64,000 nucleotides of DNA from Clostridia bacterium. Lineage in GTDB: Bacteria > Bacillota > Clostridia > UBA1212. Both the position numbers and the translations under genes were made by a program. The stretch spans positions 62,001 through 126,000 of the forward strand of contig JAFSVU010000008.1 in assembly GCA_017444825.1 (NCBI GenBank), in the 5' to 3' direction. The notes under the pieces were generated by a model. The model was not told the origin of the DNA. It did not search any database and saw only the letters and a program-made list of their open reading frames with translations. Shown piece after piece: positions 1 through 64,000 of the stretch. Positions within the stretch are counted from its first letter, which is position 1; each line of letters starts with the position of its first letter.

Positions 1-1546
1 GGTTCTGTATCTCTTTTTTCAATTCCTCTGATGGCTCGTAGCCCTTGGCGAGTATAATGGAAGCCTTGACCACCTGACCTCTCACCGGATCCGGGGCCGC
101 AGTTACGGCGCACTCGAGGACTGACGGATGTGTCATGATGGCTGATTCGACCTCAAATGGACCTATACGGTAGCCGGAGCACTTGATGACGTCGTCATTT
201 CTTCCCACAAACCAAATATAACCGTCGCTGTCGTACCAGGCATTGTCACCGGTATGGTAGTTTCCGCCTCTCCAGAGACGCTCATTGGCTTCGTCATCCT
301 GATAATAGCCGACTGTAAGACCTGTGGGCCTGTTCTCCTTCGCTCCGACCACGACGATCTCGCCCTCTTCGCCAATGTCGCAGGGTGTCCCGTCCTCGCG
401 CATGATCTTGATATTAAATGATGCCGCAGGCTTTCCGGTGGATCCCGGCCTTGGAGCGGACCACTGATAGTTCGCCATTATTACAACGCTTTCGGTCTGG
501 CCGAAGCCCTCATATATCCTGTGGCCTGTTATCTTCTGCCAGGCCTCCATGACGGAAGGGTTAAGAGGCTCGCCTGCCATGGAAAAATGCTGAACGGAAG
601 AAAGGTCGAACTCCGACAAATCCTCCTTGATCATAAATCTGTACATGGTTGCCGGAGCGCAGAACGTTGTCACCTTGTATTTTTCGATCACACGCATGAG
701 ATTCGCGGCAATGAACTTGTCCATGTCATAGCCCATAACTGCCGAGCCCGCGATCCATTGGCCATAGATCTTGCCCCAGCTGAATTTTGCCCAGCCGGAA
801 TCCGCCACAGTGAGGTGAAGGCCGTTTTCCCTGACCTGCTGCCAGTATTTGGCGGTCAGAATATGACCGAGAGGATAACTTTGCACGTGCTGAACAAGCT
901 TGGGCATACCCGTCGTGCCGGATGTGAAGTACATAAGCATCGGATCGTTTGCGTAGACCTTGTCCTCGCCGGAGGGTCTTTCGAGCTCGTCACTTTCAGC
1001 CGTATAACCCTCTGTAAAATCCAGCCAGCCGTCCGCTTTTCCGCCCAGTTTTGCGGTGTATTTCAGGCTCGGACAGTCGGGCTTCGAGAGGTTGATCTGT
1101 TCGATAACGTAAGGATCGTCGGCGCATATGGCCATATCGATGCCGATCTTATTTACTCTGTAGACAATGTCTTTTTTGGTAAGCTGGAACGTAGCCGGGA
1201 TGGCAATAATGCCCAGCTTGTGGCAGGCAGTAACCGTAAACCAGTATTCATAGCGTCTTTTAAGGATAAGGAGCACGCTGTCGCCTTTTTTCAGGCCCAG
1301 CTTCTTGAGATAATTGGCGATCTTGTTGCTCTGCTTCTTTACGTCAGTAAATGTGAAGACCGCGTCATGTCCGTGGTCGTCGCACCATACAAGAGCCCTC
1401 TTCTCCGGCTCAGCCTCAGCCCATCCGTCAACTATGTCAAATCCGAAATTGAAATCATCCGGGTATGTGAGTTTGTAATTGTTTTTAAAATCCTCGTAAG
1501 AGTCGAATTCAACCCTGTCGAGATATTTGTTGAGCATGTAATTCAT
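1..1546 (-). CDS. Acyl-CoA synthetase, AMP-forming (3' end outside window)
   Basis: Activates a carboxylic acid to acyl-adenylate and then acyl-CoA. Reading the minus strand from ATG at 1546 gives about 515 residues open to the window edge. The adenylation P-loop TSGTTGMPK is near residue 205, followed by EGFGQTES and the hinge region with YHTGDNAW and GRNDDVIKCSGYRIGP, so the large N-terminal domain is complete and most of the small C-terminal domain is present. The C-terminal catalytic lysine motif lies beyond the edge. The overall form resembles the acetyl/medium-chain (MACS-like) acyl-CoA synthetases rather than long-chain ligases, but the substrate cannot be read from sequence. It starts 18 bases after the cupin regulator gene and is probably co-transcribed with it from the promoter at 2209-2237. 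Confidence 0.93.
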   Translation of the reverse strand, partial: MNYMLNKYLDRVEFDSYEDFKNNYKLTYPDDFNFGFDIVDGWAEAEPEKRALVWCDDHGHDAVFTFTDVKKQSNKIANYLKKLGLKKGDSVLLILKRRYEYWFTVTACHKLGIIAIPATFQLTKKDIVYRVNKIGIDMAICADDPYVIEQINLSKPDCPSLKYTAKLGGKADGWLDFTEGYTAESDELERPSGEDKVYANDPMLMYFTSGTTGMPKLVQHVQSYPLGHILTAKYWQQVRENGLHLTVADSGWAKFSWGKIYGQWIAGSAVMGYDMDKFIAANLMRVIEKYKVTTFCAPATMYRFMIKEDLSEFDLSSVQHFSMAGEPLNPSVMEAWQKITGHRIYEGFGQTESVVIMANYQWSAPRPGSTGKPAASFNIKIMREDGTPCDIGEEGEIVVVGAKENRPTGLTVGYYQDDEANERLWRGGNYHTGDNAWYDSDGYIWFVGRNDDVIKCSGYRIGPFEVESAIMTHPSVLECAVTAAPDPVRGQVVKASIILAKGYEPSEELKKEIQN

Positions 1547-1564
1547 TTTTATGTAAACTTCCTG

Positions 1565-2128
1565 TTAAAGCAAAATAACTGCTAAAAATTTGGCTCCCGC
1601 GCCGCCGTATGCGGACTGTGCGTGTGGAACGGTAGGATCGAAATAGAAGCAATCCCCCTCTTCAAGGAGAAAATCGCTGTCGCCGAAAGAGACTTTTATT
1701 CTGCCCTCGAGAACATAGTTGAATTCCTGACCCGCATGGGCAACTTTTTCGGGGGGATTGGTCTCCGTCTCCGGACCCACAGTTACTATCATCGGCTCTA
1801 TTTTGCGTCCGATAAACTTATAGGCAATGCTCTCAAAGTCGTAACCCTTGTACCTGTCTACCGAAATGCCGCGGCCTTTTCTCACAAGAGAACAGTTAGT
1901 GAGCTTTGGCGAAACTCCGGTCAGGATCTCGGTCAGATCCACACCGAATTTAGATGCCAGCGCATAGAGGATACTTACCGGGAAATCGACTTTTGCATTC
2001 TCGTAATCCTCATATTCCTGCTCAGTAATGTCGAGATAATCAGCCATTTCTTTGACAGTGAAGCCGCAGATGTCCCTAAGGTCTGCGATCCTCGATGCGA
2101 TCTCGATGATACCGGTATTGTCGTTCAT
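1565..2128 (-). CDS. XRE-family regulator with C-terminal cupin domain
   Basis: A 187-residue probable transcription factor. Residues about 10-70 form an XRE/Cro-type helix-turn-helix (FTVKEMADYLDITEQEYEDYE). Residues about 110-187 form a cupin barrel with motifs GQEFNYVLEGRIKV and DCFYFDPTVPHAQS that would bind a small-molecule effector or metal. Start ATG at 2128 has GAGGTG seven bases upstream. Fusions of this type often sit next to the acyl-CoA synthetase they control, and here the synthetase follows after 18 bases; I infer local autoregulation of the pair. The effector could be an acyl-CoA or aromatic acid, which the sequence does not show. Confidence 0.9.
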   Translation of the reverse strand: MNDNTGIIEIASRIADLRDICGFTVKEMADYLDITEQEYEDYENAKVDFPVSILYALASKFGVDLTEILTGVSPKLTNCSLVRKGRGISVDRYKGYDFESIAYKFIGRKIEPMIVTVGPETETNPPEKVAHAGQEFNYVLEGRIKVSFGDSDFLLEEGDCFYFDPTVPHAQSAYGGAGAKFLAVILL

Positions 2129-2144
2129 TTAATCACCTCGTTGT

Positions 2145-2193
2145 CAGGCAAAAAAGCCTGATTTTTTGTATAAGCGGCTGTTTTCCGAGCCGC
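2145..2193 (-). other. Two small hairpins in the cupin-gene 5' leader
   Basis: Between the promoter and the cupin start are two inverted repeats: GCGGCT/AGCCGC (2174-2179 with 2188-2193) and CAGGC/GCCTG (2145-2149 with 2156-2160, loop of six A/T). On the plus strand the second is followed by a T run, but no plus-strand gene ends here. They may be leader structures or a weak terminator for lysA; neither is decisive. Confidence 0.35.
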
Positions 2194-2208
2194 AGATCAG
2201 CCGATACG

Positions 2209-2237
2209 ATTTTAGCACGGATCGGCCGCTGTTTCAA
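2209..2237 (-). promoter_or_regulatory. Sigma-A promoter for cupin regulator and acyl-CoA synthetase
   Basis: Minus strand: -35 TTGAAA at 2237-2232, 17-base spacer, -10 TAAAAT at 2214-2209. It lies between lysA and the cupin gene, 72 bases or more ahead of the start codon. Confidence 0.7.
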
Positions 2238-2255
2238 AGCAAATTCGACCCCGTT

Positions 2256-3542
2256 TTAAAGTTTAATCTCAGCTCCCGGGAAATCGAAAGTAGCAAAATA
2301 GTCCTCAGGCGTCTCTGCTCTTCTGATGAGTTTGAAGGTTCCGTCTTCTTTCAAAAGCACCTCGGCGGACCTGAGCTTTCCGTTGTAGTTATACCCCATC
2401 GAAAATCCGTGGGCACCGGCGTCATGTATAGCTATCAGATCGCCTATCTCTATCTCGGGAAGGCTTCTCTCAATTGCGAATTTATCGTTGTTTTCGCAAA
2501 GACCGCCTGTAACATCGTAGACCTTAGTCTTGGGCTCGTTCTCTTTACCCAGGACGGTAATGTGGTGATAACTTCCGTACATAGCGGGCCTCATAAGGTT
2601 CGCGGCGCAGGCGTCAAGCCCGACGTATTCTCTGTAAATATCCTTTTTATGGATGCACCTTGCAACGAGCACGCCATACGGACCGGTTATGTATCTTCCC
2701 AGTTCGGCCTTGACTGCAGGCACAGGCAGATCCTCCTCGGCGCATATCTTGCCGATCTTCTTTTCTACTGTCTCACCGACCTTGAATATATCAACAGGCT
2801 TGTCCGTCGGTTTGTAAGGGATACCGATGCCTCCGGAGAGGTTTATGAAAGATATAGTGATGCCGGTCTCTCTCTTTATATCCGCAGCAAGTCTAAGCAG
2901 CACCTCGGAAAGAGTCTCCCAGTATCTGTTGCCGAGCATGTTGCTGGCAAGGAACGAGTGAAGGCCGAAGGTCTTAACACCTTTTCCTTTGAGTATCCTG
3001 CAGGACTCAAGTATCTGTTCCCGGGTCATTCCGTACTTCGCCTCGCCCGGTGCCCCCATTATCGCTCCCGATATCGTAAAATCACCACCTGGGTTATACC
3101 GCATGCATACAGTCTCCGGAATGCCTCCGTGCTGCTCCAAGAATTCGATATGGGTGATGTCATCAAGGTTTATAAGCGCGTCAAGGCTTCTCGCAAGTTC
3201 AAAATCCTCGGCAGGGGTGACGTTTGATGAAAACATGATATCAGCCCCTCTGAATCCGCAGGCCTTTGCCATCAGAAGCTCCGTATAGCTTGAGCAGTCG
3301 ACACCCGCGCCCGCATCCTTCAGCACTTTAAGAATATATGGATTGGGACAGGCTTTTACGGCAAAATACTCTTTAAAATCAAGTCCCCTGAATGCTTCCC
3401 GAAGCCCGGCAAGAGCGTTTTTAATGCCTTTTTCATCGTATAGATAATAAGGCGTACCCACAGCCGAAGCTATTTTTTCAGCAGTCTCCCTGTTAAAGAA
3501 CAGTTTCTTTTCGGAGCCGCAGTCTTTTACATCAGTTTTCAT
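2256..3542 (-). CDS. lysA: Diaminopimelate decarboxylase family, PLP-dependent (LysA-like)
   Basis: A 428-residue fold-type III PLP decarboxylase. Expected reaction: meso-diaminopimelate to lysine, the last step of lysine synthesis, in the cytoplasm. The Schiff-base lysine is K63 in FAVKACPNP. Also seen are a glycine loop LSGGIGIPYKP, the phosphate-binding ELGRYITGPYG and the substrate-binding GGLCENNDKFA. I choose ATG 3542 because GGAGG lies eight to nine bases upstream, and this overlaps the ysxC stop by 11 bases; longer in-frame starts upstream lack support. The usual HxHIGS segment is replaced by GLHSFLASN, so the family is sure, but exact substrate (diaminopimelate or another basic amino acid) is less so. 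Confidence 0.82.
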   Translation of the reverse strand: MKTDVKDCGSEKKLFFNRETAEKIASAVGTPYYLYDEKGIKNALAGLREAFRGLDFKEYFAVKACPNPYILKVLKDAGAGVDCSSYTELLMAKACGFRGADIMFSSNVTPAEDFELARSLDALINLDDITHIEFLEQHGGIPETVCMRYNPGGDFTISGAIMGAPGEAKYGMTREQILESCRILKGKGVKTFGLHSFLASNMLGNRYWETLSEVLLRLAADIKRETGITISFINLSGGIGIPYKPTDKPVDIFKVGETVEKKIGKICAEEDLPVPAVKAELGRYITGPYGVLVARCIHKKDIYREYVGLDACAANLMRPAMYGSYHHITVLGKENEPKTKVYDVTGGLCENNDKFAIERSLPEIEIGDLIAIHDAGAHGFSMGYNYNGKLRSAEVLLKEDGTFKLIRRAETPEDYFATFDFPGAEIKL

Positions 3543-4137
3543 TTTCACCATCCTCCATAATATAACTGTCGATCTCATCCCACAATTCCGGGATACCTTT
3601 CTTTGTTTCGGACGATACCGCAAACACCTTTTTCCCATCGGGAAGCTCCAGTGCCTTTGATATCACCCTTTTGCTTTCGTTCACCTGCGACCTTGATATT
3701 TTATCCGCTTTAGTCGCAACTATGATATAAGAGATACCCGAGGCTTTTATCCACCTCATGAGCATCCTGTCTTCCGCAGAGGGTTCGTGTCTTATGTCCA
3801 CGAGCAGCATCACAAGATAAAGCTGTTCTCTGACGTTAAGATAGTTTTCTATCACTTTCCCCCAAAGGTCCATCTCGCTCTTCGAGACCTTCGCAAAACC
3901 GTAACCCGGCAGGTCCACAAAATGGATCTCATTGTCAATGTTGTAATAATTTATAAGCCTCGTCATGCCCTGTCTTGAGCCCGAACGCGCCAGGTTCTTC
4001 CGGTTGATCAATGCGTTAATAAGAGACGATTTCCCCACGTTGGAACGGCCCGCAAAAGCCACCTCCAGAAGATTGGACTCCGGAAGGTCTTCGGTCTTTA
4101 TGCAGGATTTTACAAAGCTTGAATTCTTAACGATCAT
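3532..4137 (-). CDS. ysxC: Ribosome-biogenesis GTPase YsxC/EngB
   Basis: A 201-residue TRAFAC GTPase of the EngB family, which helps assemble the large ribosomal subunit. G1 is GRSNVGKSS (residues 30-38), G3 is DLPGYG (75-80) and G4 is TKAD (142-145); the length is normal for the family. Start ATG 4137 overlaps the cinA stop by four bases (ATGA), so translation is coupled, and its own stop overlaps the lysA start. It lies in the operon that begins at 7106. Confidence 0.97.
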   Translation of the reverse strand: MIVKNSSFVKSCIKTEDLPESNLLEVAFAGRSNVGKSSLINALINRKNLARSGSRQGMTRLINYYNIDNEIHFVDLPGYGFAKVSKSEMDLWGKVIENYLNVREQLYLVMLLVDIRHEPSAEDRMLMRWIKASGISYIIVATKADKISRSQVNESKRVISKALELPDGKKVFAVSSETKKGIPELWDEIDSYIMEDGENEN

Positions 4138-5390
4138 TTTTCTTCCCCGTTTTCAAGTATCACCGTTCTCGCAAGGTTAAGAGCTGTGTTGGCGGCTCTC
4201 CTTCTCACGTGGTCTCTGCTGCCCTTGAAAAGATTCTCTGTAACGACGGTCCTGCCCTTGAAATACACGCCAATGTAAACAAGCCCCTGAGGTTTTCCTT
4301 CCATCGTCCCGGGGCCGGCGTTTCCCGTAACAGATATCGCAAGATCCGTTTTGCATAGCCTTGCGGCCCCTTCCGCCATGGCTTTCGCAGTTTCCTTACT
4401 GACTGCGCCGAAATCGTCAATGATTTTCCTTCCCACACCCAGAAGCCCGATCTTTGCGTCATTGCTGTAGGTCACGATGCCGGACTTGATAACGTTTGAG
4501 GCTCCGGGCACGGATGTGATCATCTCTGCAATCATCCCGCCTGTGCATGACTCGGCCGTGGAGAGAGTAATGCCGTTCCTTTCGCAAAGCCTCACCAATA
4601 TCTCAGGAACGCTCTGAGAAGTCTCCGAAACAAGGTTTTTCCCAAGTCTTTCTCTGATAACCAATGCGTCCTCTTCGATCAGCCTCTCCGCTTCCTCCTT
4701 TTGTCCGCTTGCGGAAACCCGGACAGTCACAGTGCCGTCCTTAACGTACGTGGCGGCGGTAGGATTGGTCTTTCCGTGAATTATGTCTGTAAGGATCCTT
4801 TCTACCTCCGCTTCCGGAATGCCCATTACCGTAAAGAACTTCGATGCAAGCACATCGGAACCTTCTTCGCGAAGAAGAGGCATTGCCTTGTTCTCAAACA
4901 TCGGACAAAGCTCAGAGGGAGGCCCCGGGAGAAGTATCACGGTCTTTCCGATTCCATCAAAAGAGCCTCTGATAAGGCAGCCGGGTGCGGTGCCGAACTC
5001 GTTTTCCAATATCACTGATCCCTCCGGGAAATATGCCTGCGAGATATTGGAAGGAGTCATTACCCTTCCGGTGTCTCTGAAATACGACTCGAGGTTTTCT
5101 TTGGTCTTTTCGTGAAGCTTCATTTCAAGGCCGAATACTTCGGCTGCTGTTTTTTTGGTTATATCATCTTCAGTCGGTCCAAGGCCTCCGGTAAGTATGA
5201 CCAGGTCACAGCGGGAAAGAGACTGCCTGATGGCTTCGGTAAGCCTCTCCTTATTGTCTCCGACTACAATGTGGTAATACACGGCATACCCTGCCGAGGG
5301 CAGCAGTCCCGATATGAACTGGGCATCGGTGTTTGCCACCTGCCCCATGAGAAGTTCTGTTCCTACCGAAATGATCTCAGCCTTTTTCAT
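4134..5390 (-). CDS. cinA: CinA: competence/damage-inducible protein with nicotinamide-nucleotide amidase domain
   Basis: A 418-residue two-domain protein. Residues about 1-170 are the MoaB-like CinA N-terminal domain (VGTELLMGQVANTDAQF, LTGGLGPTEDDITK), linked in the family to ADP-ribose or NMN pyrophosphatase activity. Residues about 255-415 are the PncC amidase domain (STAESCTGGMIAE, VSVTGNAGPG-like segment), which deamidates nicotinamide mononucleotide for NAD recycling. The start follows GAGGTTTT. It sits 18 bases after the dockerin protein gene and overlaps ysxC by four bases. Confidence 0.96.
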   Translation of the reverse strand: MKKAEIISVGTELLMGQVANTDAQFISGLLPSAGYAVYYHIVVGDNKERLTEAIRQSLSRCDLVILTGGLGPTEDDITKKTAAEVFGLEMKLHEKTKENLESYFRDTGRVMTPSNISQAYFPEGSVILENEFGTAPGCLIRGSFDGIGKTVILLPGPPSELCPMFENKAMPLLREEGSDVLASKFFTVMGIPEAEVERILTDIIHGKTNPTAATYVKDGTVTVRVSASGQKEEAERLIEEDALVIRERLGKNLVSETSQSVPEILVRLCERNGITLSTAESCTGGMIAEMITSVPGASNVIKSGIVTYSNDAKIGLLGVGRKIIDDFGAVSKETAKAMAEGAARLCKTDLAISVTGNAGPGTMEGKPQGLVYIGVYFKGRTVVTENLFKGSRDHVRRRAANTALNLARTVILENGEEK

Positions 5391-5408
5391 AAAACCTCTT
5401 TTACCCTT

Positions 5409-7106
5409 TCACCTGGTCTTCAGCGGATGTCCCTCAGGGTCCTTTGCCGCAAGATTGAGGTAGACCACGTCGTCAGTATTGACCGTACCGTTGCCGTCAT
5501 AATCCTGAGTATAAACGAGCGGAAAATAGTCAGGGTTCAGCATCGACGACAGGAGATAGGCGGCATCTTTCTCGCTCACCGCACCGTCGCAGTCTGTATC
5601 TCCGGGTATGCTGAGAAGATATTCAAATCTTCCCATCCTGAAGATGCTGCCGGTGGTGAGAACTGCAGATTTTGAGAATTCCCTGTCATGGACGTTTGTG
5701 GCGTACCCGCCGAGAGCCGCCGTAAGAGTGCCCGGAAAATCGCCCTCCGAAACACCGAATATGAGGCGTATTCCTCTCTCACTGTCATAAAAATATTGAA
5801 GTTTTTCAGCGTAGTTCCTGAGTTCCGCATCTTCTCTGTATTCTTCAGGGATCTCAAACTCAACAGATTCCACATCGTTGACATCAGATCCCGCGCCTCC
5901 CGTGGGGGGGTAGTTTCTGATATAGAGGGAAACGCTGTCGCCGTTATCTTTCATGCCGTAGATCGCATTGGTTTCGGGCCCTTCGTACGAATATATGTAC
6001 TTGATGAGGGTCTCGCTTACCGTGTCGAAAACGTGGACACCCGTTGCGGTGGTGAAAAGGACCTTTGTTCCGAGAGCCTTGATGCCTCCCCAGTAGCCTG
6101 ACCAATGGGATCCGCTGTCGGTGATGAAATAATCGCCGAAAGAATATAGCGATTCATACATATGAAAATCATCGGTGCGCCGGAGCTCCGTCCTGTTTTT
6201 CTTAGTGGAGGCAAGGTAGTACCAATAGCCATTGGCGAATACAAAGGAGGTGTCGGTGTCGTACCAGACGGTATTGGCGTTAACGTATATATCGTCTTCT
6301 GAATCGTCCCCGCCGTAAATAGCTGCCTGCCAGTCGTCATCACCCGTATGTTTGACCTTAAAATCGGTGTCGAGGCCTCCGTCACGGTCGGATCTTAGAA
6401 AATAATCGTGGTTGCAGTTTCCCAGCACGTTCAGATTCGACCAGGTAAAATCGATATTGTACCACTGTCCGCCGAGCTTAACGCGGTTCCAGATGTGGTT
6501 GATGGACTCCGAGACCACCGTGTCATGTGTGAAGCCAAGAGCAGTCAGCACGGCAGAGGCAAATAGCGTAAACGACTGGCAGACTCCCCTTCTTTCGGTT
6601 ATCAGGCTGTAGACCCCCGAAGAGGATAAGGTCTCATCGTAAACGAAGTTATTGGCAATATAATCGTAAACGTAGAGGAGTTTTGCTTCGTCGGACCAGT
6701 CCCCGTGAATGCCTTTTATGCAGTTATTTACATCCGCTTTAAACCTGGACATCGCCATCACGGCAAGGTCCGGGCTGAAGTTGTTTGTCACCTGAAGACC
6801 GGTGACGATCGTCTTATTGTGTGTATAGTTAAAGTTTGTTGCGATCAGGAATGACAGGGGCTCATAATTGTACAGAGCCGACATGTATGAAACGAACGTG
6901 TCCTTGTCGAAATTAAATCCGGATACGTCTATGTTGCTCTCACCGGCTGTAAGTTTGGAAGTGACCTCGGAGAAAAATCTTTTTGCGGTATCAGGGTCCG
7001 CGGCAAGAGGCTCCAATGCGTTCGAATCGACCGGCAAGGTGAATAAAGTAATCACAAAAATCAGCGCAAGAATGAAAGAAATACCATGTATGAAACAGTT
7101 CTTCAT
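5409..7106 (-). CDS. Secreted transglutaminase-like protein with C-terminal dockerin
   Basis: A 565-residue exported protein with a signal peptide (about residues 1-30, hydrophobic core FILALIFVITLF). The papain-like transglutaminase core carries a full triad: C176 in RRGVCQS, H204 in INHIWN and D219 in YNIDFTW. A beta-rich middle region of unclear family follows, then a type I dockerin in the last 65 residues with two calcium loops (DTDCDGAVSEKD and DYDGNGTVNTDD). The core could act as a cysteine protease or an isopeptide-forming enzyme. Dockerins bind cohesins; no cohesin is present in this window. Start ATG has GGGAGG five to six bases upstream, and the gene leads the cinA-ysxC-lysA operon. 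Confidence 0.88.
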   Translation of the reverse strand: MKNCFIHGISFILALIFVITLFTLPVDSNALEPLAADPDTAKRFFSEVTSKLTAGESNIDVSGFNFDKDTFVSYMSALYNYEPLSFLIATNFNYTHNKTIVTGLQVTNNFSPDLAVMAMSRFKADVNNCIKGIHGDWSDEAKLLYVYDYIANNFVYDETLSSSGVYSLITERRGVCQSFTLFASAVLTALGFTHDTVVSESINHIWNRVKLGGQWYNIDFTWSNLNVLGNCNHDYFLRSDRDGGLDTDFKVKHTGDDDWQAAIYGGDDSEDDIYVNANTVWYDTDTSFVFANGYWYYLASTKKNRTELRRTDDFHMYESLYSFGDYFITDSGSHWSGYWGGIKALGTKVLFTTATGVHVFDTVSETLIKYIYSYEGPETNAIYGMKDNGDSVSLYIRNYPPTGGAGSDVNDVESVEFEIPEEYREDAELRNYAEKLQYFYDSERGIRLIFGVSEGDFPGTLTAALGGYATNVHDREFSKSAVLTTGSIFRMGRFEYLLSIPGDTDCDGAVSEKDAAYLLSSMLNPDYFPLVYTQDYDGNGTVNTDDVVYLNLAAKDPEGHPLKTR

Positions 7107-7174
7107 GATGTCCTCCCGATGCGCATTTTTACATGCCCGGTCGACCGTAAAGTTCCCCGAGCATATACATTTTT

Positions 7175-7203
7175 ATTATATTATCGCGCGAGGGAAGAGT
7201 CAA
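7175..7203 (-). promoter_or_regulatory. Promoter for dockerin/transglutaminase-cinA-ysxC-lysA operon
   Basis: Minus strand: -35 TTGACT at 7203-7198, exactly 17 bases, -10 TATAAT at 7180-7175. It is divergent from, and almost touching, the esterase promoter at 7209. Confidence 0.82.
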
Positions 7204-7208
7204 GAATA

Positions 7209-7237
7209 TTGACAAAGCCTGCCCCGGTACATATAAT
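7209..7237 (+). promoter_or_regulatory. Consensus promoter for the alpha/beta hydrolase
   Basis: Perfect -35 TTGACA (7209-7214), 17-base spacer, perfect -10 TATAAT (7232-7237). A leader of about 24 bases would follow, with GGAGG at 7258-7262, five bases ahead of the start. Confidence 0.88.
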
Positions 7238-7267
7238 TTCCATAACAAATCTATTCCGGAGGTCTGT

Positions 7268-8149
7268 ATGATAGAAACAAAACGAATCGATTTAACGGAC
7301 GACGGACGGGTAAATCTCACTCCTTACGTCCTTGATTTCAGTCCCGAGCTCCCCCTCTCCGTATCACGGCCTGCAGTTGTGGTAATACCCGGCGGCGGTT
7401 ACCAGGGATGCTCCGACAGGGAAGGCGAACCGGTGGCCATGGCCTTCGCGGCTCAGGGATTTAATACCTTCGTACTTCGTTACTCCGTAGGTAAATACGC
7501 TTCATTCCCGAATCCTTTGATAGATCTTATGAAAACGATGAAGATCATCAGGGATCACGCCGAAGAATGGCACACAGACCCGGGTAAGATCGCTGTCGTT
7601 GGCTTCAGCGCAGGCGGACACCTGGTGGCGTCACTTGGCGTTTACTGGAACGACGAAAAGATACTTGCAAAAGCGGGAGTCAAGGCCTCCGAGGCAAAGC
7701 CGAATGCTCTCATCCTTTGCTACCCCGTTATATCTTCCGGAAACCGCAGGGAGCCCGGGACCATTGCCACTGCCGCTGCGGGTCACGATGAACCGGATAT
7801 ATATGACGTGCTTTCACTTGAAAAACACGTTGGGCCCCACACGCCGCCCTGCTACATCGCCCATACGTTTTTTGACTCGGTGGTGCCAGTGGAGAACTCA
7901 CTCCTTTTTGCAAGTGCCCTTGCCGAGAACAACGTTCCATTCGAGCTTCACGTGACTCAGGACGGTGTTCACGGCCTTTCGGTAGCGGACCACGTGACTT
8001 CGATAGGACCGTTCCTTCACAACAGCGCCTTCTCCGCATGGGTGAAGGGATCAGGCGAGTGGATGAAGAAGCTGTTTGAGTTTAAAGCCCCACCTGATTT
8101 TGAGTACGAGACCGCATTGAGACGCACAAGAAAATTCGATCTTATCTGA
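7268..8149 (+). CDS. Alpha/beta hydrolase, acetyl-esterase/lipase type
   Basis: A 293-residue cytoplasmic alpha/beta hydrolase of the acetyl esterase (carbohydrate esterase-like) group; no signal peptide is seen. The oxyanion-hole motif PGGGY is at residues 41-45, the nucleophile is S114 in GFSAGG, the acid is D203 in FFDSVVP and the base is H235 in DGVHGLS. Such proteins remove acetyl or other ester groups from xylo-oligosaccharides or similar small esters, in keeping with the glycan-related genes further right, though the substrate is inferred. It is a single-gene unit with its own consensus promoter and terminator. Confidence 0.9.
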   Translation: MIETKRIDLTDDGRVNLTPYVLDFSPELPLSVSRPAVVVIPGGGYQGCSDREGEPVAMAFAAQGFNTFVLRYSVGKYASFPNPLIDLMKTMKIIRDHAEEWHTDPGKIAVVGFSAGGHLVASLGVYWNDEKILAKAGVKASEAKPNALILCYPVISSGNRREPGTIATAAAGHDEPDIYDVLSLEKHVGPHTPPCYIAHTFFDSVVPVENSLLFASALAENNVPFELHVTQDGVHGLSVADHVTSIGPFLHNSAFSAWVKGSGEWMKKLFEFKAPPDFEYETALRRTRKFDLI

Positions 8150-8177
8150 CTTTTTTCGTGAACTTGATCAAAAACAC

Positions 8178-8214
8178 ACCCGCCCGGTTCGGCTGTCGGA
8201 TCGGGCGGGTTCTT
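8178..8214. terminator. Bidirectional terminator between esterase and mgtE
   Basis: Nine-base perfect stem ACCCGCCCG/CGGGCGGGT (8178-8186 with 8202-8210). T-rich tracts follow on both strands, so it can end both the plus-strand esterase and the minus-strand mgtE transcripts. Confidence 0.88.
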
Positions 8215-8235
8215 TATAATCTCAGTATACGGTTT

Positions 8236-9765
8236 TCAGGCGCCAAAGCCCATGACCGAAATCAGGAGTATCCAGCAAAGACCGTAATAAGTTACAACTG
8301 CTATAAGGTCGTTCATTGACGTGATCAACGGACCGGAGGCAACAGCGGGGTCGATCTTAAGCTTCTTGAATATGAGCGGAACAAGAGTTCCGATGCCGCT
8401 GGCGATAAACATGGCTGTGATCAGCGCAATACCTGCGCAGCCCGACACTCCAAAGGAGAAAAGCCAGGTCTGATGCTTTATAAAGTGGATGTAAAGGCCG
8501 AGGGCAACAAATGAAAGAGATCCTATTATGCAGCCGTTCAAAAGACCGATCCTTGTCTCTTTAAAGAAAAGCTTCAGCTTCTTTTTGAAATCCAGGTTTT
8601 CGTCGGTGAGTACCCTGATGGTTACAGCCAGGGACTGGGTGCCGGAGTTTCCTGCCATGTCCAGAATCAGCGACTGGAAGGCCATAACTATCGGCAATGT
8701 TTTGACAACGCCTTCAAACGTTCCCACGACTGTGGAGATCACTATGCCGAGACCCAGGAGGACGAAGAGCCACGGTAGCCTTTTCCCGAGACTGGTCCAG
8801 ATGGATTCGTTAAGATCGACCTCTGAAGTAAGACCTGCGAACTTAACGTAGTCTTCGGTCAGCTCGTCGCCAATGACCTCAACGATGCTCTGGGACGTAA
8901 TGACGCCAAGGATCCGGTTGCTGTTATCAAGGACCGGAATTGAATTCTCCGAGTAATCTCTGAGCCGTTCGATACACTCATCAATGCTCTCTGTGCCGTA
9001 AACGTAAGGGAACGATGTGATGATGATGTCGTCAAGCGGTGTTGAGTTGCGGGCTATGATCAGTTCCTTCAGGTCGATAGCGCCGCAGAATATTCCGTTT
9101 TCGTCCACCACGAATATGGTGGAGATATTGTCGTTTTTCTCTGCCTGCTCCACCAGCTCGTTCATGGCTTCCTTTACGGAAAGCTTGTCGTTGATGACAA
9201 TGAAGTTGGTGGACATCTTGCTTCCGATCTCATCCTCGTCAAACGAAGCAATGAGCTCGATCTCTTCCTTCTTCTCGTCATCGAGAAGCTCGATCATGAG
9301 TATTCGTCTGTCCCGCTGTATCTCCCTGAGGATCTCCACCGCAACGTCAGTTTCCATGAGTGACAGGATTTTTGCGGCCTTGGTCAGGTCCATTTCGGAA
9401 AGATAAACGCTAACCGCATCCGATTCCGAATACTCAAACACAGCCGAGAGCATGTCCGTATCGAGGATCCTGTATATCTTTCTCCTCTCCGCTACGGTCA
9501 GTTCCTCCAGCACACCGGAAATGTCGTTTTCGTGGTAGGACTCAAGCTTGTCTTTTACCGCGCGCGGCGTGTAGTTGCCCCTGATTATCTCAATGATCTC
9601 TTTTGCGTAATCAGGCTTTACAAGCTCAACGTCCTCCTCGTCACCGTCATGCTCATCGCCGGTATCCTCTTCGAGCAAATTAGCAAGATGCGCATTCTCC
9701 TCGGATTCCTCCGCCTGCGCCCTCAAGTTTTTGGTTTTGATATCTTCTTCGTCAAATTGCTGCAT
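8236..9765 (-). CDS. mgtE: Magnesium transporter MgtE
   Basis: A 509-residue Mg2+ channel/transporter of the MgtE family in the cell membrane. An acidic N-terminal extension precedes the MgtE N domain (superhelical repeats, about residues 50-180), a CBS-domain pair (about 190-310) that senses cytoplasmic Mg2+, and five membrane helices (about 330-509) with the pore signature around MAGNSGTQS. A GTG three codons upstream is possible, but ATG 9765 is better placed behind GGGGGTGG. It has its own promoter and an unusually long leader. Confidence 0.96.
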   Translation of the reverse strand: MQQFDEEDIKTKNLRAQAEESEENAHLANLLEEDTGDEHDGDEEDVELVKPDYAKEIIEIIRGNYTPRAVKDKLESYHENDISGVLEELTVAERRKIYRILDTDMLSAVFEYSESDAVSVYLSEMDLTKAAKILSLMETDVAVEILREIQRDRRILMIELLDDEKKEEIELIASFDEDEIGSKMSTNFIVINDKLSVKEAMNELVEQAEKNDNISTIFVVDENGIFCGAIDLKELIIARNSTPLDDIIITSFPYVYGTESIDECIERLRDYSENSIPVLDNSNRILGVITSQSIVEVIGDELTEDYVKFAGLTSEVDLNESIWTSLGKRLPWLFVLLGLGIVISTVVGTFEGVVKTLPIVMAFQSLILDMAGNSGTQSLAVTIRVLTDENLDFKKKLKLFFKETRIGLLNGCIIGSLSFVALGLYIHFIKHQTWLFSFGVSGCAGIALITAMFIASGIGTLVPLIFKKLKIDPAVASGPLITSMNDLIAVVTYYGLCWILLISVMGFGA

Positions 9766-10017
9766 AAAAACCACCCCCTGCAGTTAAATGTAATAGTCAA
9801 ACGGGGACAGTAAAAACAACAGCCGACAGACCGGTTGAGACTAAGACCTCGAACAAAAATAATTAACGGTAAAGCTGACAAAAAAGTGAAGGCTTCGCCG
9901 ATTTGAGTGCTTTTCCGCACAAGTGGTCGCCGCTACTGCTGCTTTTGCTACTTCGTCCGCTACTGTCGCATTCGTCCACTTTGGCTCACCTTCCTTTCAA
10001 GTTGATATGTGTTGATT
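9766..10017 (-). promoter_or_regulatory. Long mgtE 5' leader, possibly regulatory; contains a short ORF
   Basis: About 245 transcribed bases precede mgtE. On the minus strand, AAGGAAGGTG is followed by a GTG-started ORF of about 38 codons, rich in Ser. The leader also holds hairpin GTGC/GCAC around 9907-9920, and GGC-GAA-GCC followed by a T6 run near 9885-9900. A leader peptide or attenuator is plausible for an Mg2+ transporter, but I cannot fit the M-box (ykoK) consensus here. Repeated AGTAGC units occur in the stretch near 9940-9970. Confidence 0.4.
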
Positions 10018-10046
10018 AATATAAACCATTCGTCCCAAAAATTCAA
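10018..10046 (-). promoter_or_regulatory. Promoter for mgtE leader
   Basis: Minus strand: -35 TTGAAT at 10046-10041, 17-base spacer, -10 TATATT at 10023-10018. It sits just after the stop codon of the upstream lipoprotein gene. Confidence 0.6.
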
Positions 10047-10048
10047 CA

Positions 10049-12052
10049 CTAATTTTCAATCAGTTTAGGACACTTTCCGCCTTTTCTGTATTCCTCCGCA
10101 TATTTACAGAGCCACTTGTAATAAGTATCGCCGTTTTTTCCGTCCTCGGGCTCGATATCACGGCTGTATTCCTCGTTAAAGTTGTCCGTAAATATATACC
10201 CGACTCCGTCCACGTGATAGAGTTGAGCGCACCACTCGTTCCACCATGTGACCGTCACGATCTTGGGATGGACGGCGAAAGCATTTTTCCATTGCTCATA
10301 GAAGAATTTTCCGCCCTGTCTTCCGTGTGCTGTCGGGGAAGACATGTACGTTTCCTGGGTGGCAACGTCCACGCACATATGCTCAGGGTCACCGTTTCTG
10401 TCGTAGGATATCGCCTTGCTGTTATCGATCTCGAGGTAGGACCATTGGTTAATGTCAGCGGTGCCTCTAAGGCCGCACATTCCCCTGACGGTCCACTTTT
10501 CATAGGATTCCGTGCTGTCCATCTCCCATTTCATCATGAAGGGCTTGCCGTCCCAGTATACGAAGCAGTCCTTCCATTTATCTTTCGAAAGGAAGTACTC
10601 GTCCATGTATTCGAACATCGAGTCGTTTCCCATCCAGAAGACCACGTAAGGAGTGCCCCTGCCCTCGGCTCTCATAAGCATGATGGTGTCAAGAAGCGGC
10701 GTCACGGATGAATTAATGTAAGCTTCCCAGGTTGAGGAACCCGGAGCGTAGCCCGGTGCGGTTGCATATGTAAAATCAAGTATAATGAAATCAACCCCCG
10801 CGGCATAGATCAGATTCATGTTGTTTCTGATCGCATTTACGTCGGAGCTCCTGTAGTAGCCCTGAGCGGGCCTGCCCCAGTAGTGGAATTTGGTCAGAGC
10901 GTTATTCGTTTCGCCCGTTTCTTTGTTTACAAACCCCTTTTCCGCGGTGAAGTCATATGTCTTCAGCATCTCCGTAACGTCCGAAATGTTTTTGATCGGA
11001 CCGGTGCCCGTGCCGTTGATGGCATTGTGCCAAACACTGTAGCATATGCTGATGACGTCCTTTTTGTCCGTTATGTCGAGGCCGAGCTTGTGGCCCTCTA
11101 CCGGCGTCGCGGTAACTGTATTTTCCACTTTCCTCGCTCCTTTCGTGCAGGCAAGGACTTTCAAATTGTCGATGCCGATGATCCCCATGTGTGAGAAAAA
11201 CTGAAGATAAGGCCCGGCAATAATCTCACTGTCATAATGCCCCTTACCTGATTTTTTGTTATTTTCATCAAAAACTTCAAACGATCCGTCAGCTCTGCTC
11301 AGCACCATTTCAAGAACCTGCCGTCCGTCAATGAGTATCCTGACAAGTTCTCTTCCGGCAGTGATGACGTCGATATGGCATTTCTCGTCAGGGATCCCGC
11401 TTTCGACCTTCACGGTGCAGTTTCCTGCAGGCCAGTTCCACTCTCCGGCCTTTGCGCAGTAAACAGTTATGGCGTTTTTCAGATTGTTGAAAGAGAAATA
11501 TATGCCGCCGGTATTATTGTCCGCGATCGTGTTATGGCTGTCCTTAAACAAACCAATGAAAGGACATGACCATGCAGCGTCACCGTCTGCAGAAATCACA
11601 CAGTCAAACGAAATCTGCACGCCAATGTAATCGTCCGAAAACACCTCGTCGACAGGCGCCCATGTGGTCCAGCCGTGAGCCGAAGCCCCCTCTTCGTAAG
11701 CAGGTACATAAAGCGAGCCGTTTAGGATCGAGCAACTGTTCCGGCTGTACTCTACCGCGCTCTCACCGCACGTAACGTCCTCATCGTCAAAGCTTTCGTC
11801 AAAGATCACCGACACGCCCTTATCGTTTTCCGTGACCAGGGTCCCCAGCTTTTCTTCATCGAACGGATCAACGAAGGTCTCAAGCTTCTCCAGCCTGTAA
11901 TCGACTATTCCCTCATTGAATTTTGAGGAGGTGCCGCCGCTGTCCGCATTCCCGCTTTCTTCCTTTTCTCCTCCCCTTGAACAGGCGGAGATCAGCAGAA
12001 CGATCACAAGAAAAACAACGGAAAAAACTCGTGCAGTTCTTTTTAGCGCCAT
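10049..12052 (-). CDS. Lipoprotein with lectin-like and GH71/99-like glycosidase domains
   Basis: A 667-residue surface lipoprotein. The signal sequence ends in lipobox ISAC with lipidated C24. After a Ser/Gly-rich linker, residues about 60-320 resemble a concanavalin-like beta-sandwich (LamG-type). Residues about 340-660 resemble the TIM-barrel glycosidases of the GH71/GH99 type (GVDFIILDFTYA, TVTWWNEWCAQLY). Start ATG 12052 is preceded by AAGGTG and begins the signal peptide; the longer frame upstream has no such support and runs towards the tRNA. Assignment to a named GH family is inference from fold-like segments. It has its own promoter and is divergent from the tRNA. Confidence 0.72.
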   Translation of the reverse strand: MALKRTARVFSVVFLVIVLLISACSRGGEKEESGNADSGGTSSKFNEGIVDYRLEKLETFVDPFDEEKLGTLVTENDKGVSVIFDESFDDEDVTCGESAVEYSRNSCSILNGSLYVPAYEEGASAHGWTTWAPVDEVFSDDYIGVQISFDCVISADGDAAWSCPFIGLFKDSHNTIADNNTGGIYFSFNNLKNAITVYCAKAGEWNWPAGNCTVKVESGIPDEKCHIDVITAGRELVRILIDGRQVLEMVLSRADGSFEVFDENNKKSGKGHYDSEIIAGPYLQFFSHMGIIGIDNLKVLACTKGARKVENTVTATPVEGHKLGLDITDKKDVISICYSVWHNAINGTGTGPIKNISDVTEMLKTYDFTAEKGFVNKETGETNNALTKFHYWGRPAQGYYRSSDVNAIRNNMNLIYAAGVDFIILDFTYATAPGYAPGSSTWEAYINSSVTPLLDTIMLMRAEGRGTPYVVFWMGNDSMFEYMDEYFLSKDKWKDCFVYWDGKPFMMKWEMDSTESYEKWTVRGMCGLRGTADINQWSYLEIDNSKAISYDRNGDPEHMCVDVATQETYMSSPTAHGRQGGKFFYEQWKNAFAVHPKIVTVTWWNEWCAQLYHVDGVGYIFTDNFNEEYSRDIEPEDGKNGDTYYKWLCKYAEEYRKGGKCPKLIEN

Positions 12053-12098
12053 AGTTATACACACCTTCGTGACAGATTTGAGAAGCTTCTCTGTGCTG

Positions 12099-12127
12099 AT
12101 TTTATAACCGTGCAGCGCCAATGTCAA
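12099..12127 (-). promoter_or_regulatory. Promoter for GH71/99-like lipoprotein
   Basis: Minus strand: -35 TTGACA at 12127-12122, 17-base spacer, -10 TAAAAT at 12104-12099. Confidence 0.72.
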
Positions 12128-12139
12128 ATCAAAAAGTAC

Positions 12140-12169
12140 TTGCAAACCATCGTCCCGATATTTTATAAT
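12140..12169 (+). promoter_or_regulatory. Promoter for tRNA-Leu
   Basis: -35 TTGCAA (12140-12145), 18-base spacer, -10 TATAAT (12164-12169), about 40 bases ahead of the mature tRNA 5' end. Confidence 0.7.
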
Positions 12170-12208
12170 AACCGGGCGTCTGAAAAGCATCGCTTTTATA
12201 TAGACCGT

Positions 12209-12291
12209 GCCGATGTGGCGGAATTGGCAGACGCACCGCACTCAAAATGCGGCGAGAAATCGTACCGGTTCGAGTCCGGTCATCGGCACCA
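12209..12291 (+). tRNA. tRNA-Leu(CAA)
   Basis: An 83-base class II tRNA. The acceptor stem is GCCGATG/CATCGGC, the anticodon stem is CCGCA/TGCGG around loop CTCAAAA (anticodon CAA, reading UUG), a short variable arm CGA-GAAA-TCG is present, and the T arm is ACCGG-TTCGAGT-CCGGT. A is the discriminator base and CCA is encoded in the genome. Confidence 0.96.
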
Positions 12292-12297
12292 TCAAAG

Positions 12298-12328
12298 ACC
12301 CGCGGATGACATTTTCGCGGGTTTTTTA
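12298..12328 (+). terminator. Terminator after tRNA-Leu
   Basis: Stem ACCCGCG/CGCGGGT (12298-12304 with 12316-12322) followed by a T-rich run. Confidence 0.85.
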
Positions 12329-12357
12329 TTGAGTTTTAGAGCCGGAAACTGTATAAT
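12329..12357 (+). promoter_or_regulatory. Promoter for orphan lipoprotein
   Basis: -35 TTGAGT (12329-12334), 17-base spacer, -10 TATAAT (12352-12357). It starts right after the tRNA terminator. Confidence 0.75.
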
Positions 12358-12391
12358 TCAGCCATAGATTTGTATAAGAGAGGCGGCTTTT

Positions 12392-13471
12392 ATGAGGACA
12401 AAGGTCATATTGGTTACATTGGCAGTGCTGTTGCTTCTGACATCCTGCGCTGTTACGGTTCCCTCCGAAAACGAAAGGCCGGATATGGCAGGCGCTGCAG
12501 ATACCGGTTCCTCGGAAATGCCGACACCGGAGGCGACACCTTTTATGTATGAACAATGCGAAAGCCAGGAACTGATACCCGATCTGTCCTTCAAAAGAGG
12601 CATAAATATCCACAGTCAAAAGGATCACTCAAACGGTGATACCTTCACCAGCCTCGGTTATCACAGCTTCTACGGAGGCGACGCCAAGGCACCGAAATGG
12701 GGACTTGCCCAATGGGACTCGGGACCGTCTTTAACTGCTGAATCCGTCGGAAATGACGATACCGAGCTGACAGACAACTATTCAAAGCTTTTCAGATACG
12801 ATCCGGCCTCAAATATCATGACCTTCCGCCTCAACACAGCGGCCTATTACTACGGGAAGCCGTCAAGGGAAGGAGACTACTGGCCCCATCTTCTCATTGA
12901 GCAGCCCGAGTTCGTGTTCGGCTCCAACCTCGAGAAGCAGAAGCAGTTTTACAGCTGCAGCGCCGACGCCATCGTTTGCTCGTTTGATATAAAGCTTGAC
13001 GATTATAATATCACTGAAATAGAAGGCGACTGGGTCCGGGCAGCGCAGTTTTTGATGTATTTCTACGTCAAGGGCACAAAAACCAATGACTTCTGCTGGT
13101 TCGGTCTCCAGCTTTTCGACAACCGCTGGGAACTGAACGATCACTACATCGGCTACGACGGCGGCAAGGCTGACGCATCAGGCGCCATGATCTTCTCCAT
13201 CGGCTCAAAATATATCTATACTTCAAAAACTCTTTACAAAGACGGAAAGCCGAACCCCGGCGGCGACTGGATCCATGTATCTGTCGATATTAAGCCTTTT
13301 CTTGAGGAAATGTTCGAATACGGTAAAAAAGATAACTATTTCAAAGCAAATAGCCTTGATGAGCTTATAGTCAACGGCATGAACCTCGGGTGGGAGACCA
13401 TTGGCACGTTTGACCACACGATGTCGGTGAAAGATCTGCACCTTACTTCCTACGTTAAAAAATCGGACTGA
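12392..13471 (+). CDS. Lipoprotein of unknown function
   Basis: A 359-residue lipoprotein with lipobox LTSC (C19), then a Ser/Thr/Pro/Glu-rich linker to about residue 55. The rest is aromatic-rich and looks beta-structured (KWGLAQWDSGPSL, CWFGLQLFDNRWELND), as in carbohydrate-binding sandwiches, but I do not recognise a family. GAGGCGG lies ahead of the start. It is transcribed alone from its own promoter. Its 3' end overlaps the convergent small membrane protein gene by 22 bases. The glycan-related surroundings suggest a surface binding protein, which is inference. Confidence 0.82.
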   Translation: MRTKVILVTLAVLLLLTSCAVTVPSENERPDMAGAADTGSSEMPTPEATPFMYEQCESQELIPDLSFKRGINIHSQKDHSNGDTFTSLGYHSFYGGDAKAPKWGLAQWDSGPSLTAESVGNDDTELTDNYSKLFRYDPASNIMTFRLNTAAYYYGKPSREGDYWPHLLIEQPEFVFGSNLEKQKQFYSCSADAIVCSFDIKLDDYNITEIEGDWVRAAQFLMYFYVKGTKTNDFCWFGLQLFDNRWELNDHYIGYDGGKADASGAMIFSIGSKYIYTSKTLYKDGKPNPGGDWIHVSVDIKPFLEEMFEYGKKDNYFKANSLDELIVNGMNLGWETIGTFDHTMSVKDLHLTSYVKKSD

Positions 13472-13782
13472 TCGTCTGTCACCTCGTCTTTTTGATCCCT
13501 GCCCGGAAGATAGTTCTCTGTCTTCTTTGAGTAGGGATTTTTATTTGGTCTCCGTGTGAACACGTCCGTCGGGACCCGCGATATCAGTCTCAAAACTATT
13601 GTTATAACCAATGCGTGGATCAGCCAGAGAGCCAGCGGAACAAGTGCCAGCCAAAGAGGAACCGATTTAAAGATAAAATGCAGCAGAACTACTGCAGCAG
13701 TAAGTATCAGCCACTGATAGCGGAATGCCAGATTGATCAGAAAACTTATCCAAAAACCCCTTCCCGGCGACGCTCTTCTCAT
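13450..13782 (-). CDS. Small membrane protein of unknown function
   Basis: A 110-residue basic protein with two hydrophobic helices (about residues 10-40 and 42-65) and a charged cytoplasmic-type tail. GGAGGG lies about 14 bases ahead of the ATG, a wide spacing, and a plausible promoter (13823-13851) precedes it. The end overlaps the convergent lipoprotein gene. No family is recognised. Confidence 0.6.
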   Translation of the reverse strand: MRRASPGRGFWISFLINLAFRYQWLILTAAVVLLHFIFKSVPLWLALVPLALWLIHALVITIVLRLISRVPTDVFTRRPNKNPYSKKTENYLPGRDQKDEVTDDQSDFLT

Positions 13783-13822
13783 GTTAAACTGTCCGCCCTC
13801 CTAACCTGCTTCATCAACTCAG

Positions 13823-13851
13823 ATTATATTTAAAACAGACCCTTAAAACAA
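13823..13851 (-). promoter_or_regulatory. Possible promoter for small membrane protein
   Basis: Minus strand: weak -35 TTGTTT at 13851-13846, 17-base spacer, -10 TATAAT at 13828-13823. Confidence 0.5.
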
Positions 13852-13883
13852 GCTTTTAACATATCGTCCCTCCCTAAATTCGT

Positions 13884-13912
13884 TTGATAAACACGTTTTA
13901 TAAATATATAAT
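13884..13912 (+). promoter_or_regulatory. Promoter for MBL hydrolase-DUF5107-YgjV operon
   Basis: -35 TTGATA (13884-13889), 17-base spacer, -10 TATAAT (13907-13912). AGGAGG lies shortly before the start at 13958. Confidence 0.78.
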
Positions 13913-13957
13913 TTAGTCGCCCGCGATCAGGGCAATCAACCTTTTGTAGGAGGCTGT

Positions 13958-14632
13958 ATGAAGATACGGTTTTTAGGCACGGGAGCTGCCGACTGGAAAG
14001 GCGTCCCCCCCACATATCCCGGTTACAGATTTTTTTCCTCGGCGATCATCGACGACGTACTGCTCATCGATCCCGGGCCGGATGTTTTTGATTCCGCAGA
14101 AAAATACGGTATATCACTTGGCGGCATAAAATATATCATAAACACCCACTCCCACCCTGATCATTACAGCGAGGAGGTACTGAAGAGACTTGAAAGCGCA
14201 GGAGCAGAGTTTATCGTTTTCCAGCGCGACGACTTTAAGACCGTCGGAAGATATGAAATAAGATCCCTGGCCGCAAATCACTCGACCTGCGAAGACGCAA
14301 AGCACTTCATGATCTCGGACGGCGAAAAAAAGCTGTACTACGCCATTGACGGAAGCTGGCTCATGTATAACGAATACACTTTGCTTAAAGACGGGGCCGA
14401 CATGATCGTTCTTGACGGTACCATTGGCGATGTACCCGGAGACTACAGGATATTTGAGCACAACAACCTTAACATGGTCCGTGAGATGAAAGCAAGTCTC
14501 AAGCAGTATATTTCCCGTTTTGTAATAAGCCACATGGCCCTCACTCTTCACGAAGAGCATGCCAAGCTGGCAGAAAAAATGGCACTCGAAAATATCGAAG
14601 TTGCGTACGACGGCCTGATTCTTGAGATTTGA
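13958..14632 (+). CDS. Metallo-beta-lactamase-fold hydrolase
   Basis: A 224-residue cytoplasmic MBL-fold hydrolase, near in form to the PhnP/RNase Z-like phosphodiesterases. The metal motif THSHPDH gives H64, H66, D68 and H69. Further likely ligands are H108 (AANHST), D131 (YAIDGS) and the histidine in ISHMALT near residue 195. The substrate is unknown. It starts a three-gene plus-strand operon and is followed after 26 bases by the DUF5107 gene. Confidence 0.9.
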   Translation: MKIRFLGTGAADWKGVPPTYPGYRFFSSAIIDDVLLIDPGPDVFDSAEKYGISLGGIKYIINTHSHPDHYSEEVLKRLESAGAEFIVFQRDDFKTVGRYEIRSLAANHSTCEDAKHFMISDGEKKLYYAIDGSWLMYNEYTLLKDGADMIVLDGTIGDVPGDYRIFEHNNLNMVREMKASLKQYISRFVISHMALTLHEEHAKLAEKMALENIEVAYDGLILEI

Positions 14633-14658
14633 CCCGTTAATCCAAAGGTTGGAAACCA

Positions 14659-16662
14659 ATGACATCAATCAAGCATCAAAAACTATCAATACCCTCCGCG
14701 GATCTCGGGCCTCTGTCTTCAGTTCCGCCATTGAGGTCTACCATGCGAGATAAATATGTCGCCCCGGATGAGTTCGACCTCTCCGATGACGACGGTCTTT
14801 TTGTGTGGTACGGCGAGTACCCCGGTGCATTTCCCTACAGAATGCAAAACGACTACGACAGATCCTCCGAACTTCGTGATATTGATTCATGCATTCTCGA
14901 AAACGATCACCTTAAAGCAGTTTTCATTCCGGGTCTAGGCGCAAAGTTATGGTCTCTTTACGACAAGGAGTCAAAGAAGGAGCTTCTTTTCGAAAACGAC
15001 ATCATAAGGCCCTGTAACCTCGCCGTCAGAAACGCATGGACCGCAGGCGGCATAGAGTGGAATTTCGGTTTCAGGGGCCATCACCCCTACACCTGCGACA
15101 GCGTACACACTGCGGAAACAGCTCTTGAGGACGGCACCCCGGTTTTGAGATTCTATTGGTTTGAACGCGCAAGAGCGTGCGTTGTCCAGATGGACTGCTT
15201 CCTTCCGGAGGATTCAAAAGTGCTTTACGTACGCACAAGGATCACGAACCCGCAGAAGTTTTCGGTTCCTGTCTACTGGTGGACCAATATCGCTGTAAAG
15301 AGGGAGGACGGCGACAGGGTCATCGTACCCGCGAAAAGCTACTTCACAGCCGAGGGAGTATCAGTCGTAAAACGTGACATTGCTTTCGGCACAAATAAGG
15401 ACCAGACCTACCCCGGAAACGGAATAATCGCCAAGGATTATTTCTGGAAGACCTCAGATGACGGCCCTCATTTCATTGCTCAGCTCGGCAAAGACGGGTC
15501 CGGTATGTTTGAAGCTTCCACCGGAAAGCTCAAGGGGCGAAAGCTTTTTATCTGGGGCGATTCGGAAGGCGGCCGCAAATGGCAAAGATATCTCACCTCC
15601 GACGGTAAATCCGGAGCTTATGACGAGATCCAGTGCGGCCTTGCCCATACCCAATATGAGTGTATACCCATGCCTCCCCGCACTGCTTGGGAGTTTCTGG
15701 AGTGTTTCGGCGCGCTTAGAGCCGATAATGATAAGATATTCGGCGATTACGACAAAGCAACGATGGAGGTTTTCAGGGTCATTGACGAAAGCGTAGGCTT
15801 CGACCATTTGGAAAAGCTTCTCAGCGATACTCGAAACACTTCAAGGAATTCAGCCGCAAAAGTGATCCGGAGGGGTGACTGTTTTGGAGCACTTGAGCTT
15901 TTGAGAAGAAAAAAAGCGGGGGCAATATCTGGCCTTATGTGCGAAAACCTTGATTTTGGGGAACCCGATTCAGCTGAGGCCGCCACATGGGTAAGCCTCC
16001 TTGAGACAGGATCCGCAGGAATACACGATGTAAACGACGTTCCCGAATCTTATATGTACCAGCCCGAATGGACTGCCATTCTGAAAAAAGCGGTCGAAGG
16101 TCCCGACGCAGACAACTGGTATACAGTATATCTTCTCGGCACCTCAGTGTATTATGACGGGCAGTTTGATGAGGCTGAAAAGCTGTTCAGGCGCTCCCTG
16201 TCACTTGCAGAAAATCCATGGTCATATTATTGCCTTGCACTCCTCTCCGAGGAAAGAGGCCGAAAAGAAGACGCATATCGTTACATTGAAAAAGCATATT
16301 CACTGAAAAATGACGATCTGTCATTGGCGAAAGAATATGTCAGGATACTCCAGTGCTGCGGATTTGATGACAGACTCTCCGAGGTCTACAACACCCTCCC
16401 AAGCGTTGTGCTCTCGAACAACCGCTGCAGGCTAAACCTTGCCATATCCCTGGCCCGCTCAGGCAGGATAGAAGAAGCTGAATCGATACTATATTCGGAA
16501 AAGGACGGTTACCTGCTCGTTCCCGACATAAGGGAAGGCGAGGAATCCATAACAAAGCTCTGGTTCGAAATTCAGAAGAAAAAAGGACTGTCTCCTGACG
16601 AAGCCGGAGATCCACCTTCTGAGATCGATTTCAGAATGTTTTCCAGAAAAAACGAACGGTAA
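14659..16662 (+). CDS. DUF5107 protein with C-terminal TPR repeats
   Basis: A 667-residue protein with no signal peptide. Residues about 25-350 match the DUF5107 type (galactose-mutarotase-like sandwich), with NAWTAGGIEWNFGFRGHHP and YVRTRITNP segments. Residues about 480-620 hold tetratricopeptide-like helix pairs (FDEAEKLFRRSLSLAENPWSYYC and the next repeats, seen as spaced A/Y/L patterns). Such proteins are found among carbohydrate-use genes; catalytic activity is not established from sequence. AAAGG lies ahead of the ATG. Confidence 0.82.
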   Translation: MTSIKHQKLSIPSADLGPLSSVPPLRSTMRDKYVAPDEFDLSDDDGLFVWYGEYPGAFPYRMQNDYDRSSELRDIDSCILENDHLKAVFIPGLGAKLWSLYDKESKKELLFENDIIRPCNLAVRNAWTAGGIEWNFGFRGHHPYTCDSVHTAETALEDGTPVLRFYWFERARACVVQMDCFLPEDSKVLYVRTRITNPQKFSVPVYWWTNIAVKREDGDRVIVPAKSYFTAEGVSVVKRDIAFGTNKDQTYPGNGIIAKDYFWKTSDDGPHFIAQLGKDGSGMFEASTGKLKGRKLFIWGDSEGGRKWQRYLTSDGKSGAYDEIQCGLAHTQYECIPMPPRTAWEFLECFGALRADNDKIFGDYDKATMEVFRVIDESVGFDHLEKLLSDTRNTSRNSAAKVIRRGDCFGALELLRRKKAGAISGLMCENLDFGEPDSAEAATWVSLLETGSAGIHDVNDVPESYMYQPEWTAILKKAVEGPDADNWYTVYLLGTSVYYDGQFDEAEKLFRRSLSLAENPWSYYCLALLSEERGRKEDAYRYIEKAYSLKNDDLSLAKEYVRILQCCGFDDRLSEVYNTLPSVVLSNNRCRLNLAISLARSGRIEEAESILYSEKDGYLLVPDIREGEESITKLWFEIQKKKGLSPDEAGDPPSEIDFRMFSRKNER

Positions 16663-16686
16663 TACCGCATGATCTAAGATCAAAAA

Positions 16687-17298
16687 ATGAAAATACTTAT
16701 AGACACCTTTTTAAAAATGTTTGCAACGCCCGTAACCACAGCGGGAACTATCATGAGCCTCGTGGCCATGGCCTTCACTGTGGCTTCATTTCAGGCCAAG
16801 AGCAAGAAAGTGCTGCTCATCATACAAACGATGGGCTCAATAATTTTCTTTATCTCATACTTCTTCCTCGGCGGAGTCTTCGGAGGCATTATCAACTCAT
16901 ATTACCTGCTAAGAAATATTCTTTTTCTGGTGATAAATTCCGAAAAAGAGCCTAAAAAAGCCAAGATCGCATGCATCTGTCTCTGCTCGGCCTACGTGGT
17001 CACATATATAATCTACACTCTTATCACAATGCCGGGACTTACTCAGAGCCTCATCAACGTGCTTCCGGTATTCGCTTCAATACCCGGAACCATAGCTTTG
17101 ACAAAAACCAAGCCGGTCGAGATCAGACTCTGGAAGTTGCCGGATTCATTTTTCTGGATAACATACAATTCAATAATCCTGTCACTGGGCGGCATACTTT
17201 GCGAAGTGTTTAACATCACGTCCAACACCATAAGCATGATAAGGTTCAGAGAAAAGAAAAAGCCAAAGCAGCCCCCGGAGGAGCAGAAAGAGCAATGA
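16687..17298 (+). CDS. YgjV-family inner membrane protein
   Basis: A 203-residue membrane protein with about five to six hydrophobic helices and a Lys/Pro/Gln-rich tail. It resembles the bacterial YgjV family (TMGSIIFFISYFFLGG, NSYYLLRNI), whose function is unknown. No good ribosome site is visible ahead of ATG 16687, which lies 24 bases after the DUF5107 stop, so translation may depend on the upstream gene. Confidence 0.8.
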   Translation: MKILIDTFLKMFATPVTTAGTIMSLVAMAFTVASFQAKSKKVLLIIQTMGSIIFFISYFFLGGVFGGIINSYYLLRNILFLVINSEKEPKKAKIACICLCSAYVVTYIIYTLITMPGLTQSLINVLPVFASIPGTIALTKTKPVEIRLWKLPDSFFWITYNSIILSLGGILCEVFNITSNTISMIRFREKKKPKQPPEEQKEQ

Positions 17299-17308
17299 TA
17301 CCAAAGGA

Positions 17309-17345
17309 AAAGGATCCAAGGTTTTTATCCCCGGATCCTTTCTTC
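17309..17345. terminator. Bidirectional terminator
   Basis: Nine-base stem AAAGGATCC/GGATCCTTT (17309-17317 with 17333-17341) with T-rich flanks on both strands, closing the plus-strand YgjV operon and the minus-strand DUF4832 operon. Confidence 0.85.
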
Positions 17346-17368
17346 TTTGATCACTATTTTGAATAGTT

Positions 17369-18808
17369 TTACATTCGGCCGATCTTAACTTTCTTGATCT
17401 TGTAAAAACCGTCTTCAGTTAGTATTTCCTGCTTAAGAGCCAGTTTTACGGGTCTTTCTTTTTCAAACAGACCAATGCAGAAGTCATATTCGCCCTCTTC
17501 CACGTTTCTCAGATCAAGTTTAAGATCAAACAGCTTACTCTCGCCTGAGTCTATCACGCTGACGTCACCGCCAAGATCGACTGTATATGATCTGCCATCA
17601 TTTTTGAGGCATGCCTTCATTTGATAGGGCCAGTAGGACCTTGCCCATCCTCGGTTTTCAATGAGGATAGAAAAGGCATTATGTGCACTTGGGGACAGCA
17701 CATCCGGTACTATCGCATATGGCACAAAGAACCAGTAGCCCAGACGGTTTGCACAGTACTCCGTGAGGTAAAACTCTCTGTCCAGCCACTTGTCGGGATA
17801 TCCGTGGAAGCCTGCGAATGTAGCATGAGAATTCTTAAGAGCTTCTATGATCGTGAATCCGTCTCTGAAATAGCAGTCCAGCGCAGGCCTCACATATGTA
17901 TAATGGGCAAACTCTATTACGGTCGGCGCATTTTTCGCGGTCCGGTCAAAGGCCCAGCATGCTCTCATGGTATCATAGCCCATATCTGTGGCATAGCCGT
18001 CACAGCATATCGAATCATCCTGAAGGCCCAGTCCCCTGTCGACACAGTATGCGAGCATTTCATCAACTTCCTTCTGGCCGTGATCCATTCTTCCCGCGAT
18101 GTGATCGTCATTGGCGATGACATACTTGTCAGGGAAATACTTCATATGGAGTTCAAAATGTTTTTTGATAACATCTATGGGGTAGATCACTCCGTCCCCT
18201 TCGACCGTATGTCCCTCTCCCCATGTGCCGTAGGTGCCGATATCGATAAGCTCCACCCTCGGATCGTTGTTGTATTTGGCCCCGAGAACTTTAAAAAACT
18301 CTTCCAGTCTCTCAAGGAAATAGGGGTCGTCATAATCGGGATGAATCCTTCCGTTCGGAAGTCTGTAGCAATGGGCACCTTCCTTGTAAACGTATTCCGG
18401 AGTGGCATAGGGGATATTGGGGTGAGTCTCATAACAGACAACTCTCAGAGAGAAAGCAAAGCCAAGCTTTCCCCATCTGTCCATGATTCCGTCGAGATAA
18501 GAAAAATCATAGACGCCCTTTTCCTTTTCCACGTCGCTCCAGTCAAACCTGAGATACAGGTGGTTAAGTCCCGGGAAACCGACGGTATATTTATCATCAA
18601 GCTCTCTGTCCCTGTATATAGGCGCACCGCAGCCGTTGTCGATGTAATGCCAGAACCACCCCTTGTGAGGATTCTTGAGCACTGTCTTGTCGTCCGCAAG
18701 CTGTCTCAGATCCACCATGCACCTTGCGGGATCGAGGGTGTTGAACATTCCCCTTTGCGTCTGGTCCTCCAGAGGTCTTCTCTCGGCACTCTCATTCGGA
18801 AAACTCAT
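17369..18808 (-). CDS. DUF4832-type putative glycoside hydrolase
   Basis: A 479-residue protein with no clear signal peptide. The N-terminal two thirds look like a TIM-barrel glycosidase with beta-galactosidase-like features (NPHKGWFWHYID, LYLRFDWSDVEKEKGVYDF, IDIGTYGTWGEGH). The C-terminal third is a beta-sandwich of the DUF4832 type. The acid/base pair would be E in WGEGH and a later acidic residue, not assigned. ATG 18808 has AGGAG seven bases upstream; a TTG two codons earlier is less likely. It follows the propeller lipoprotein by 21 bases and is likely co-transcribed. Confidence 0.82.
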   Translation of the reverse strand: MSFPNESAERRPLEDQTQRGMFNTLDPARCMVDLRQLADDKTVLKNPHKGWFWHYIDNGCGAPIYRDRELDDKYTVGFPGLNHLYLRFDWSDVEKEKGVYDFSYLDGIMDRWGKLGFAFSLRVVCYETHPNIPYATPEYVYKEGAHCYRLPNGRIHPDYDDPYFLERLEEFFKVLGAKYNNDPRVELIDIGTYGTWGEGHTVEGDGVIYPIDVIKKHFELHMKYFPDKYVIANDDHIAGRMDHGQKEVDEMLAYCVDRGLGLQDDSICCDGYATDMGYDTMRACWAFDRTAKNAPTVIEFAHYTYVRPALDCYFRDGFTIIEALKNSHATFAGFHGYPDKWLDREFYLTEYCANRLGYWFFVPYAIVPDVLSPSAHNAFSILIENRGWARSYWPYQMKACLKNDGRSYTVDLGGDVSVIDSGESKLFDLKLDLRNVEEGEYDFCIGLFEKERPVKLALKQEILTEDGFYKIKKVKIGRM

Positions 18809-18829
18809 AATCAATCTCCTTTCAAACCA

Positions 18830-20566
18830 CTAATCATCTACTATTTCCACACTGACGGTAAAACTTATTTTGCCCTGTATCGTAACGAGTACATTGGTTT
18901 TTCCCACCGACAAAGGTGATATAATGCCTTTGTAACTCACACGGCATACAGAAGGATCCTCCACCTCGAAAGTCACCGGATATTTGTTTTTATCAAGCAT
19001 AATACCGTCGTTAAAAGCCTCGGCCCACGTATGATCGTTGAATTCCACATAGCCCCTTATCTGGCAGGTGTGATCGGCCTTGATATCGATCACAAACTTA
19101 TCCTGTACCGGCGTAAAGCTCGATATCTCTTTTCTCACGTCTCCCGGCATTACCGAACCCGTAGGATAGACCACAACCTTAAAGAAATTCACGATCCCTT
19201 TGTACTTGATATACACGAACGTTGATCCGACCTTGCCCTTGATATTCATCACTCCGTCGTCAAAACCGACAATGGAACTGTCATAACCGTAAAATCTGAC
19301 GTTTTTGATATCTTCGATACTGTGAACGCCAAGGTACTGGTCAAACCAGATGACTGAAACCACCTCTCCCGTATAATGCTCCATGCAGTTATATACGCGG
19401 TTCGCAGCCGATATCGCAATGGGTCTTCGTTCTTCGCCCAATTCCGGATAATAGTCAGAAAAATAGTCGCCCTGTCCTACGTTTTCAAGGTCTTCGATCT
19501 CGCCGCTGTAAAGCTCAAAAATGATCTCCTGAAAGCAGGTCGGCCACTTTCCCCAGTTTCCCGACGCTCCGTCACTGAAAGCGTAGCCAATGAAGTGTCT
19601 GTCTTTTAGCCGGGAATGGCCGTCGGGTCTCTTGGCGATGCCGTCGTTGTGAAGAAACTGGTAAAAGCCCTGCTTCACATAATCAACTGCCTCAAAGTGT
19701 ATTCCGTCCATAGACTCAATGACTCTTATGCCGCTTGACTCCGAAAACCGTTCGGTCGCGGCGAACCCGTAAAACTTATTATTGTCTTCAAGGTAAAAGA
19801 CATCGTAAGAGTCGGAGCCATCCTTTGTAAGCTGAGGTCCGTAATCCTTTATGCTGAGAGGCCAGTTCTCCGAGGTATCCGCCACTGCAACGCCAAGGTA
19901 ATTATTGTGATGGCAGCACCAGGTGTAGTAGATATAAAGCTTGTCTTCAAGGACCACGAAGCTCGGTTCGCCTGCACCGTATTTGGTCTCGTCCTCGTTG
20001 TAATAAATAATGGGTTTTGGATCTCCGCCCCAGCCTTCGCCGTTCCATTTTTCAAAAGGCCCGTCCGGATAGTGGGATCTGGCCACAAATACGTTGTTGT
20101 TAACGCCGCCGTCATAAGTCGTGGAAGTATATCCAAGATAATAGTATCCGCCGAAATACACTACACCCGGGTCACAGCATGAGAAAAAATCCATGGAATC
20201 CGGATTCGGAGTGAGAACGACCTTCTCGTCACCGAAAGTCACACCGTCATCGGAATGTCTGTAGGAAATCCAGTCCCACTCGCCCTGAGAGCCCATACAC
20301 GAAAACCAGGCATCACAGGATCCGTCCGCATAATAAATGATCGCAGGTCCGTACCTGTAACCTGCCTGAGTTTTAGGCGGAGAATAGATAACGTTCCGCT
20401 CAGTCCCGGCGGTCATTCGAAGATGTACGTCAGCATCCGGTTCTTTTACGGGAAGTTCGTCATGAAAAAGCGCAGGAGTTTTTCCCGTTCCGGAGCAGGA
20501 CGACAGCAAGAGCATCGCTGCAATAAAAACCAATATAACCGCTGCCAAAGGAATAAACTTCTTCAT
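18830..20566 (-). CDS. Lipoprotein with GH43-like beta-propeller and Ig-like domain
   Basis: A 578-residue lipoprotein with lipobox LSSC (C24). Residues about 50-400 show the repeating blade pattern of five-bladed propeller glycosidases (GH43/GH32 type: YGPAIIYYADGSCDAWFSC, CDPGVVYFGGYYYLGYTS, GAGEPSFVVLEDKLYIYYT). Residues about 490-578 resemble a BIG2-type Ig domain (VTFEVEDPSVCRVSYKG). Arabinose- or xylose-related substrates are typical of the fold, but the specificity here is unknown. It is the first gene of an operon with the DUF4832 protein and has a weak ribosome site. Confidence 0.78.
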   Translation of the reverse strand: MKKFIPLAAVILVFIAAMLLLSSCSGTGKTPALFHDELPVKEPDADVHLRMTAGTERNVIYSPPKTQAGYRYGPAIIYYADGSCDAWFSCMGSQGEWDWISYRHSDDGVTFGDEKVVLTPNPDSMDFFSCCDPGVVYFGGYYYLGYTSTTYDGGVNNNVFVARSHYPDGPFEKWNGEGWGGDPKPIIYYNEDETKYGAGEPSFVVLEDKLYIYYTWCCHHNNYLGVAVADTSENWPLSIKDYGPQLTKDGSDSYDVFYLEDNNKFYGFAATERFSESSGIRVIESMDGIHFEAVDYVKQGFYQFLHNDGIAKRPDGHSRLKDRHFIGYAFSDGASGNWGKWPTCFQEIIFELYSGEIEDLENVGQGDYFSDYYPELGEERRPIAISAANRVYNCMEHYTGEVVSVIWFDQYLGVHSIEDIKNVRFYGYDSSIVGFDDGVMNIKGKVGSTFVYIKYKGIVNFFKVVVYPTGSVMPGDVRKEISSFTPVQDKFVIDIKADHTCQIRGYVEFNDHTWAEAFNDGIMLDKNKYPVTFEVEDPSVCRVSYKGIISPLSVGKTNVLVTIQGKISFTVSVEIVDD

Positions 20567-20588
20567 TTCAAGATCTCACATTCCGTCC

Positions 20589-20604
20589 GGGCAAAAAAGT
20601 GCCC
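20589..20604 (-). other. Hairpin in leader of propeller lipoprotein
   Basis: Inverted repeat GGGCA/TGCCC around a six-base loop, lying between the promoter and the start codon. It may also help end the upstream tad transcript, though no T run follows. Confidence 0.4.
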
Positions 20605-20620
20605 TGATACTATAGTCTAT

Positions 20621-20650
20621 ATTATACAAAAACGCCCTTTCTCAAGTCAA
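20621..20650 (-). promoter_or_regulatory. Promoter for propeller lipoprotein-DUF4832 operon
   Basis: Minus strand: -35 TTGACT at 20650-20645, 18-base spacer, -10 TATAAT at 20626-20621. Confidence 0.75.
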
Positions 20651-20654
20651 ACAT

Positions 20655-21653
20655 TTACTCATATGCCTCCGAATGCTGATAGAAGATCACTTCAAGATTA
20701 ATCTTATACTCAGACACGCAAAGAAGATTCAATTCCAATACTTTTCCTATGTATTCATCTGCAACGTTATCAGGGAATATGACTATTAGCCGTTTTGATC
20801 TGATTTCATTTTCTCTAACAGTCACTCCGCCGCTCTCTCCGCCGCCGAAAGAGCTGAGTTTTGATGCTGCTTTAGTTATTACAGCCTTTACCTTTTCAAA
20901 TGATCTGTAGGTAGGAGCAGTCACGTCACAGCTTACGATCATGGCAGCCTCGCCGGTCTTCCTGTCGAAAATGTCTATCACCGGAAACATTTCCGGAAGA
21001 TTCGACCCGAAAACCTCCTCCAGCACCCTTCCACGCTCAAGAGGCTCAAGATCCCAAACATTAATATCTTCTGCCTTGTACCTCGGGCACCCTCCGTATA
21101 GCCATGCATTTCCTTCGACTATGTAGTCGACCGTAACACCTTTTCTTCCGGTAAAAATATTGGGGATCAAATAGTTGCTTTTTGTCCTTACACATAATCT
21201 GAATTCATTTCCATTCTCAAAAAAGCTGCTTCCGAGTAGCATCACCACCTCAGCGTCTATCGGTATTCCGGACGATTCGAGTTCATTTTTGAGTTCGTGT
21301 TTAAAGACCTCGAACATGACCGCTTCCACAGCTCCGGATTCGAGCTTTTCAAAAGCAGTCCCCGCAAGATAGGATACTATATCACCCGAGGCACCGTCAG
21401 TAGGAAGAAGGCTCACCGCTTTTCTTCTGACATCATCCTTTAGATTGTCCAGACCCGATTCGTAAAAAATGCATGCATCCGAAGAGAGCTTCTCGGATGC
21501 GTTAAGGGCCGCATTGGCGGTAATGAAATAAAGTGCGCTGTAATGAAGAAGTGAGATGATGCCGAACATGAAAAAGAAAAACATTGGAACAGCTATTGCG
21601 GCCTCAAGGCTGACACTTCCACTTTCGCCAATGTTTCGATCAGTATTCTCCAT
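20655..21653 (-). CDS. TadE-like pseudopilin (long form)
   Basis: A 332-residue minor-pilin-like protein. The N terminus has the prepilin pattern G-SVSLE-AAIAVP followed by a hydrophobic helix (Glu at +5 after the processing Gly), typical of TadE/TadF. The large remainder is an extracellular beta/alpha region of unknown fold. ATG 21653 lies inside the end of the upstream gene (14-base overlap) behind AGGGTGG, implying translational coupling. It is the last gene of a three-gene tad satellite cluster. Confidence 0.75.
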   Translation of the reverse strand: MENTDRNIGESGSVSLEAAIAVPMFFFFMFGIISLLHYSALYFITANAALNASEKLSSDACIFYESGLDNLKDDVRRKAVSLLPTDGASGDIVSYLAGTAFEKLESGAVEAVMFEVFKHELKNELESSGIPIDAEVVMLLGSSFFENGNEFRLCVRTKSNYLIPNIFTGRKGVTVDYIVEGNAWLYGGCPRYKAEDINVWDLEPLERGRVLEEVFGSNLPEMFPVIDIFDRKTGEAAMIVSCDVTAPTYRSFEKVKAVITKAASKLSSFGGGESGGVTVRENEIRSKRLIVIFPDNVADEYIGKVLELNLLCVSEYKINLEVIFYQHSEAYE

Positions 21654-23736
21654 ACGACACCACCCTGAACGTACCGCCGCCCCTTCCTTTTTGTTTTCCG
21701 TAAAGCAGCGTGCCGACACTGAATTCCGTTTCGAGTTTCACTGCCGTTGCAAATTCGGACAGTTCCCTGTATACACCGGATATCTTCCAGCAGTTAAGTT
21801 CAAGTACATCCTTTATCCGGAGCAGCTTTGTTTCATACGGCACAAGCGCCAGCAAAAGCCTCAGATACTCCTTGAACGAAAGCGCTGTAACGTTCTCATC
21901 TTTCTCATCATCCCCAAGTACCGATGACGCGGCATCCGCAACGCCGTCAATGTCGCAATTCCAGTCGTCTTCTGTTTTTATGAGAGGCACTTTATCTCCG
22001 TTTCTCAGATTGGTTATATCGAAAGCGGACTCGCTCATACCCCAAAGCGATACAATGAGTGCTATCACTGCAGGATGATCGGATATGTTTTTTATCTTTT
22101 CCATCTTATCGTCGCTCCTCAGAATATGGACAATATTCAGCGCCGTTCTCAGCCCGAACAGGGAGACGTATGCGCATACAAGATTATCGTCGTCGGTTCT
22201 GTTTCCGAATAATATGTACTCGATCTCGCCGTTCAGATAGCTGTAATACTCAGGCCTTTCTTTTTCCGTTGAAGAATTAAAAAATGACATGATATAGTCG
22301 TCGATAAAATACAGATCAAGAAACCCCGGAATGTTTTCCTGTTTTCCGAATACCTCATAATACATGTCAAGACTTTCGGTTCCCATTGCGTCTCCGTTTA
22401 GAACGGATCTCCCTGTTTCCCGGATGCCGGCCCTTTTCGACGGCAGTTTGTTAAAAACGTTTTCATCGATCTCTGTATTGCCGGCAGGCATAAACTTAAA
22501 AAATACCTCCGTCGCTTCAAGGGCCCTGTTCCACAGTTCCTCCAACGGATTTTCATTTTCCCCGGTCTCATATATCTTTCCCTGCCGGACTTCTCGGTAT
22601 GCCTTGTATGCCTTCTCTGCGGCATTTACGACATTTTTCACTTCAACAACATAAATATGATCGTTTTTATTTAAAGAAGCCGTAAAGCGGTCGTACGCGT
22701 TTAGAGCAGCCGTCAGCTCATCAATATTTTCCTGAAGCTTTAAGCATATCTTCCTGTAATCTCCGCAGGAATTAAGTTTATTTCTTCTTTCTCTTATCTG
22801 CGACCTTATATCCGCCGCCTCATCAGGTTTTTTCAGTTCCTCCAGCGCATTTTCCGCTTTGCATAGTATCTCCTCAGCACCTGCCTCAAGTTCAATGATA
22901 CATTGAGCCGCATCAAGTGCATCGCAGTTAAAGCCCCGATAGAGCTCAGCCCCGCCTAGAAGTATCATAAGCGCATTTTTAACAGACGCAATATTCTCTT
23001 CATTAGCGATCATACTCTCCCCCGGGAACAGATCGGTGACCTGAAATACATAGAACGCAATATCCCCGCTGAAAGGCGATTCAAAAAAGCCGTTCACACC
23101 CGAAGCCGGTATTCCCTCAATGCCGGAAAGAAACGTCTCCAGTTCTTTTTGAGCTTCAACGATCTTTTCAAATGCAATGTCAAAATCATTCAGATACGCC
23201 AATGCATCCGCATCTCTTTTAAGATCAAGTATCGTCGCTATTTTATCGGCAATAAACGCCGCGGCATTGCCGAGGGATCTTTTCTTCATCAGATCCGATA
23301 TCTCCCGTTTCAATTCACCTTCATCGTCAAGAGTCTTCAAAAAAGATATTCCGTATTCCCCCACCTTCCTCTCAGGCACGTAAAAACTGTCCAGACTGTC
23401 GTTTTGCAGCAATCCCGCGATCAGATTGTTTCTGCTTTCATTCACTATATCAAAATAACGGTTTAGAAAAGCCTCCTCATTGGTTATGTCGAGACAGTAT
23501 AACCCGTAGTACTTCTCCAGCGTTTCGTCAAAATCAGCCATTATGGAAGAGCAGGCAAAGTCATTCGTCCTTTGGGAGATGTTCTTTTGCAGTGAAACAC
23601 ATATAAAATCGTGCATTGCGAAATTCATAAAAACCAATGCCGCAATGACGATGCACAGCATCTGCGAAACAGCACCTTTCGAGCCCAATCTTCCCGGGAC
23701 ACGATCCTTCCGCTCATCACTCCCCAAACAGTGCAT
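21640..23736 (-). CDS. TadG/DUF5702-like membrane-anchored protein
   Basis: A 698-residue protein with an N-terminal hydrophobic helix (about residues 20-50, SKGAVSQMLCIVIAALVF) and a very long, mostly helical extracellular part rich in Lys/Glu (coiled-coil-like stretches near residues 280-400). It resembles the DUF5702 proteins of clostridial tad loci, functionally like TadG. ATG 23736 is chosen because GGGAGG stands about 11 bases upstream; it overlaps the preceding small TadE gene. DUF5702 assignment is from gene context and N-terminal form, so moderate. Confidence 0.65.
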   Translation of the reverse strand: MHCLGSDERKDRVPGRLGSKGAVSQMLCIVIAALVFMNFAMHDFICVSLQKNISQRTNDFACSSIMADFDETLEKYYGLYCLDITNEEAFLNRYFDIVNESRNNLIAGLLQNDSLDSFYVPERKVGEYGISFLKTLDDEGELKREISDLMKKRSLGNAAAFIADKIATILDLKRDADALAYLNDFDIAFEKIVEAQKELETFLSGIEGIPASGVNGFFESPFSGDIAFYVFQVTDLFPGESMIANEENIASVKNALMILLGGAELYRGFNCDALDAAQCIIELEAGAEEILCKAENALEELKKPDEAADIRSQIRERRNKLNSCGDYRKICLKLQENIDELTAALNAYDRFTASLNKNDHIYVVEVKNVVNAAEKAYKAYREVRQGKIYETGENENPLEELWNRALEATEVFFKFMPAGNTEIDENVFNKLPSKRAGIRETGRSVLNGDAMGTESLDMYYEVFGKQENIPGFLDLYFIDDYIMSFFNSSTEKERPEYYSYLNGEIEYILFGNRTDDDNLVCAYVSLFGLRTALNIVHILRSDDKMEKIKNISDHPAVIALIVSLWGMSESAFDITNLRNGDKVPLIKTEDDWNCDIDGVADAASSVLGDDEKDENVTALSFKEYLRLLLALVPYETKLLRIKDVLELNCWKISGVYRELSEFATAVKLETEFSVGTLLYGKQKGRGGGTFRVVSYGEY

Positions 23737-23956
23737 GAAAAACATCACCTCCCGCATCAAACACTGCGCTTACGGACCGGTGTATGTCACAATAATCCGG
23801 AGCAGCACTTCTACTCATATTTCCGTAAGAAACGATCTTTGAAAAAAAGTAAACGTTAAACAAGGAAATACCACATATTATGATGATAACGAAAGGCATC
23901 ACTACCGCAGCTTCTATGCTGATACTGCCCTCGGTTCTTAACAGTTTTTCCGCCAT
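23717..23956 (-). CDS. Short TadE-like pseudopilin
   Basis: A 79-residue protein with prepilin pattern G-SISIE-AAVVMP and a single hydrophobic helix, ending soon after. Glu at +5 supports processing by the tad prepilin peptidase encoded at 34124. ATG 23956 has AAAGG about 10 bases upstream. It is the first gene of the satellite cluster and overlaps the next gene by 20 bases. Confidence 0.75.
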   Translation of the reverse strand: MAEKLLRTEGSISIEAAVVMPFVIIIICGISLFNVYFFSKIVSYGNMSRSAAPDYCDIHRSVSAVFDAGGDVFHALFGE

Positions 23957-23983
23957 ATAAATCACGCCTTTCGATAATACAGA

Positions 23984-24014
23984 CCGGACAAACGGTGATG
24001 ATCCGAATGTCCGG
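23984..24014 (-). terminator. Hairpin after the acyltransferase gene
   Basis: Stem CCGGACA/TGTCCGG (23984-23990 with 24008-24014). Only a poor T tract follows on the minus strand, so it may reduce rather than stop transcription into the satellite tad genes. Confidence 0.45.
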
Positions 24015-24051
24015 CCTTTATCAATTGTTCAAATATTTCAGAACCGATTAA

Positions 24052-24786
24052 TTACAACGCTGATATGAACTTGACTCCGTAAAATACTCCAAGAACCAGA
24101 GGCTGATGGAGAAGGTAGATCAAAAGTGAATGTCTCCCGCAAAAAGCGAAAAACCTTATGAGGAAGAAATCCGGATCGACCTTTTTGAAAAGAGTCTCCT
24201 TGTCTTTGTATATGATCTTTCCAAGTCCCGCGCCGATCATGAAAAATCCGACATTCGGGAACACGGGGAAAAAGTCACCCGCGCAAAAGTCTGCTGTAAC
24301 AAGTCCCAAAGGGAAAAGATACGGCGTACTTACGGTAATTGTCTTGAAGTAAAAACCAAGCGCCGCAAACCCGGTACCGATTGCGATTATTGCCCACCAC
24401 GGCAGTTTTCTGTAAAAGCTGTAGGTAAGCATTGAAAAGGCAAGCAAATGAAGTATTCCGAAATATATCCGGAGGTAATCGGGAACGGTAAGTATCGTGG
24501 ATACCGTTACCAGCACTGCCGCAGCGGCAACGATCAAACCCCTCCGGATATTGTGATGTCCGAGTGTAACGCATATCCCGGACAAAAGTATGAAAAAGAT
24601 TCCGCCATACTCCTGCAGATATTGAAGCCAGATCGGGACAGAGAATTTGAGTCCGAAGAACTGCTGCATATCAAAGAGGACATGTATTATCACCATACAA
24701 ATGAGACAAATTCCCCTGAATGCGTCAAGTTCCCATATTCTGTTCAGCTGTTTCTTACTGAAAAGCCCTTTAAAAAACTCTTTCAT
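24052..24786 (-). CDS. HGSNAT-type (DUF1624) membrane acyltransferase
   Basis: A 244-residue membrane protein with about seven helices. It has the N-terminal signature RIWELDAFRGICLICMVIIH and C-terminal GRHSLLIYLLHQP, both typical of the heparan-alpha-glucosaminide N-acetyltransferase-like family. These transfer acetyl groups to sugars across the membrane; the acceptor here is unknown. It follows the alkaline phosphatase gene by 39 bases and is probably in the same operon. Confidence 0.85.
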   Translation of the reverse strand: MKEFFKGLFSKKQLNRIWELDAFRGICLICMVIIHVLFDMQQFFGLKFSVPIWLQYLQEYGGIFFILLSGICVTLGHHNIRRGLIVAAAAVLVTVSTILTVPDYLRIYFGILHLLAFSMLTYSFYRKLPWWAIIAIGTGFAALGFYFKTITVSTPYLFPLGLVTADFCAGDFFPVFPNVGFFMIGAGLGKIIYKDKETLFKKVDPDFFLIRFFAFCGRHSLLIYLLHQPLVLGVFYGVKFISAL

Positions 24787-24825
24787 CTCAAGAACCGGAG
24801 TTGCCCGCAGGAATAACGTACCCTC

Positions 24826-26193
24826 TTATTTAATGCCCTTGGCGTCGGTTGATCCAAACTCCTCGCCCGAGAGAGCCTTGCCTATGAATTTGCCGATATG
24901 GAAGGAGGCAAGTTTCTCCGTAGTCATAAGCTCAGCTGTTCCGGGACCGATAGCCCAGACTTCAACATCGTCAGAGGTGTGAGCAATGGTCGTAAATCTG
25001 TAGGGAAGAGTCGACCAGTCTACATCGGGATTCTGCTCCTGAGCGATTTTCTCAGCCTCAAGCAGGCAGTGCAGCTTTGCATTGGTTAAGCACCATTCCT
25101 CATTCGAAATGTAGTTCTCATTAGGATGCTTTTCGATATAGGCATCGGCTTCTTCTTTCGTTTTAAGTCCTCCGGTGTTGTGGTCTGCGGTGACGATAAT
25201 GATAGTGTCCTTGTTAACGTAGGCATACCTGAGACCCACCTCAATAGCCTCATCGAAAGCCACCATATGACGTGTCAGTTCCATAAGGTTGGCATTGTGA
25301 GCAACCTCGTCAAGCGCACCGCCCTCGACCATGAGGAAGAATCCTTTTTCATTCTGCGAAAGAATGTCTATGGTTCTGCTTGTCATCTCGGCAAGAGTGG
25401 GGGCCATCTCCTTGTCAAAGAACCAATAGTCGTCGGTCATGGTGGCAATAAGCCTTCCCTGGCCGTTCCATGCAAGAACGTCATCCCACTTTGTGGTATA
25501 AGTGATGTTATTATTCGCAAAGTATTCGGTGTAGTCGCCCTCATCTTCAAACAGCTTATCGTACATCGCTTTTCCGCCGCCCATAATGATATCGGCAACG
25601 CTCTCCTCTATCTGGAGTTTGGCGATCTTCGACTCGTCGTTTCTGTTGGCAGCATGGATCGAAAAAGCAGCTGGTGTAGCATCAACTATGCTCTCACTGG
25701 TGATAACACCTGTGGATTTTCCAAGCCTTTTAGCCAGTTCAACCACGTTCTCCACGACTTTGCCCTTGTTGTTCAAACCGAGCTGTTTTCTTTTGCCCTT
25801 GTAACCGGTCGAAAGAGCAGTTCCGCCTGATGCGCTGTCTGGTTCACCTTCGGTGCAAACAGTTTTAACGATTCCGTAATTCGGCAGAGACTCAAAAGCA
25901 AGCTTTCCTTTATAGCGGCCTCCTGTGATGGCATCGGTGGCCGGAACATGACTTTGACCCATTCCGTCGCCAATGTAAAGGATCACGTTTTTAACTTCGC
26001 CGTATTCAAGAGAAGCAAGTGCCGCAAGAATGTCCTCCATAGGAGTAACAGGTTCCGCGGTGGGCGCCTCTGTAGCGGCCTCTGTAGGGTCTGAAACTGC
26101 TTCAGTGGGCTTATCGCAGGAGATCATGCAGACCGCCATCACAAGCACAAGTAAAACAGCGCTTATACTTTTCAACAAAACACTCTTCTTCAT
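24826..26193 (-). CDS. Alkaline phosphatase, lipoprotein
   Basis: A 455-residue PhoA-superfamily enzyme that releases phosphate from organic esters outside the cell. An N-terminal helix ends in a possible lipobox (MISC), followed by a Thr/Glu/Pro-rich linker. Catalytic features are IGDGMG (metal site), the serine nucleophile in EPDSASGGTA, DATPAAFSIHAANR, EGGALDEVAHN, TADHNTGGL and IAHTSDDV. ATG 26193 has GGAGG six bases upstream. Flanked by an acyl-CoA ligase and the acyltransferase; a Na/Pi transporter is encoded at 56125 but is not linked. Confidence 0.93.
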   Translation of the reverse strand: MKKSVLLKSISAVLLVLVMAVCMISCDKPTEAVSDPTEAATEAPTAEPVTPMEDILAALASLEYGEVKNVILYIGDGMGQSHVPATDAITGGRYKGKLAFESLPNYGIVKTVCTEGEPDSASGGTALSTGYKGKRKQLGLNNKGKVVENVVELAKRLGKSTGVITSESIVDATPAAFSIHAANRNDESKIAKLQIEESVADIIMGGGKAMYDKLFEDEGDYTEYFANNNITYTTKWDDVLAWNGQGRLIATMTDDYWFFDKEMAPTLAEMTSRTIDILSQNEKGFFLMVEGGALDEVAHNANLMELTRHMVAFDEAIEVGLRYAYVNKDTIIIVTADHNTGGLKTKEEADAYIEKHPNENYISNEEWCLTNAKLHCLLEAEKIAQEQNPDVDWSTLPYRFTTIAHTSDDVEVWAIGPGTAELMTTEKLASFHIGKFIGKALSGEEFGSTDAKGIK

Positions 26194-26241
26194 AGAAACC
26201 TCCAAAAGAATTTATAGACAACGCGTACAGTTAACAGATCG

Positions 26242-27867
26242 TCAGCCGGTGATCTGCTGCTCAACGAGTCTTCCGCCGCAGTAGATCTCACGAAGCTTCG
26301 GCTTCTCTATTTTACCGGTTGGATTTCTCGGTACTGTCGCAAAAATGACTTTTTTCGGACGCTTATACCTGGGCATGCCTTCGCAGAAGAGATTGATCTC
26401 ATCCTCAGTGCATGTGACGCCCGGTTTAAGCTCAATAATAGCAGCGGCGATCTCGCCCAGTCTTTTATCGGGAAGACCTATAACCGCAACATCCTTGATC
26501 TTATCGAAAGCTCTGAGATAGTCTTCTATCTGCACGGGATAGAGATTCTCTCCGCCGCTTATTATTACGTCTTTTTTTCTGTCTACAAGATAAATGAAGC
26601 CTTCATCGTCGAGTTTAGCCATATCGCCGGTATAGAGCCAGTCTCCCTTGAGCACTTCATTCGTCGCCTCAGGATTCTTGTAATAGCATTTCATGACGCC
26701 GGGTCCCTTCACAATGAGTTCTCCGACTTCATCTTTTCCGACTTCGGTTCCGTCAGGTCTTACAACCTTGGTTTCCCAAAGATAGCCTGCCTTGCCAATG
26801 GCACCGACCTTTCTCACGTTCTCAACGCCAAGATGAACACAACCCGGTCCTATGGACTCGGAAAGGCCGTAATTGGTGTCGTATTGATGATTGGGGAATA
26901 CTTTCAGCCAGCGCTGGATCAAAGAAGGCGGCACAGGCTGAGCGCCAACGTGCATAAGTCTCCATTGGTCAAGCTTGTAATCCTCAAGGTTTATCTCGCC
27001 TCTCTCGATGGTATCCAGAATATCCTGGACCCACGGAACGAGAAGCCAGACGATGGTAGCGCCCTCATCGGATGCGGTTTTAAGTATCCACTCGGGTTTT
27101 ACGCCTTTGAGAAGAACTGCTTTGCCGCCGGTCATAAGACTTCCGAACCAGTGCATCTTCGCGCCCGTATGATAAAGAGGAGGAATGCAGAGGAAAACAT
27201 CGTCCTTGGTCTGCCCGTGATGATTCTGCTCGGTCCTGCAAGATGAGAGCAGCGCTCTATGGGTGTGGAGTATTGCTTTCGGGAAGCCGGTAGTACCCGA
27301 AGAAAAGTAAATGGCAGCATAATCATCCTCGTTCAGATCAACCGCAGGTGCAAAAGATGAGCAATACTGGACCATCTTCTGGAAATCATCCGCAAATTCC
27401 GGAACGTCGCTGCCTACATAAAAGAAATTCTTAACATAACTGAGATCATCGAGTATGGCCGTTACACGTCCCACGAACTCGGGTCCGAAAACAAGATTCG
27501 TGGAGTCGGAAAGGTCCATACAGTAACTGATCTCCTCAGCTGTATAACGGTAATTCATCGGAACCGCCAATGCGCCCGTCTTCAGAATTCCGAAATACAC
27601 AGGAAGCCAGTCAAGACAGTTCATAAGCAGGATCGCCACCTTATCGCCCTTCTTGATGCCTCTTGTGAGAAGCAGATTGGCAAACCTGTTGGCCTTTCTG
27701 TCAAACTCCCGCCAGGTAATACTTTGTCTGTATTTTGCTCCCGGGCTTGATTCGATCAGTCCGAACTCCCGCCAGCTCTTTGGCATAGCCAGCGGATTGA
27801 TCTCGACCAGAGCAACGTCATCAGGGTAAAGCTTGGAATTTCTCTCCAAAAAATCCGTTATAACCAT
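26242..27867 (-). CDS. Acyl-CoA synthetase/ligase, AMP-forming
   Basis: A 541-residue complete ANL-superfamily enzyme. The P-loop is YFSSGTTGFPKA, then NYGLSESIG, YTGDMAKLDDEGF and VDRKKDVIISGGENLYPVQIE, and the catalytic lysine motif NPTGKIEK is near the C terminus. It is closest in form to fatty-acyl or aryl-CoA ligases; the substrate is open. ATG 27867 has GGAGG six bases upstream; earlier in-frame starts lack one. It is the second CoA ligase in the window (the other is at 1-1546). Confidence 0.92.
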   Translation of the reverse strand: MVITDFLERNSKLYPDDVALVEINPLAMPKSWREFGLIESSPGAKYRQSITWREFDRKANRFANLLLTRGIKKGDKVAILLMNCLDWLPVYFGILKTGALAVPMNYRYTAEEISYCMDLSDSTNLVFGPEFVGRVTAILDDLSYVKNFFYVGSDVPEFADDFQKMVQYCSSFAPAVDLNEDDYAAIYFSSGTTGFPKAILHTHRALLSSCRTEQNHHGQTKDDVFLCIPPLYHTGAKMHWFGSLMTGGKAVLLKGVKPEWILKTASDEGATIVWLLVPWVQDILDTIERGEINLEDYKLDQWRLMHVGAQPVPPSLIQRWLKVFPNHQYDTNYGLSESIGPGCVHLGVENVRKVGAIGKAGYLWETKVVRPDGTEVGKDEVGELIVKGPGVMKCYYKNPEATNEVLKGDWLYTGDMAKLDDEGFIYLVDRKKDVIISGGENLYPVQIEDYLRAFDKIKDVAVIGLPDKRLGEIAAAIIELKPGVTCTEDEINLFCEGMPRYKRPKKVIFATVPRNPTGKIEKPKLREIYCGGRLVEQQITG

Positions 27868-27957
27868 AAACATCCTCCAAGTTGGTTCAAAAGAATACAA
27901 ACCGCGAGCAAAAATGATCAAGATTTCGGGAATACACATGCTGCGGTCCGAAAATTC

Positions 27958-27986
27958 ATTTTATTTTAATAACGCCTTTGTGTCAA
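27958..27986 (-). promoter_or_regulatory. Promoter for acyl-CoA ligase-phosphatase-acyltransferase unit
   Basis: Minus strand: -35 TTGACA at 27986-27981, 17-base spacer, -10 TAAAAT at 27963-27958. Confidence 0.75.
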
Positions 27987-28005
27987 GATTTTTATGGTTT
28001 TGCCG

Positions 28006-28034
28006 TTGACAAGGGAGACCTGATAAAATAAACT
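28006..28034 (+). promoter_or_regulatory. Promoter for DUF4186 gene
   Basis: -35 TTGACA (28006-28011), 17-base spacer, -10 TAAACT (28029-28034), divergent from the acyl-CoA ligase promoter. Confidence 0.6.
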
Positions 28035-28070
28035 GTCCCGTGTGCTGTAGCACTGTCTGGAGATGATTTT

Positions 28071-28439
28071 TTGGAGATCATGACAACAACGGATATGCTT
28101 GAGAAACTGAACAGATCTAAATTTCGTTCATCCTTTCATCTCGATGCGGATGATGTCTCTTACTGTCTCGAAAAAGGCTCCGAAACAATAAAAAAACATG
28201 CGCGTGATTTCATAACTCAAAAGATAAAGCCTGCTTACCCGTCTAATGACGGCAGTCAGACACCCGTTAAAGGTCATCCGGTTTTTAAAGCCATGCACGC
28301 ATGCGCGTGCTGCTGCAGAGGTTGTCTTAACAAATGGTACAATGTACCGAAGGGGGTTGAGTTAAGCGACTCCGACTGCGATAAGATCGTGTTCCTCCTG
28401 ATGGCATGGATCAGCAGGGAAGTAAACAGAGGCCGCTGA
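28071..28439 (+). CDS. DUF4186 family protein
   Basis: A 122-residue (or 119, from ATG 28080) small cytoplasmic protein. It has the DUF4186 signature segments SKFRSSFHLDADD, QTPVKGHPVFKAMHA and a cysteine cluster CACCCRGCLNKWY that may bind metal. The function is unknown. The TTG at 28071 has GGAG eight bases upstream; ATG 28080 has GGAG only three bases away, so the start is uncertain. Convergent with the tad operon, five bases apart. Confidence 0.85.
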   Translation: MEIMTTTDMLEKLNRSKFRSSFHLDADDVSYCLEKGSETIKKHARDFITQKIKPAYPSNDGSQTPVKGHPVFKAMHACACCCRGCLNKWYNVPKGVELSDSDCDKIVFLLMAWISREVNRGR

Positions 28440-28444
28440 TCATC

Positions 28445-28930
28445 TCACTCCATGAGAACATTTACATACCTGCTCTTTACGGTTATCGGGATCTCAATAT
28501 CAAAGCTCAACAATTCTCCGATCCTTAGCGGAACCTTCACTGTATAGTCTGCCCTTAGTCGCAAAACGTTTTCAGTTTCAAAAGAGATCTCAGTATCCTC
28601 TACCGACCAGATCACAGAGCCGTTCTTATCCATCTTGACAATATTTCCGCTCTCACCTGCCGCGCCTGTCTCGATAATAAAACGTTCCTCAAACAGAGTC
28701 CCTTCAATAGACATAGCCCTGTTATGTCCCTGTTTTATCGAGTCATAGATTATCGTTGCATTTTCTATCACGCAACTGTCAAGCGCCCTTTTTGAACTTT
28801 CGTATATGACCCTAAGCGCACCCAAAGCTTCAGAAAAGGTGAGTACCAAAGCAAATATTGCTGTAGCAAAGAACAGACATACTGCAGTCGATACGTAGCC
28901 TGAACCTTTTTCATTTTTCAAGATCGTCAT
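28445..28930 (-). CDS. Minor pseudopilin-like protein (tad cluster)
   Basis: A 161-residue protein with N-terminal motif KGSGYVSTAV and one hydrophobic helix (about residues 13-38), then a beta-rich extracellular part. It resembles the short TadE/TadF-like minor pilins of Gram-positive tad loci. The G-Y after the basic stretch is shared with the two other pilin-like proteins of this cluster (28948 and 34873). It is the last gene of the main tad operon. Confidence 0.68.
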   Translation of the reverse strand: MTILKNEKGSGYVSTAVCLFFATAIFALVLTFSEALGALRVIYESSKRALDSCVIENATIIYDSIKQGHNRAMSIEGTLFEERFIIETGAAGESGNIVKMDKNGSVIWSVEDTEISFETENVLRLRADYTVKVPLRIGELLSFDIEIPITVKSRYVNVLME

Positions 28931-28947
28931 AACGCACCTCGCTAAAG

Positions 28948-29355
28948 CTACTTCCAGTACTGTTCCGAAAGCCCGCTTTTTACAGAAGTGATTACGAGGG
29001 GACTTTCAAACACGCCAAAGAGCTTATCCTCCTTTTCAAGACACAATTCAATGCGTATCATTTCCCCCAGTTGTACAGTATTTTGTTCTTCATCAAAGTA
29101 TTCCGTTCCTTCAAAACTGCAGGACGGATATATGCCAAGCTGCTCGCACAGACTCTCATATCTTTCTTCAACAGGGCCTGATGTCTTACCGAACACCGCA
29201 GCCGCCTCGATCATCTCCTGAGCAAAAAAGTCAAGCTTTTGCCTGTCTATAAAGTATTCAAATACGCCAAGGCAGAAGACAATAAAAAAAGCAGCCACCA
29301 TCACAAATACCGCAACTTCTAAATACCCCTCTCCCCTGCTGTTTTTTAAAATCAC
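28948..29355 (-). CDS. Minor pseudopilin-like protein (DUF4320-like)
   Basis: A 135-residue protein with N-terminal SRGEGYLEVAV and a hydrophobic helix to about residue 32, then a small domain with two cysteines (CEQLGIYPSC). It looks like the DUF4320 proteins found beside tad genes; the family call is tentative. The start is 14 bases after the TadC gene and the next gene follows after 17. Confidence 0.66.
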   Translation of the reverse strand: MILKNSRGEGYLEVAVFVMVAAFFIVFCLGVFEYFIDRQKLDFFAQEMIEAAAVFGKTSGPVEERYESLCEQLGIYPSCSFEGTEYFDEEQNTVQLGEMIRIELCLEKEDKLFGVFESPLVITSVKSGLSEQYWK

Positions 29356-29369
29356 TTCCTGTCACCCCC

Positions 29370-30239
29370 TTAAATAAAAGCCGAAAGGCTGGAGATCAGA
29401 ACCGTACCCAAAACTACCAGGTATATAAGCATAAAGCAAAACATAAGAGCCATTGAAAGTCTCCTGACTTTTGACGGAACCTTCAGAGCTTTTTGTCTGA
29501 GAAGCTGTTTCCGGTAGTCAGAGAACTTGACCTCAAGCGACTTCCAATATTCACCCGTCTCATCTCCCCTGATAATACTGATCAGCCCTCTTGTCACGTC
29601 TGACAGCATTGAAGAACACACCCTTGACTCAAGTCTTGTAAGAGCTGTCTCATAGTTCCCGGATCTCATATCTGCCTCCGTAACTGTTAGTTCCTTTGCA
29701 AAGCTCCCTCCTGAGTATTCCGAGTAAGAACGTATAATGTAAAGAACGTCTCTGCTGTGTTTTAGGATCTTGGATATGTGATTCACAAAGCCCGGAAGAT
29801 CAGCCTCTATTTCCAATCTTCTTTTGTTAACAATATTGTACGGCTTCTGAAAAGACGCTTCATATACAACGTACGCCGTCGCCAATATGAGAGGTACAGC
29901 AAGGGGAAATAAAAAAGCCATTGGAATCGCCAAAACTGCTACAAGATACGCTTTTATCAAACAGTTTGATACGAACACTTCCGCCTCAATCCCGGCCCCG
30001 GCAGAACTCAGCACTTCATTAAGTGTCTCTTTTCTGTAGGATGCAAGTCTTATTCTTTTTGAAAGCTTTTCAGCCAGGAACTCAAGCCTTACGTCAAGTT
30101 TGCTCTTGTTCCACGCAGCGATCCTTCTGCTTAATCTGTTCTGAACCCTTATTATTCTTCCTCCCGGAAGGTCGAATATGCTTGTAAAAACCATAAACAG
30201 TCCCACAGCAAGGAAAAACCCTGCTACAAAGTAAAACAT
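29370..30239 (-). CDS. tadC: TadC-like inner-membrane platform protein (T2SS F domain)
   Basis: A 289-residue membrane protein. Hydrophobic helices lie at the N terminus, near residues 95-130 and at the C terminus (about 262-289). The cytoplasmic middle region (LPGFVNHISKILKHSRDVLYI, LTRLESRVCSSMLSDVTRGLI) fits the type II secretion F domain. With TadB it forms the platform over which the TadA ATPase works. Seven bases separate it from the preceding tadB gene. Confidence 0.85.
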   Translation of the reverse strand: MFYFVAGFFLAVGLFMVFTSIFDLPGGRIIRVQNRLSRRIAAWNKSKLDVRLEFLAEKLSKRIRLASYRKETLNEVLSSAGAGIEAEVFVSNCLIKAYLVAVLAIPMAFLFPLAVPLILATAYVVYEASFQKPYNIVNKRRLEIEADLPGFVNHISKILKHSRDVLYIIRSYSEYSGGSFAKELTVTEADMRSGNYETALTRLESRVCSSMLSDVTRGLISIIRGDETGEYWKSLEVKFSDYRKQLLRQKALKVPSKVRRLSMALMFCFMLIYLVVLGTVLISSLSAFI

Positions 30240-30246
30240 GCGTTCT

Positions 30247-31182
30247 TCACCTCCCGCCGTACTCGATAGGTCTTGTATATTTCATCATGTAAAGCCCTGT
30301 GATCAATATCACCGAAAACACAACAGCGATTGCAACCTTTCCGGGGATCGTACTGACAAGCGCTTCGTACCAGCTCCTGTTTATGATCCGGAGGAACGGA
30401 ATGTTTGCAAGAGTCATTGCCGCCATTATGAAATATTCTTTTCTGGGCTCCTGAACTATAGTTTTCAGCTCATTGTTTATAAGTCTTATATCCGTGTATT
30501 TTGAGACGGTCGAAAGCAGAGTGTCTTTGAGGCTTCTGTCCTCAAGGCATGCTCTGATGCCGTCGCACCACTCGCGGAAGACCGCATTATCAACCTTTCC
30601 TCTAAGGTTCATCAGTGCGGCATCAATGTCGGGCGTGATCAAGGTGACGTCTTTAATAAATCCTTCAAACACGCTTCTGATCGGCTGTTTCATAACTGGT
30701 ATGTTTTCTCTAACAGAGCCCACAAAGTCTTCCGTTCTGATATACGAATTGGTTATTATCGAAAGCGTGGTCTCAAGCTGGTCTTTAACTCTCCTGTCGT
30801 ATTCCGCCGAATATCGCCCGATGATGACAAAAGGAATCGCAGCGGATACGATCGCCATGACAGGAGATAAAAACAGATTCCCGAAAAAAGCCGGTACGAG
30901 CAGCCCCGCTGCAAACAGAACTGCAGACAGCCTGACCGATACCCCAAACAATTGACCCTTCCCGATCTTATCCAATGCGGTTTTAAGCGCCAGGAGCTCG
31001 CTTATGATATAATTCGGTTTCTTACCTCTCGCGGCTTTAATATCACCGGCAAGAGTCTTCTTTTCAAGGCGTCTGTCTATCTCTTTTTCAAGTGATTCTC
31101 CGATATTAAAGCCAAAAACTTTCAAAAGACCTATCGATACAAAAGCAAAGACCGATAAATAGATCACAGTCCGGATTTCCAT
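30247..31182 (-). CDS. tadB: TadB-like inner-membrane platform protein (T2SS F domain)
   Basis: A 311-residue membrane protein with an N-terminal helix, a helix pair near residues 85-125 and two C-terminal helices. The cytoplasmic domain (KDQLETTLSIITNSYIRTEDFVG, ACLEDRSLKDTL) fits the F domain of tad and type II secretion systems. Located directly between the ATPase gene and tadC, as usual for the locus. Confidence 0.85.
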   Translation of the reverse strand: MEIRTVIYLSVFAFVSIGLLKVFGFNIGESLEKEIDRRLEKKTLAGDIKAARGKKPNYIISELLALKTALDKIGKGQLFGVSVRLSAVLFAAGLLVPAFFGNLFLSPVMAIVSAAIPFVIIGRYSAEYDRRVKDQLETTLSIITNSYIRTEDFVGSVRENIPVMKQPIRSVFEGFIKDVTLITPDIDAALMNLRGKVDNAVFREWCDGIRACLEDRSLKDTLLSTVSKYTDIRLINNELKTIVQEPRKEYFIMAAMTLANIPFLRIINRSWYEALVSTIPGKVAIAVVFSVILITGLYMMKYTRPIEYGGR

Positions 31183-31195
31183 TCAGTTCGCCTCC

Positions 31196-32494
31196 TTAAT
31201 TTAAAAATCTGTTTAAAACCGACCTTGGGATGCCAAATTGTACAAGCCTTTTCTGCAGTGAGCCCGAGAGAATGTTTTTCTTTTGGAAAGACCCCTCCGT
31301 AATAAGTTTACCGTCTTTCACATAGGAATTTTCAATGTCAAACGAGTAGATCGTCGCATATGATCGCTCTCCGGTCGAGGGATCTACGCCACATTCCGTG
31401 ATGTCCATTATCTTTCTTTCGTTGTTTTCAAGCTTGTGTGTATAAACAACGACCGGAAAGGCCTGAGCCGCCTGGGAAAGCGACGTTCTGAAATCTATTG
31501 CAAACTTCTTTTGGCAAAGCAGTGCTATTCTTGTATGACAAAGCTCGCCCGCGCCGGAATGGACGGTTGAAATGACCGTGTGTCCGGTAAGACTTGCCTC
31601 TACTGCTGAATAACATTCCGAATCCCGCATTTCGCCGACACAGATCACATCGGGGTCAAACCGAAGAGCCGCAACAAGAAGATCCTCCTGGGTAATATCG
31701 TAAGCCTCATTGTCGGACGGCCTGGAAAGGGAATGCACCACGTTATTTACGATCCTTCCATCATTCCTTCTTATCAGTGACAGTTCACGTGAGCCTGATT
31801 CGATCGTAAATATCCTTTTGCTGTCCGGCAGGCTTTCAAGCACCGCATTAAGCAACGTTGTCTTTCCGCTGGATGTTGCCCCTGAAATCACGAAAGGAAC
31901 GCCGTAACGTGCGCATACGCATAAAAAATCCAGCATTTCCTCAGTGGCAAAGCCGCTTTCCAAAAGCTGCCTGACCTTTATGCTCGCCGGCCTTAAAATT
32001 CTGATAGAAACAGCTATTCCCCTTTCATCATCAACTACCGGAGACTTGAGAGCCGTTATCCTGGTGTTCCCGGGAAGGTGCCCCTGGGCTACAGGGGTTG
32101 CCGAATCGATGACCATTCCGCTGTGGCTGAGCAGCCTCTTTACAATATCGATCGCATGCTGTTTCCCCAGGAAAGCTTTTTCCAGTTTTACTACACTGCC
32201 GTCACGCTTTGTTACGGCAATGTCATCCCAGCCGTTTATATTTATCTCTTCAAGATCATCCGAAGAAAGAAGCGGCGTCAATATACTGTACCCTGACATT
32301 TCATTAACCATGGCATCCGCCAATTCCTGTAAGGAGTACCCGTCAGCTGCAATATCGGCGTCCCTCAGGTATTTTTCGACATACGATCTCAAATACTTTC
32401 CTGCAGACCGGTCAACGAGAGCTTGTGAATAGTATTTCGATATATATTCCTGTGTAAGCCTGAGTATTTCCGCATATTCATAGAAAGTGCTCAT
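31196..32494 (-). CDS. tadA: TadA/CpaF secretion ATPase
   Basis: A 432-residue hexameric motor ATPase of the tad (type IVc) pilus. Walker A GATSSGKTT is near residue 205, Walker B with PDVICVGEMRDSE, then HTVISTVHSG (His box). The N-terminal part carries the usual CpaF region (EEININGWDDIAVTKRDG). Powers pilin assembly through TadB/TadC. Its start overlaps the tadZ stop by four bases (ATGA). Confidence 0.95.
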   Translation of the reverse strand: MSTFYEYAEILRLTQEYISKYYSQALVDRSAGKYLRSYVEKYLRDADIAADGYSLQELADAMVNEMSGYSILTPLLSSDDLEEININGWDDIAVTKRDGSVVKLEKAFLGKQHAIDIVKRLLSHSGMVIDSATPVAQGHLPGNTRITALKSPVVDDERGIAVSIRILRPASIKVRQLLESGFATEEMLDFLCVCARYGVPFVISGATSSGKTTLLNAVLESLPDSKRIFTIESGSRELSLIRRNDGRIVNNVVHSLSRPSDNEAYDITQEDLLVAALRFDPDVICVGEMRDSECYSAVEASLTGHTVISTVHSGAGELCHTRIALLCQKKFAIDFRTSLSQAAQAFPVVVYTHKLENNERKIMDITECGVDPSTGERSYATIYSFDIENSYVKDGKLITEGSFQKKNILSGSLQKRLVQFGIPRSVLNRFLN

Positions 32495-33324
32495 AACGCC
32501 TCACTGTCCTGACTCATATCGTAATTAAAATCGTATGCGATCTCATTTTTGCGCCTGAATACACCGCTGTAAACAGGCCCTTCGTTAAAATTTATCATTT
32601 CGACAGCCTCCCCGAGGGATCTGGCATATTCTTTGCATCTGATCTTCGTAAAGACCTTTCCTTCAGAATACTTTTTATTTGCAAACTCATCGTAGGGAAC
32701 CTCAAGGACCACGTCGCCTCTCGTTCTTTTGAAATTCTCGCTCGGAAGAGCGGGCCCCGGAGTTTTATGGTTGACCACAGTTATGAAATTAACTTTGAAA
32801 ACGTTTAAACGGTCAAAGTATGACATTACCGAACTGTTCCAGGAAATTGATTTGAGGTCAGGATTGACTACGCTGAAAAGAATATCCGACATTTCAAATA
32901 AAGCGTCTGAAAACGCACTTTTTATGTCAGGATCGCAATCGACTATCACATAATCAACGATCTGCCGAAGCTCATTAAGAAACTGCTTTATTTTGTCAGT
33001 CTCAAACTCCGGGTAAGAATACACATTCTCACCATCAATAAACCCCATCACGCCGAAATTGGTCATTCCCGAAACAGGAATCATGTTCTTCAATATGTCA
33101 GTCTTTGTTATGACCGGTTTGGATAGAGCGGCTCCGAGAGAACGCATTTCACTCTTCTTCATTTCCGGAAACATATACGAAAGCACCGGTACTACCTGAC
33201 TTGCGAATACCACAGCAACACGTTTTTCCTCTTTATAAAATCTGTAGAGCGATTGAGCAAGATTTGCGGCAAACGAGGTTTTACCGGATCCGCTACTGCC
33301 CCACACAGCAATTAGTTTTTTCAT
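32491..33324 (-). CDS. tadZ: TadZ/CpaE-like ParA-family ATPase
   Basis: A 277-residue P-loop protein of the MinD/ParA type, which in tad systems places the machine in the cell. The P-loop is GSSGSGKTS (residues 9-17), and Walker B is YVIVDCDPD. The signature lysine of deviant Walker A motifs (KGGxGKT) is not seen; S11 sits there, so dimer-type ATP use may differ. The stretch FFAS-type receiver domain of Gram-negative TadZ is absent. Overlaps tadA by four bases. Confidence 0.85.
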   Translation of the reverse strand: MKKLIAVWGSSGSGKTSFAANLAQSLYRFYKEEKRVAVVFASQVVPVLSYMFPEMKKSEMRSLGAALSKPVITKTDILKNMIPVSGMTNFGVMGFIDGENVYSYPEFETDKIKQFLNELRQIVDYVIVDCDPDIKSAFSDALFEMSDILFSVVNPDLKSISWNSSVMSYFDRLNVFKVNFITVVNHKTPGPALPSENFKRTRGDVVLEVPYDEFANKKYSEGKVFTKIRCKEYARSLGEAVEMINFNEGPVYSGVFRRKNEIAYDFNYDMSQDSEAL

Positions 33325-33360
33325 TTTTACCCACTTCTCCGATATCAGAATCGACTAAGA

Positions 33361-34110
33361 TCAGTATTTCACAGTATCCGTCTCTTCTCTGTTAAGAAAA
33401 TACCTGTCCTGTTCTTCAATAAAACTCTCCGCATACTCTTCTGACCCTCTGTACACAAGACAAATATGTATTTTCGCACTGTTCTCAAAGTCGACCAAAA
33501 GCGATGCCTGTATATCATTCACAAGCAGCGTAACTGTCGACGGAATTTTGTCGTATGAAGATGAATCCGATGCCAGATTCTCTTTGTCAACACCGTTTTT
33601 TGTTGTGGATGTGATCACTTTCACATAAGAAAGCTCTTCCGGTGTAAAGGATGCTTTGTCCTTGTAAATTATCAGTCTCACTATATCACCGCTTTCAAGC
33701 TTTCCCGAAAGGCCTGCGGCAAGGGACTCTATAGTCACGCTTACAGCATACTTATCACCGTTCAAACGCCTGAACAGACTGTCCGCACTCATGGCTTCAG
33801 TCGATAATTTTGATTCAAATATATAATCTTCTTTTTTTATATCGGTCGCAGCGTATTTTCCTACCACACGACTGATATCCGTAACACAGTTCTGCGGCAG
33901 TCCGGTCTTACCAACTTCAACTAAAGTGACGTCATCTGCGGTTATTATTCTGCCTTTGCCAATGTCATTGACCGCCCTGACGACACGGAGTTTGCTTCCG
34001 GAACTGTTCACGGTCAGCGGCAGTACCACAAAAGCGATAACCGCAGCAACGCCAATGCATAGAATTCCCAGCACAGTCCTGTTTTTTAAAAAACCAGTTA
34101 TTTTTTTCAT
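33361..34110 (-). CDS. cpaB: CpaB/RcpC-like SAF-domain protein
   Basis: A 249-residue protein with one N-terminal membrane helix (about residues 9-32), then a SAF domain (VVRAVNDIGKGRIITADDV) and a CpaB-type C-terminal region (VTIESLAAGLSGKLESGDIV). In Gram-negative bacteria it supports the secretin; in a cell with one membrane it is likely to act in the wall zone, which is inference. ATG 34110 has GAGG five to six bases upstream. Confidence 0.9.
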   Translation of the reverse strand: MKKITGFLKNRTVLGILCIGVAAVIAFVVLPLTVNSSGSKLRVVRAVNDIGKGRIITADDVTLVEVGKTGLPQNCVTDISRVVGKYAATDIKKEDYIFESKLSTEAMSADSLFRRLNGDKYAVSVTIESLAAGLSGKLESGDIVRLIIYKDKASFTPEELSYVKVITSTTKNGVDKENLASDSSSYDKIPSTVTLLVNDIQASLLVDFENSAKIHICLVYRGSEEYAESFIEEQDRYFLNREETDTVKY

Positions 34111-34123
34111 ATATACCTCTTCG

Positions 34124-34798
34124 TTAAATAACGAAAGCAAGCGTAAGCCCTATTGATATGAAAGGGAGCAGTGCGAACGGTTCTTTTGTTTTGTATACCC
34201 CTCTTTTTGAAAGAATAAGCATAGTTACAACACCTGTAATCAAACCGATAAAAAGCCCTGCCAAACCGTTCCAAAGGCCCAAAGAGATAAAGGCGGCAGA
34301 TGTGATCTTGATATCCGCGCCGCCGATACCTCCGCGCCTGATAATTAACACTATTACGCAAAACAGCACTAACACGATCAGTCCCGCAATGGCGCCCTTC
34401 GCTATACGAACAAGATCCGATCCTGCCAAACCGAGTATCGACAATTCGATCGACAGAAAATTCTCAGCCGTGTGTGACATTATGTCCGAAAGGGATGCAT
34501 ATGCAAGAATGCCCGTAAAAAGAATACCTTTCAAAGCTCTTACAGAAGGTCCGAACCTGATACCGATTACCAAAGACATAAGCAAAAAAGCAATGTATAC
34601 TGCAGCAAGCCAGCGTTTTTGCGTATGGATCGAATCCTTGATCTTTTTCTTTCTCAGAGAATGCAAAGCATAAAAAACTGACGCACACAGCACCGCGCTT
34701 ACAGCGACAAAAATAATGATCGTTATCGCATCTTGATTTTTCGACACTTCGGTATTTAAGTATTTATTCGATATAAGCAATGTAAAAACTCCGTTCAT
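34124..34798 (-). CDS. cpaA: Prepilin peptidase (A24 family, TadV/CpaA)
   Basis: A 224-residue membrane aspartyl protease that cuts prepilin leaders. About six hydrophobic helices; the catalytic aspartates are in YASLSDIMS and GGIGGADIK (GxGD-like with Ala). It should mature the Flp-like pilin and the minor pilins of both clusters. No clear ribosome site precedes ATG 34798; a TTG six codons later has GGAG eight bases upstream, so the start may be there. Confidence 0.88.
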   Translation of the reverse strand: MNGVFTLLISNKYLNTEVSKNQDAITIIIFVAVSAVLCASVFYALHSLRKKKIKDSIHTQKRWLAAVYIAFLLMSLVIGIRFGPSVRALKGILFTGILAYASLSDIMSHTAENFLSIELSILGLAGSDLVRIAKGAIAGLIVLVLFCVIVLIIRRGGIGGADIKITSAAFISLGLWNGLAGLFIGLITGVVTMLILSKRGVYKTKEPFALLPFISIGLTLAFVI

Positions 34799-34824
34799 GT
34801 TTCAGAAATCTTTTTATGGTGTTC

Positions 34825-34852
34825 GGAGGAAGGTCCGGCAACCCCTTCCTCC
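34825..34852 (-). terminator. Strong hairpin between pilin and peptidase genes
   Basis: Nine-base perfect stem GGAGGAAGG/CCTTCCTCC (34825-34833 with 34844-34852) with a 10-base loop, directly after the Flp-like pilin gene. There is no T run, so it is more likely an RNA stabiliser or partial terminator than a full stop. The stem also hides a GGAGG sequence. Confidence 0.55.
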
Positions 34853-34872
34853 TGTGCCGTTATTCAGCGTGA

Positions 34873-35097
34873 TCAGCCCGGGTCATAGGCAAAAAGACCT
34901 GTGATCTTTGATGTAAGTGTGGGATCCACAACACCTGTGTAGATGTAGTAAAGGGAAGTAAGAAGGACCGTTCCGATGACGACCGCGATAATTATTTTCA
35001 CCACGGTGTCTATGTAGCCTTCCGCTTTCTTGCTTTCAATATTGTTTTTGATCTTTAGAAAGAGTCCGTTTGCTGTTTTTTTGATTTTGTTGATCAT
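34873..35097 (-). CDS. Flp-like major pilin (DUF6133 type)
   Basis: A 74-residue small protein: basic N-terminal part, then AEGYIDTVVKIIIAVVIG and one hydrophobic helix, then a short tail. This form matches the DUF6133/Flp-like pilins of clostridial tad loci. Processing after the Gly of EGY is inferred; the usual Glu at +5 is missing. ATG 35097 has GGAGG five bases upstream, the best ribosome site in the operon. Flanked by gaps with hairpins on both sides, as expected for a highly expressed subunit. Confidence 0.8.
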   Translation of the reverse strand: MINKIKKTANGLFLKIKNNIESKKAEGYIDTVVKIIIAVVIGTVLLTSLYYIYTGVVDPTLTSKITGLFAYDPG

Positions 35098-35187
35098 AAT
35101 TTCCTCCATTTTAAAAATATAGTTTTCAGAATCGAATCTGTATTCTCACAGGAAGCTTTGCCGGAAGCTTCCGTTTTGAGCAATTAA
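35098..35187 (-). other. Gap ahead of pilin gene with inverted repeat
   Basis: This 90-base gap holds inverted repeat GGAAGC/GCTTCC (about 35152-35173), which could form a hairpin after the large secreted protein gene. A convincing promoter for the pilin was not found. Confidence 0.4.
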
Positions 35188-38100
35188 TCAGTATCTTGTG
35201 TACCAGCCGTCGTAGGCATCTCCCGAAACCGTGATCTCAACAACGACCCTTGCATTTATCATTCCTGCCGGAGTCCAGATGTCGCTGTACACAAGAACAA
35301 CTTTGTATTCACCGTCAGGAAACCATACGGGTATGAAATGGACCCGTTTTTCACTGTCCGAATAATGATTTTCTCTTAGAGAAAAACTTGGTGATGTAGT
35401 AAGCGAGGAGTTCTTTAATGTTGTTTCAAGAGACGAGAACCGGTTCAATGCTTCACTGTACATAAATTCCGGATAATATGCCCTGCATGACTGCACTCCG
35501 GTATAAATGTAATTGGACGCAATTGACGGAAGATCGGAAAACAGAAGAACATTAAGGTCTGCAACAATGTAAATCCCGTGGCCCGATCTTACTGTTCCGT
35601 TACCGCTGCTCGGCACGTCGGTGTCGGGAATCAGCCTTGCGGAACTCCACCTTGATACTGATAGAGCAAAGTTTCTTTTTACAAGTGCACCGTTCTGCTC
35701 TTCCCACATTGTCCACCTTGCATACTCAAATGAATCGTCCGGGGGAGATATCAATTCCGTATCAACCGGTTTAACACGTTCGTAATGGGTATCAGGCGTC
35801 TCCGAACGGTTTTCTTCCGTCACTGCCGCAGCAATAAGAGCTCCGTTGTTCATATAGTCAGTTTCAGGAATTCCTCTGTCGGGATTAACAAGAGCACTGC
35901 AGAAGATCTCATGGCCGGATAGTCCGTAGGGCACGTACCACTTAAAGCAGACGAGATTTTCTCCCTTTGATGGGGCCACGTTGTTAGTTTTCTGAGCTTC
36001 TAATACCGGGATCTGCTCACCGTTTTCATAGTAGTAGACAAAAAAGTGTACAGTTATCCCGTGTGATTTCATCAGATCATAATCATTCGGATTGATCAGT
36101 CTGAATGAAGATACAACGTAAGTTCCCTCTTTATAATCCGCATTCGGCTGTATTTTCTCCAATGCAACGTCAAAGCCGCTGTCTGAAGTATAGTTTTCAA
36201 AATACAGTTTGTTTGCATTTCCGTTGCCGTATTCATTGGTTAAACCGTACTTAAACAGTTCAATATATCCTTTTTCAACCGGATCATTGAAACCGGCAGA
36301 GCTCTGTTCGCCAAACCATGTCAAAGTTTTGTAGCAGTTTTCAGCCGCATCAATGCTTTTATAGTATTCCGCTACCGTCCATTCTCCGTCCGGAAGACCG
36401 TTGACTGTAATTGTCTTATATCCGCTGCCGTTCGTAACATTGACGTTAAAACCCGAGAGTCCCGGTATGGGTACCTCGTATGCATCGCCGTCACCGTCAT
36501 ACAAAACAGTTTTGTCAAGCACGATTGTTCCGTTAACGAGGGAATACCTTGAATTCAGGATGTTTCCTTCCAGGTCCACCGCGACAGTGTAATGACCTAT
36601 AGCGGACAAGTCAGCCTTCCTCAGCACAAAAGCTATATCCGAATAATCGGAAACCGTAAAACCTTCCGGATCCCTTATGCTTTTTGTTATTGATAGAGTG
36701 CCGGTCATACTGCTTTCGCAAACAAGCTCGTAAGAACCTCCTTCGATCACACTGAAGGAGCATGTTTTGGCATAAGTTGATATTCCAAAAGCGTCAATGA
36801 ATTTTGTGACCGTATAAACAGGATCGTCTCCTGTTTCCGTAACCCTGAATGACAGACGTCCGTCCCCGTGGACAGGTAAAGTCACTGAACATTTTCCGAA
36901 TACAGATCCGTTATGATCTAGTAGTTTTTCGTAGACCAAAGAGACTTGTATCCCCGAAACATTGATACTATAAACCGCACTTTCACCGGGGACAGCCGCG
37001 CTGCCTGTTGTAAGAGCGTTCAGGACGGAAAAATCCAGGGGGACATGGTAATTGTTTCCGCCCGTACTCCAGGAAGCCTCATAAATACTGTATGAAAAAT
37101 CCCGTTCCATAGCATTTCCCGTAAATCTTCTTTCAAGTACAAGAACCGTACTCTCGTCTGAACCTTCCTCAGAGGTAACTGGATCCACTTTTCCGCCCGC
37201 CTGGTACCTGAACCCGACACCTCCGTTTTCCACCACTCTGTCGTAATACAAAAGGTTCGACCCTACACTGTAGTAGTCTGATGTTTCAAAAGGCCTGTAC
37301 CCGAACCAGGGATACTCGGGAAGTACAGATGAGCAAAGATTTACAAAGAAGGGAGAAATAAAGGCCCAACTCGACAGTTCATTTCTGACTGAATACGGCG
37401 CAACATTCCGGTAGTTTTTCGCCCCGCTCACCATGGTATATCCGTCATTGCCGTTGGTTAGAGTTAATGCAATGCAGCCCGAAACCATTGCTGCAGCAGC
37501 ATCTGTCGCAGTCATTGCGTAATAGTTGAAGCCGTTTGACAGGTATTTTGTGAAAACTATCACGGGCTCAAACATGAGAACCCATGCAACCTGAGACGTT
37601 TCAGGCTCCCATCTTCCCGGAATCGCATAACTCTGTTTTCTCCCCGGATCCACATCGGTAACATCTCTTATGACACGGCCGTTTAAGCTGAATTTTCCTT
37701 CCTCCGTCATCTTACGCAAAAGCTGGGAATATTGAGTATAGCCTGCGGCTTTAGCCGCAAAGTCAAGAAACGCATTCCAGTTTTTCTTAGACGAGCAGAA
37801 AAAGAAGCTTATTGCTTCGTCATATCTTTCCGGAAAATTGTAGGCTGTATTTCCCGTTACGTTTTTTACGTACGGAAGAATGATCCTGTTTCCGTCTTTA
37901 GGCTCAAATCCGTTATCAGAGACCCCTTCTATCATGTTAAACTTTCTGACATTGAAGAGACGTCCGGATATCGAGTCTGATGACATCATTCCGAAATGAA
38001 GGTTTCCTCCGGGAAAGTTCATAGACCTGAATTCATTTGCATAGTCTTCTTTAGACGAGTCCGCAAACCAGAATGATTTTGAATAAGAAACCTTCTTCTC

Positions 38101-38457
38101 TTCATAAATTGAATGAATGTCTCCCGCTTCATTTGTGCCCTCATATAACCAGAAGGTCTCGCCAAATTTATAAAAATCATCGCTCAGTGAAAAACCGTTG
38201 AGAGGGTTTAAAGGAGAAGAAACCGTTACATCCGATTCATTAAAAGTCGCGCTATCATCTTTTGCCGCATAGATCGTGACCTTCCACATGGTTGACGACT
38301 GCCTGTCGGACCAGTATGCATTTCCCGGATCCGCAGACCCGGGCACGTGAACCGTTCCCGAGGATGTATTGTTTCCAACATCCGCCGCACTGACCGAAAA
38401 CATCCCTGCGAAGAAGATTGCGACAGTAAGAAAAATCAGCAGGCTTTTTTTCAACAC
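35188..38457 (-). CDS. Very large secreted protein of the tad operon
   Basis: A 1089-residue exported protein. The signal peptide (LKKSLLIFLTVAIFFAGMF, cut near VSAAD) is followed by a large, aromatic-rich region of unknown fold (to about residue 600). Then comes an SpaA/prealbumin-like stretch (about 640-740, ending VNGLPDGEWTVAEYY) and a CARDB-like adhesive domain (about 780-900, FRLINPNDYDL). No LPxTG motif, C-terminal helix or S-layer repeat is seen. The start is GTG at 38457, seven bases after GGAGG (TTG 38454 is an alternative). Its place right before the pilin gene suggests a pilus-linked adhesin or substrate. Confidence 0.78.
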   Translation of the reverse strand: MLKKSLLIFLTVAIFFAGMFSVSAADVGNNTSSGTVHVPGSADPGNAYWSDRQSSTMWKVTIYAAKDDSATFNESDVTVSSPLNPLNGFSLSDDFYKFGETFWLYEGTNEAGDIHSIYEEKKVSYSKSFWFADSSKEDYANEFRSMNFPGGNLHFGMMSSDSISGRLFNVRKFNMIEGVSDNGFEPKDGNRIILPYVKNVTGNTAYNFPERYDEAISFFFCSSKKNWNAFLDFAAKAAGYTQYSQLLRKMTEEGKFSLNGRVIRDVTDVDPGRKQSYAIPGRWEPETSQVAWVLMFEPVIVFTKYLSNGFNYYAMTATDAAAAMVSGCIALTLTNGNDGYTMVSGAKNYRNVAPYSVRNELSSWAFISPFFVNLCSSVLPEYPWFGYRPFETSDYYSVGSNLLYYDRVVENGGVGFRYQAGGKVDPVTSEEGSDESTVLVLERRFTGNAMERDFSYSIYEASWSTGGNNYHVPLDFSVLNALTTGSAAVPGESAVYSINVSGIQVSLVYEKLLDHNGSVFGKCSVTLPVHGDGRLSFRVTETGDDPVYTVTKFIDAFGISTYAKTCSFSVIEGGSYELVCESSMTGTLSITKSIRDPEGFTVSDYSDIAFVLRKADLSAIGHYTVAVDLEGNILNSRYSLVNGTIVLDKTVLYDGDGDAYEVPIPGLSGFNVNVTNGSGYKTITVNGLPDGEWTVAEYYKSIDAAENCYKTLTWFGEQSSAGFNDPVEKGYIELFKYGLTNEYGNGNANKLYFENYTSDSGFDVALEKIQPNADYKEGTYVVSSFRLINPNDYDLMKSHGITVHFFVYYYENGEQIPVLEAQKTNNVAPSKGENLVCFKWYVPYGLSGHEIFCSALVNPDRGIPETDYMNNGALIAAAVTEENRSETPDTHYERVKPVDTELISPPDDSFEYARWTMWEEQNGALVKRNFALSVSRWSSARLIPDTDVPSSGNGTVRSGHGIYIVADLNVLLFSDLPSIASNYIYTGVQSCRAYYPEFMYSEALNRFSSLETTLKNSSLTTSPSFSLRENHYSDSEKRVHFIPVWFPDGEYKVVLVYSDIWTPAGMINARVVVEITVSGDAYDGWYTRY

Positions 38458-38480
38458 AGATCTCCCTCCCTTACACAAGA

Positions 38481-39722
38481 CTAATACATTACGGTATCCA
38501 CCGAACACGAATTGATCTTGAACCTGTCGCAGCAAAATACAACTTTTCCGTCAACTGCGATCTCAAGGTCATAAAATCCCAGGTCTCCACCGCCGTTATA
38601 AAAGTAAATATCCACCGATTCCCGCGGTACACTGTTTAGAAGAACGGTCCCGCCGCCTATGCTGATGACATACTTTCCGTCAAGCAGCGGATAGGCAAGA
38701 AAGAAATAGTCCGATCCTGCTTCAGGATGCTCCGCCGGGCGTCTCACCCTTATGCCAAGGTGGATTTCCTCTCTCATATAAAAAAAATCCCTCAAAAGTG
38801 ATTGAGAAAAATCTTTGATATGGTCCGATATCACATGGCCTGCATCGACATATACTGCGGATAAACAGTCTCTGTCTCTCTGCTCTTTGTCGAGACCCCA
38901 TATGGCAGCTTTCTTTTCATCGCATTTTTCGTAAACAGCAGCCAATATCCCGTCACCGTCGACATCTTCATAGTCAGCTTCTGTCCTCGATATTTTCCCG
39001 ACCGAAAAACCCGGTAGGACGAAGAAAGGCAGACCTTCAAGGATCAGATTTGTCCCAGGTATCTCCTGCGGATCAGAAATATGGCTGTAGGCGTTTGAGA
39101 CCCTTTGGCTGATCAGATATTTTGCGACCTCATCTGATATGATCTTTTCAGCAGGTCTGTAATCCACTCTAAGTCCCTCAACCTGATTTTCAACAGCCGT
39201 CAAAGTAACCGTGTTGTTTTCTCCGGCATTGATGTCCCTTATACCGCCTTCATCAGGCCAGACTCCCTCCGGTATAACGTATTCTTCTCTGATAACTTTT
39301 CCGTCCGTTTCAGACTCGCGCCATGAAGGTTTATCCGCATTGACAACAGGCTTGTAAGTTTCTTTAAATTCGGGATATGGTGACGTCTCTGCAGGAGGGA
39401 CAGTCGCAGTCTCCGATTCCGGCGGAAACGTATTGTCTGTCTCAAATACCGGTTGCATCGAACCAAGGTCGGGAATACCGCCCTCTTCGTTAATCATTAC
39501 CAAAGGCTCAGGAGTTTCCCCGGGAACAACCTTTTCCGTTTCCGCAGGATGCCCTTGGCCAAAACCGATTTCCCGTACGGAAGGCGATTGTATCGGAGCG
39601 GAAATAACCGCAGGTCCATTGTTTTTTCTTCTGCAGGAAGATAGCGTTAAGATCAGGGCAATTGCCGATAAGCAGGTCAAAAGCACGCAGATCAGGCGTA
39701 ATATCACATGTCTGTAATTCAT
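38481..39722 (-). CDS. Lipoprotein of the tad operon
   Basis: A 413-residue lipoprotein with lipobox LSSC (C30) and a long Pro/Glu/Thr-rich linker to about residue 140. The rest has mixed alpha/beta character (YEDVDGDGILAAVYEK resembles a calcium-type loop, GKYVISIGGGTVLL). I do not recognise the family. Located between the DUF3846 gene (18 bases away) and the large secreted protein (23 bases), so it may act as a surface tether or assembly factor. Confidence 0.75.
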   Translation of the reverse strand: MNYRHVILRLICVLLTCLSAIALILTLSSCRRKNNGPAVISAPIQSPSVREIGFGQGHPAETEKVVPGETPEPLVMINEEGGIPDLGSMQPVFETDNTFPPESETATVPPAETSPYPEFKETYKPVVNADKPSWRESETDGKVIREEYVIPEGVWPDEGGIRDINAGENNTVTLTAVENQVEGLRVDYRPAEKIISDEVAKYLISQRVSNAYSHISDPQEIPGTNLILEGLPFFVLPGFSVGKISRTEADYEDVDGDGILAAVYEKCDEKKAAIWGLDKEQRDRDCLSAVYVDAGHVISDHIKDFSQSLLRDFFYMREEIHLGIRVRRPAEHPEAGSDYFFLAYPLLDGKYVISIGGGTVLLNSVPRESVDIYFYNGGGDLGFYDLEIAVDGKVVFCCDRFKINSCSVDTVMY

Positions 39723-39740
39723 AACTTCACTTCTCTCAAA

Positions 39741-40160
39741 CTAATATACCGCGGTACAGTCCTTCGGATCGTACTTAAGCACCAGGAGATGCCCGTCGGA
39801 TTTAAAGACACATTCAGGCAGCGCATAGGTGCCGATATACTTTTTTGCAAGCTCCTCAGGCAGCGATTCAAACGTATCACTCTCAGGTGGAGAATATGTG
39901 ATAAAAAAAGTACCTGCCACAAGGTCATATATCCTTCCGTTTTCATCTCTGAGTGCCCTGCTTATGGGAAGTCCTTCAAGCTTACCCTCTTCATTACATA
40001 TCAGCGAAACATGGTCTTCAAACGGGCAGACCTGCTCTATGAGGCCGCCCACGACAGCCTGCATTGACTCAAGCGTTCTTTCTATCGTTTTAAGATAAGG
40101 CCTTTTACCCGGTTCGACCACCACTATTTCTATCCTTGCCTTTTCATTCTCCGACTCCAT
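39741..40160 (-). CDS. DUF3846 protein
   Basis: A 139-residue soluble protein matching DUF3846 (EIVVVEPGKRPYLKTI, QAVVGGLIEQVCPFEDHV, LICNEEGKLEGLPISRALRDE). Proteins of this type are mostly known from phages, plasmids and conjugative elements of Bacillota; the role is unknown. ATG 40160 stands six to seven bases after AAAGGG; the longer TTG start lies inside the terminator tail. It is the first gene of the main tad operon. Confidence 0.82.
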   Translation of the reverse strand: MESENEKARIEIVVVEPGKRPYLKTIERTLESMQAVVGGLIEQVCPFEDHVSLICNEEGKLEGLPISRALRDENGRIYDLVAGTFFITYSPPESDTFESLPEELAKKYIGTYALPECVFKSDGHLLVLKYDPKDCTAVY

Positions 40161-40174
40161 ATCCTTCCCTTTCA

Positions 40175-40204
40175 AATAAAAAAGCGGACCAAGATAGATC
40201 CGCT
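40175..40204 (-). terminator. Terminator between GH127-like gene and tad operon
   Basis: Stem AGCGGA/TCCGCT (40183-40188 with 40199-40204), followed on the minus strand by TTTTTTATTT. A second hairpin GGCGC/GCGCC lies at 40212-40224. The T run ends only some 15 bases from the DUF3846 start. Confidence 0.75.
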
Positions 40205-40249
40205 GATTTGAGGCGCTATGCGCCGTGTTTTTATTAAAACGATCGTTCT

Positions 40250-41776
40250 TTAAAAGACGATCTGTCGTCCTTCGCCCTTGATATTCTCAGGCATAACATC
40301 CTTCATGTCCGTAAGAGGCCGGAGTGCATTTCCATCATCCGAAACGCCTTCGCGATTTAACGTGAGATTCGGTGTTCCAAGAAGAAGGTTGCCGTAAAAG
40401 TGCTTCTTTCCGTCTACCGTGAAAGCAATTTCGTCATGGTGACTGATACTGATCTTACCTGACAGATGAAATTTCTCTCCTTTTTTTGCATCCACATGAA
40501 ATTCCTCAAGATCTTCCTCGCCAAGGACCAGTATCTTGAAGGAGACATCCTCCAAAGCCAGCACTTTTACATCGAAAGTATCCTCATAAGGTATCCTGCT
40601 CTCAAAATCAAGCCGGTACTCCATGCTGTGAACGGTAAAGCTTCCTCCGAAGGGGACAATCACATCGTAATTTTTCTTCACGAGCGCACTGTTCTCGCAA
40701 AGATAAGCCAGCCCTTCTGCACCTCTCATGGTGCAGCACCAATACGCTTCGCTGATACCCGGGCCCGCCGGACTGAGGTATTTGCCCGCAGGTCCCACGG
40801 TCTTGTCTGTGCCGAATCCGCCGTTATACCGCTGCGCGTAGCAAAAAGCGTTGTAGTATATCCTCGCAGCCAACTTAAGGTATGAGATTTTTCCGGTCAG
40901 TATGTAAAGATCTGTTGCTACGATCAGCGAGTCGGTGATCGCGCAGGGCTCCGTCCATGTGTCAAACCTGCCGAACCAGTTGAAATTGGCATAGTTCTCT
41001 GTCATCCCGCAGGTCTTATAAAGTTCAAACACGGATTCCGCCACGTCAAGGTGTTCCTTTTTTGATGTGACCTTATATAGCTTCAGTATCCCCCTGACGG
41101 CGCTGAGCGTGGCGTGGGTCTGCATATGCGTCCCTACAAAATCGATCTTTTTGAAGACCGATATCATCTCCGAAAGCAGCTTCAGCACTTTTTTGTCTCT
41201 GAACAATTCATAATACCGGGAAAGGCCGTCAAGGCACATGAATGCGCATCCTATATCGGTGGACAGTATCCAGGAGCCGACTCTTGATGAAACGGTTCCC
41301 GAATACGAGCCGCCGGTTTTTCTGATTTCAGGATCAAGAGGGTAAGTTTTGTAATATCCCGTAAGAGGCAGATAGAGGTTTGACACGATGCTCTTGATCA
41401 TCTGAAGTACATTTTCGTCACCACTGAGATATTCATATTCGACGAGCCCCGAAAGAAGCCAGTTATGGCCCGAGAGCTGCTGTTCGTCAAACACTCCATC
41501 AGGAAGAACTTTCCCGAGATACCCTTTTTCATTTAAGTGCTCCGGAATGTCCCTGATTATCTCACGCAAATAGGCAGGTTCCCTTTCCAGCGCCTTCATG
41601 TGAGAAACAAGCGCAAGAATAGTTCTGCCTTCCCAGTCCCCCGGCCAGCCGTTTTTGTCCTGAGTGTAAATGGCGTTTGGCCTGTAGATTCCGGAGCACA
41701 GCCTTGCTGCGTTCAAAAGTACCCTTTCCATCAGTTCGCCTCTGACCTCCGGCTTCATAAAAAAATGTTCGATCAT
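40250..41776 (-). CDS. GH127-like (DUF1680) glycoside hydrolase
   Basis: A 508-residue (alpha/alpha)6-barrel protein resembling beta-L-arabinofuranosidases of family GH127. The double cysteine in AYWCCTMRGAEGLAYL (about residues 346-347) matches the Cys-Cys site where one Cys is the nucleophile and zinc is bound. Other barrel motifs are GDWEGRTILALVSHMKAL and SGHNWLLSGLVEYE. There is no signal peptide, so it acts on imported sugars. ATG 41776 has GGAGG seven bases upstream. It has its own promoter and terminator. The exact substrate is inference. Confidence 0.82.
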   Translation of the reverse strand: MIEHFFMKPEVRGELMERVLLNAARLCSGIYRPNAIYTQDKNGWPGDWEGRTILALVSHMKALEREPAYLREIIRDIPEHLNEKGYLGKVLPDGVFDEQQLSGHNWLLSGLVEYEYLSGDENVLQMIKSIVSNLYLPLTGYYKTYPLDPEIRKTGGSYSGTVSSRVGSWILSTDIGCAFMCLDGLSRYYELFRDKKVLKLLSEMISVFKKIDFVGTHMQTHATLSAVRGILKLYKVTSKKEHLDVAESVFELYKTCGMTENYANFNWFGRFDTWTEPCAITDSLIVATDLYILTGKISYLKLAARIYYNAFCYAQRYNGGFGTDKTVGPAGKYLSPAGPGISEAYWCCTMRGAEGLAYLCENSALVKKNYDVIVPFGGSFTVHSMEYRLDFESRIPYEDTFDVKVLALEDVSFKILVLGEEDLEEFHVDAKKGEKFHLSGKISISHHDEIAFTVDGKKHFYGNLLLGTPNLTLNREGVSDDGNALRPLTDMKDVMPENIKGEGRQIVF

Positions 41777-41821
41777 AACCAATCCTCCGAATAGCGGCAA
41801 GATGCCCGATTATCTTAGAAG

Positions 41822-41850
41822 ATTATATTATATGCACCGGCCATTTTCAA
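41822..41850 (-). promoter_or_regulatory. Promoter for GH127-like gene
   Basis: Minus strand: -35 TTGAAA at 41850-41845, 17-base spacer, -10 TATAAT at 41827-41822. An ACCGG/CCGGT inverted repeat overlaps the -35 region and may end the upstream transcript. Confidence 0.75.
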
Positions 41851-41855
41851 ACCGG

Positions 41856-42092
41856 TCATTTTTTTCCGCTTTTTCCTTTGTTTCTCTTTATTACCAGTAT
41901 CGTTGAGGTAACTATGATAGTAATTACACAAATCCCGATAATGATAAATTCAAGAATGCTCTCTGATTCTGCAGTCCATTCAAGAAATGCTCCGGCTGTT
42001 TCAGGGCCTCTTAGGCCTTCAGCAAATACCGGAACAAGAAGGATGCCTGCAAAAACCATTGCTGTAAGTAATCCAATAGCTATTTTTCTCAT
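41856..42092 (-). CDS. Small membrane protein with signal-like N terminus
   Basis: A 78-residue protein with a cleavable-looking N-terminal helix (FAGILLVPVFAEG), a short acidic outside part and a second helix with a basic Lys/Arg-rich tail. Ribosome site GGAGG is eight bases ahead of ATG 42092. It overlaps the end region of the upstream YdcK-like gene (13-base gap), so it is part of that operon. No family is recognised. Confidence 0.7.
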   Translation of the reverse strand: MRKIAIGLLTAMVFAGILLVPVFAEGLRGPETAGAFLEWTAESESILEFIIIGICVITIIVTSTILVIKRNKGKSGKK

Positions 42093-42105
42093 TATCCATC
42101 CTCCA

Positions 42106-42741
42106 TCATGCGATCTTCACGGTCTTGACACCGGACGGTAATTCATCTTCTCTTGCTTCCTCCACTGAGCGCAGCGCCTGTTCAAGCGCATAAGTCGATG
42201 AAATACGCGCAGGCCTTGCGTTGAAATCGATGATCTTGTCAGAGCCTTTTACGTATATACAGTCAAAAAGGCACGCATACCCGCCGATATCCGAGTCGAT
42301 AACGACTGCACGGTCCTCGATCCTTGCATATTGGCGTATGACTGAGCATCCGCCCACCTCGGCAAAATCACGCACCTGGGCATGATCCTTGATCTCACAA
42401 TTCCCGTGTATTTTAGCGTTATCCCTCACGGTAACACTCGGCCTTGCGTACTTCTCGATTCCGTGTACCAGCGCATTTTCACTTATTTTCGCTCTTCCGA
42501 AGACAGCGGCGCCTTTGCCTATCCAGCAGGACCCGTCCTGCGACAGGTTCCACTCGCCTTCCACAAAGCCTCCGGTCTCACCGTTTCTTACAGCAGTACC
42601 GAAATTCGATCCCCGGGTGGAATCGCCTGCGGGTCTTCCGGCAAAAAAGGTTTTCTTTGCCACGATCCTGAACAGCTTTCTTCCGAGGATAATCTCGGGT
42701 TCATCGTACAGTATTTCATATTTCAGTTCATCCATAATCAT
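42106..42741 (-). CDS. YdcK-like left-handed beta-helix protein (copy 2)
   Basis: A 211-residue protein. The N-terminal region RNGETGGFVEGEWNLS is shared with its upstream neighbour, followed by hexapeptide-type repeats (AKISENALVHG, VTVRDNAKIHGNCEIKDHAQV) that build a left-handed beta-helix. It resembles the YdcK family, whose function is unknown; the fold is common in acyltransferases, but no catalytic His pattern is clear. Start ATG 42741 (or 42735) lies only a few bases after the first copy and has a weak ribosome site. Confidence 0.78.
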   Translation of the reverse strand: MIMDELKYEILYDEPEIILGRKLFRIVAKKTFFAGRPAGDSTRGSNFGTAVRNGETGGFVEGEWNLSQDGSCWIGKGAAVFGRAKISENALVHGIEKYARPSVTVRDNAKIHGNCEIKDHAQVRDFAEVGGCSVIRQYARIEDRAVVIDSDIGGYACLFDCIYVKGSDKIIDFNARPARISSTYALEQALRSVEEAREDELPSGVKTVKIA

Positions 42742-42744
42742 TGT

Positions 42745-43431
42745 TTACGCCGCCTCGGGATTTCTCAAGCCCGACAGTACGCCCTTCGCGACACGTTTGT
42801 TGCCGCCTACGACGTAACTTCCCATCAGGACAGTGTCTCCCGTAACGATCGCTTTTCCGTTTACAACAGCGTTGTTTTTGATAAAGGCATTGCCTTTTAC
42901 AACCGCATCGCCGCTGACTCTTGCATGGTCCACGACTCTCGCTTTACCGGATACGGTCGCATTGCCGGTAACAAGCGCATAGCCTTTGATCACCGCTTTA
43001 TTGCAGACTCTGGCATTTCCGCTCACTCTCGCATGCTGAAAAATACTCGCTCCGTGATGAACGACAGCATTATCGCATACGATCGATGAACCGCCAACCT
43101 CCGCATATTCCTTTGCCCCCTGCAAGGTTAACATTCTGTTTAAGCTTCCCTTTCCGCCGCATACCTCGGCACTTCCGCATATTACAGCATAGCCGTGTAT
43201 AAGAACGTTTCCGGACACTCTGGCATCGTCTTTTACGACCGCATTGTCAAGAACGAAAGCTCCGTCGCCGATCCATGCGTTTCCGGAGTCGGACAGGTTA
43301 CCCTGCCTTTCAACAAATCCGCCTTTTTCGCCCGATCTTACGTCCCCGAAGTCCTTCAAAGCAATTATCCTGTAAACAGTCTTACCAAACATGGTGGCAG
43401 TTTCATTTTTTAATAATCTGTATTTTTCCAT
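42745..43431 (-). CDS. YdcK-like left-handed beta-helix protein (copy 1)
   Basis: A 228-residue paralogue of the protein at 42106. The N-terminal region LFRIIAL-type strand and RSGEKGGFVERQGNLS precede a longer run of hexapeptide repeats (VVKDDARVSGN, ARVSGNARVCNKAVIKG, NATVSGKARVVDHARV). Very regular helix faces with V/A at inner positions. Closest recognisable family is YdcK. No ribosome site is visible ahead of ATG 43431, which is unusual in this genome. Confidence 0.78.
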   Translation of the reverse strand: MEKYRLLKNETATMFGKTVYRIIALKDFGDVRSGEKGGFVERQGNLSDSGNAWIGDGAFVLDNAVVKDDARVSGNVLIHGYAVICGSAEVCGGKGSLNRMLTLQGAKEYAEVGGSSIVCDNAVVHHGASIFQHARVSGNARVCNKAVIKGYALVTGNATVSGKARVVDHARVSGDAVVKGNAFIKNNAVVNGKAIVTGDTVLMGSYVVGGNKRVAKGVLSGLRNPEAA

Positions 43432-43823
43432 GGTTTTTATTTTAGTTTAATAACATTTTCTATCGCCGCACAGATATATCCGTACTACAACCTGCGGGAT
43501 ATTTGGATTCTCCCGCAGATCGTCCGATGTTTTCGGTTCCGATTCCCGGAAAGAGGAAAACGATCATGGATCACAGCCGTATTTTCACCCTCCGCAAAAG
43601 TTTACGCTCATAAATGATATGGCAATTCCGAAAGAAGTCTTTATGCTGACAGTCAGTTTGAAAAAGGAAACCAATCTATGTTAAAGAAGTTTTTATTGAG
43701 CCATATCCGGAACGCGCATTGACCTTTGTTTCCTAAAGTCTGCGGCTCCCCGCGATCGCATTTCCAACGGCAATAGCAACTATATTCGGTTAACAAAGTA
43801 CGTTTTTTTGTCCGCGACCGGTA
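43432..43823. other. 392-base gap without a convincing gene
   Basis: The gap holds an eight-base hairpin CTGCGGGA/TCCCGCAG (43492-43499 with 43511-43518) without a T run. It also has a 15-codon plus-strand ORF (43566-43613) behind AAAGAGG. I see no clear promoter for the YdcK pair, no tRNA and no known riboswitch. Confidence 0.4.
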
Positions 43824-44561
43824 CTAACCAATGTCGGTCCTGCCTGTGGCAAATACCATGGCATCGACCTTTAAGCATCCGCATTCATCGATCAGCAGGC
43901 ACGCGCATTCTCTCAAAGTTGACCCCGTAGTCAGGATATCGTCGATCAGGAGCGTTCTGCTTCCGCGAAGCTTTCCGAGTTCTTCTTTCGTAAGAACGTC
44001 ACTGATACGGAATCTTCCGGTCACGTTGTCTTTACGTGAATCCCTTTTCAGCCTGTGCTGGCGGCCTTTTCCTGAATTGCTCTCAAGGGCCCTCAAAACA
44101 GGTAACCCGGATCTTTTTGAAAGACCTGCCGCTATCTCACTGCACTGGTCAAAGCCTCTTTTCAGAAAGGATGCTCTGCCGGCAGGAACATAAACGATAA
44201 GATCGTAGTAATCAAAACAATCAACGAAGCTTTCGTAAAGAATGTTTCCGAGCCTTCTTCCGATCCACATTTCACCCTTGAATTTGAACCGTCCGATTAT
44301 CTCTTTCACCACTCCGGAATATCCGGCGTAATAGCGAAAATCACCGTAGGCATAGAGTTCCCTGATGTTAAAGCTTTTTTTGTCCGGTCTGGTAACAAGT
44401 TTAATGCAGTCCGGGCATATGTCCTTCTCGCAATAGAGTCCGCAAACCAGGCATACAGGCGGGTAAACAAAGTCAAGAGCACCGGAGATCAGGTCAGGCA
44501 GTTTTTTAAGCAGCCTCAGGAAAAAGCCTTTTATCCGGTCAAGAAGCGGTAAAAGCTTCAC
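43824..44561 (-). CDS. comF: ComF family phosphoribosyltransferase-like protein
   Basis: A 245-residue protein with an N-terminal four-cysteine zinc finger (CLVCGLYCEKDICPDC) and a C-terminal PRPP-binding loop LLIDDILTTGSTL. ComF helps single-stranded DNA uptake in natural transformation in model species. Start overlaps the PC4-like gene by four bases. No other competence genes are in the window except cinA, so actual competence is unproven. Confidence 0.92.
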   Translation of the reverse strand: MKLLPLLDRIKGFFLRLLKKLPDLISGALDFVYPPVCLVCGLYCEKDICPDCIKLVTRPDKKSFNIRELYAYGDFRYYAGYSGVVKEIIGRFKFKGEMWIGRRLGNILYESFVDCFDYYDLIVYVPAGRASFLKRGFDQCSEIAAGLSKRSGLPVLRALESNSGKGRQHRLKRDSRKDNVTGRFRISDVLTKEELGKLRGSRTLLIDDILTTGSTLRECACLLIDECGCLKVDAMVFATGRTDIG

Positions 44562-44875
44562 CCGTTGACCACGGCGTCGAGCTCGGAAGAGTCGTCCGCC
44601 TCCGAAGCTTCCACCGTTGCTTCTTTAAGTGACATGAAAGGATCATAAAGATCATCTGCATTTATCTTTTTAAAAGCTTTCACGATGGAAAGAAATTCGG
44701 GCCGGTTAAATGTAAGCCCTTTTCTCATTGATTGACGACCGGAATTCCAATCCCTGATATCGACTTTTAAGCCTCCGTCATTCCATCTGACAAGATTGAT
44801 TTCCCTGGTCCAGCCGCTGCCTTTGTCACTTATGACCGCAATGCGCCGTACGATTTCAAATTTAACATCTGACAT
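44558..44875 (-). CDS. PC4/YdbC-family ssDNA-binding protein
   Basis: A 105-residue protein with the PC4-like fold seen in Lactococcus YdbC (EIVRRIAVISDKGSGWTREI, LKVDIRDWNSGRQSMRKGLTF). It binds single-stranded nucleic acid in its family and has an extra acidic C-terminal tail. It leads the two-gene unit with comF, in keeping with an ssDNA-linked role. GGAGG lies ahead of ATG 44875, and a 17-base-spaced promoter precedes it. Confidence 0.85.
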   Translation of the reverse strand: MSDVKFEIVRRIAVISDKGSGWTREINLVRWNDGGLKVDIRDWNSGRQSMRKGLTFNRPEFLSIVKAFKKINADDLYDPFMSLKEATVEASEADDSSELDAVVNG

Positions 44876-44907
44876 TTCGATACCTCCTTCGTCAGGCTTG
44901 TGAGGGA

Positions 44908-44936
44908 ATTGTACCAGCGGCGAGTCATCGAATCAA
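44908..44936 (-). promoter_or_regulatory. Promoter for PC4-like/comF unit
   Basis: Minus strand: -35 TTGATT at 44936-44931, 17-base spacer, -10 TACAAT at 44913-44908. Confidence 0.75.
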
Positions 44937-44945
44937 GCAAAAAAT

Positions 44946-44978
44946 TATTTTCCGGAAAAGCCTAAAAATCGGAAAATA
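44946..44978. repeat. Nine-base inverted repeat upstream of PC4-like promoter
   Basis: TATTTTCCG (44946-44954) and CGGAAAATA (44970-44978), separated by 15 bases and ending 10 bases before the -35 box. It could be an operator or an AT-rich upstream element. Confidence 0.5.
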
Positions 44979-45020
44979 TTTCGCTTATTTATATTAGTTA
45001 TAACATAAACGTGAGAGGCA

Positions 45021-45051
45021 AAAAAATTCCCGGGAGCAATCTGTCCCGGGA
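45021..45051 (-). terminator. Terminator after cimA
   Basis: Stem TCCCGGGA repeated as a perfect inverted repeat (45028-45035 with 45044-45051), followed on the minus strand by ATTTTTTTG. Confidence 0.92.
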
Positions 45052-45096
45052 GGCATATTGGCGTTTTTCTAAAAAATTTTAAGGAAATTTCAAGGT

Positions 45097-46722
45097 TCAA
45101 ACAGGTTTTCCGAGGCTGTTGTCCAGCATATATGTGTATGAATCCACAAGGGCATCGAAGCTGGCTTTGATTATGTCGCCCGACACGCCCACAGTGCACC
45201 AGTTCCTCACACCGTCGGAGCTTTCAATCACGACGCGCACCACCGATTCGGTGGCAAGTTTGCTTTCAAGGACCCTCACTTTGTAATCGACAAGGTACAT
45301 ATTGGCGATTGAAGGATAAAAACTTGTAAGAGCTTTTCTTAACGCTTTATCCAGAGCGTCCACAGGGCCTATGCCGTTGTCGGCGGTGATCTCGCGCCTG
45401 TTGTCGACCGTAACGTCTACTATTGCGCTGGCTGTGACTCCGGACTTGTCGTCCCCCGCATGGCTCTTGGGATCGTCATTGTCGAAAACGACCACTTTGT
45501 AAGTATTTAAACGGAACCAGCTTTTTTTGATGCCGAGAAGATCCTTCACCAGCATCTCGAAAGAAGCGTCAGCCCCCTCAAACTGATATCCGCCCAGTTC
45601 CAGTTCTTTGATCTTATCAACGATAACTCCCGCGTCGTCAAGGCTGAATCCGAGTCTGGGGAGCATTGCATTGGTTTTTGCGATGACTGCCGCCCTTCCC
45701 GACTGCTCCGAAAGCATAAATTTCCTGGCATTGCCAATGGAAGACGGATCGACATGCTCATAAGAGGACGAACTTTTCCGCACCGCGTCAATGTGAACCC
45801 CCGCCTTGTGTGAGAAAGCATATTTCCCGACAAACGGAGAAAACTCCCACATTTTTGTATTGGCGGTCTCGGCAGCTCTGTGGGCAAGGTCATAAAGCAC
45901 AGTAAGGTCAGGAATGGTGTCAAAGCCCAGCTTCAGAGTCAGGTTCGGAACGACCGTGAACAGGTTTGCATTGCCGCATCTCTCGCCCCAGCCGTTTAAA
46001 GCGACCTGCGCCATGTCTGCGCCGAGCCTGACAGCTTCGACAGTTGAATAATCTGCGGTGCCGGAATCGTTGTGAACGTGAATACCGAAATGACCCGCAA
46101 GCTCAGGTATCACCGAAAGAGTCCCCTTTATTATCGACTCTATCTCAAAGGGAAGAACGCCACCGTTCGTATCGCAAAGCACGATCTCACTGCAGCCCGC
46201 GTCAAGCGCGGCCCTGAGGCACGAAAGCGAATAGTCCGGTGAAGCTTTGTAACCGTCAAAATAATGCTCCGCGTCGAAAAAGACCGTTTTGCTTTTCCCG
46301 ATGAGGTATTTGATGGTGGACGATATCATTTCAAGATTCTGCTCAGGGGTAACGCCAAGTATCTCCGACGCCTGCTCTTCGCTGGCTTTCCCGAAAACCG
46401 TAACAAAGGAAGTACCCGCATCGGCAAGGGCCGCTATCATCCTGTCATCCTCTGGTGAAAGTCCCGGTTTCACGGTGGGCCCGAAGGCGACAAGCTTTGC
46501 GTGAGACAGCTGTTTTCCTTGCATTTCCTTGTAAAACGAATCGTCCTTGGGAGAACCCCCGGCAACACCGCCCTCAATGTAATCGACACCCAGCCTGTCA
46601 AGCTCCATGCAAAGCGTTATTTTATCGGCAAGCGTAAATGATATGCCCGCGCACTGGGAGCCCTCTCTCAGGGTCGTATCGTATATCGAGACGTGTCTGG
46701 TATCGGTTAATGGTGAACTCAT
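45097..46722 (-). CDS. cimA: Citramalate synthase
   Basis: A 541-residue enzyme that joins pyruvate and acetyl-CoA to citramalate, the first step of threonine-independent isoleucine synthesis. The catalytic TIM barrel starts with SIYDTTLREGSQ, then HVHNDSGTADYSTV and GWGERCGNANL; the C-terminal domain (about residues 400-541) is the allosteric region. The family length and motifs fit citramalate synthase rather than LeuA, and a distinct leuA is at 52246. ATG 46722 is preceded by AAAGGA. It ends the operon with ilvB and ilvN. Confidence 0.9.
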   Translation of the reverse strand: MSSPLTDTRHVSIYDTTLREGSQCAGISFTLADKITLCMELDRLGVDYIEGGVAGGSPKDDSFYKEMQGKQLSHAKLVAFGPTVKPGLSPEDDRMIAALADAGTSFVTVFGKASEEQASEILGVTPEQNLEMISSTIKYLIGKSKTVFFDAEHYFDGYKASPDYSLSCLRAALDAGCSEIVLCDTNGGVLPFEIESIIKGTLSVIPELAGHFGIHVHNDSGTADYSTVEAVRLGADMAQVALNGWGERCGNANLFTVVPNLTLKLGFDTIPDLTVLYDLAHRAAETANTKMWEFSPFVGKYAFSHKAGVHIDAVRKSSSSYEHVDPSSIGNARKFMLSEQSGRAAVIAKTNAMLPRLGFSLDDAGVIVDKIKELELGGYQFEGADASFEMLVKDLLGIKKSWFRLNTYKVVVFDNDDPKSHAGDDKSGVTASAIVDVTVDNRREITADNGIGPVDALDKALRKALTSFYPSIANMYLVDYKVRVLESKLATESVVRVVIESSDGVRNWCTVGVSGDIIKASFDALVDSYTYMLDNSLGKPV

Positions 46723-46736
46723 TTCATTTTTCCTTT

Positions 46737-47258
46737 TCAATCGCCGTATATCGTATCTCTGCCCCTGCCCAGAGCGACCACACCCGTTCTGGCAAGCTCA
46801 ATGATACCGAATTTCTGGAGCATGCGTATTACCGCCTCCGCTTTGTCGTCCTCTCCCGTGACCTCCACGATCACTGATTCAGGGGAAAGGTCGATTATCC
46901 TGCCCCTGAAGATGTTCACGATCTCGATTATCTCGCCCCTTGTTTCCGAATCGGCCTTGACTTTTATAACGATGAGTTCCCTCTGGATCATCGACGTCTC
47001 CTCAAGGACCACCACCTTTCCTACGCAGGGAAGCTTTTCCAGCTGGGATACAAGGTGTGAGACCTGGGACTCGCCTGCGTGGATCTTCACAGTAATACGT
47101 GAAAACTCGGGCTTCTCGGTGGTACCGACTGCCAGGCTGTCAATGTTATACCCCCTTCTGCTGAAAAGGCCGGTAACCTTGGACAGCACGCCCGCCACGT
47201 TATCCACCACGATGGACAATGTCCTTATCTTGTAATCATTTTCCTTAAAATCCGCCAT
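46737..47258 (-). CDS. ilvN: Acetolactate synthase small subunit
   Basis: A 173-residue regulatory subunit. Its N-terminal ACT domain (RTLSIVVDNVAGVLSKVTGL) binds branched-chain amino acids for feedback control, and the C-terminal domain is of the ALS-ss type. It lies 14 bases from both the ilvB and cimA genes. Confidence 0.96.
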   Translation of the reverse strand: MADFKENDYKIRTLSIVVDNVAGVLSKVTGLFSRRGYNIDSLAVGTTEKPEFSRITVKIHAGESQVSHLVSQLEKLPCVGKVVVLEETSMIQRELIVIKVKADSETRGEIIEIVNIFRGRIIDLSPESVIVEVTGEDDKAEAVIRMLQKFGIIELARTGVVALGRGRDTIYGD

Positions 47259-47272
47259 AAAATCACCTTAAT

Positions 47273-48937
47273 TTAAACTCTCAGATCCACCACGACCGTT
47301 TTTTCGCCATGGATGTAGCTGTCAATCGCTTTTTCAAACGAACCAATATCCTTTGCAACAAAGCCCGCAAGGCCGTAAGCCCCGGCAACCTTCCTGATAT
47401 CAGGTATCCTGTAGGCCGCATCAGTAGCAATGTAGCGCCTCCCGAACGACTTTTTCTGGATGTCCCTCACCATGCCGAGGGATCTGTTGTTGATCACCAC
47501 GATCAGCGTCTTTATCCCGTTTTCTCTCACGGAAGCAAGCTCGGCAATGCTCATCCTGAAGGAGCCGTCACCGGTTATAAGCACAGCGCTTCCCGGTCGT
47601 CCCTGACTGTTCTCCTTTGCGGCTATAGTTGCGCCAATATCAGCGCCAATGCCGAAGCCCATTGTCCCGAAGCCTCCGCTGGTAATAAGTCTTCCCGGTC
47701 TTTCGAAGGGATAGAGCCTGGCCGTCGCCATCTGGTGTATACCCACGTCGGTCACCACAAAAACGTCGCCGAGCTTATCGCTGATCATATCAAAAACTTC
47801 GCCAACGAGCCTGTCGGTATTTCCCGGATACAATGATCCGCCGGAAATATCAGGTATGATCTGCTCTTTTTTTGCCTGTTTGACCGGTCTTACAACAGTT
47901 GCCTCGGGCCTGCTCTCCGGATCATAACCAATGTCGTCAAAAACTTCAAGCACCGCCGCCAGCACTTTCTTTGCGTCTCCGCAGACAGGAAGCGTCACCT
48001 TGACGTTTTTGTCAAGCTCCGAGCAGTCGCTGTCGATATGGATGATAGGCGTGCCATCGGGAAAATATCCGTGGGTCCTGTTGGAAAACCGCATTCCAAC
48101 GGCTATTATAAGGTCCGCTCCGCCGGCAAAAGCTATAGCACGGGGATCTCCGTATGCTCCAACCATGCCGAGATCAAGAGGATCGCCTGACGGCAGTATT
48201 CCGCGGGCCATAAGCGTTGTCGCAACGTGTATGCCGCCCTTTCGCGCAAGCCCGGTCAGTTCCGTGGCTGCGCCCGAAACAATGACTCCCCCGCCCGCGA
48301 TGATAAGAGGCCTTTTTGAGCCCTTGATCATTTTAACGATACTCCCCACGGTGTCTGTCGGAACCTCGGGAATGACCGGGCTCCTCGCTTCGCACAGTGA
48401 ATCGTCATATTTCCCGGAAATGTAACTCCTTGGGAAATCATATGATAAAATGTCGTGGGGGATGTCCACAAGGACCGGTCCGGGTCGGCCTTCCGTCGAA
48501 AGTCTGATTGCTTTTCTCAATATGATTTCGAGGCTGAATGGGTCTCTTACGGTCCAGTTATACTTGCATACAGGCGTGGTGATGCCCGCAATATCCGCCT
48601 CCTGGAAGCTGTCGGTCCCGACCTGTGAGGAGTCCACGTTTGCGGTAATAAAAAGCACGTGGCTGCTGTCTGAAAAAGCTGTGGCTATTCCCGTGACAAG
48701 ATTTGTGGCCCCGGGACCTGACGTTGCAATGCAAACGCCCAGCTTTCCCGAAGCTCTTGCATAGCCGTCCGCCGCGTGAGAAGCGCCCTGCTCATGGGCT
48801 GTCCTCACGTGTCTTATAACATCTCTTTTTTTGTAAAGCGCGTCGTAAAGAGGCATGGCGGCGCCTCCGGGGTAACCAAAGCACACGGTAACTCCGGATT
48901 CTATGAGTATTTTAACTATCAGATCGCTGCCTGTCAT
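47273..48937 (-). CDS. ilvB: Acetolactate synthase large subunit
   Basis: A 554-residue ThDP enzyme, first common step of valine, leucine and isoleucine synthesis. The ThDP-activating Glu is in RTAHEQGASHAADG, and the ThDP/Mg motif is GDGSFRMSIAELASV through NNRSLGMV. Three-domain architecture and length are standard. It stands between the unknown membrane protein gene (18 bases) and ilvN. Confidence 0.97.
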   Translation of the reverse strand: MTGSDLIVKILIESGVTVCFGYPGGAAMPLYDALYKKRDVIRHVRTAHEQGASHAADGYARASGKLGVCIATSGPGATNLVTGIATAFSDSSHVLFITANVDSSQVGTDSFQEADIAGITTPVCKYNWTVRDPFSLEIILRKAIRLSTEGRPGPVLVDIPHDILSYDFPRSYISGKYDDSLCEARSPVIPEVPTDTVGSIVKMIKGSKRPLIIAGGGVIVSGAATELTGLARKGGIHVATTLMARGILPSGDPLDLGMVGAYGDPRAIAFAGGADLIIAVGMRFSNRTHGYFPDGTPIIHIDSDCSELDKNVKVTLPVCGDAKKVLAAVLEVFDDIGYDPESRPEATVVRPVKQAKKEQIIPDISGGSLYPGNTDRLVGEVFDMISDKLGDVFVVTDVGIHQMATARLYPFERPGRLITSGGFGTMGFGIGADIGATIAAKENSQGRPGSAVLITGDGSFRMSIAELASVRENGIKTLIVVINNRSLGMVRDIQKKSFGRRYIATDAAYRIPDIRKVAGAYGLAGFVAKDIGSFEKAIDSYIHGEKTVVVDLRV

Positions 48938-48955
48938 AAAAATCAGCCTCTTGGG

Positions 48956-50044
48956 TTATTCTTTGTCTTCGGTCTCGAAAGCGTCTGCCTCGCTTTTTTC
49001 ACTCTCTGAAACTTCAGCCTCGCTGTTTTCGCTCGGGGCGGTTTCGGCGGTGCCGAGTAACGCTTTGGCGCGGCCCTGCTTTACGATCTTCCGCACCCTT
49101 CTCACGACCCAGAAGCCCGAGAGCCCCACCACCACCACGAGGATCACAACGATATAAATAACGCGGAAAACGTTATAGGTGTTTATCTTGCCGAGTTCAT
49201 CGTCTGAAGGGATCATCTTGTAGTGGATGTCCTTGGCGACCTCCACCATGCTGCGTGTAAACTTAAGTTCCGCCGCGGTAAATTCAGACTCGTAAAGGGC
49301 CACAGTTTCGCCTTCGGACGGCTCGTAATAGTAGAAGACCTGGAGGTTCGCGGGAACAAGAAGCGGATCCCCTCCCGGCGCATTCTCGGTATAAAAATCT
49401 ACAATGCCGGATATTATCTCCTTGTATTTATCAAAATCAACGTCCTTGCCGCCGACGTAAAGCACTATGTCGCAATCCTGCAGAATGCCGCTTTGGATCG
49501 CTTCACGTACCTTTTCCGTAGCAGGACCAGAGAATTGTCCCGTTTGGGGCATCGTATCCGCATAAAGATCAAAAGGTGTAAATTCGTAGTCCCCTGCCGA
49601 GAAGAAAGAACTCACTTTTTCATACAGATAGTCGTCAATACGCTCCGCCAGCTCCCTGTCGCAGGCAAAAACAGAAAAGATCTCGTCATAATAGATGTTA
49701 AAATTGTAGGATTTGATCCTGAACCTGTCTCCCTTGGCGAGGCTCCCGTGGGCTCCATCATCGAGTGATATGACTTCGCACTCGTAACAATATCCCTTGG
49801 TCTTTACGTCAAAGCCGAGAAACCTGTCCTTTTCGTTTCTGAACTCAGCCGAGACCACCTTGTATTTAACGTCCGGATAGTACTTTGACATATAGCCGTC
49901 GATAACAGGTCTGTTGAGCCATACGCCGACGAAGGTGCCTATTCCCTCGAGAAGGATCGAAGAAAGGCCCAGCACAAATATTGCGTATACGGCGATCATT
50001 GCCGCGATCTTGATCTTATCTTTTGTGGTCAAACCCGTTTTCAT
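48956..50044 (-). CDS. Membrane protein of unknown function heading the ilv operon
   Basis: A 362-residue protein with an N-terminal helix (about residues 12-40) and a second helix (about 303-325), enclosing an external domain of about 260 residues, then a basic and finally very acidic Ser/Glu-rich cytoplasmic tail. No family is recognised. It has GGAGG ahead of ATG 50044. It is only 18 bases from ilvB, so co-transcription is likely, but a link to amino-acid synthesis is unproven. Confidence 0.75.
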   Translation of the reverse strand: MKTGLTTKDKIKIAAMIAVYAIFVLGLSSILLEGIGTFVGVWLNRPVIDGYMSKYYPDVKYKVVSAEFRNEKDRFLGFDVKTKGYCYECEVISLDDGAHGSLAKGDRFRIKSYNFNIYYDEIFSVFACDRELAERIDDYLYEKVSSFFSAGDYEFTPFDLYADTMPQTGQFSGPATEKVREAIQSGILQDCDIVLYVGGKDVDFDKYKEIISGIVDFYTENAPGGDPLLVPANLQVFYYYEPSEGETVALYESEFTAAELKFTRSMVEVAKDIHYKMIPSDDELGKINTYNVFRVIYIVVILVVVVGLSGFWVVRRVRKIVKQGRAKALLGTAETAPSENSEAEVSESEKSEADAFETEDKE

Positions 50045-50089
50045 GTAACCTCCGGATCTAAAACCAATGTCTTTCGTCTGTTTTTAACA

Positions 50090-50137
50090 AAGGGGCAGAG
50101 AACTTAAACCAAATCAAAGGTTCAAGCGCCCTGCCCC
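50090..50137 (-). terminator. Terminator after pgk-tpiA
   Basis: Outer stem GGGGCAG/CTGCCCC (50092-50098 with 50131-50137) and inner stem CTTAAACC/GGTTCAAG (50103-50110 with 50119-50126), followed on the minus strand by TTTGTT. The T run is short. Confidence 0.7.
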
Positions 50138-50170
50138 GCCGGTGTGATCAGTTCAGTCTGATCGATCTAC

Positions 50171-52120
50171 TCAGCTGTTTGCGATAACGGCAAAGTCCGG
50201 AACCTTGAGGCTGGCTCCGCCTACAAGGCCGCCGTCGATATCCGCCATTGAGAAGAGACCTGCCGCATTCTTAGCGTTGCAGGATCCGCCGTACTGGATG
50301 GTGATGACGGATGAAACGTTCTTACCGTAGAGCTTCTCAATAGTGTCGCGGATCACTTTGCAAACTTCCTGTGCCTGGTCGTCTGTAGCAGTGAGGCCTG
50401 TGCCTATAGCCCAGATCGGCTCGTAAGCAATGATGATGCCTGCAGCCTGGTCGTCGCGAACGCCGTTAAGAGCGTATTCTACCTGGTAGGAGACGAGCTC
50501 ATTGGTCACGCCTGCAAGCCTCTGATCTTTGGACTCGCCAACGCAAACGATAGGAGTGATCCCGTACTTCAGGGCCTGTTTAACCTTAAGGTTGACAGTC
50601 TCGTCTGTCTCGTTGTAATACTGACGTCTCTCGGAGTGGCCGATGATAACGTATTTAACGCCAAGGTCACAGAGCATCTCAGCGGATACTTCGCCGGTGT
50701 AGGCTCCCTTGTCGTGGTAATCCATCGTCTGAGCGGCGATGCTGATATTTGTGCCTTTTGCAGCTTCAAGTGCAGCGGGAATTGCCACAAACGGAACTGC
50801 GCAGATCACCTGATTTTTGGCATCCTTTACGGCTTCTGCAAGCTCTTTGATGAAAGCTGCGGCCTGAGAGGGTGTCTTGTTCATCTTCCAGTTGCCCGCT
50901 GCAACGATCTTTCTGTCCTTGTTCTCAAGGCAGGAAATGCCGGGGAGATCTCTTCCCTCGAGGAACTCAAGGGATGCGCCGCCGCCGGTGGAAATGTGGC
51001 TGATGGCATCTGCAAAACCAAGCTGCTCGACTGCAGCCGCGCTGTCTCCGCCGCCAACGATGGTAGCCGCGTCCGCGTCAGCCATAGCCTTTGCGACTGC
51101 AATGGTTCCTTTTGCAAGGATCGGGTTCTCAAATACGCCCATAGGTCCGTTCCAAACAACCGTCTTAGCGTTCTTCACTTCTTCTGCGAAGATATCGCAG
51201 GTCTTGGGGCCGATGTCGCAGCCCATTCTGTCTGCGGGCATTGAATCTACCGGGTATACCACCGTGTCAACGGGAGCGTCGATGGGATTCGGGAACTCTG
51301 CGATAGTGACAGCGTCCACAGGAAGAAGCAGCTTCTTACCGAGCGCCTCAGCCTTTTCGATCATCTTTTTGCAGTAGTCAAGCTTTTCGTCGTCGCAGAG
51401 AGACGTGCCGATGCCGTAGCCCTGAGCTTTCAGGAACGTGTAAGCCATTCCGCCGCCGATGATGAGTGTGTCGCACTTTTCAAGCAGACTGGAAATAACA
51501 GTGAGCTTATCCGCAACCTTCGCTCCGCCGAGGATGGCCACGAAGGGGTGCTCCGGGTTGTTGACGGCATTGCCGAGGAATTTGATCTCTTTCTCGATAA
51601 GGAAGCCTGAAACTGCCGGGAGGTAGTCTGCGATGCCCGCTGTAGTAGCGTGGGCTCTGTGAGCGGTGCCGAATGCGTCGTTAACGTAAAGCTCAGCCAT
51701 CGAAGCCAGCTCTTTTGCAAAATCAGCGTTGTTTTTCTCTTCCTCTTTGTGGAATCTTGCGTTTTCCAGCATCATGATCTCGCCGGGCTTCAGCGCTTCT
51801 GCCTTGGCTTTTGCATCGGGACCAATGACGTCAGTTGCCTGGATAACTTCCTTTCCGAGGAGCTCTGAGAGTCTCTTTGAAGCCGGAGCCATGGAATATT
51901 TCATGTTGAACTCGCCCTTCGGTCTTCCCAGGTGGGAAACGAGTATCACTGCCGCATTTTTGTCAAGCAGATATTTGATCGTAGGAAGCGCACCGACGAT
52001 ACGCTTGTCGTCGGAAATATTTCCTTCGCTGTCAAAGGGAACGTTGAAATCAACGCGTACGATTACTTTCTTGCCGGCGCAGTCGATGTCGGCGATCGTT
52101 TTTTTGCAATAATAAGCCAT
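50171..52120 (-). CDS. pgk-tpiA: Fused phosphoglycerate kinase-triosephosphate isomerase
   Basis: A 649-residue single protein with two glycolytic enzymes. Residues 1 to about 395 are phosphoglycerate kinase ([37 protein letters not shown]). Residues about 403-649 are triosephosphate isomerase (GNWKMNK with the active-site Lys, [10 protein letters not shown] with His, [11 protein letters not shown] with Glu, [10 protein letters not shown]). The junction [12 protein letters not shown] is short. The reading frame is continuous with no slippery site needed. ATG 52120 has AAAGGAG ahead; an upstream in-frame start is unlikely. Confidence 0.95.
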
Positions 52121-52137
52121 TACTTTGATCTCCTTTA

Positions 52138-52151
52138 TGTGAAAATTCACA
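52138..52151. promoter_or_regulatory. Palindrome in pgk-tpiA leader
   Basis: Perfect 14-base palindrome TGTGAAAATTCACA lies between the -10 box and the ribosome site. It resembles CRP/FNR- or Rex-type half-sites, but the spacing fits neither exactly; it may also form a small RNA hairpin. Confidence 0.45.
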
Positions 52152-52158
52152 ATTTTTT

Positions 52159-52187
52159 ATTTTATAACTTTATAAAGCTAAATTCAA
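52159..52187 (-). promoter_or_regulatory. Promoter for pgk-tpiA
   Basis: Minus strand: -35 TTGAAT at 52187-52182, 17-base spacer, -10 TAAAAT at 52164-52159. Confidence 0.7.
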
Positions 52188-52245
52188 ACGATTTCAGCTG
52201 CCGGCCCGTTTCGCTTACAGGTGGATTTCAGGTCGGTTTCCCGCC

Positions 52246-53745
52246 TCATTTGTTGTTGAGAGCATTCAGATACGCGGCAATACTCGCCTCGAAAATATTG
52301 ACGCTGACGCCGTAGCCTTTAACCACCTTATCGTCAATTGAAATCTTAACGCTCACGGCACCCTGGGCATCCGTGCCGCCGGTAACGGACTCGATCATGT
52401 AATCCAGCAGCTTCGCATCCGTCTTAAGCGCGTCATTTATAGCGTTGTAGGCAGCGTCGATAGGACCTTCACCCGTGGCAAACCCGTCGAAGCCTGTGCC
52501 GTCGCTCTTCACTATGCGGATGTTGCATGTGTTGGACAGCACGTTGCCGGAATTGATTATATACTTGTCCAGCCTGTATTCGCCGGTAAAATCAAGGAGC
52601 TCCGCTCTCACCAGGGCTTCGATGTCCTTGTCCGAGACCACTTTTTTGGCCTCCGCCACAAGTTTGAATTTTTCGAAAAGCTCGTCCACCTGCTCTTTTG
52701 TCAGGCTCGTGAAACCAAGCACCGCCAGCCTCTCCTCGAGGGCGTGGCGTCCCGAATGCTTTCCCATAACGATCTTGCTCTCCGCAAGACCAATGTCCTC
52801 AGGGTCTATTATCTCATATGTCCTTCTGTCGGCCATCATGCCGTGGACGTGGATGCCCGATTCATGGGCAAATGCGTTTTTACCAACTATAGCCTTGTTA
52901 GCCTGCACCTTTACGCCTGTCAGCATGACCAGCTTCCTGCATGCGGGCACTATGAGCTTTGTATTTACATCGGTATAGCACCCGTAGTGGTCCTTCCTGG
53001 TTTTGAGCGCCATCACAGTTTCTTCAAGGGATGCGTTGCCGGCTCTCTCACCAATTCCGTTGACCGTCACGTCCACTCTGTCGGCGCCCGCCAAAGCAGC
53101 GGCAAGAGTATTTGCCGTAGCAAGACCCAGGTCGTTGTGGCAGTGGACTGAAAGTTTGTATTCGGGGCCGCCCGAAAGGCCTTCTTTTAGGAAAGTCACA
53201 AGCTCCCTGATCTCTTCCGGCTGGATGTAGCCGACAGTGTCTGCGATATTCAGGATCTTAGCGCCGCTTGAAAGAGCTGTTTTAAGCACCTTGAGCAGGA
53301 AATCCCGGTCTGATCTTGTGGCATCTTCGGCGGAGAATTCCACCTCAGGGCAAAGGGAAGCCGCGTAGGACACGACTCTCGCAACTGTCTTAAGGACTTC
53401 TTCTCTCGTGGAATGAAGCTTTTGGGAAATATGGAGGTCCGAGGTGGCGATGAATACGTTAAGGAGCGGCTTTTCGGCACCCCTTAAAGCGTTCCAGGCT
53501 ATGTCGCAGTCTGACTCCACGCATCTGCATAGAGACGCAACTGTGACGTCCTTGATCTCATCCGCGATCCTTTTCACGCACGCGTAGTCGCCCTGGGAAC
53601 AGGCCGCAAAACCCGCCTCGATAACGTCCACGTTGAGCGAGCGGAGCATTCTGGCCATGGAAAGCTTTTCGGCAAGATTCATGGAAAAACCCGGTGACTG
53701 CTCACCGTCACGAAGGGTCGAATCAAAAATCTCAATCTTCCTCAT
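52246..53745 (-). CDS. leuA: 2-Isopropylmalate synthase
   Basis: A 499-residue enzyme joining 2-ketoisovalerate and acetyl-CoA, the first leucine-specific step. The TIM barrel starts [14 protein letters not shown], then [14 protein letters not shown] and [14 protein letters not shown]; residues about 385-499 form the leucine-sensing regulatory domain. AGGTGG stands seven bases ahead of ATG 53745. It is 43 bases after the aldolase gene. No T-box leader is seen. Confidence 0.93.
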
Positions 53746-53788
53746 ACCTTTACCACCTGTTACCTTTTATTTACCTATTTTTAGCCAA

Positions 53789-55075
53789 CTAAAACTTAAA
53801 CGCCTTATGCAGCTCGTCCACCTCTTCATTGGTTATTGCGACGATATTGCCAATGCCTTTGGACGCGAGGATGGCCTTGGCGCTGTATTCCATGACCTCC
53901 AGCTTATCAAACGCATTGAGGAGGCTCGCACCGGTTACCAGCACGCACTCGTTCTTGATGAGCACTATTGGCGTCATGTGATCGATGGTGTCGCTTACGA
54001 GCTTGTGATTCTTGAAGCTGACGCCAAAGGGAAGCTTTTTCACGTCCCTCAGCATTATGTAAGACTCGGGAATGGTCCTTGAGTCAAACTCGGCATCGGT
54101 GACCGCGAAGGCCATGATGTGGGGGGAATGGGCAATGATAATGGAGTTGATCTCCGGATGGTCGTCGTATATCTTCTTGTGAAGGAGTACCGAACCCGAA
54201 GGCGTCTTCCCCTGCTCGCACATCGTTCCTCTTACGTGCACCAGGTCCTCCGGCTCCATGTATTTTCTGTCCTTGCCGTGGGGAGTGATCAGGAATGAAC
54301 CGTCGGAGAGCCTCTGGGAGAACGTGCCCTGGGTGCTGGTGAAAAGCTGCTGGCGGTATGCTCTTGTTATGAACTTGACCATGTCCCGGCGGGCCGCTTT
54401 TTCCTCGGAGGTCATGTTTTTGTTAATGAACTCGTCGAGTACCGCAGGCTGCTTCTCCTTCGAGAGAGCCACGTCCTCGTCGGTGAGCGCGGATATCTTT
54501 CCGAGCTTCTGACCCTCGATCTCAAGTCTTGCGCAGAAATCAAACGTCTCGAAGGCTTTGAACGCGCCGAATATATCCTTGGATCCAACAAATACGCCGT
54601 GGTTTTCGAGCATAACCACGTTGTGGCCTTCGCCGAACTTGGCGGATATCTTTTCGCTGAGACCGACGCTTCCCGGCACGTCATACGCGGCAAAATCAAC
54701 GCTTCCGCAAACGTGGGCTACATTGGGCACAAGTCTCGTCTCGGGAATGCGCCTGACTATACTGAAAGCCACCAATGCCGGGGGATGTGCGTGGAGCACC
54801 GCATGGAGATCGGGCCTCATCTCGTATATCTTTTTATGCACGGGAAACTCGCTCGAAGGCTTGTGATTTCCGCAAACTGTGCCGTCGGGCTTCACCCTTA
54901 CTATGTCGTCTCTTGTCAGAGAACCCTTGTCAATAGATCCCGGCGTGATCCAGATATCGCCGTTTTCGTCAAGGATCGAAAGGTTTCCGCCGCTGGTGGT
55001 GGTCATACCGTATGAGTATATCCTCTCCATCATCATTACGAGCTGATCCGCGGGATGTATCATTGAAAAATCCAT
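53789..55075 (-). CDS. Tandem class II aldolase/adducin-domain protein
   Basis: A 428-residue protein with two class II aldolase/adducin-type domains. The N-terminal one (about residues 5-200) has all metal ligands of the family: Glu in SSEFPVHKK, H-x-H in LHAHPPAL and His in ENHGVF. The C-terminal one (about 230-425) keeps the overall layout but has SGSVLLHKK, IIAHSPHI and IKNECVLV, losing most ligands. Probably a sugar-phosphate aldolase or decarboxylase; the second half may be structural. GGAGG ahead of ATG 55075. It follows the L,D-transpeptidase gene by 27 bases. Confidence 0.88.
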   Translation of the reverse strand: MDFSMIHPADQLVMMMERIYSYGMTTTSGGNLSILDENGDIWITPGSIDKGSLTRDDIVRVKPDGTVCGNHKPSSEFPVHKKIYEMRPDLHAVLHAHPPALVAFSIVRRIPETRLVPNVAHVCGSVDFAAYDVPGSVGLSEKISAKFGEGHNVVMLENHGVFVGSKDIFGAFKAFETFDFCARLEIEGQKLGKISALTDEDVALSKEKQPAVLDEFINKNMTSEEKAARRDMVKFITRAYRQQLFTSTQGTFSQRLSDGSFLITPHGKDRKYMEPEDLVHVRGTMCEQGKTPSGSVLLHKKIYDDHPEINSIIIAHSPHIMAFAVTDAEFDSRTIPESYIMLRDVKKLPFGVSFKNHKLVSDTIDHMTPIVLIKNECVLVTGASLLNAFDKLEVMEYSAKAILASKGIGNIVAITNEEVDELHKAFKF

Positions 55076-55102
55076 AGCTTCCTCCTGAAATAACCAATGG
55101 TC

Positions 55103-56128
55103 TTACTTTTTGAGCACCGGATCCGTGGGATCATAGCAGGCGGACTCGGGTATCTCCGAAGGTTTTTCGCAATCAAGGCCCCTGGGACTTCCGTCCACTA
55201 TTTCAAGCTTCGTTCCGGAATCACAGTTCATGTATATCCAATATATGTTGCCGGTCTGCATCCTGAGGCATCCGCCTGTGGAGCTGTCACCGATCGTGTT
55301 ATAGTAATACGATATTATCGAGCTTTCCCTCTGAGCGCCATAGCACGGGCCGTGGAGAAAAACACCCGAGGCGTACTGGATGCCGTACTGGGCATGGCAG
55401 TTTGCGCTGAACACCTTCCATCTCATCTTCTCCCCAAGTTCAAAGTTCCCCACAGGAGTCTTTGACGGCGTCGATCCGCTGGCGCAGGATATGGTCCTTA
55501 CGGGCACCGTGTAATACCCCTCGTCATCGGCCTCGTAGACCACCATCACGTGCTTTCCCTTCTCATAATAAATGTAGTACGGAAAGCCCTCTTTGACCCT
55601 TCTGGCCTCGGTCTTTTCAACCGCCTTGCCGGAGTAAATATAACCAATGAGTCCATCCGGGCCGCTTAGCTTTGCATATCCCGTGGACGACGCCTTGACT
55701 TTAAGCTGTGAACCGCTGAAAGACACGGTCATGATGCCTCTTCCGTCAACTGTCCAGCCTGAGGTGTCGCCGAAATCAAAAGTGTATTCCTTGTCCGGTT
55801 CCACGTAAAAAGTTCTTACAGCGTCAATGTCATAGTAAACGTCTCTGTAAGGGGTGGGCTCCGGAGTGTCCGTGGGTTCCGGCGTATTTGTAGGCTCAGG
55901 GGTGTCCGTGGGAGCTTCCGTAGGGCTGATCTCAGGTTCTTCGGTGATCACCGGCACCGGTGTCTCAGCAGGGTCAGTATCCTGCGGCGTTTCTATGACG
56001 ATAATGACTCCGCCGGTGGGTGTCTCCTCCTTTGGGTCAGTTCCCGGGTCAAAACAGGCGCAAAGAACAACAAGCGCCGCACAAATAACCAATGCCATAA
56101 GTAACCATTTGGTTTTTGAATAGATCAT
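55103..56128 (-). CDS. L,D-transpeptidase (YkuD) lipoprotein
   Basis: A 341-residue surface protein. The N-terminal helix ends in a possible lipobox LCAC (about C25), then a Pro/Thr/Glu-repeat linker (about residues 50-95), a small beta domain and a C-terminal YkuD domain (about residues 190-320). The catalytic cysteine lies in SSTGGCLRM with His in FLHGPCYG. The usual (S/T)HGC sequence is changed to TGGC. It would cross-link or modify peptidoglycan. Its start overlaps the Na/Pi transporter stop by four bases. Confidence 0.88.
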   Translation of the reverse strand: MIYSKTKWLLMALVICAALVVLCACFDPGTDPKEETPTGGVIIVIETPQDTDPAETPVPVITEEPEISPTEAPTDTPEPTNTPEPTDTPEPTPYRDVYYDIDAVRTFYVEPDKEYTFDFGDTSGWTVDGRGIMTVSFSGSQLKVKASSTGYAKLSGPDGLIGYIYSGKAVEKTEARRVKEGFPYYIYYEKGKHVMVVYEADDEGYYTVPVRTISCASGSTPSKTPVGNFELGEKMRWKVFSANCHAQYGIQYASGVFLHGPCYGAQRESSIISYYYNTIGDSSTGGCLRMQTGNIYWIYMNCDSGTKLEIVDGSPRGLDCEKPSEIPESACYDPTDPVLKK

Positions 56129-57762
56129 ATTTCCCTCACTATGCCATCATTTTCGGCATTGGCGAGCCATCCGATATTGTACAAATGGTCGCCGACTCTC
56201 TCCAGATCATGCATCAGCTGGACAAAGATAACACCGGTCTCGGTGCTGCACTCCTTTGCTTTGAGACGCTCGATGTGGTTGTTCTGCGCCTCTTTGGTTA
56301 AAAGATCGATCTGCTGCTCATGCCTGTTCATTTGAAGGAGGTCGTGTTCCGTGGCTTTGTTGGCCAGGAAATCCTTCATTACAAGGTCAAACAGTTCGAT
56401 GTTGTGGTCGACGATAGGCGCTATCTCGCTCTTGGCAAGCTCCGAAAATGAAAGCTTCTGCTCAACAAAGGTCTCGGTCTTCTCCACTATATTAATGGCG
56501 TGGTCCGATATCCTTTCAAGGTCGGTGACTACGTGGAAGACCCGTCCGAAGTAGTTTGAGACCGTCGTGGGAAGAGCGTTCACGTTTACCGAGATCATGT
56601 ACTCGGTGATCGCATTGGTCAGGAAGTCTACGGTATCCTCCTGCTCTCTTATCTTTTCGGCATTCTCAAGAGATCTGTTCCTGAGGCCGTCGACAGCAAG
56701 CACAAGGTTCTCCTTTGCAAGATTTCCCAGCCTTTCGACCTCTTTCTGGACCTGTATCATGGCCGTTGTGGGAGCGCCTTTGAGGTTCACGTCAATGTGC
56801 TCAAGCCTGAGCTCGCCCTCGTGGTCCACCTTCGGTATAAACTTATACGAAAGTTTAACGATGGGTTTTACGAGAGGCAGGCAGATCGCCGCTGTCACCA
56901 CCTTGAATATGATGTGGAAAAGCGAGACCTGGAATATGTCATTGGCGCCGGTAGCGGCGATCCACGAGGTGTATGGCGTAAACAACGTCAGCGGCACAAA
57001 TATGACGCATCCGACGAAATTGTAGAATGTGTAAATGAATGAGGCGCGCTTGGCGTCGTTTTTTGCGTTAAACGAAGATATGATGGTAGGCACAGAAGAG
57101 CCCAGGTTTATGCCCGCAACCGCGCATGAGGCAAAGCCCATTGGCATTATTCCCTCGAGAGCCATCGCCTGGATGACACCGACCGAAGCGCTGGAGCTTT
57201 GCATGATCGCGCACATAACAAGGCCTATCAAAAAACCTATCACAGGCCAGGACGCGACGTTTGTGAGAAGGTCCTGGAACCAGGCAAGGTCTTTCAGACC
57301 CTTCATTGAGCCGCTCATCCATTTGAGCCCCTGGAACAGGAATCCGAAACCAAGGACTATCTGGCCCAGCTTTTTCAGCCACTTTTTCTTACCGTAAAGG
57401 TAAAGAACTCCGCCGATAAATATGCAGAAAGGCGCTATGAAGCTGATGTCCAGCGCGATGAGGATACTGGTGATGGTGGTACCCACGTTCGATCCGATGA
57501 TAACGGATGCGGCCTGTACAAGATCCACGATGCCTGCGTTCACAAGACCCATCACCATGACGGTTGCGGCGGCGGAACTTTGGATGACAATGGTCGTGCC
57601 CACGCCGAAAAGAAATCCCTTGACCGGATTTCCCGTCAGCTTGTTCATGATGGCGCTCAGCTTTGTACCTGCGGCAGACTCAAGTCCGTTTCCCATGAAC
57701 TTCATGCCGAACAGGAATGCGCCGAGGCCGCCGAGCAATGCGATTATTTCAGTAAACCCCAT
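56125..57762 (-). CDS. Na+/Pi cotransporter family protein with PhoU-like domain
   Basis: A 545-residue membrane protein. The N-terminal part (about residues 1-320) has two inverted Na/Pi repeats with the Gln-Ser-Ser-Ala signatures (VIQSSAAATVMVMG and CAIMQSSSASVGVIQAM). The C-terminal part (about 340-545) is a helical PhoU-like domain. Function: sodium-coupled phosphate uptake or export in the family. GGGGG is four bases ahead of ATG 57762; 25 bases from the oxidoreductase gene. Confidence 0.92.
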   Translation of the reverse strand: MGFTEIIALLGGLGAFLFGMKFMGNGLESAAGTKLSAIMNKLTGNPVKGFLFGVGTTIVIQSSAAATVMVMGLVNAGIVDLVQAASVIIGSNVGTTITSILIALDISFIAPFCIFIGGVLYLYGKKKWLKKLGQIVLGFGFLFQGLKWMSGSMKGLKDLAWFQDLLTNVASWPVIGFLIGLVMCAIMQSSSASVGVIQAMALEGIMPMGFASCAVAGINLGSSVPTIISSFNAKNDAKRASFIYTFYNFVGCVIFVPLTLFTPYTSWIAATGANDIFQVSLFHIIFKVVTAAICLPLVKPIVKLSYKFIPKVDHEGELRLEHIDVNLKGAPTTAMIQVQKEVERLGNLAKENLVLAVDGLRNRSLENAEKIREQEDTVDFLTNAITEYMISVNVNALPTTVSNYFGRVFHVVTDLERISDHAINIVEKTETFVEQKLSFSELAKSEIAPIVDHNIELFDLVMKDFLANKATEHDLLQMNRHEQQIDLLTKEAQNNHIERLKAKECSTETGVIFVQLMHDLERVGDHLYNIGWLANAENDGIVREI

Positions 57763-57787
57763 ATATCCCCCTGTTGTATTTTTTTCG

Positions 57788-58846
57788 TTAAGCGTTGACC
57801 GTTACGCTTCTGCCCTCCTTCGCGGATACGAAAAGCGCGTCTATGACAGTCATGACCCGGAGAGCCTCCTCTGGTTTGACTATCAGTTCCTCTCTTCCTT
57901 CTATCGCTGCGGTGACGTTTTTGTAAAACTCGGTCCAGTCGGCATTTACGGAGGGAAGCGGAAGCTCCTCTGTCGTCTCCATCGGCCTTGGCGCCATTGT
58001 CCTTGTGGGGCCCGCTTCGGTATAAACGATCACGTTGTCCCAGGCAAGCTCAGATTCGTCCTTTAGCTTTACGATCTTTCCGCTGCACGTCCAGTCGGCG
58101 ATCTCAGCCGTCCCGTCTTCGCAGAACAGATTCCAGCGGGGCTGGTTTATAAAGCAGTTCGTCTCCACCTTGAGCATGGCGTTAAGTCCTGACTCGAACT
58201 TGATCACAGCCTTGAAGTTATCGTCCACCTCTTTTGCAAAGATCGAGAATGTGTCGCAGTAAACTTCTTTCACCTTTGATCTGTCAAGCCACATTATCTG
58301 GTCAAGTATGTGGATACCCCAGTCGTAGATCATTCCGCCGCCGTTCTCTTTGCGGCCCCGCCACTCCTGAAGCACTCTCTTGGAGCCCTGGACGCGGCTC
58401 TCCACCATGTAGGGTTTTCCGATAATGCCGGAATTAACGACTTCCATTATGATCCTGAAGTCCCTGTCCCAGCGGCGGTTCTGGTGCACCGTAAACAATT
58501 TGCCCGTCTGCTTTGAAACGGCGATTACCTCACGAAGCTCCTCCGCGTTCAGCGTCACCGGTTTTTCGCAAACCACGTTTTTTCCGTGTCTCAGCGCATC
58601 GATGGATATATCTTTATGGAAGTTGTTTGGCGTCGCCACAAGGACCAAATCGATCTCCGGATCAGTGAGGAGAGATTCTCTCGTGCCGTAGGCAATGAGC
58701 CCGTTGTCGATCGCGAGCTGCTGCTGTTCCTCTCTGACATCAAAAACACCTTTCACGGATACGACTCCTTCGAGTTTTTCGCGTATCTGCAAAAAGTGAT
58801 AGTAACCCATTCCTCCGAAACCGATTATACCAAGTTTGTGAGACAT
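57788..58846 (-). CDS. Gfo/Idh/MocA-family oxidoreductase
   Basis: A 352-residue NAD(P)-dependent sugar oxidoreductase. The Rossmann motif is GIIGFGGMGYYH and the catalytic Lys is in CEKPVTLN; further conserved GGGMIYDWGIHILDQ. It acts on a sugar or inositol-type substrate, which cannot be told from sequence. ATG 58846 or TTG two codons earlier is possible. It leads the operon down to leuA, with a promoter at 58925-58953. Confidence 0.92.
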   Translation of the reverse strand: MSHKLGIIGFGGMGYYHFLQIREKLEGVVSVKGVFDVREEQQQLAIDNGLIAYGTRESLLTDPEIDLVLVATPNNFHKDISIDALRHGKNVVCEKPVTLNAEELREVIAVSKQTGKLFTVHQNRRWDRDFRIIMEVVNSGIIGKPYMVESRVQGSKRVLQEWRGRKENGGGMIYDWGIHILDQIMWLDRSKVKEVYCDTFSIFAKEVDDNFKAVIKFESGLNAMLKVETNCFINQPRWNLFCEDGTAEIADWTCSGKIVKLKDESELAWDNVIVYTEAGPTRTMAPRPMETTEELPLPSVNADWTEFYKNVTAAIEGREELIVKPEEALRVMTVIDALFVSAKEGRSVTVNA

Positions 58847-58924
58847 AACCAATATTACCTCTTTTCATCATCTTAAGTGTGCGTGTTCCTGCGAAGCCTG
58901 AAGAAGGCTTGCAGAACCTAAAAT

Positions 58925-58953
58925 ATTATAATAAATAAAAAGCAGATTTTCAA
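58925..58953 (-). promoter_or_regulatory. Promoter for oxidoreductase-Na/Pi-LDT-aldolase-leuA operon
   Basis: Minus strand: -35 TTGAAA at 58953-58948, 17-base spacer, -10 TATAAT at 58930-58925. A leader of about 70 bases follows, with a small AAGCC/GGCTT hairpin at 58894-58910. Confidence 0.78.
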
Positions 58954-58975
58954 ATATATCAGCCTTTATCAAGCT

Positions 58976-59839
58976 TCACGCGGGTCTGTTCCCTGCGATA
59001 GTATCGGCAATGCCGAAAAGCGCGATCTCCATTTCCTCTCTTGCGGCTGAAGGAACCCTTCCCGGTACGCCCGTTTCAAGTGAAAAACTGCCCTCGTAGC
59101 CGATCTCACGGAGCGCCTTTCCGAACTCTGTCCAGTCTATGACGCCGAATCCCGGCAGCCAGTGGAGGTCCCGGTGGCCGTCATTGTCGTGGACATGGAG
59201 CACCTTAAGATATTCTTTTCCGAGAAGCCTCACTGCCTCCGCGGCATCCTCGCCGCACACTGCGCAGTGGCCCGTGTCGAGGCACACCTTGAGGCTTTCC
59301 CTGTTGATCTCCTTCACAAAGCCGAGTATCTGCCTTGGCGTTGCAAGAGTCAGCACGGGCATGGGCATGTTTTCAAGGCAAATCGTAACGCCGTATTTTT
59401 CGGCCTCGTCACATAGCCTGCTAAAAAACTCAAAGTTGATCTCATGGAACGCTTCGGGATCCGGGTTTTGGTTGTCTCCGAAGGGCATTATAGGATGTAT
59501 GACAAAATTATCGCAGCCGAGGATGCGTGTTCCCTTAATGCTTCTGGCCATTTTTTCGAACCGTTCCGCCCTGTTCTCAGGGGTGAAGTCTCTCGGAGGC
59601 CATCTCCAGGGGCCGTGGACCTGGGATATCTCGATCCCGGCGTCCGCGCAGTCCTTTTTGAAATCAAGGAGCATCTTTTCAAAGCCGCTGTCGTTCTGAA
59701 GAAACAGCCGGTCTTCTGTGTTTGCAAAGGTCTGGAAGTCAAGGGTATCGTACCTGTGTCTCTTCATCCTCGCAAGGCCCTCTTTCACGCCGTATCTGTA
59801 AATATATGCTCCCGTATCTATTCCGACTTTCATTTTCAT
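58976..59839 (-). CDS. Sugar phosphate isomerase/epimerase (xylose isomerase-like TIM barrel)
   Basis: A 287-residue AP-endonuclease-2-type TIM barrel. Metal-binding segments are CLENMPMPV (Glu), CLDTGHCAVCG (Asp/His), LHVHDNDGHRDLHWLPG (His/Asp) and SLETGVPG (Glu). The family isomerises or epimerises ketoses or inosose; the substrate is unknown. Two start codons, ATG 59839 and 59833, are equally possible. It lies 15 bases after the unknown gene at 59855. Confidence 0.92.
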   Translation of the reverse strand: MKMKVGIDTGAYIYRYGVKEGLARMKRHRYDTLDFQTFANTEDRLFLQNDSGFEKMLLDFKKDCADAGIEISQVHGPWRWPPRDFTPENRAERFEKMARSIKGTRILGCDNFVIHPIMPFGDNQNPDPEAFHEINFEFFSRLCDEAEKYGVTICLENMPMPVLTLATPRQILGFVKEINRESLKVCLDTGHCAVCGEDAAEAVRLLGKEYLKVLHVHDNDGHRDLHWLPGFGVIDWTEFGKALREIGYEGSFSLETGVPGRVPSAAREEMEIALFGIADTIAGNRPA

Positions 59840-59854
59840 TTCCGCCTGCCCGTC

Positions 59855-60895
59855 TTACGATTTTTTAATGAAATTTCTCTCCTCGAGTTTTCCGATGATC
59901 TCTCCGGTCCTCTCATCCTCGAGCAGCCCGTTTTTTACACAGACGGCAAATGAAGACAGAACCGTACCTACGTCCGGAAGCTCGTTGAAGCTGTCGAGTG
60001 CTTTCACCGGCTCCGCCTGGAAAAGACCGCTTATAATGTCGCAAGCGCCTTTTGACTCTTCATCCGAAAGCTTTGTCCCGTTGTCAACGGCATCAAGGAG
60101 ATAGCTTCCCATGCCGGATTTGATGGCAACCTCCACCGCCACGTGTCCTGCGCCAACGGAGACTTCCGCGCCGTGGGAGAGAAGGTATTTGCGGTGCTCG
60201 GCATTGGTTATTTCGTCAGGAAGCGCAAGTATGCAGGCGACTTTTCCCCATCCCCTTGTCACTCTGATAAGCTCCATGGCGGCATCGACGAAGTCTCCCG
60301 TGAATTTTAAGATTCCCTGCAGCGCAAGTACGGAAAAATGGGTGAATTCCTCGCACCGTCCCAGCGTTTCCAGCAGCTCCGAATCGTTGATGTCACCGAA
60401 TCTTCCCACCATGGCTATGCCGAGCTTTACGCACATCACGGAATCGGATTCTTTTGCAAGATATCGCCCGAATTTTGCGATCTCAAGCCTGTCGGTCTTA
60501 ATGTGGATCATATGGGAAAGGACTCTGTCGGCAATGGTGATGGCCTCGTAATTATCTATAAGAGTCTTTGCGGAGGCTATGCTTCTCTCCGCCTTCTTGA
60601 CCTCCTTAACGGACATGCCCGTGTTTCCGGTCTTTGCGGCGTAGCTCTCCACCGCCTTTTTCAGCACGACAGCTATGCGGAAATTCACCAGCGGATGTTG
60701 CCTTATCTCCTTGGGAAGACGCACGGCAACGGCATCAAATTCACCCTGACGGACCCCGTCCGCAAACTCCCGGTCTTCGTCATCCTCCGGCGGAGGGTAA
60801 TCCTCGCCCTGGGCGATCCTAAGTATGTTGAAATTCAGAGGAAGCCTTCCGTCTTCGGAAAGATTGTTTTCGATCAGCCTGTATATACTGTCCAT
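59855..60895 (-). CDS. Protein of unknown function, helical (HEAT-like)
   Basis: A 346-residue soluble protein that appears all-helical, with repeated helix pairs (about residues 150-300, such as CVKLGIAMVGRFGDIND and LALQGILKFTGDFVDAA) that suggest ARM/HEAT-type repeats. It has no signal peptide or known motif. ATG 60895 has AGGAG five bases upstream; a longer frame upstream lies within the pheT terminator region. It lies between pheT and the sugar isomerase and is probably co-transcribed with the latter. Confidence 0.75.
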   Translation of the reverse strand: MDSIYRLIENNLSEDGRLPLNFNILRIAQGEDYPPPEDDEDREFADGVRQGEFDAVAVRLPKEIRQHPLVNFRIAVVLKKAVESYAAKTGNTGMSVKEVKKAERSIASAKTLIDNYEAITIADRVLSHMIHIKTDRLEIAKFGRYLAKESDSVMCVKLGIAMVGRFGDINDSELLETLGRCEEFTHFSVLALQGILKFTGDFVDAAMELIRVTRGWGKVACILALPDEITNAEHRKYLLSHGAEVSVGAGHVAVEVAIKSGMGSYLLDAVDNGTKLSDEESKGACDIISGLFQAEPVKALDSFNELPDVGTVLSSFAVCVKNGLLEDERTGEIIGKLEERNFIKKS

Positions 60896-60922
60896 TGCAA
60901 CTCCTGTAATAACCACAAAACA

Positions 60923-60942
60923 GGGGCAATAACGATTGCCCC
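60923..60942 (-). terminator. Terminator after pheT
   Basis: Eight-base stem GGGGCAAT/ATTGCCCC with loop AACG (60923-60930 with 60935-60942); the minus-strand tail TGTTTTG is only moderately T-rich. Confidence 0.75.
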
Positions 60943-60954
60943 CGGAATAAATAC

Positions 60955-63399
60955 TTAACGAAGCTCAGCGCCTATATTTTCAAGACCGTTGAGGATCTTC
61001 TTCATCTGTTTATCGATATCGTCATCCGTAAGCGTTCCCTCGGCGCTTCTGAAGCAGAGACTGTAAGCCAGGCTCTTCTTCCCGGGTCCCACCTGAATGC
61101 CCTCGTAGCAGTCGAAAAGATCGCAGGACTCAAGAAGCTTTCCGCCCCGCTGTTTTATGATCCTGATCACCTCTCCCTGGGGAATGCTCTTTTTCAGCAC
61201 TACAGCAAGGTCTCTCGTGACTGCAGGGAACTTGGGAAGTTCTTTTCCTTTGGGTATCTCCACCGCCGCATCGACAAGGGGCGCCAAGTCAAGAACTGCA
61301 ATGTACGAATTCCTCGGTGCCTCGAAATTGTCAGTCGCAAGAGGATGTACCTGCCCGATATATCCGATGTTCTTTCCCTCCAGGATCACATTTGCGGTCC
61401 TGCCCGGATGCATGAAGGGAAGCTCCTTCGAAGCCTCGTATTCCGCGCCCTTTATCTTAAGCTCCTCAAACAGCGCCTCCACCACGCCTTTCAGCTTGAA
61501 GAAATCCATATCTCCGTATGCGCCGATGGCCAGCTGCTCTCTGTGCTCCGGAAGCTCCTCTTCGTTTTCTTTTTTGAGGTAAACGTAGGCGATCTCGAAA
61601 AGCTTCGCGGCCTTGTTTCTCTGGGCGTAATTGAACGCCAATGTCCTCAGCACCGTAGGCGCCATGGATGTTCTCATGGCACTGTAGTCCTCGCCGAGAG
61701 GATTGGATATCTTCACGTAATTTCTGTGGAAGTCACCCTCTTTAAGAAGAAGCTTATCGTAAACGTTCGGGCTTTCAAAAGAATAGGTGAGCATCTCTCT
61801 GAAGCCGCTTCCGGACATTCTGTTTCTGATGACGTCCCTGATGCGCTGGTGCTTTGTCCTGCTGCCGAGAGTCATCTCGCAGTTCTTAAGAAGTGTGGAC
61901 TCGATCTTGTTGTATCCGTAGAATCTGGCAACCTCCTCCGCCACGTCGGCAAGGCAAATAAGGTCGTGCCTGAAATAAGGCGGAACGATGATCTTCTTTC
62001 CGGCGTCCACCCGGCACTCAAGGTCCGTAAGGATAGCGGCCATCTTCTCTTCGGGAATATCGGTTCCGAGGAACGCATTGATCTTATCGCAGTCAAAGGG
62101 CACTGTCCTCTCAAGGAACGCGTCCTTTCTCACGCAGGACACGACGCCCTTCTCGACCTCGCCCGCGCCAAGCTCTTCCACCAGCTGAGCGGCTCTTTCG
62201 ATGGCTATCTTTGCCAGCATCGGATCGAGGCCCTTCTCAAATCTTGAGGAGGACTCTGTTCTGAGGCCAACGCTCTTTGCGCCGCGCCTTACGGTCACCG
62301 CGTCAAACGTCGCGCTCTCGAATATGATCTCCCGGGTGTCGGGTCTTATCTCGGAATTCTCGCCGCCCATGACTCCCGCGATACCGATGGCGCCCTCGGC
62401 GTCTGAAATCACGAGCATATTGGCGTTAAGTTTTCGATCGACACCGTCAAGGGTCCTGAATATCTCGCCCTCCGCGGCCCTTCTTACCACGATCTTACCG
62501 CCTCTTACGGTTCTTCTGTCGAAGGCGTGCATCGGCTGGCCAAGTTCAAGCATGACGTAATTCGTGATGTCGACGATGTTATTGATGGATCTCACGCCGC
62601 AGGCCTCAAGTCTGTCCCTCATCCATTTCGGAGAAGGAGCGATCTTAACGTTTTTGACCGACCTGGCAAAATATGCAGGGCAGAGGGTCTCGTCGGCAAC
62701 GAACACCTGAACGGAATCCTTGGCGTATCCTTCGGCCTCTTCTTTCACGACGATCTTCGGCATCTCAAACTTTGCGCCCATAGTAACGGCGGCTTCTCTT
62801 GCAAGACCCGTTATGCTGAAGCAGTCCGCTCTGTTTGAAGTGATCTCAAAGTCTATGACGTGATCCTTGTAGCATACGTCAAGGACCTCCATAATGTCTT
62901 TCCCGATAAATGAATCATAGTCCGCGCCGTCAAGCATCTTAAGATCTTCGAGAACGATGACGCCGTCGTCGATCCCGCCTTCGAAAGCTGACGACGAAAG
63001 GCCCAGCTCCTCAAAAGAGCACATCATACCGTTTGAGACCTCGCCCCTGAGCTTACCGGCTTTTATCTCACGTCCTCCTGAGATGACGGAATTGTCCAGA
63101 GCCACCGGAATGTGGTCACCGAGTTTGACGTTCTGGGCTCCCGTAACTATCTGTGTGACGCCGCCGAAAGCCTCACCCACGTCCATCTGGCAGACGAACA
63201 TATGGTCGGAGTTCTGATGTCTTACTATCTCGACGCACTTTCCCACAACGACTCTGTGGATCTTGCTTTCAAGCTTATCCACTGTCTCAACCTTTGATCC
63301 GCTGAGAGTCATTTCGCTTGCAAGGTGCTCGGCGAAAGCGTCGGTCCCTTCATTTTTGATATCTGTATAAGCAAGTAACCATTTTAAAGGTGCTTTCAT
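60955..63399 (-). CDS. pheT: Phenylalanine-tRNA ligase beta subunit
   Basis: An 814-residue subunit of the (alpha-beta)2 enzyme that charges tRNA-Phe. In order: an N-terminal OB-type tRNA-binding domain (about residues 40-150), B3/B4 editing domain (about 210-390), B5 domain (about 405-475), a catalytic-like core and a C-terminal FDX-ACB anticodon-binding domain (about 720-814, FPAVTRDLAVVL). Standard length. It follows pheS by 20 bases. Confidence 0.97.
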   Translation of the reverse strand: MKAPLKWLLAYTDIKNEGTDAFAEHLASEMTLSGSKVETVDKLESKIHRVVVGKCVEIVRHQNSDHMFVCQMDVGEAFGGVTQIVTGAQNVKLGDHIPVALDNSVISGGREIKAGKLRGEVSNGMMCSFEELGLSSSAFEGGIDDGVIVLEDLKMLDGADYDSFIGKDIMEVLDVCYKDHVIDFEITSNRADCFSITGLAREAAVTMGAKFEMPKIVVKEEAEGYAKDSVQVFVADETLCPAYFARSVKNVKIAPSPKWMRDRLEACGVRSINNIVDITNYVMLELGQPMHAFDRRTVRGGKIVVRRAAEGEIFRTLDGVDRKLNANMLVISDAEGAIGIAGVMGGENSEIRPDTREIIFESATFDAVTVRRGAKSVGLRTESSSRFEKGLDPMLAKIAIERAAQLVEELGAGEVEKGVVSCVRKDAFLERTVPFDCDKINAFLGTDIPEEKMAAILTDLECRVDAGKKIIVPPYFRHDLICLADVAEEVARFYGYNKIESTLLKNCEMTLGSRTKHQRIRDVIRNRMSGSGFREMLTYSFESPNVYDKLLLKEGDFHRNYVKISNPLGEDYSAMRTSMAPTVLRTLAFNYAQRNKAAKLFEIAYVYLKKENEEELPEHREQLAIGAYGDMDFFKLKGVVEALFEELKIKGAEYEASKELPFMHPGRTANVILEGKNIGYIGQVHPLATDNFEAPRNSYIAVLDLAPLVDAAVEIPKGKELPKFPAVTRDLAVVLKKSIPQGEVIRIIKQRGGKLLESCDLFDCYEGIQVGPGKKSLAYSLCFRSAEGTLTDDDIDKQMKKILNGLENIGAELR

Positions 63400-63419
63400 G
63401 TTCTAACCCTCCCGTTCGA

Positions 63420-64000
<581 letters not shown>

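Follow-up and report, generated by a model that had tools for sequence, protein, structure and literature searches.

A tad-linked C-terminal domain in a secreted surface protein of a Clostridia bacterium

A 1089-residue secreted protein encoded within a clostridial tad operon was found to carry a strictly C-terminal domain, termed CT, whose genes lie almost exclusively beside tad genes. Many clostridia bear Tad pili of the monoderm kind, and the analysis defines a dedicated and so far unannotated family of accessory proteins that accompanies this type of tad locus in most cases. We consider it probable that the protein is a Sec-exported, non-pilin accessory component of the monoderm Tad pilus, docking through its C-terminal part, carrying an exchangeable N-terminal arm and being retained by a partner. 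The window referred to below is the whole stretch of 64,000 nucleotides that was analysed.

The gene (35188..38457, minus strand) was delimited from its open reading frame, a ribosome-binding site and a Sec-type signal peptide. Translation starts at a GTG at 38457 or a TTG at 38454, preceded by a Shine-Dalgarno-like GGGAGG, and the gene extends down to 35188. The N-terminus with the predicted cleavage reads MLKKSLLIFLTVAIFFAGMFSVSA^ADVG, and the signal peptide covers residues 1-24 (VSA^AD; 38386..38457, minus strand) as judged from sequence and hydropathy. This N-terminal segment is the only strongly hydrophobic stretch of the protein (19-residue mean 2.35; maximum 1.50 past residue 45). An earlier note on this DNA had described a secreted reading frame in the tad operon just before the pilin gene, with no LPxTG, membrane tail or S-layer motif. 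The gene proved to be real and to lie on the minus strand, and sequence, hydropathy and domain searches likewise revealed no LPxTG, no hydrophobic C-terminus or membrane tail, no S-layer motif and no known wall-binding domain. A prepilin motif is also absent, a Sec-type cleavable signal peptide being present instead. The gene is single copy in its own genome (2.45 Mb assembly). Used as a query, the protein gave no match in Pfam, NCBIfam, PHROGs or PDB sequences; matches to an interleukin-18 profile were attributed to chance. A clear match to an enzyme family, one of the outcomes the note had set against its proposal, did not occur: none was found by sequence, and the model of the C-terminal part matched Ig-like beta-sandwiches only.

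The operon runs on the minus strand in the order lipoprotein, 1089-residue protein, pilin, TadV, CpaB, TadZ, TadA, TadB, TadC, DUF4320 and TadE-like protein. The first gene (38481..39722, minus) encodes a 413-residue lipoprotein with the lipobox LSSC, a Pro/Thr/Glu-rich linker and a C-terminal domain. Downstream of the 1089-residue gene, and all on the minus strand, lie a 74-residue Flp-like pilin of the DUF6133 family (34873..35097; PF19629, 2.4e-17), the TadV prepilin peptidase (34124..34798; PF01478), CpaB/RcpC (33361..34110; PF08666 and PF16976), a TadZ-like ATPase (32491..33324; CbiA/AAA_31) and the TadA/CpaF ATPase (31196..32494; PF00437, 5e-33). TadB (30247..31182) and TadC (29370..30239) were recognized by homology to the equivalent genes of other tad loci, and they are followed by two minor-pilin-like proteins, one of the DUF4320 family (28948..29355; PF14208, 4.7e-22) and one TadE-like of 161 residues (28445..28930), assigned by homology to the equivalent position in tad locus L018. 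No sortase gene was seen in this operon. The three pilin-like proteins of the window (35097-34873, 29355-28948 and 28930-28445) share the motif G-Y-[ILV]-[DES] at the presumed prepilin cleavage site and lack the usual glutamate at +5.

The domains of the protein were delimited with the help of relatives and structure prediction. The earlier note had recognized a SpaA-like and a CARDB-like part behind 600 residues of unknown nature; those residues indeed matched no family, but they divide into an N-terminal domain of about 410 residues (25-435; 37153..38385, minus), defined by orthologues in the related genomes G003, G005 and G008, and putative SpaA-like modules of the prealbumin fold (436-745; 36223..37152, minus). 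The SpaA-like assignment was supported through colinear orthologues, which match PF17802 above cut-off (6.2e-7 and 8.5e-8), the window copy itself giving no match. The N-terminal domain profile aligns distantly with the N-terminal domain of shorter tad-linked proteins (hhalign probability 91, E 1.1e-6), and an AlphaFold model of residues 24-745 was uninformative for this domain (pLDDT 45.5). The C-terminal model (mean pLDDT 83.6) contains two beta-sandwich domains. The first, at about residues 760-881 (35815..36180, minus), superimposes on the CARDB domain 3idu (Z 10.7, rmsd 2.1 Å over 110 residues), which, together with PF07705 matches in relatives, upholds the CARDB-like assignment. The second conserved domain, previously unnoticed, is CT (about 190 residues, 899-1089; 35191..35763, minus), defined from an alignment (A1) with an invariant W, an SG.G core, P.W.PDG and TPxG motifs and a GN.YDDW region. 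CT is predicted to form a beta-sandwich, for which a fold search matched only generic Ig-like folds. Whole-length Foldseek matches of the C-terminal model to C5a peptidase, arrestin and transglutaminase (TM about 0.25) reflect Ig-like sandwiches only and were set aside.

A first search among 146 relatives matched 16 genomes, including the window's own, mostly over the C-terminal part. The window copy is part of the CT profile A1 by construction; pairwise matches to the window protein, which are independent of the profile, ranged from 2e-43 to 3e-6. A contig scan with the window protein as query found no relatives, and a short-form relative was therefore used as query instead. The short forms (about 575 residues) occur in Ruminiclostridium, Lacrimispora, Oscillibacter, Hungatella, Fusibacter, Paenibacillus and others, and the window CT aligns with theirs at an hhalign E of 1.8e-16. 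Among 27 named short-form loci, tad genes adjoin 23, and in one of the exceptions (Caproiciproducens) tadA is apparently about 12 kb off, judging by contig coordinates. Over 391 genomes of the class, the CT profile matched 39 genomes and the tad-type TadA profile 40. The distance to tadA was determined for the 42 CT hits in this set whose E values were near 1e-9 or lower: 33 have tadA within 20 kb and on the same strand and one further hit has it at 24 kb, while the remaining eight lie on contigs without tadA, four of these genomes carrying tadA on another contig. Counted by genome, 33 have CT and TadA, 4 CT only, 7 TadA only and 347 neither (Fisher p 1e-36, uncorrected for phylogeny). Five genomes have two tad loci, with one CT gene per locus. 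Homologues are thus found mainly at tad loci, the earlier note having named the opposite distribution as evidence against its proposal. CT and the Tad proteins also diverge together: CT distances correlate with those of TadA (r 0.92) and TadC (r 0.94), compared to 0.965 between TadA and TadC. No description of the CT family was found in the literature searched, in which neither DUF4320 nor DUF6550, the upstream neighbour described below, was found mentioned.

CT is strictly C-terminal, only 0-6 residues remaining after it in nearly all members. The N-terminal parts vary from the SpaA-like modules of the window protein to three CARDB repeats, a GBS_Bsp-like part, an Athe_2463 domain or the short-form domain. 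The conservation of CT behind such varied N-termini indicates that the tad-linked CT stays constant while the remainder of the protein is exchangeable. The Athe_2463 domain was rejected as a marker of the family, its matches lying mostly elsewhere. In every family member checked, no LPxTG, membrane or other visible anchor was found.

In the reading that we prefer, Sec would export the 1089-residue protein, and its CARDB-like and CT domains would dock to a fixed Tad component, most likely the exit site or a tip made of minor pilins (TadE/DUF4320). An exchangeable arm facing outward, for display or adhesion, would then be built from the N-terminal domain and the SpaA/CARDB-type modules, and an upstream envelope-anchored product, here the 413-residue lipoprotein, would together with the pilus keep the protein at the cell surface. 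This mode of retention is proposed because the protein has no anchor of its own. Docking of CT to the pilus, a surface target and tethering by a partner are candidate roles suggested by sequence comparison, and a position at the pilus tip, which the earlier note had also suggested, is likewise a candidate. This reading is supported by the linkage and co-divergence of CT with tad, the strict conservation of the C-terminus, the swapping of modules and the presence of an anchored partner of changing type. Against it, linkage and co-divergence would also be expected of a wall protein of the same operon that has no part in the pilus, the CT fold resembles generic Ig-like sandwiches only, and tadA is missing from the neighbourhood of a few CT genes. 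A candidate for docking, together with its matching anchor gene, makes tip identity and wall retention directly testable.

The earlier note had suggested that the protein might depend on the adjacent lipoprotein for retention. Comparison of loci gave support to retention by a neighbour, since the gene directly upstream of the CT gene encodes an envelope-anchored product in most loci, the type of anchor varying. In the short forms the upstream gene encodes DUF6550, in which a long linker rich in Pro and Thr joins a membrane helix to a conserved tail; of 20 strong DUF6550 hits across the class, 19 have a CT gene within 5 kb. Elsewhere the partner is a membrane stalk (L018, L028, L113, L122), an SLH protein (L029, L125), a protein with a Cu_amine_oxidN1 domain (L124, L126) or, on Clostridioides plasmids, a CWB2 cell-wall-binding protein. 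In two of these plasmids, the adjacent genes for the stalk and the CWB2 protein (L127:10208-11805, L129:7247-8910) share a C-terminal tail of about 20-38 residues (27 of 38 residues identical, E 9e-16; 16 of 20, E 3e-9). The tails match more closely within a plasmid than between plasmids, as expected if stalk and CWB2 protein both bind one local partner. The window lipoprotein departs from this pattern in lacking the DUF6550/CWB2 tail, which counts against the preferred reading. A separate anchor is not universal, since in one clade (L021, L026, L027, L108-L111) a TadE-like pilin lies directly upstream, with no stalk or wall binder there. The C-terminal parts of the L028 stalk and the L029 SLH partner were compared for a shared domain, and no significant similarity was found. 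Membrane-stalk partners can end in a conserved cysteine cluster, as seen at L018:2868-3635 and in the gene upstream of the CT gene in L122. At L022:8039-9307, a dockerin type I domain (PF00404, 6e-9) is encoded by the gene upstream of the CT gene, a hint that attachment may be of the cohesin type.

The frequent pairing of CT proteins, which most tad loci of this type encode, with wall-, lipid- or membrane-anchored neighbours could also be explained if the protein were a structural part of the envelope rather than an adhesin, forming with the anchored stalk a collar across the wall by which the Tad pilus would be guided or stabilised. Such a collar would replace the lost secretin and outer parts, and the secretin is indeed lost in monoderm Tad systems (PMC6668835). 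We regard this explanation as possible and rather unlikely: a fixed collar would not be expected to exchange its N-terminal modules as freely as these proteins do, nor to have modules that resemble those used for surface display (SpaA, GBS_Bsp-like, CARDB repeats), and the stalk is missing in one clade.

Comparison with tad-less relatives bears on a further alternative, in which the protein is an adhesin associated with the cell wall, encoded in the tad operon yet acting independently of any contact with the pilus. In G003 and G005, two sister genomes within the genus, the syntenic place lacks the tad operon and just a weaker hit to another member of the T2SSE family was found; a few genes away, both encode a protein with the N-terminal domain and SpaA modules and without CT, adjoining a lipoprotein gene. 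In a third tad-less relative (G008), a lipoprotein gene is followed by a disrupted gene for the N-terminal domain, again without CT, and the C-terminal part of the window lipoprotein matches the lipoprotein that adjoins this gene (G008/L032; phmmer E 2.9e-6). The persistence of such proteins beside a lipoprotein gene in the absence of tad, and modules of the SpaA and MucBP-like types typical of wall adhesins, are in keeping with this alternative. In this comparison, which covers a small sample of incomplete assemblies, CT is nevertheless present with tad and absent without it; CT is found almost only with tad, and the members checked have neither LPxTG nor a membrane anchor, which makes a wall adhesin independent of the pilus improbable. 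At two loci of tad-less sister genomes (L020:5317-10018, L107:7773-12400), a protein with the N-terminal domain and SpaA modules also carries MucBP-like repeats, and the adjoining lipoprotein has in addition a C-terminal membrane helix behind a degenerate, sorting-like ETGD/ATGV motif. Finally, a released substrate of a Tad machine acting as a secretion system would fit the absence of an anchor and could use the conserved C-terminal domain as a recognition signal, but this is very improbable for a protein that has its own Sec signal peptide in monoderms, which need no second export step, and whose anchored partner genes are conserved alongside.

The preferred reading, that of a docked and retained pilus accessory protein, has partial parallels in known systems. 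In type IVa pili, PilY1 combines a type I signal peptide, a variable N-terminus and a conserved C-terminus (PMC7541494), and the window protein likewise has an N-terminal signal peptide, no pilin helix, a variable N-terminus and a conserved C-terminus. The two have no sequence relation, however, and the C-terminal domain of the window protein is a small predicted beta-sandwich rather than the PilY1 beta-propeller; moreover, CT proteins go with Tad (type IVc) loci of monoderms. As judged from its motifs and domains, the window protein is not PilY1 (no PilY1 domain), a minor pilin (no prepilin signal) or a sortase substrate. Tad systems have adaptable minor-pilin tips with exchangeable distal domains (PMC12075869), and CT proteins resemble these TadE/F/G (KilLMN-type) tips in having exchangeable distal parts, whereas the window protein lacks a prepilin signal and a pilin helix, and its locus encodes small TadE-like pilins and no TadG-sized pilin. 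With SpaA/Cna-type sortase-anchored proteins it may share SpaA-like prealbumin-fold modules, as its colinear orthologues suggest, but not the LPxTG or membrane tail. Secreted proteins with the Athe_2463 domain (NCBIfam NF047340) touch the family in one CT member (L029), which bears this domain as its N-terminal module, unlike the window protein. The clostridial tad-like loci of Imam et al. (PMC3244431) are of the same kind as the CT-tad loci, and the CT family is probably among their unnamed genes, although neither the family nor its domain or partner is defined in the main text of that paper.

The surroundings of CT-tad loci point to mobile elements. A T4SS coupling protein (PF02534) is encoded within 35 kb of 18 of the 34 CT-tad loci, compared to about one expected, and on Clostridioides plasmids the tad-CT cluster adjoins a VirD4-like gene and pLS20-type conjugation genes. 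Because of this frequent proximity to coupling-protein genes, clostridial tad loci of this type (L127, L131 and others) appear to travel as cargo on integrative conjugative elements and plasmids. In the window genome (G000), PF02534 gave no hit, and no convincing direct-repeat ends were found for the tad island of the window. A DUF3846 gene beside the locus was dropped as a mark of a mobile element; G003 has a similar gene there without tad, and the gene seems native to the chromosome. With no PF02534 in its genome and a native-looking DUF3846 neighbour, a role in conjugative contact is a possibility at the level of the family and not for the window locus. For the family, a bolder and doubtful proposal would be that clostridial Tad pili, often carried on conjugative elements or plasmids, use a two-part docking system of a CT display protein and an upstream anchor (membrane stalk, lipoprotein, SLH or CWB2) that suits the wall of the host, the anchors in part of the family sharing a C-terminal tail that binds the same partner; together the two parts would serve monoderm conjugation as an adhesin for contact or for mating pairs. 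The strong tie to conjugation genes suggests a role of cell-cell contact in DNA transfer, parallel to that of the type IV pilus adhesins present on some enterobacterial plasmids (PMC9045228).

Follow-up and report, generated by a model that had tools for sequence, protein, structure and literature searches.

Why should a bacterium carry, within a single polypeptide, two copies of a class II aldolase domain of which the second is stripped of most of its metal-site ligands? The question is raised by a gene lying within a 64,000-nucleotide stretch of DNA from a Clostridia bacterium, a stretch referred to here as the window. An initial annotation had described the gene as a duplicated class II aldolase with a decayed second half, forming a fused pair of one active and one inactive domain that could act as a scaffold for half-of-sites oligomers or sense a substrate. 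The features discussed below are the following.

53789-55075, minus strand: open reading frame encoding the class II aldolase tandem (428 aa and a stop codon)
54446-55075, minus strand: half 1, residues 1-210, FucA-like with site residues intact (Pfam match at 11-185; match to 1fua)
53792-54415, minus strand: half 2, residues 221-428, with the fold of a class II aldolase and an incomplete metal site
54599-54985, minus strand: half-1 site residues N31, E76, H95, H97 and H159, kept in 42/42 rows
54128-54193, minus strand: half-2 residues S295, I314 and H316, at the positions of the FucA Glu, His and His
53948-53950, minus strand: half-2 residue E376, at the fourth ligand position
54059-54073, minus strand: half-2 loop IPESY, residues 335-339, proposed to reach to the half-1 active site
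53792-53830, minus strand: half-2 C-terminal helix and end, residues 416-428, including F426; putative contact with half 1

Two aldolase domains and one complete metal site

The translated frame at 53789-55075 contains a single stop codon, the terminal one. Aldolase_II (PF00596) is the only Pfam family found in the protein, where it matches two stretches with 223.9 bits against a curated cut-off of 22.2, so that membership of the family is established by sequence profile. Scored separately in the genome, half 1 gives 143 bits and half 2 gives 85.5 bits. The two halves also align with each other (79.0 bits, 27% identity across 192 residues), and none of 500 shuffled versions of half 2 exceeded 23.5 bits against half 1. 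The paired domains that had been noted at this locus are confirmed by the two Pfam stretches and by this alignment.

Structure prediction, which had been proposed as a check, gave a confident single-chain AlphaFold model of the tandem (pLDDT 90.8, pTM 0.89), with a helix at residues 416-425. Half 1 superimposes on E. coli FucA (1fua) with a Z score of 25.3 and an rmsd of 2.8 over 200 residues, while half 2, modelled alone (pLDDT 87.1), matches 1dzv with a Z score of 22.9 and an rmsd of 2.6 over 177 residues. Both halves have the class II aldolase/adducin fold, which they share with FucA and with the related aldolase 6btd/6btg. No solved tandem structure was seen among the Foldseek and VIA-align matches listed, which are single class II aldolase domains.

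Site residues were read from an alignment in which E. coli FucA was set beside each half of 42 tandem proteins; two further rows, truncated by contig ends, were excluded. The FucA residues N29, E73, H92, H94 and H155 correspond to half-1 N31, E76, H95, H97 and H159, and all five are retained by half 1 in 42/42 rows. The zinc-dependent class II aldolase ligand set, three His and the catalytic Glu, is thus complete in half 1 throughout, as had been noted for the window's protein, and in both fold and chemistry half 1 is an ordinary class II aldolase. The same five columns in half 2 of the window's protein hold T251, S295, I314, H316 and E376, meaning that the Glu and two of the three His are gone and only the middle His stays. 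Across the family, these columns are Thr in 41/42 rows, Ser in 39/42, Ile in 33/42 and His in 40/42, and the H155 column is mostly Asp (36/42), otherwise Glu (4), Phe (1) or His (1). The strings IIAHSPHI and IKNECVLV, quoted in the initial annotation for the second half, are present in the translation as given.

For a wider count we used 44 distinct aligned tandem rows, the window's own included, of which 43 reach all of the half-2 ligand positions. This set omits the loci L030-L042, most of which come from genomes already represented, as well as L049, a 60-residue fragment. The ligand set is complete in half 2 in 0/43 covering rows, and the catalytic Glu and the first His are absent in 43/43. 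At positions 294/295/314/316/376, most rows read R-S-I-H-D, whereas the two Persicobacter rows read N-L-F-Q-F and D-V-S-Q-H, one of them thus having His at position 376.

Distribution, age and selection

The tandem gene was found in 28 of the 58 relatives searched, the window's genome included (E 1e-40). Within the window's genus it occurs in 4/6 genomes; of the two that lack it, one is only 77% complete. Among 398 genomes drawn from the phylum, it occurs in nine (E 1e-60), namely the window's own, seven of genus g166 and one more. It was also found in Paenibacillus algorifonticola (L044; among 20 loci) and on two plasmids of Persicobacter (Bacteroidota), which were the sole one-piece, full-length matches among 20 plasmid records listed. 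The rows thus come from Clostridia-type genomes, Paenibacillus and Persicobacter. A survey for homologues of equal length, another check that had been proposed, found 42/44 rows at 426-433 aa, the remaining two being cut by contig ends. No homologue with both halves intact was found among the 43 covering rows, window included, which supports the description of the protein as a fused active-inactive pair.

Mean pairwise identity among the rows is 67% in half 1 and 64% in half 2. Values of dN/dS lie at 0.013-0.057 for half 1 (8/11 pairs computable) and at 0.018-0.091 for half 2 (10/11 pairs computable), synonymous sites being saturated in the remaining pairs. Both halves are under strong purifying selection. 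As dN was higher in half 2 than in half 1 in 9/11 pairs and dN/dS is still low, half 2 is somewhat freer but not decaying. The word decayed, as first applied to the second half, finds no support in these values or in the invariant residues that half 2 has of its own.

In a maximum-likelihood tree of 73 rows, 18/18 half-1 rows form one clade (100/99) and 18/18 half-2 rows form another (100/100), with Persicobacter separating from the other rows within both. Because each half forms a single clade and the Persicobacter split is repeated in both, the pairing likely goes back to one old event that preceded the spread of the gene, and the loss of ligands from half 2 is, as far as these sequences indicate, an old trait of the family. 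A supported group (100/97) unites the two halves with 11 single-domain rows. Either a duplication or a fusion of close paralogues would fit this grouping of the halves with their nearest single-domain enzymes; a fusion of two different families was considered and rejected on the same grouping. Searched alone, half 2 has as its best model the epimerase-named PRK06557, at 76.8 bits against a cut-off of 251.

A possible contribution of half 2 to the half-1 active site

The active site of FucA is described as being formed with an adjacent subunit, with Tyr113' lent by the neighbour (PMC11841055, PMC5434028), and in class II aldolases the C-terminal helix is reported to touch the adjacent protomer (PMC12599920). 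The corresponding loop and tail were compared between the tandem halves and a set of 43 single-domain enzymes, FucA among them. Over three loop columns near FucA position 113, defined as those aligned with the DDF of a second tandem family (T2, discussed below), Asp or Glu is found in 32/43 single-domain enzymes and 42/42 half-2 rows, but in only 1/42 half-1 rows. When Asp, Glu or Tyr is counted over five loop columns, the figures are 42/43, 42/42 and 3/42, respectively. The half-2 loop reads IPExY, with E337 in 43/43 rows and Y339 in 42/43 (Trp in one Persicobacter row), and the half-1 counterpart of E337 is Asn in 38/44. Close to the end of half 2, F426 is found in 43/43 rows. A regular-expression count of the half-2 tail motif, at 30/42, was discarded as an artefact of an inner helix.

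In the Persicobacter proteins the half-2 pocket is changed, but both rows retain E337 and F426, and one of them Y339 (W in the other). Such a pattern is to be expected of a half that is maintained for the sake of what it supplies to half 1. Half 2 probably has a lasting job, most likely in helping to build the active site of half 1, and we consider the chances roughly even that it completes that site, so that each pair would have a single live one. Every FucA subunit consists of one domain and has both sides of the site; in the tandem, the two sides are apparently divided between the halves. The protein would be a metal-dependent sugar-phosphate aldolase on a single chain, its work divided between two FucA-like domains. 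The half-1 and half-2 domains of packed chains would alternate around a FucA-type ring, the live site comprising the half-1 metal centre together with the IPExY loop and C-terminal helix of half 2, and the mirror-image site would be dead. The scaffold for half-of-sites oligomers suggested in the initial annotation fits this arrangement, which may sharpen it into a composite-site mechanism.

Several details of the alignments speak against the composite site. Y339 falls outside the FucA Tyr113 column in all three alignments, neither tandem half having Tyr in that column, and E337 lies approximately one column off the acidic pair. The alignment of the tail is unstable, such that the Tyr209 column is occupied by the half-2 Phe or by half-1 F216 (Phe in 36 and Tyr in 4 of 42 rows) depending on the alignment. 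Given this instability, half 1 may lend an aromatic residue too. The conservation of the half-2 pocket in rows other than those of Persicobacter, and the His at 376 in one Persicobacter row, likewise count against the composite site.

Other roles for half 2 have to be weighed against the composite site. Half 2 could be an allosteric pseudo-site that binds a phosphate compound through T264, S293, R294 and R270 and thereby tunes half 1. The phosphate-side positions of half 2 partly match those of FucA, and T264 and S293 are kept in 44/44 rows, R270 in 43/44 and R294 in 40/44; conservation of the pocket outside Persicobacter suggests that it has some use. However, R294 is replaced by Gly in the window's protein and in its closest relative (95% identical), and by Asn or Asp in Persicobacter, where the pocket residues are replaced in both rows. 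The earlier proposal of substrate sensing is thereby weakened, and we regard such a site as unlikely.

A purely structural role, in which half 2 would hold half 1 in the ring and lend nothing to catalysis, is also improbable in our judgement. The intact fold and the strong selection would suit any packing role, but retention of an acidic/Tyr loop in half 2, alongside its loss from half 1, would be left unexplained. It seems considerably more doubtful that half 2 is a second enzyme that uses an altered metal site, made of H316 and D/E376, for a different reaction: both positions are conserved in 41/43 covering rows, but no covering row retains the catalytic Glu or the first His, and both Persicobacter rows have Gln in place of H316. 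Finally, a pseudogene-like decay or sequencing defect local to the window's genome, to which the absence of R294 from the window's protein and the relative nearest to it (as also from Persicobacter) might point, can be dismissed as very improbable, since the Glu and first His are missing from 43/43 covering rows, 42/44 rows are of near-equal length and purifying selection is strong.

A second tandem family, present in other genomes, bears on the proposal that half 2 completes the half-1 site. The T2 set comprises 15 rows:

L132, 1048-2241, minus strand: T2 tandem
L133, 5941-7128, plus strand: T2 tandem
L134, 6525-7625, plus strand: T2 tandem
L177-L188: twelve T2 loci

Twelve of the 30 loci retrieved entered the set; the others were single-length, partial or doubtful. 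A further T2 copy, in G413, lies outside it. The T2 tandems are 366-464 aa long as called, and the second half of L188 is damaged. All five site residues are present in 15/15 first halves, and among the second halves H94 and H155 are missing in 15/15 and H92 in 10/15. A DDFAQ loop is present in 15/15 second halves and a tail Tyr in 14/15. The split between the T2 halves is not clean, however, as Glu is found at the E73 column in 12/15 second halves, H92 persists in 5/15, and 8/15 first halves have Asp or Glu in the loop. Three T2 proteins included in the tree fall outside the half-1/half-2 group, on long branches with weak forks, and T2 likely has an independent origin. We tentatively propose, at somewhat less than even chances, that class II aldolases have on at least two occasions given rise to fused pairs with a dead second member. 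This member would have lost its own metal ligands and be retained to supply catalytic elements from the neighbour side, a symmetric ring of equal sites thereby becoming an alternating one with a single live site for each pair; the loop acid in 8/15 T2 first halves lowers our estimate for this two-family reading.

Adducins, which are eukaryotic actin-binding proteins unlike the bacterial tandem, have one aldolase domain per chain. Their aldolase domains are described as non-enzymatic and tetrameric (PMC12599920). Trypanosomatid prozyme/AdoMetDC and deoxyhypusine synthase pairs offer a case in which a dead copy is reported to support an active one (PMC5201418, PMC3663545), although these are separate proteins of unrelated folds, in which activation was measured rather than proposed as it is for the tandem. 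In an open library of papers, searches for class II aldolases that are duplicated, joined in tandem or catalytically dead listed no title or abstract opening that describes the tandem family. What appears to be a broken gene copy offers a testable case of a shared active site dividing its labour after duplication, and tandems of this kind would allow the metal side and the lent side to be altered independently of each other within one chain.

Gene neighbourhood and candidate substrate

From gene context, we predict that the substrate is probably a 6-deoxyhexulose-1-phosphate, perhaps L-rhamnulose-1-phosphate, since the tandem lies near rhamnose genes in Persicobacter, in one Clostridia-level genome and in two g166 genomes. 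The reaction would yield DHAP and L-lactaldehyde, or something close. Neither the FucA models of NCBIfam (PRK06833, 161.7 against a cut-off of 264; TIGR01086, 93.8 against 400.25) nor the RhaD model (PRK03634, 62.6 against 170) assigns the protein, all scores being below cut-off.

In the Persicobacter locus L059, the tandem comes last in a row of genes that starts with a RhaT-like symporter and continues with RhaA (above cut-off), an FGGY-type kinase and a lactaldehyde-reductase-like enzyme. In L058 the order is a GH92 hydrolase, a rhamnose-type isomerase, a kinase and the tandem; in both, the neighbours other than RhaA and GH92 score below NCBIfam cut-offs. In L064, the tandem lies near a RhaS-like regulator, RhaA and a RhaE-like aldolase. 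RhaA was found in 8/8 tandem-bearing phylum-level genomes tested (seven of g166 and G379). In the two g166 regions examined, the tandem and rhaA bound a single run of about 12 genes, several of which were named by eye. The content of this run fits Csac_0865-0876 of Caldicellulosiruptor saccharolyticus, which is reported to be up on rhamnose and to hold a rhamnose isomerase and a rhamnulose-1-phosphate aldolase (PMC4187192); we infer that g166 is Caldicellulosiruptor.

In the window's genome, RhaA lies on a different contig from the tandem, and there are no rhamnose genes beside the tandem in the window. A RhaB-like (rhamnulokinase-like) kinase is found at G000:C19:60311-61693 (L207), 308 bases before the window starts, with 482.9 bits against a cut-off of 527.95. 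The genome has one other class II aldolase, a single-domain protein at L122 (G000:C42:40001-60000), which means that the rhamnulose-phosphate aldolase of this organism may be a protein other than the tandem. At L122, this aldolase lies beside a glycyl radical enzyme (TIGR01774, 751.8 bits) and small shell-like proteins recognised by eye, resembling a microcompartment for deoxysugar use. The use of deoxysugars by this organism is likely, because its genome holds RhaA, the RhaB-like kinase and the other aldolase with its glycyl radical enzyme. The tandem is a candidate for an aldolase step still unassigned in deoxysugar-using anaerobes.

Across the relatives, RhaA occurs in 24/28 tandem-bearing genomes and 13/30 others, a comparison that ignores kinship and includes a few RhaA matches that are fragments; in the 27 class-level genomes alone, the figures of 3/4 and 8/23 do not differ significantly. 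RhaE-type genes occur in 23/28 tandem-bearing genomes and 4/30 others (6/30 with two doubtful genomes), again ignoring kinship and with calls that are weak PF00596 scores, mostly on long open reading frames. The RhaE-type loci run against NCBIfam (L060, L064, L124 and L126 only) all score far below the curated cut-offs, and no RhaE-type gene was seen in the window's genus.

The class II aldolase RhaE/RhaEW, which has been described in rhamnose pathways (PMC3870299), has a PF00596 domain as the tandem does. In RhaEW the aldolase is fused to a dehydrogenase, whereas in the tandem it is fused to a second aldolase, and no RhaEW model appears among the tandem's best 25 of 30 model matches. A RhaE-like gene is close to the tandem in L064 and adjoins it in L060, where the RhaE-like gene (7197-8276, minus strand) overlaps the tandem (8273-9559, minus strand) by four bases, an overlap which suggests that the two are made together.

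A conserved operon was sought and rejected, as no gene cluster besides the tandem occurs in more than four of 26 sequences (25 loci and the window). The window shares leuA as the next gene with L030, L032 and L068 of its genus only. Two genes downstream of the tandem, with leuA (52246-53745) in between, a phosphoglycerate kinase fused to a triosephosphate isomerase is encoded at 50171-52150 on the minus strand (PRK13962, 980.2 bits; cut-off 883).
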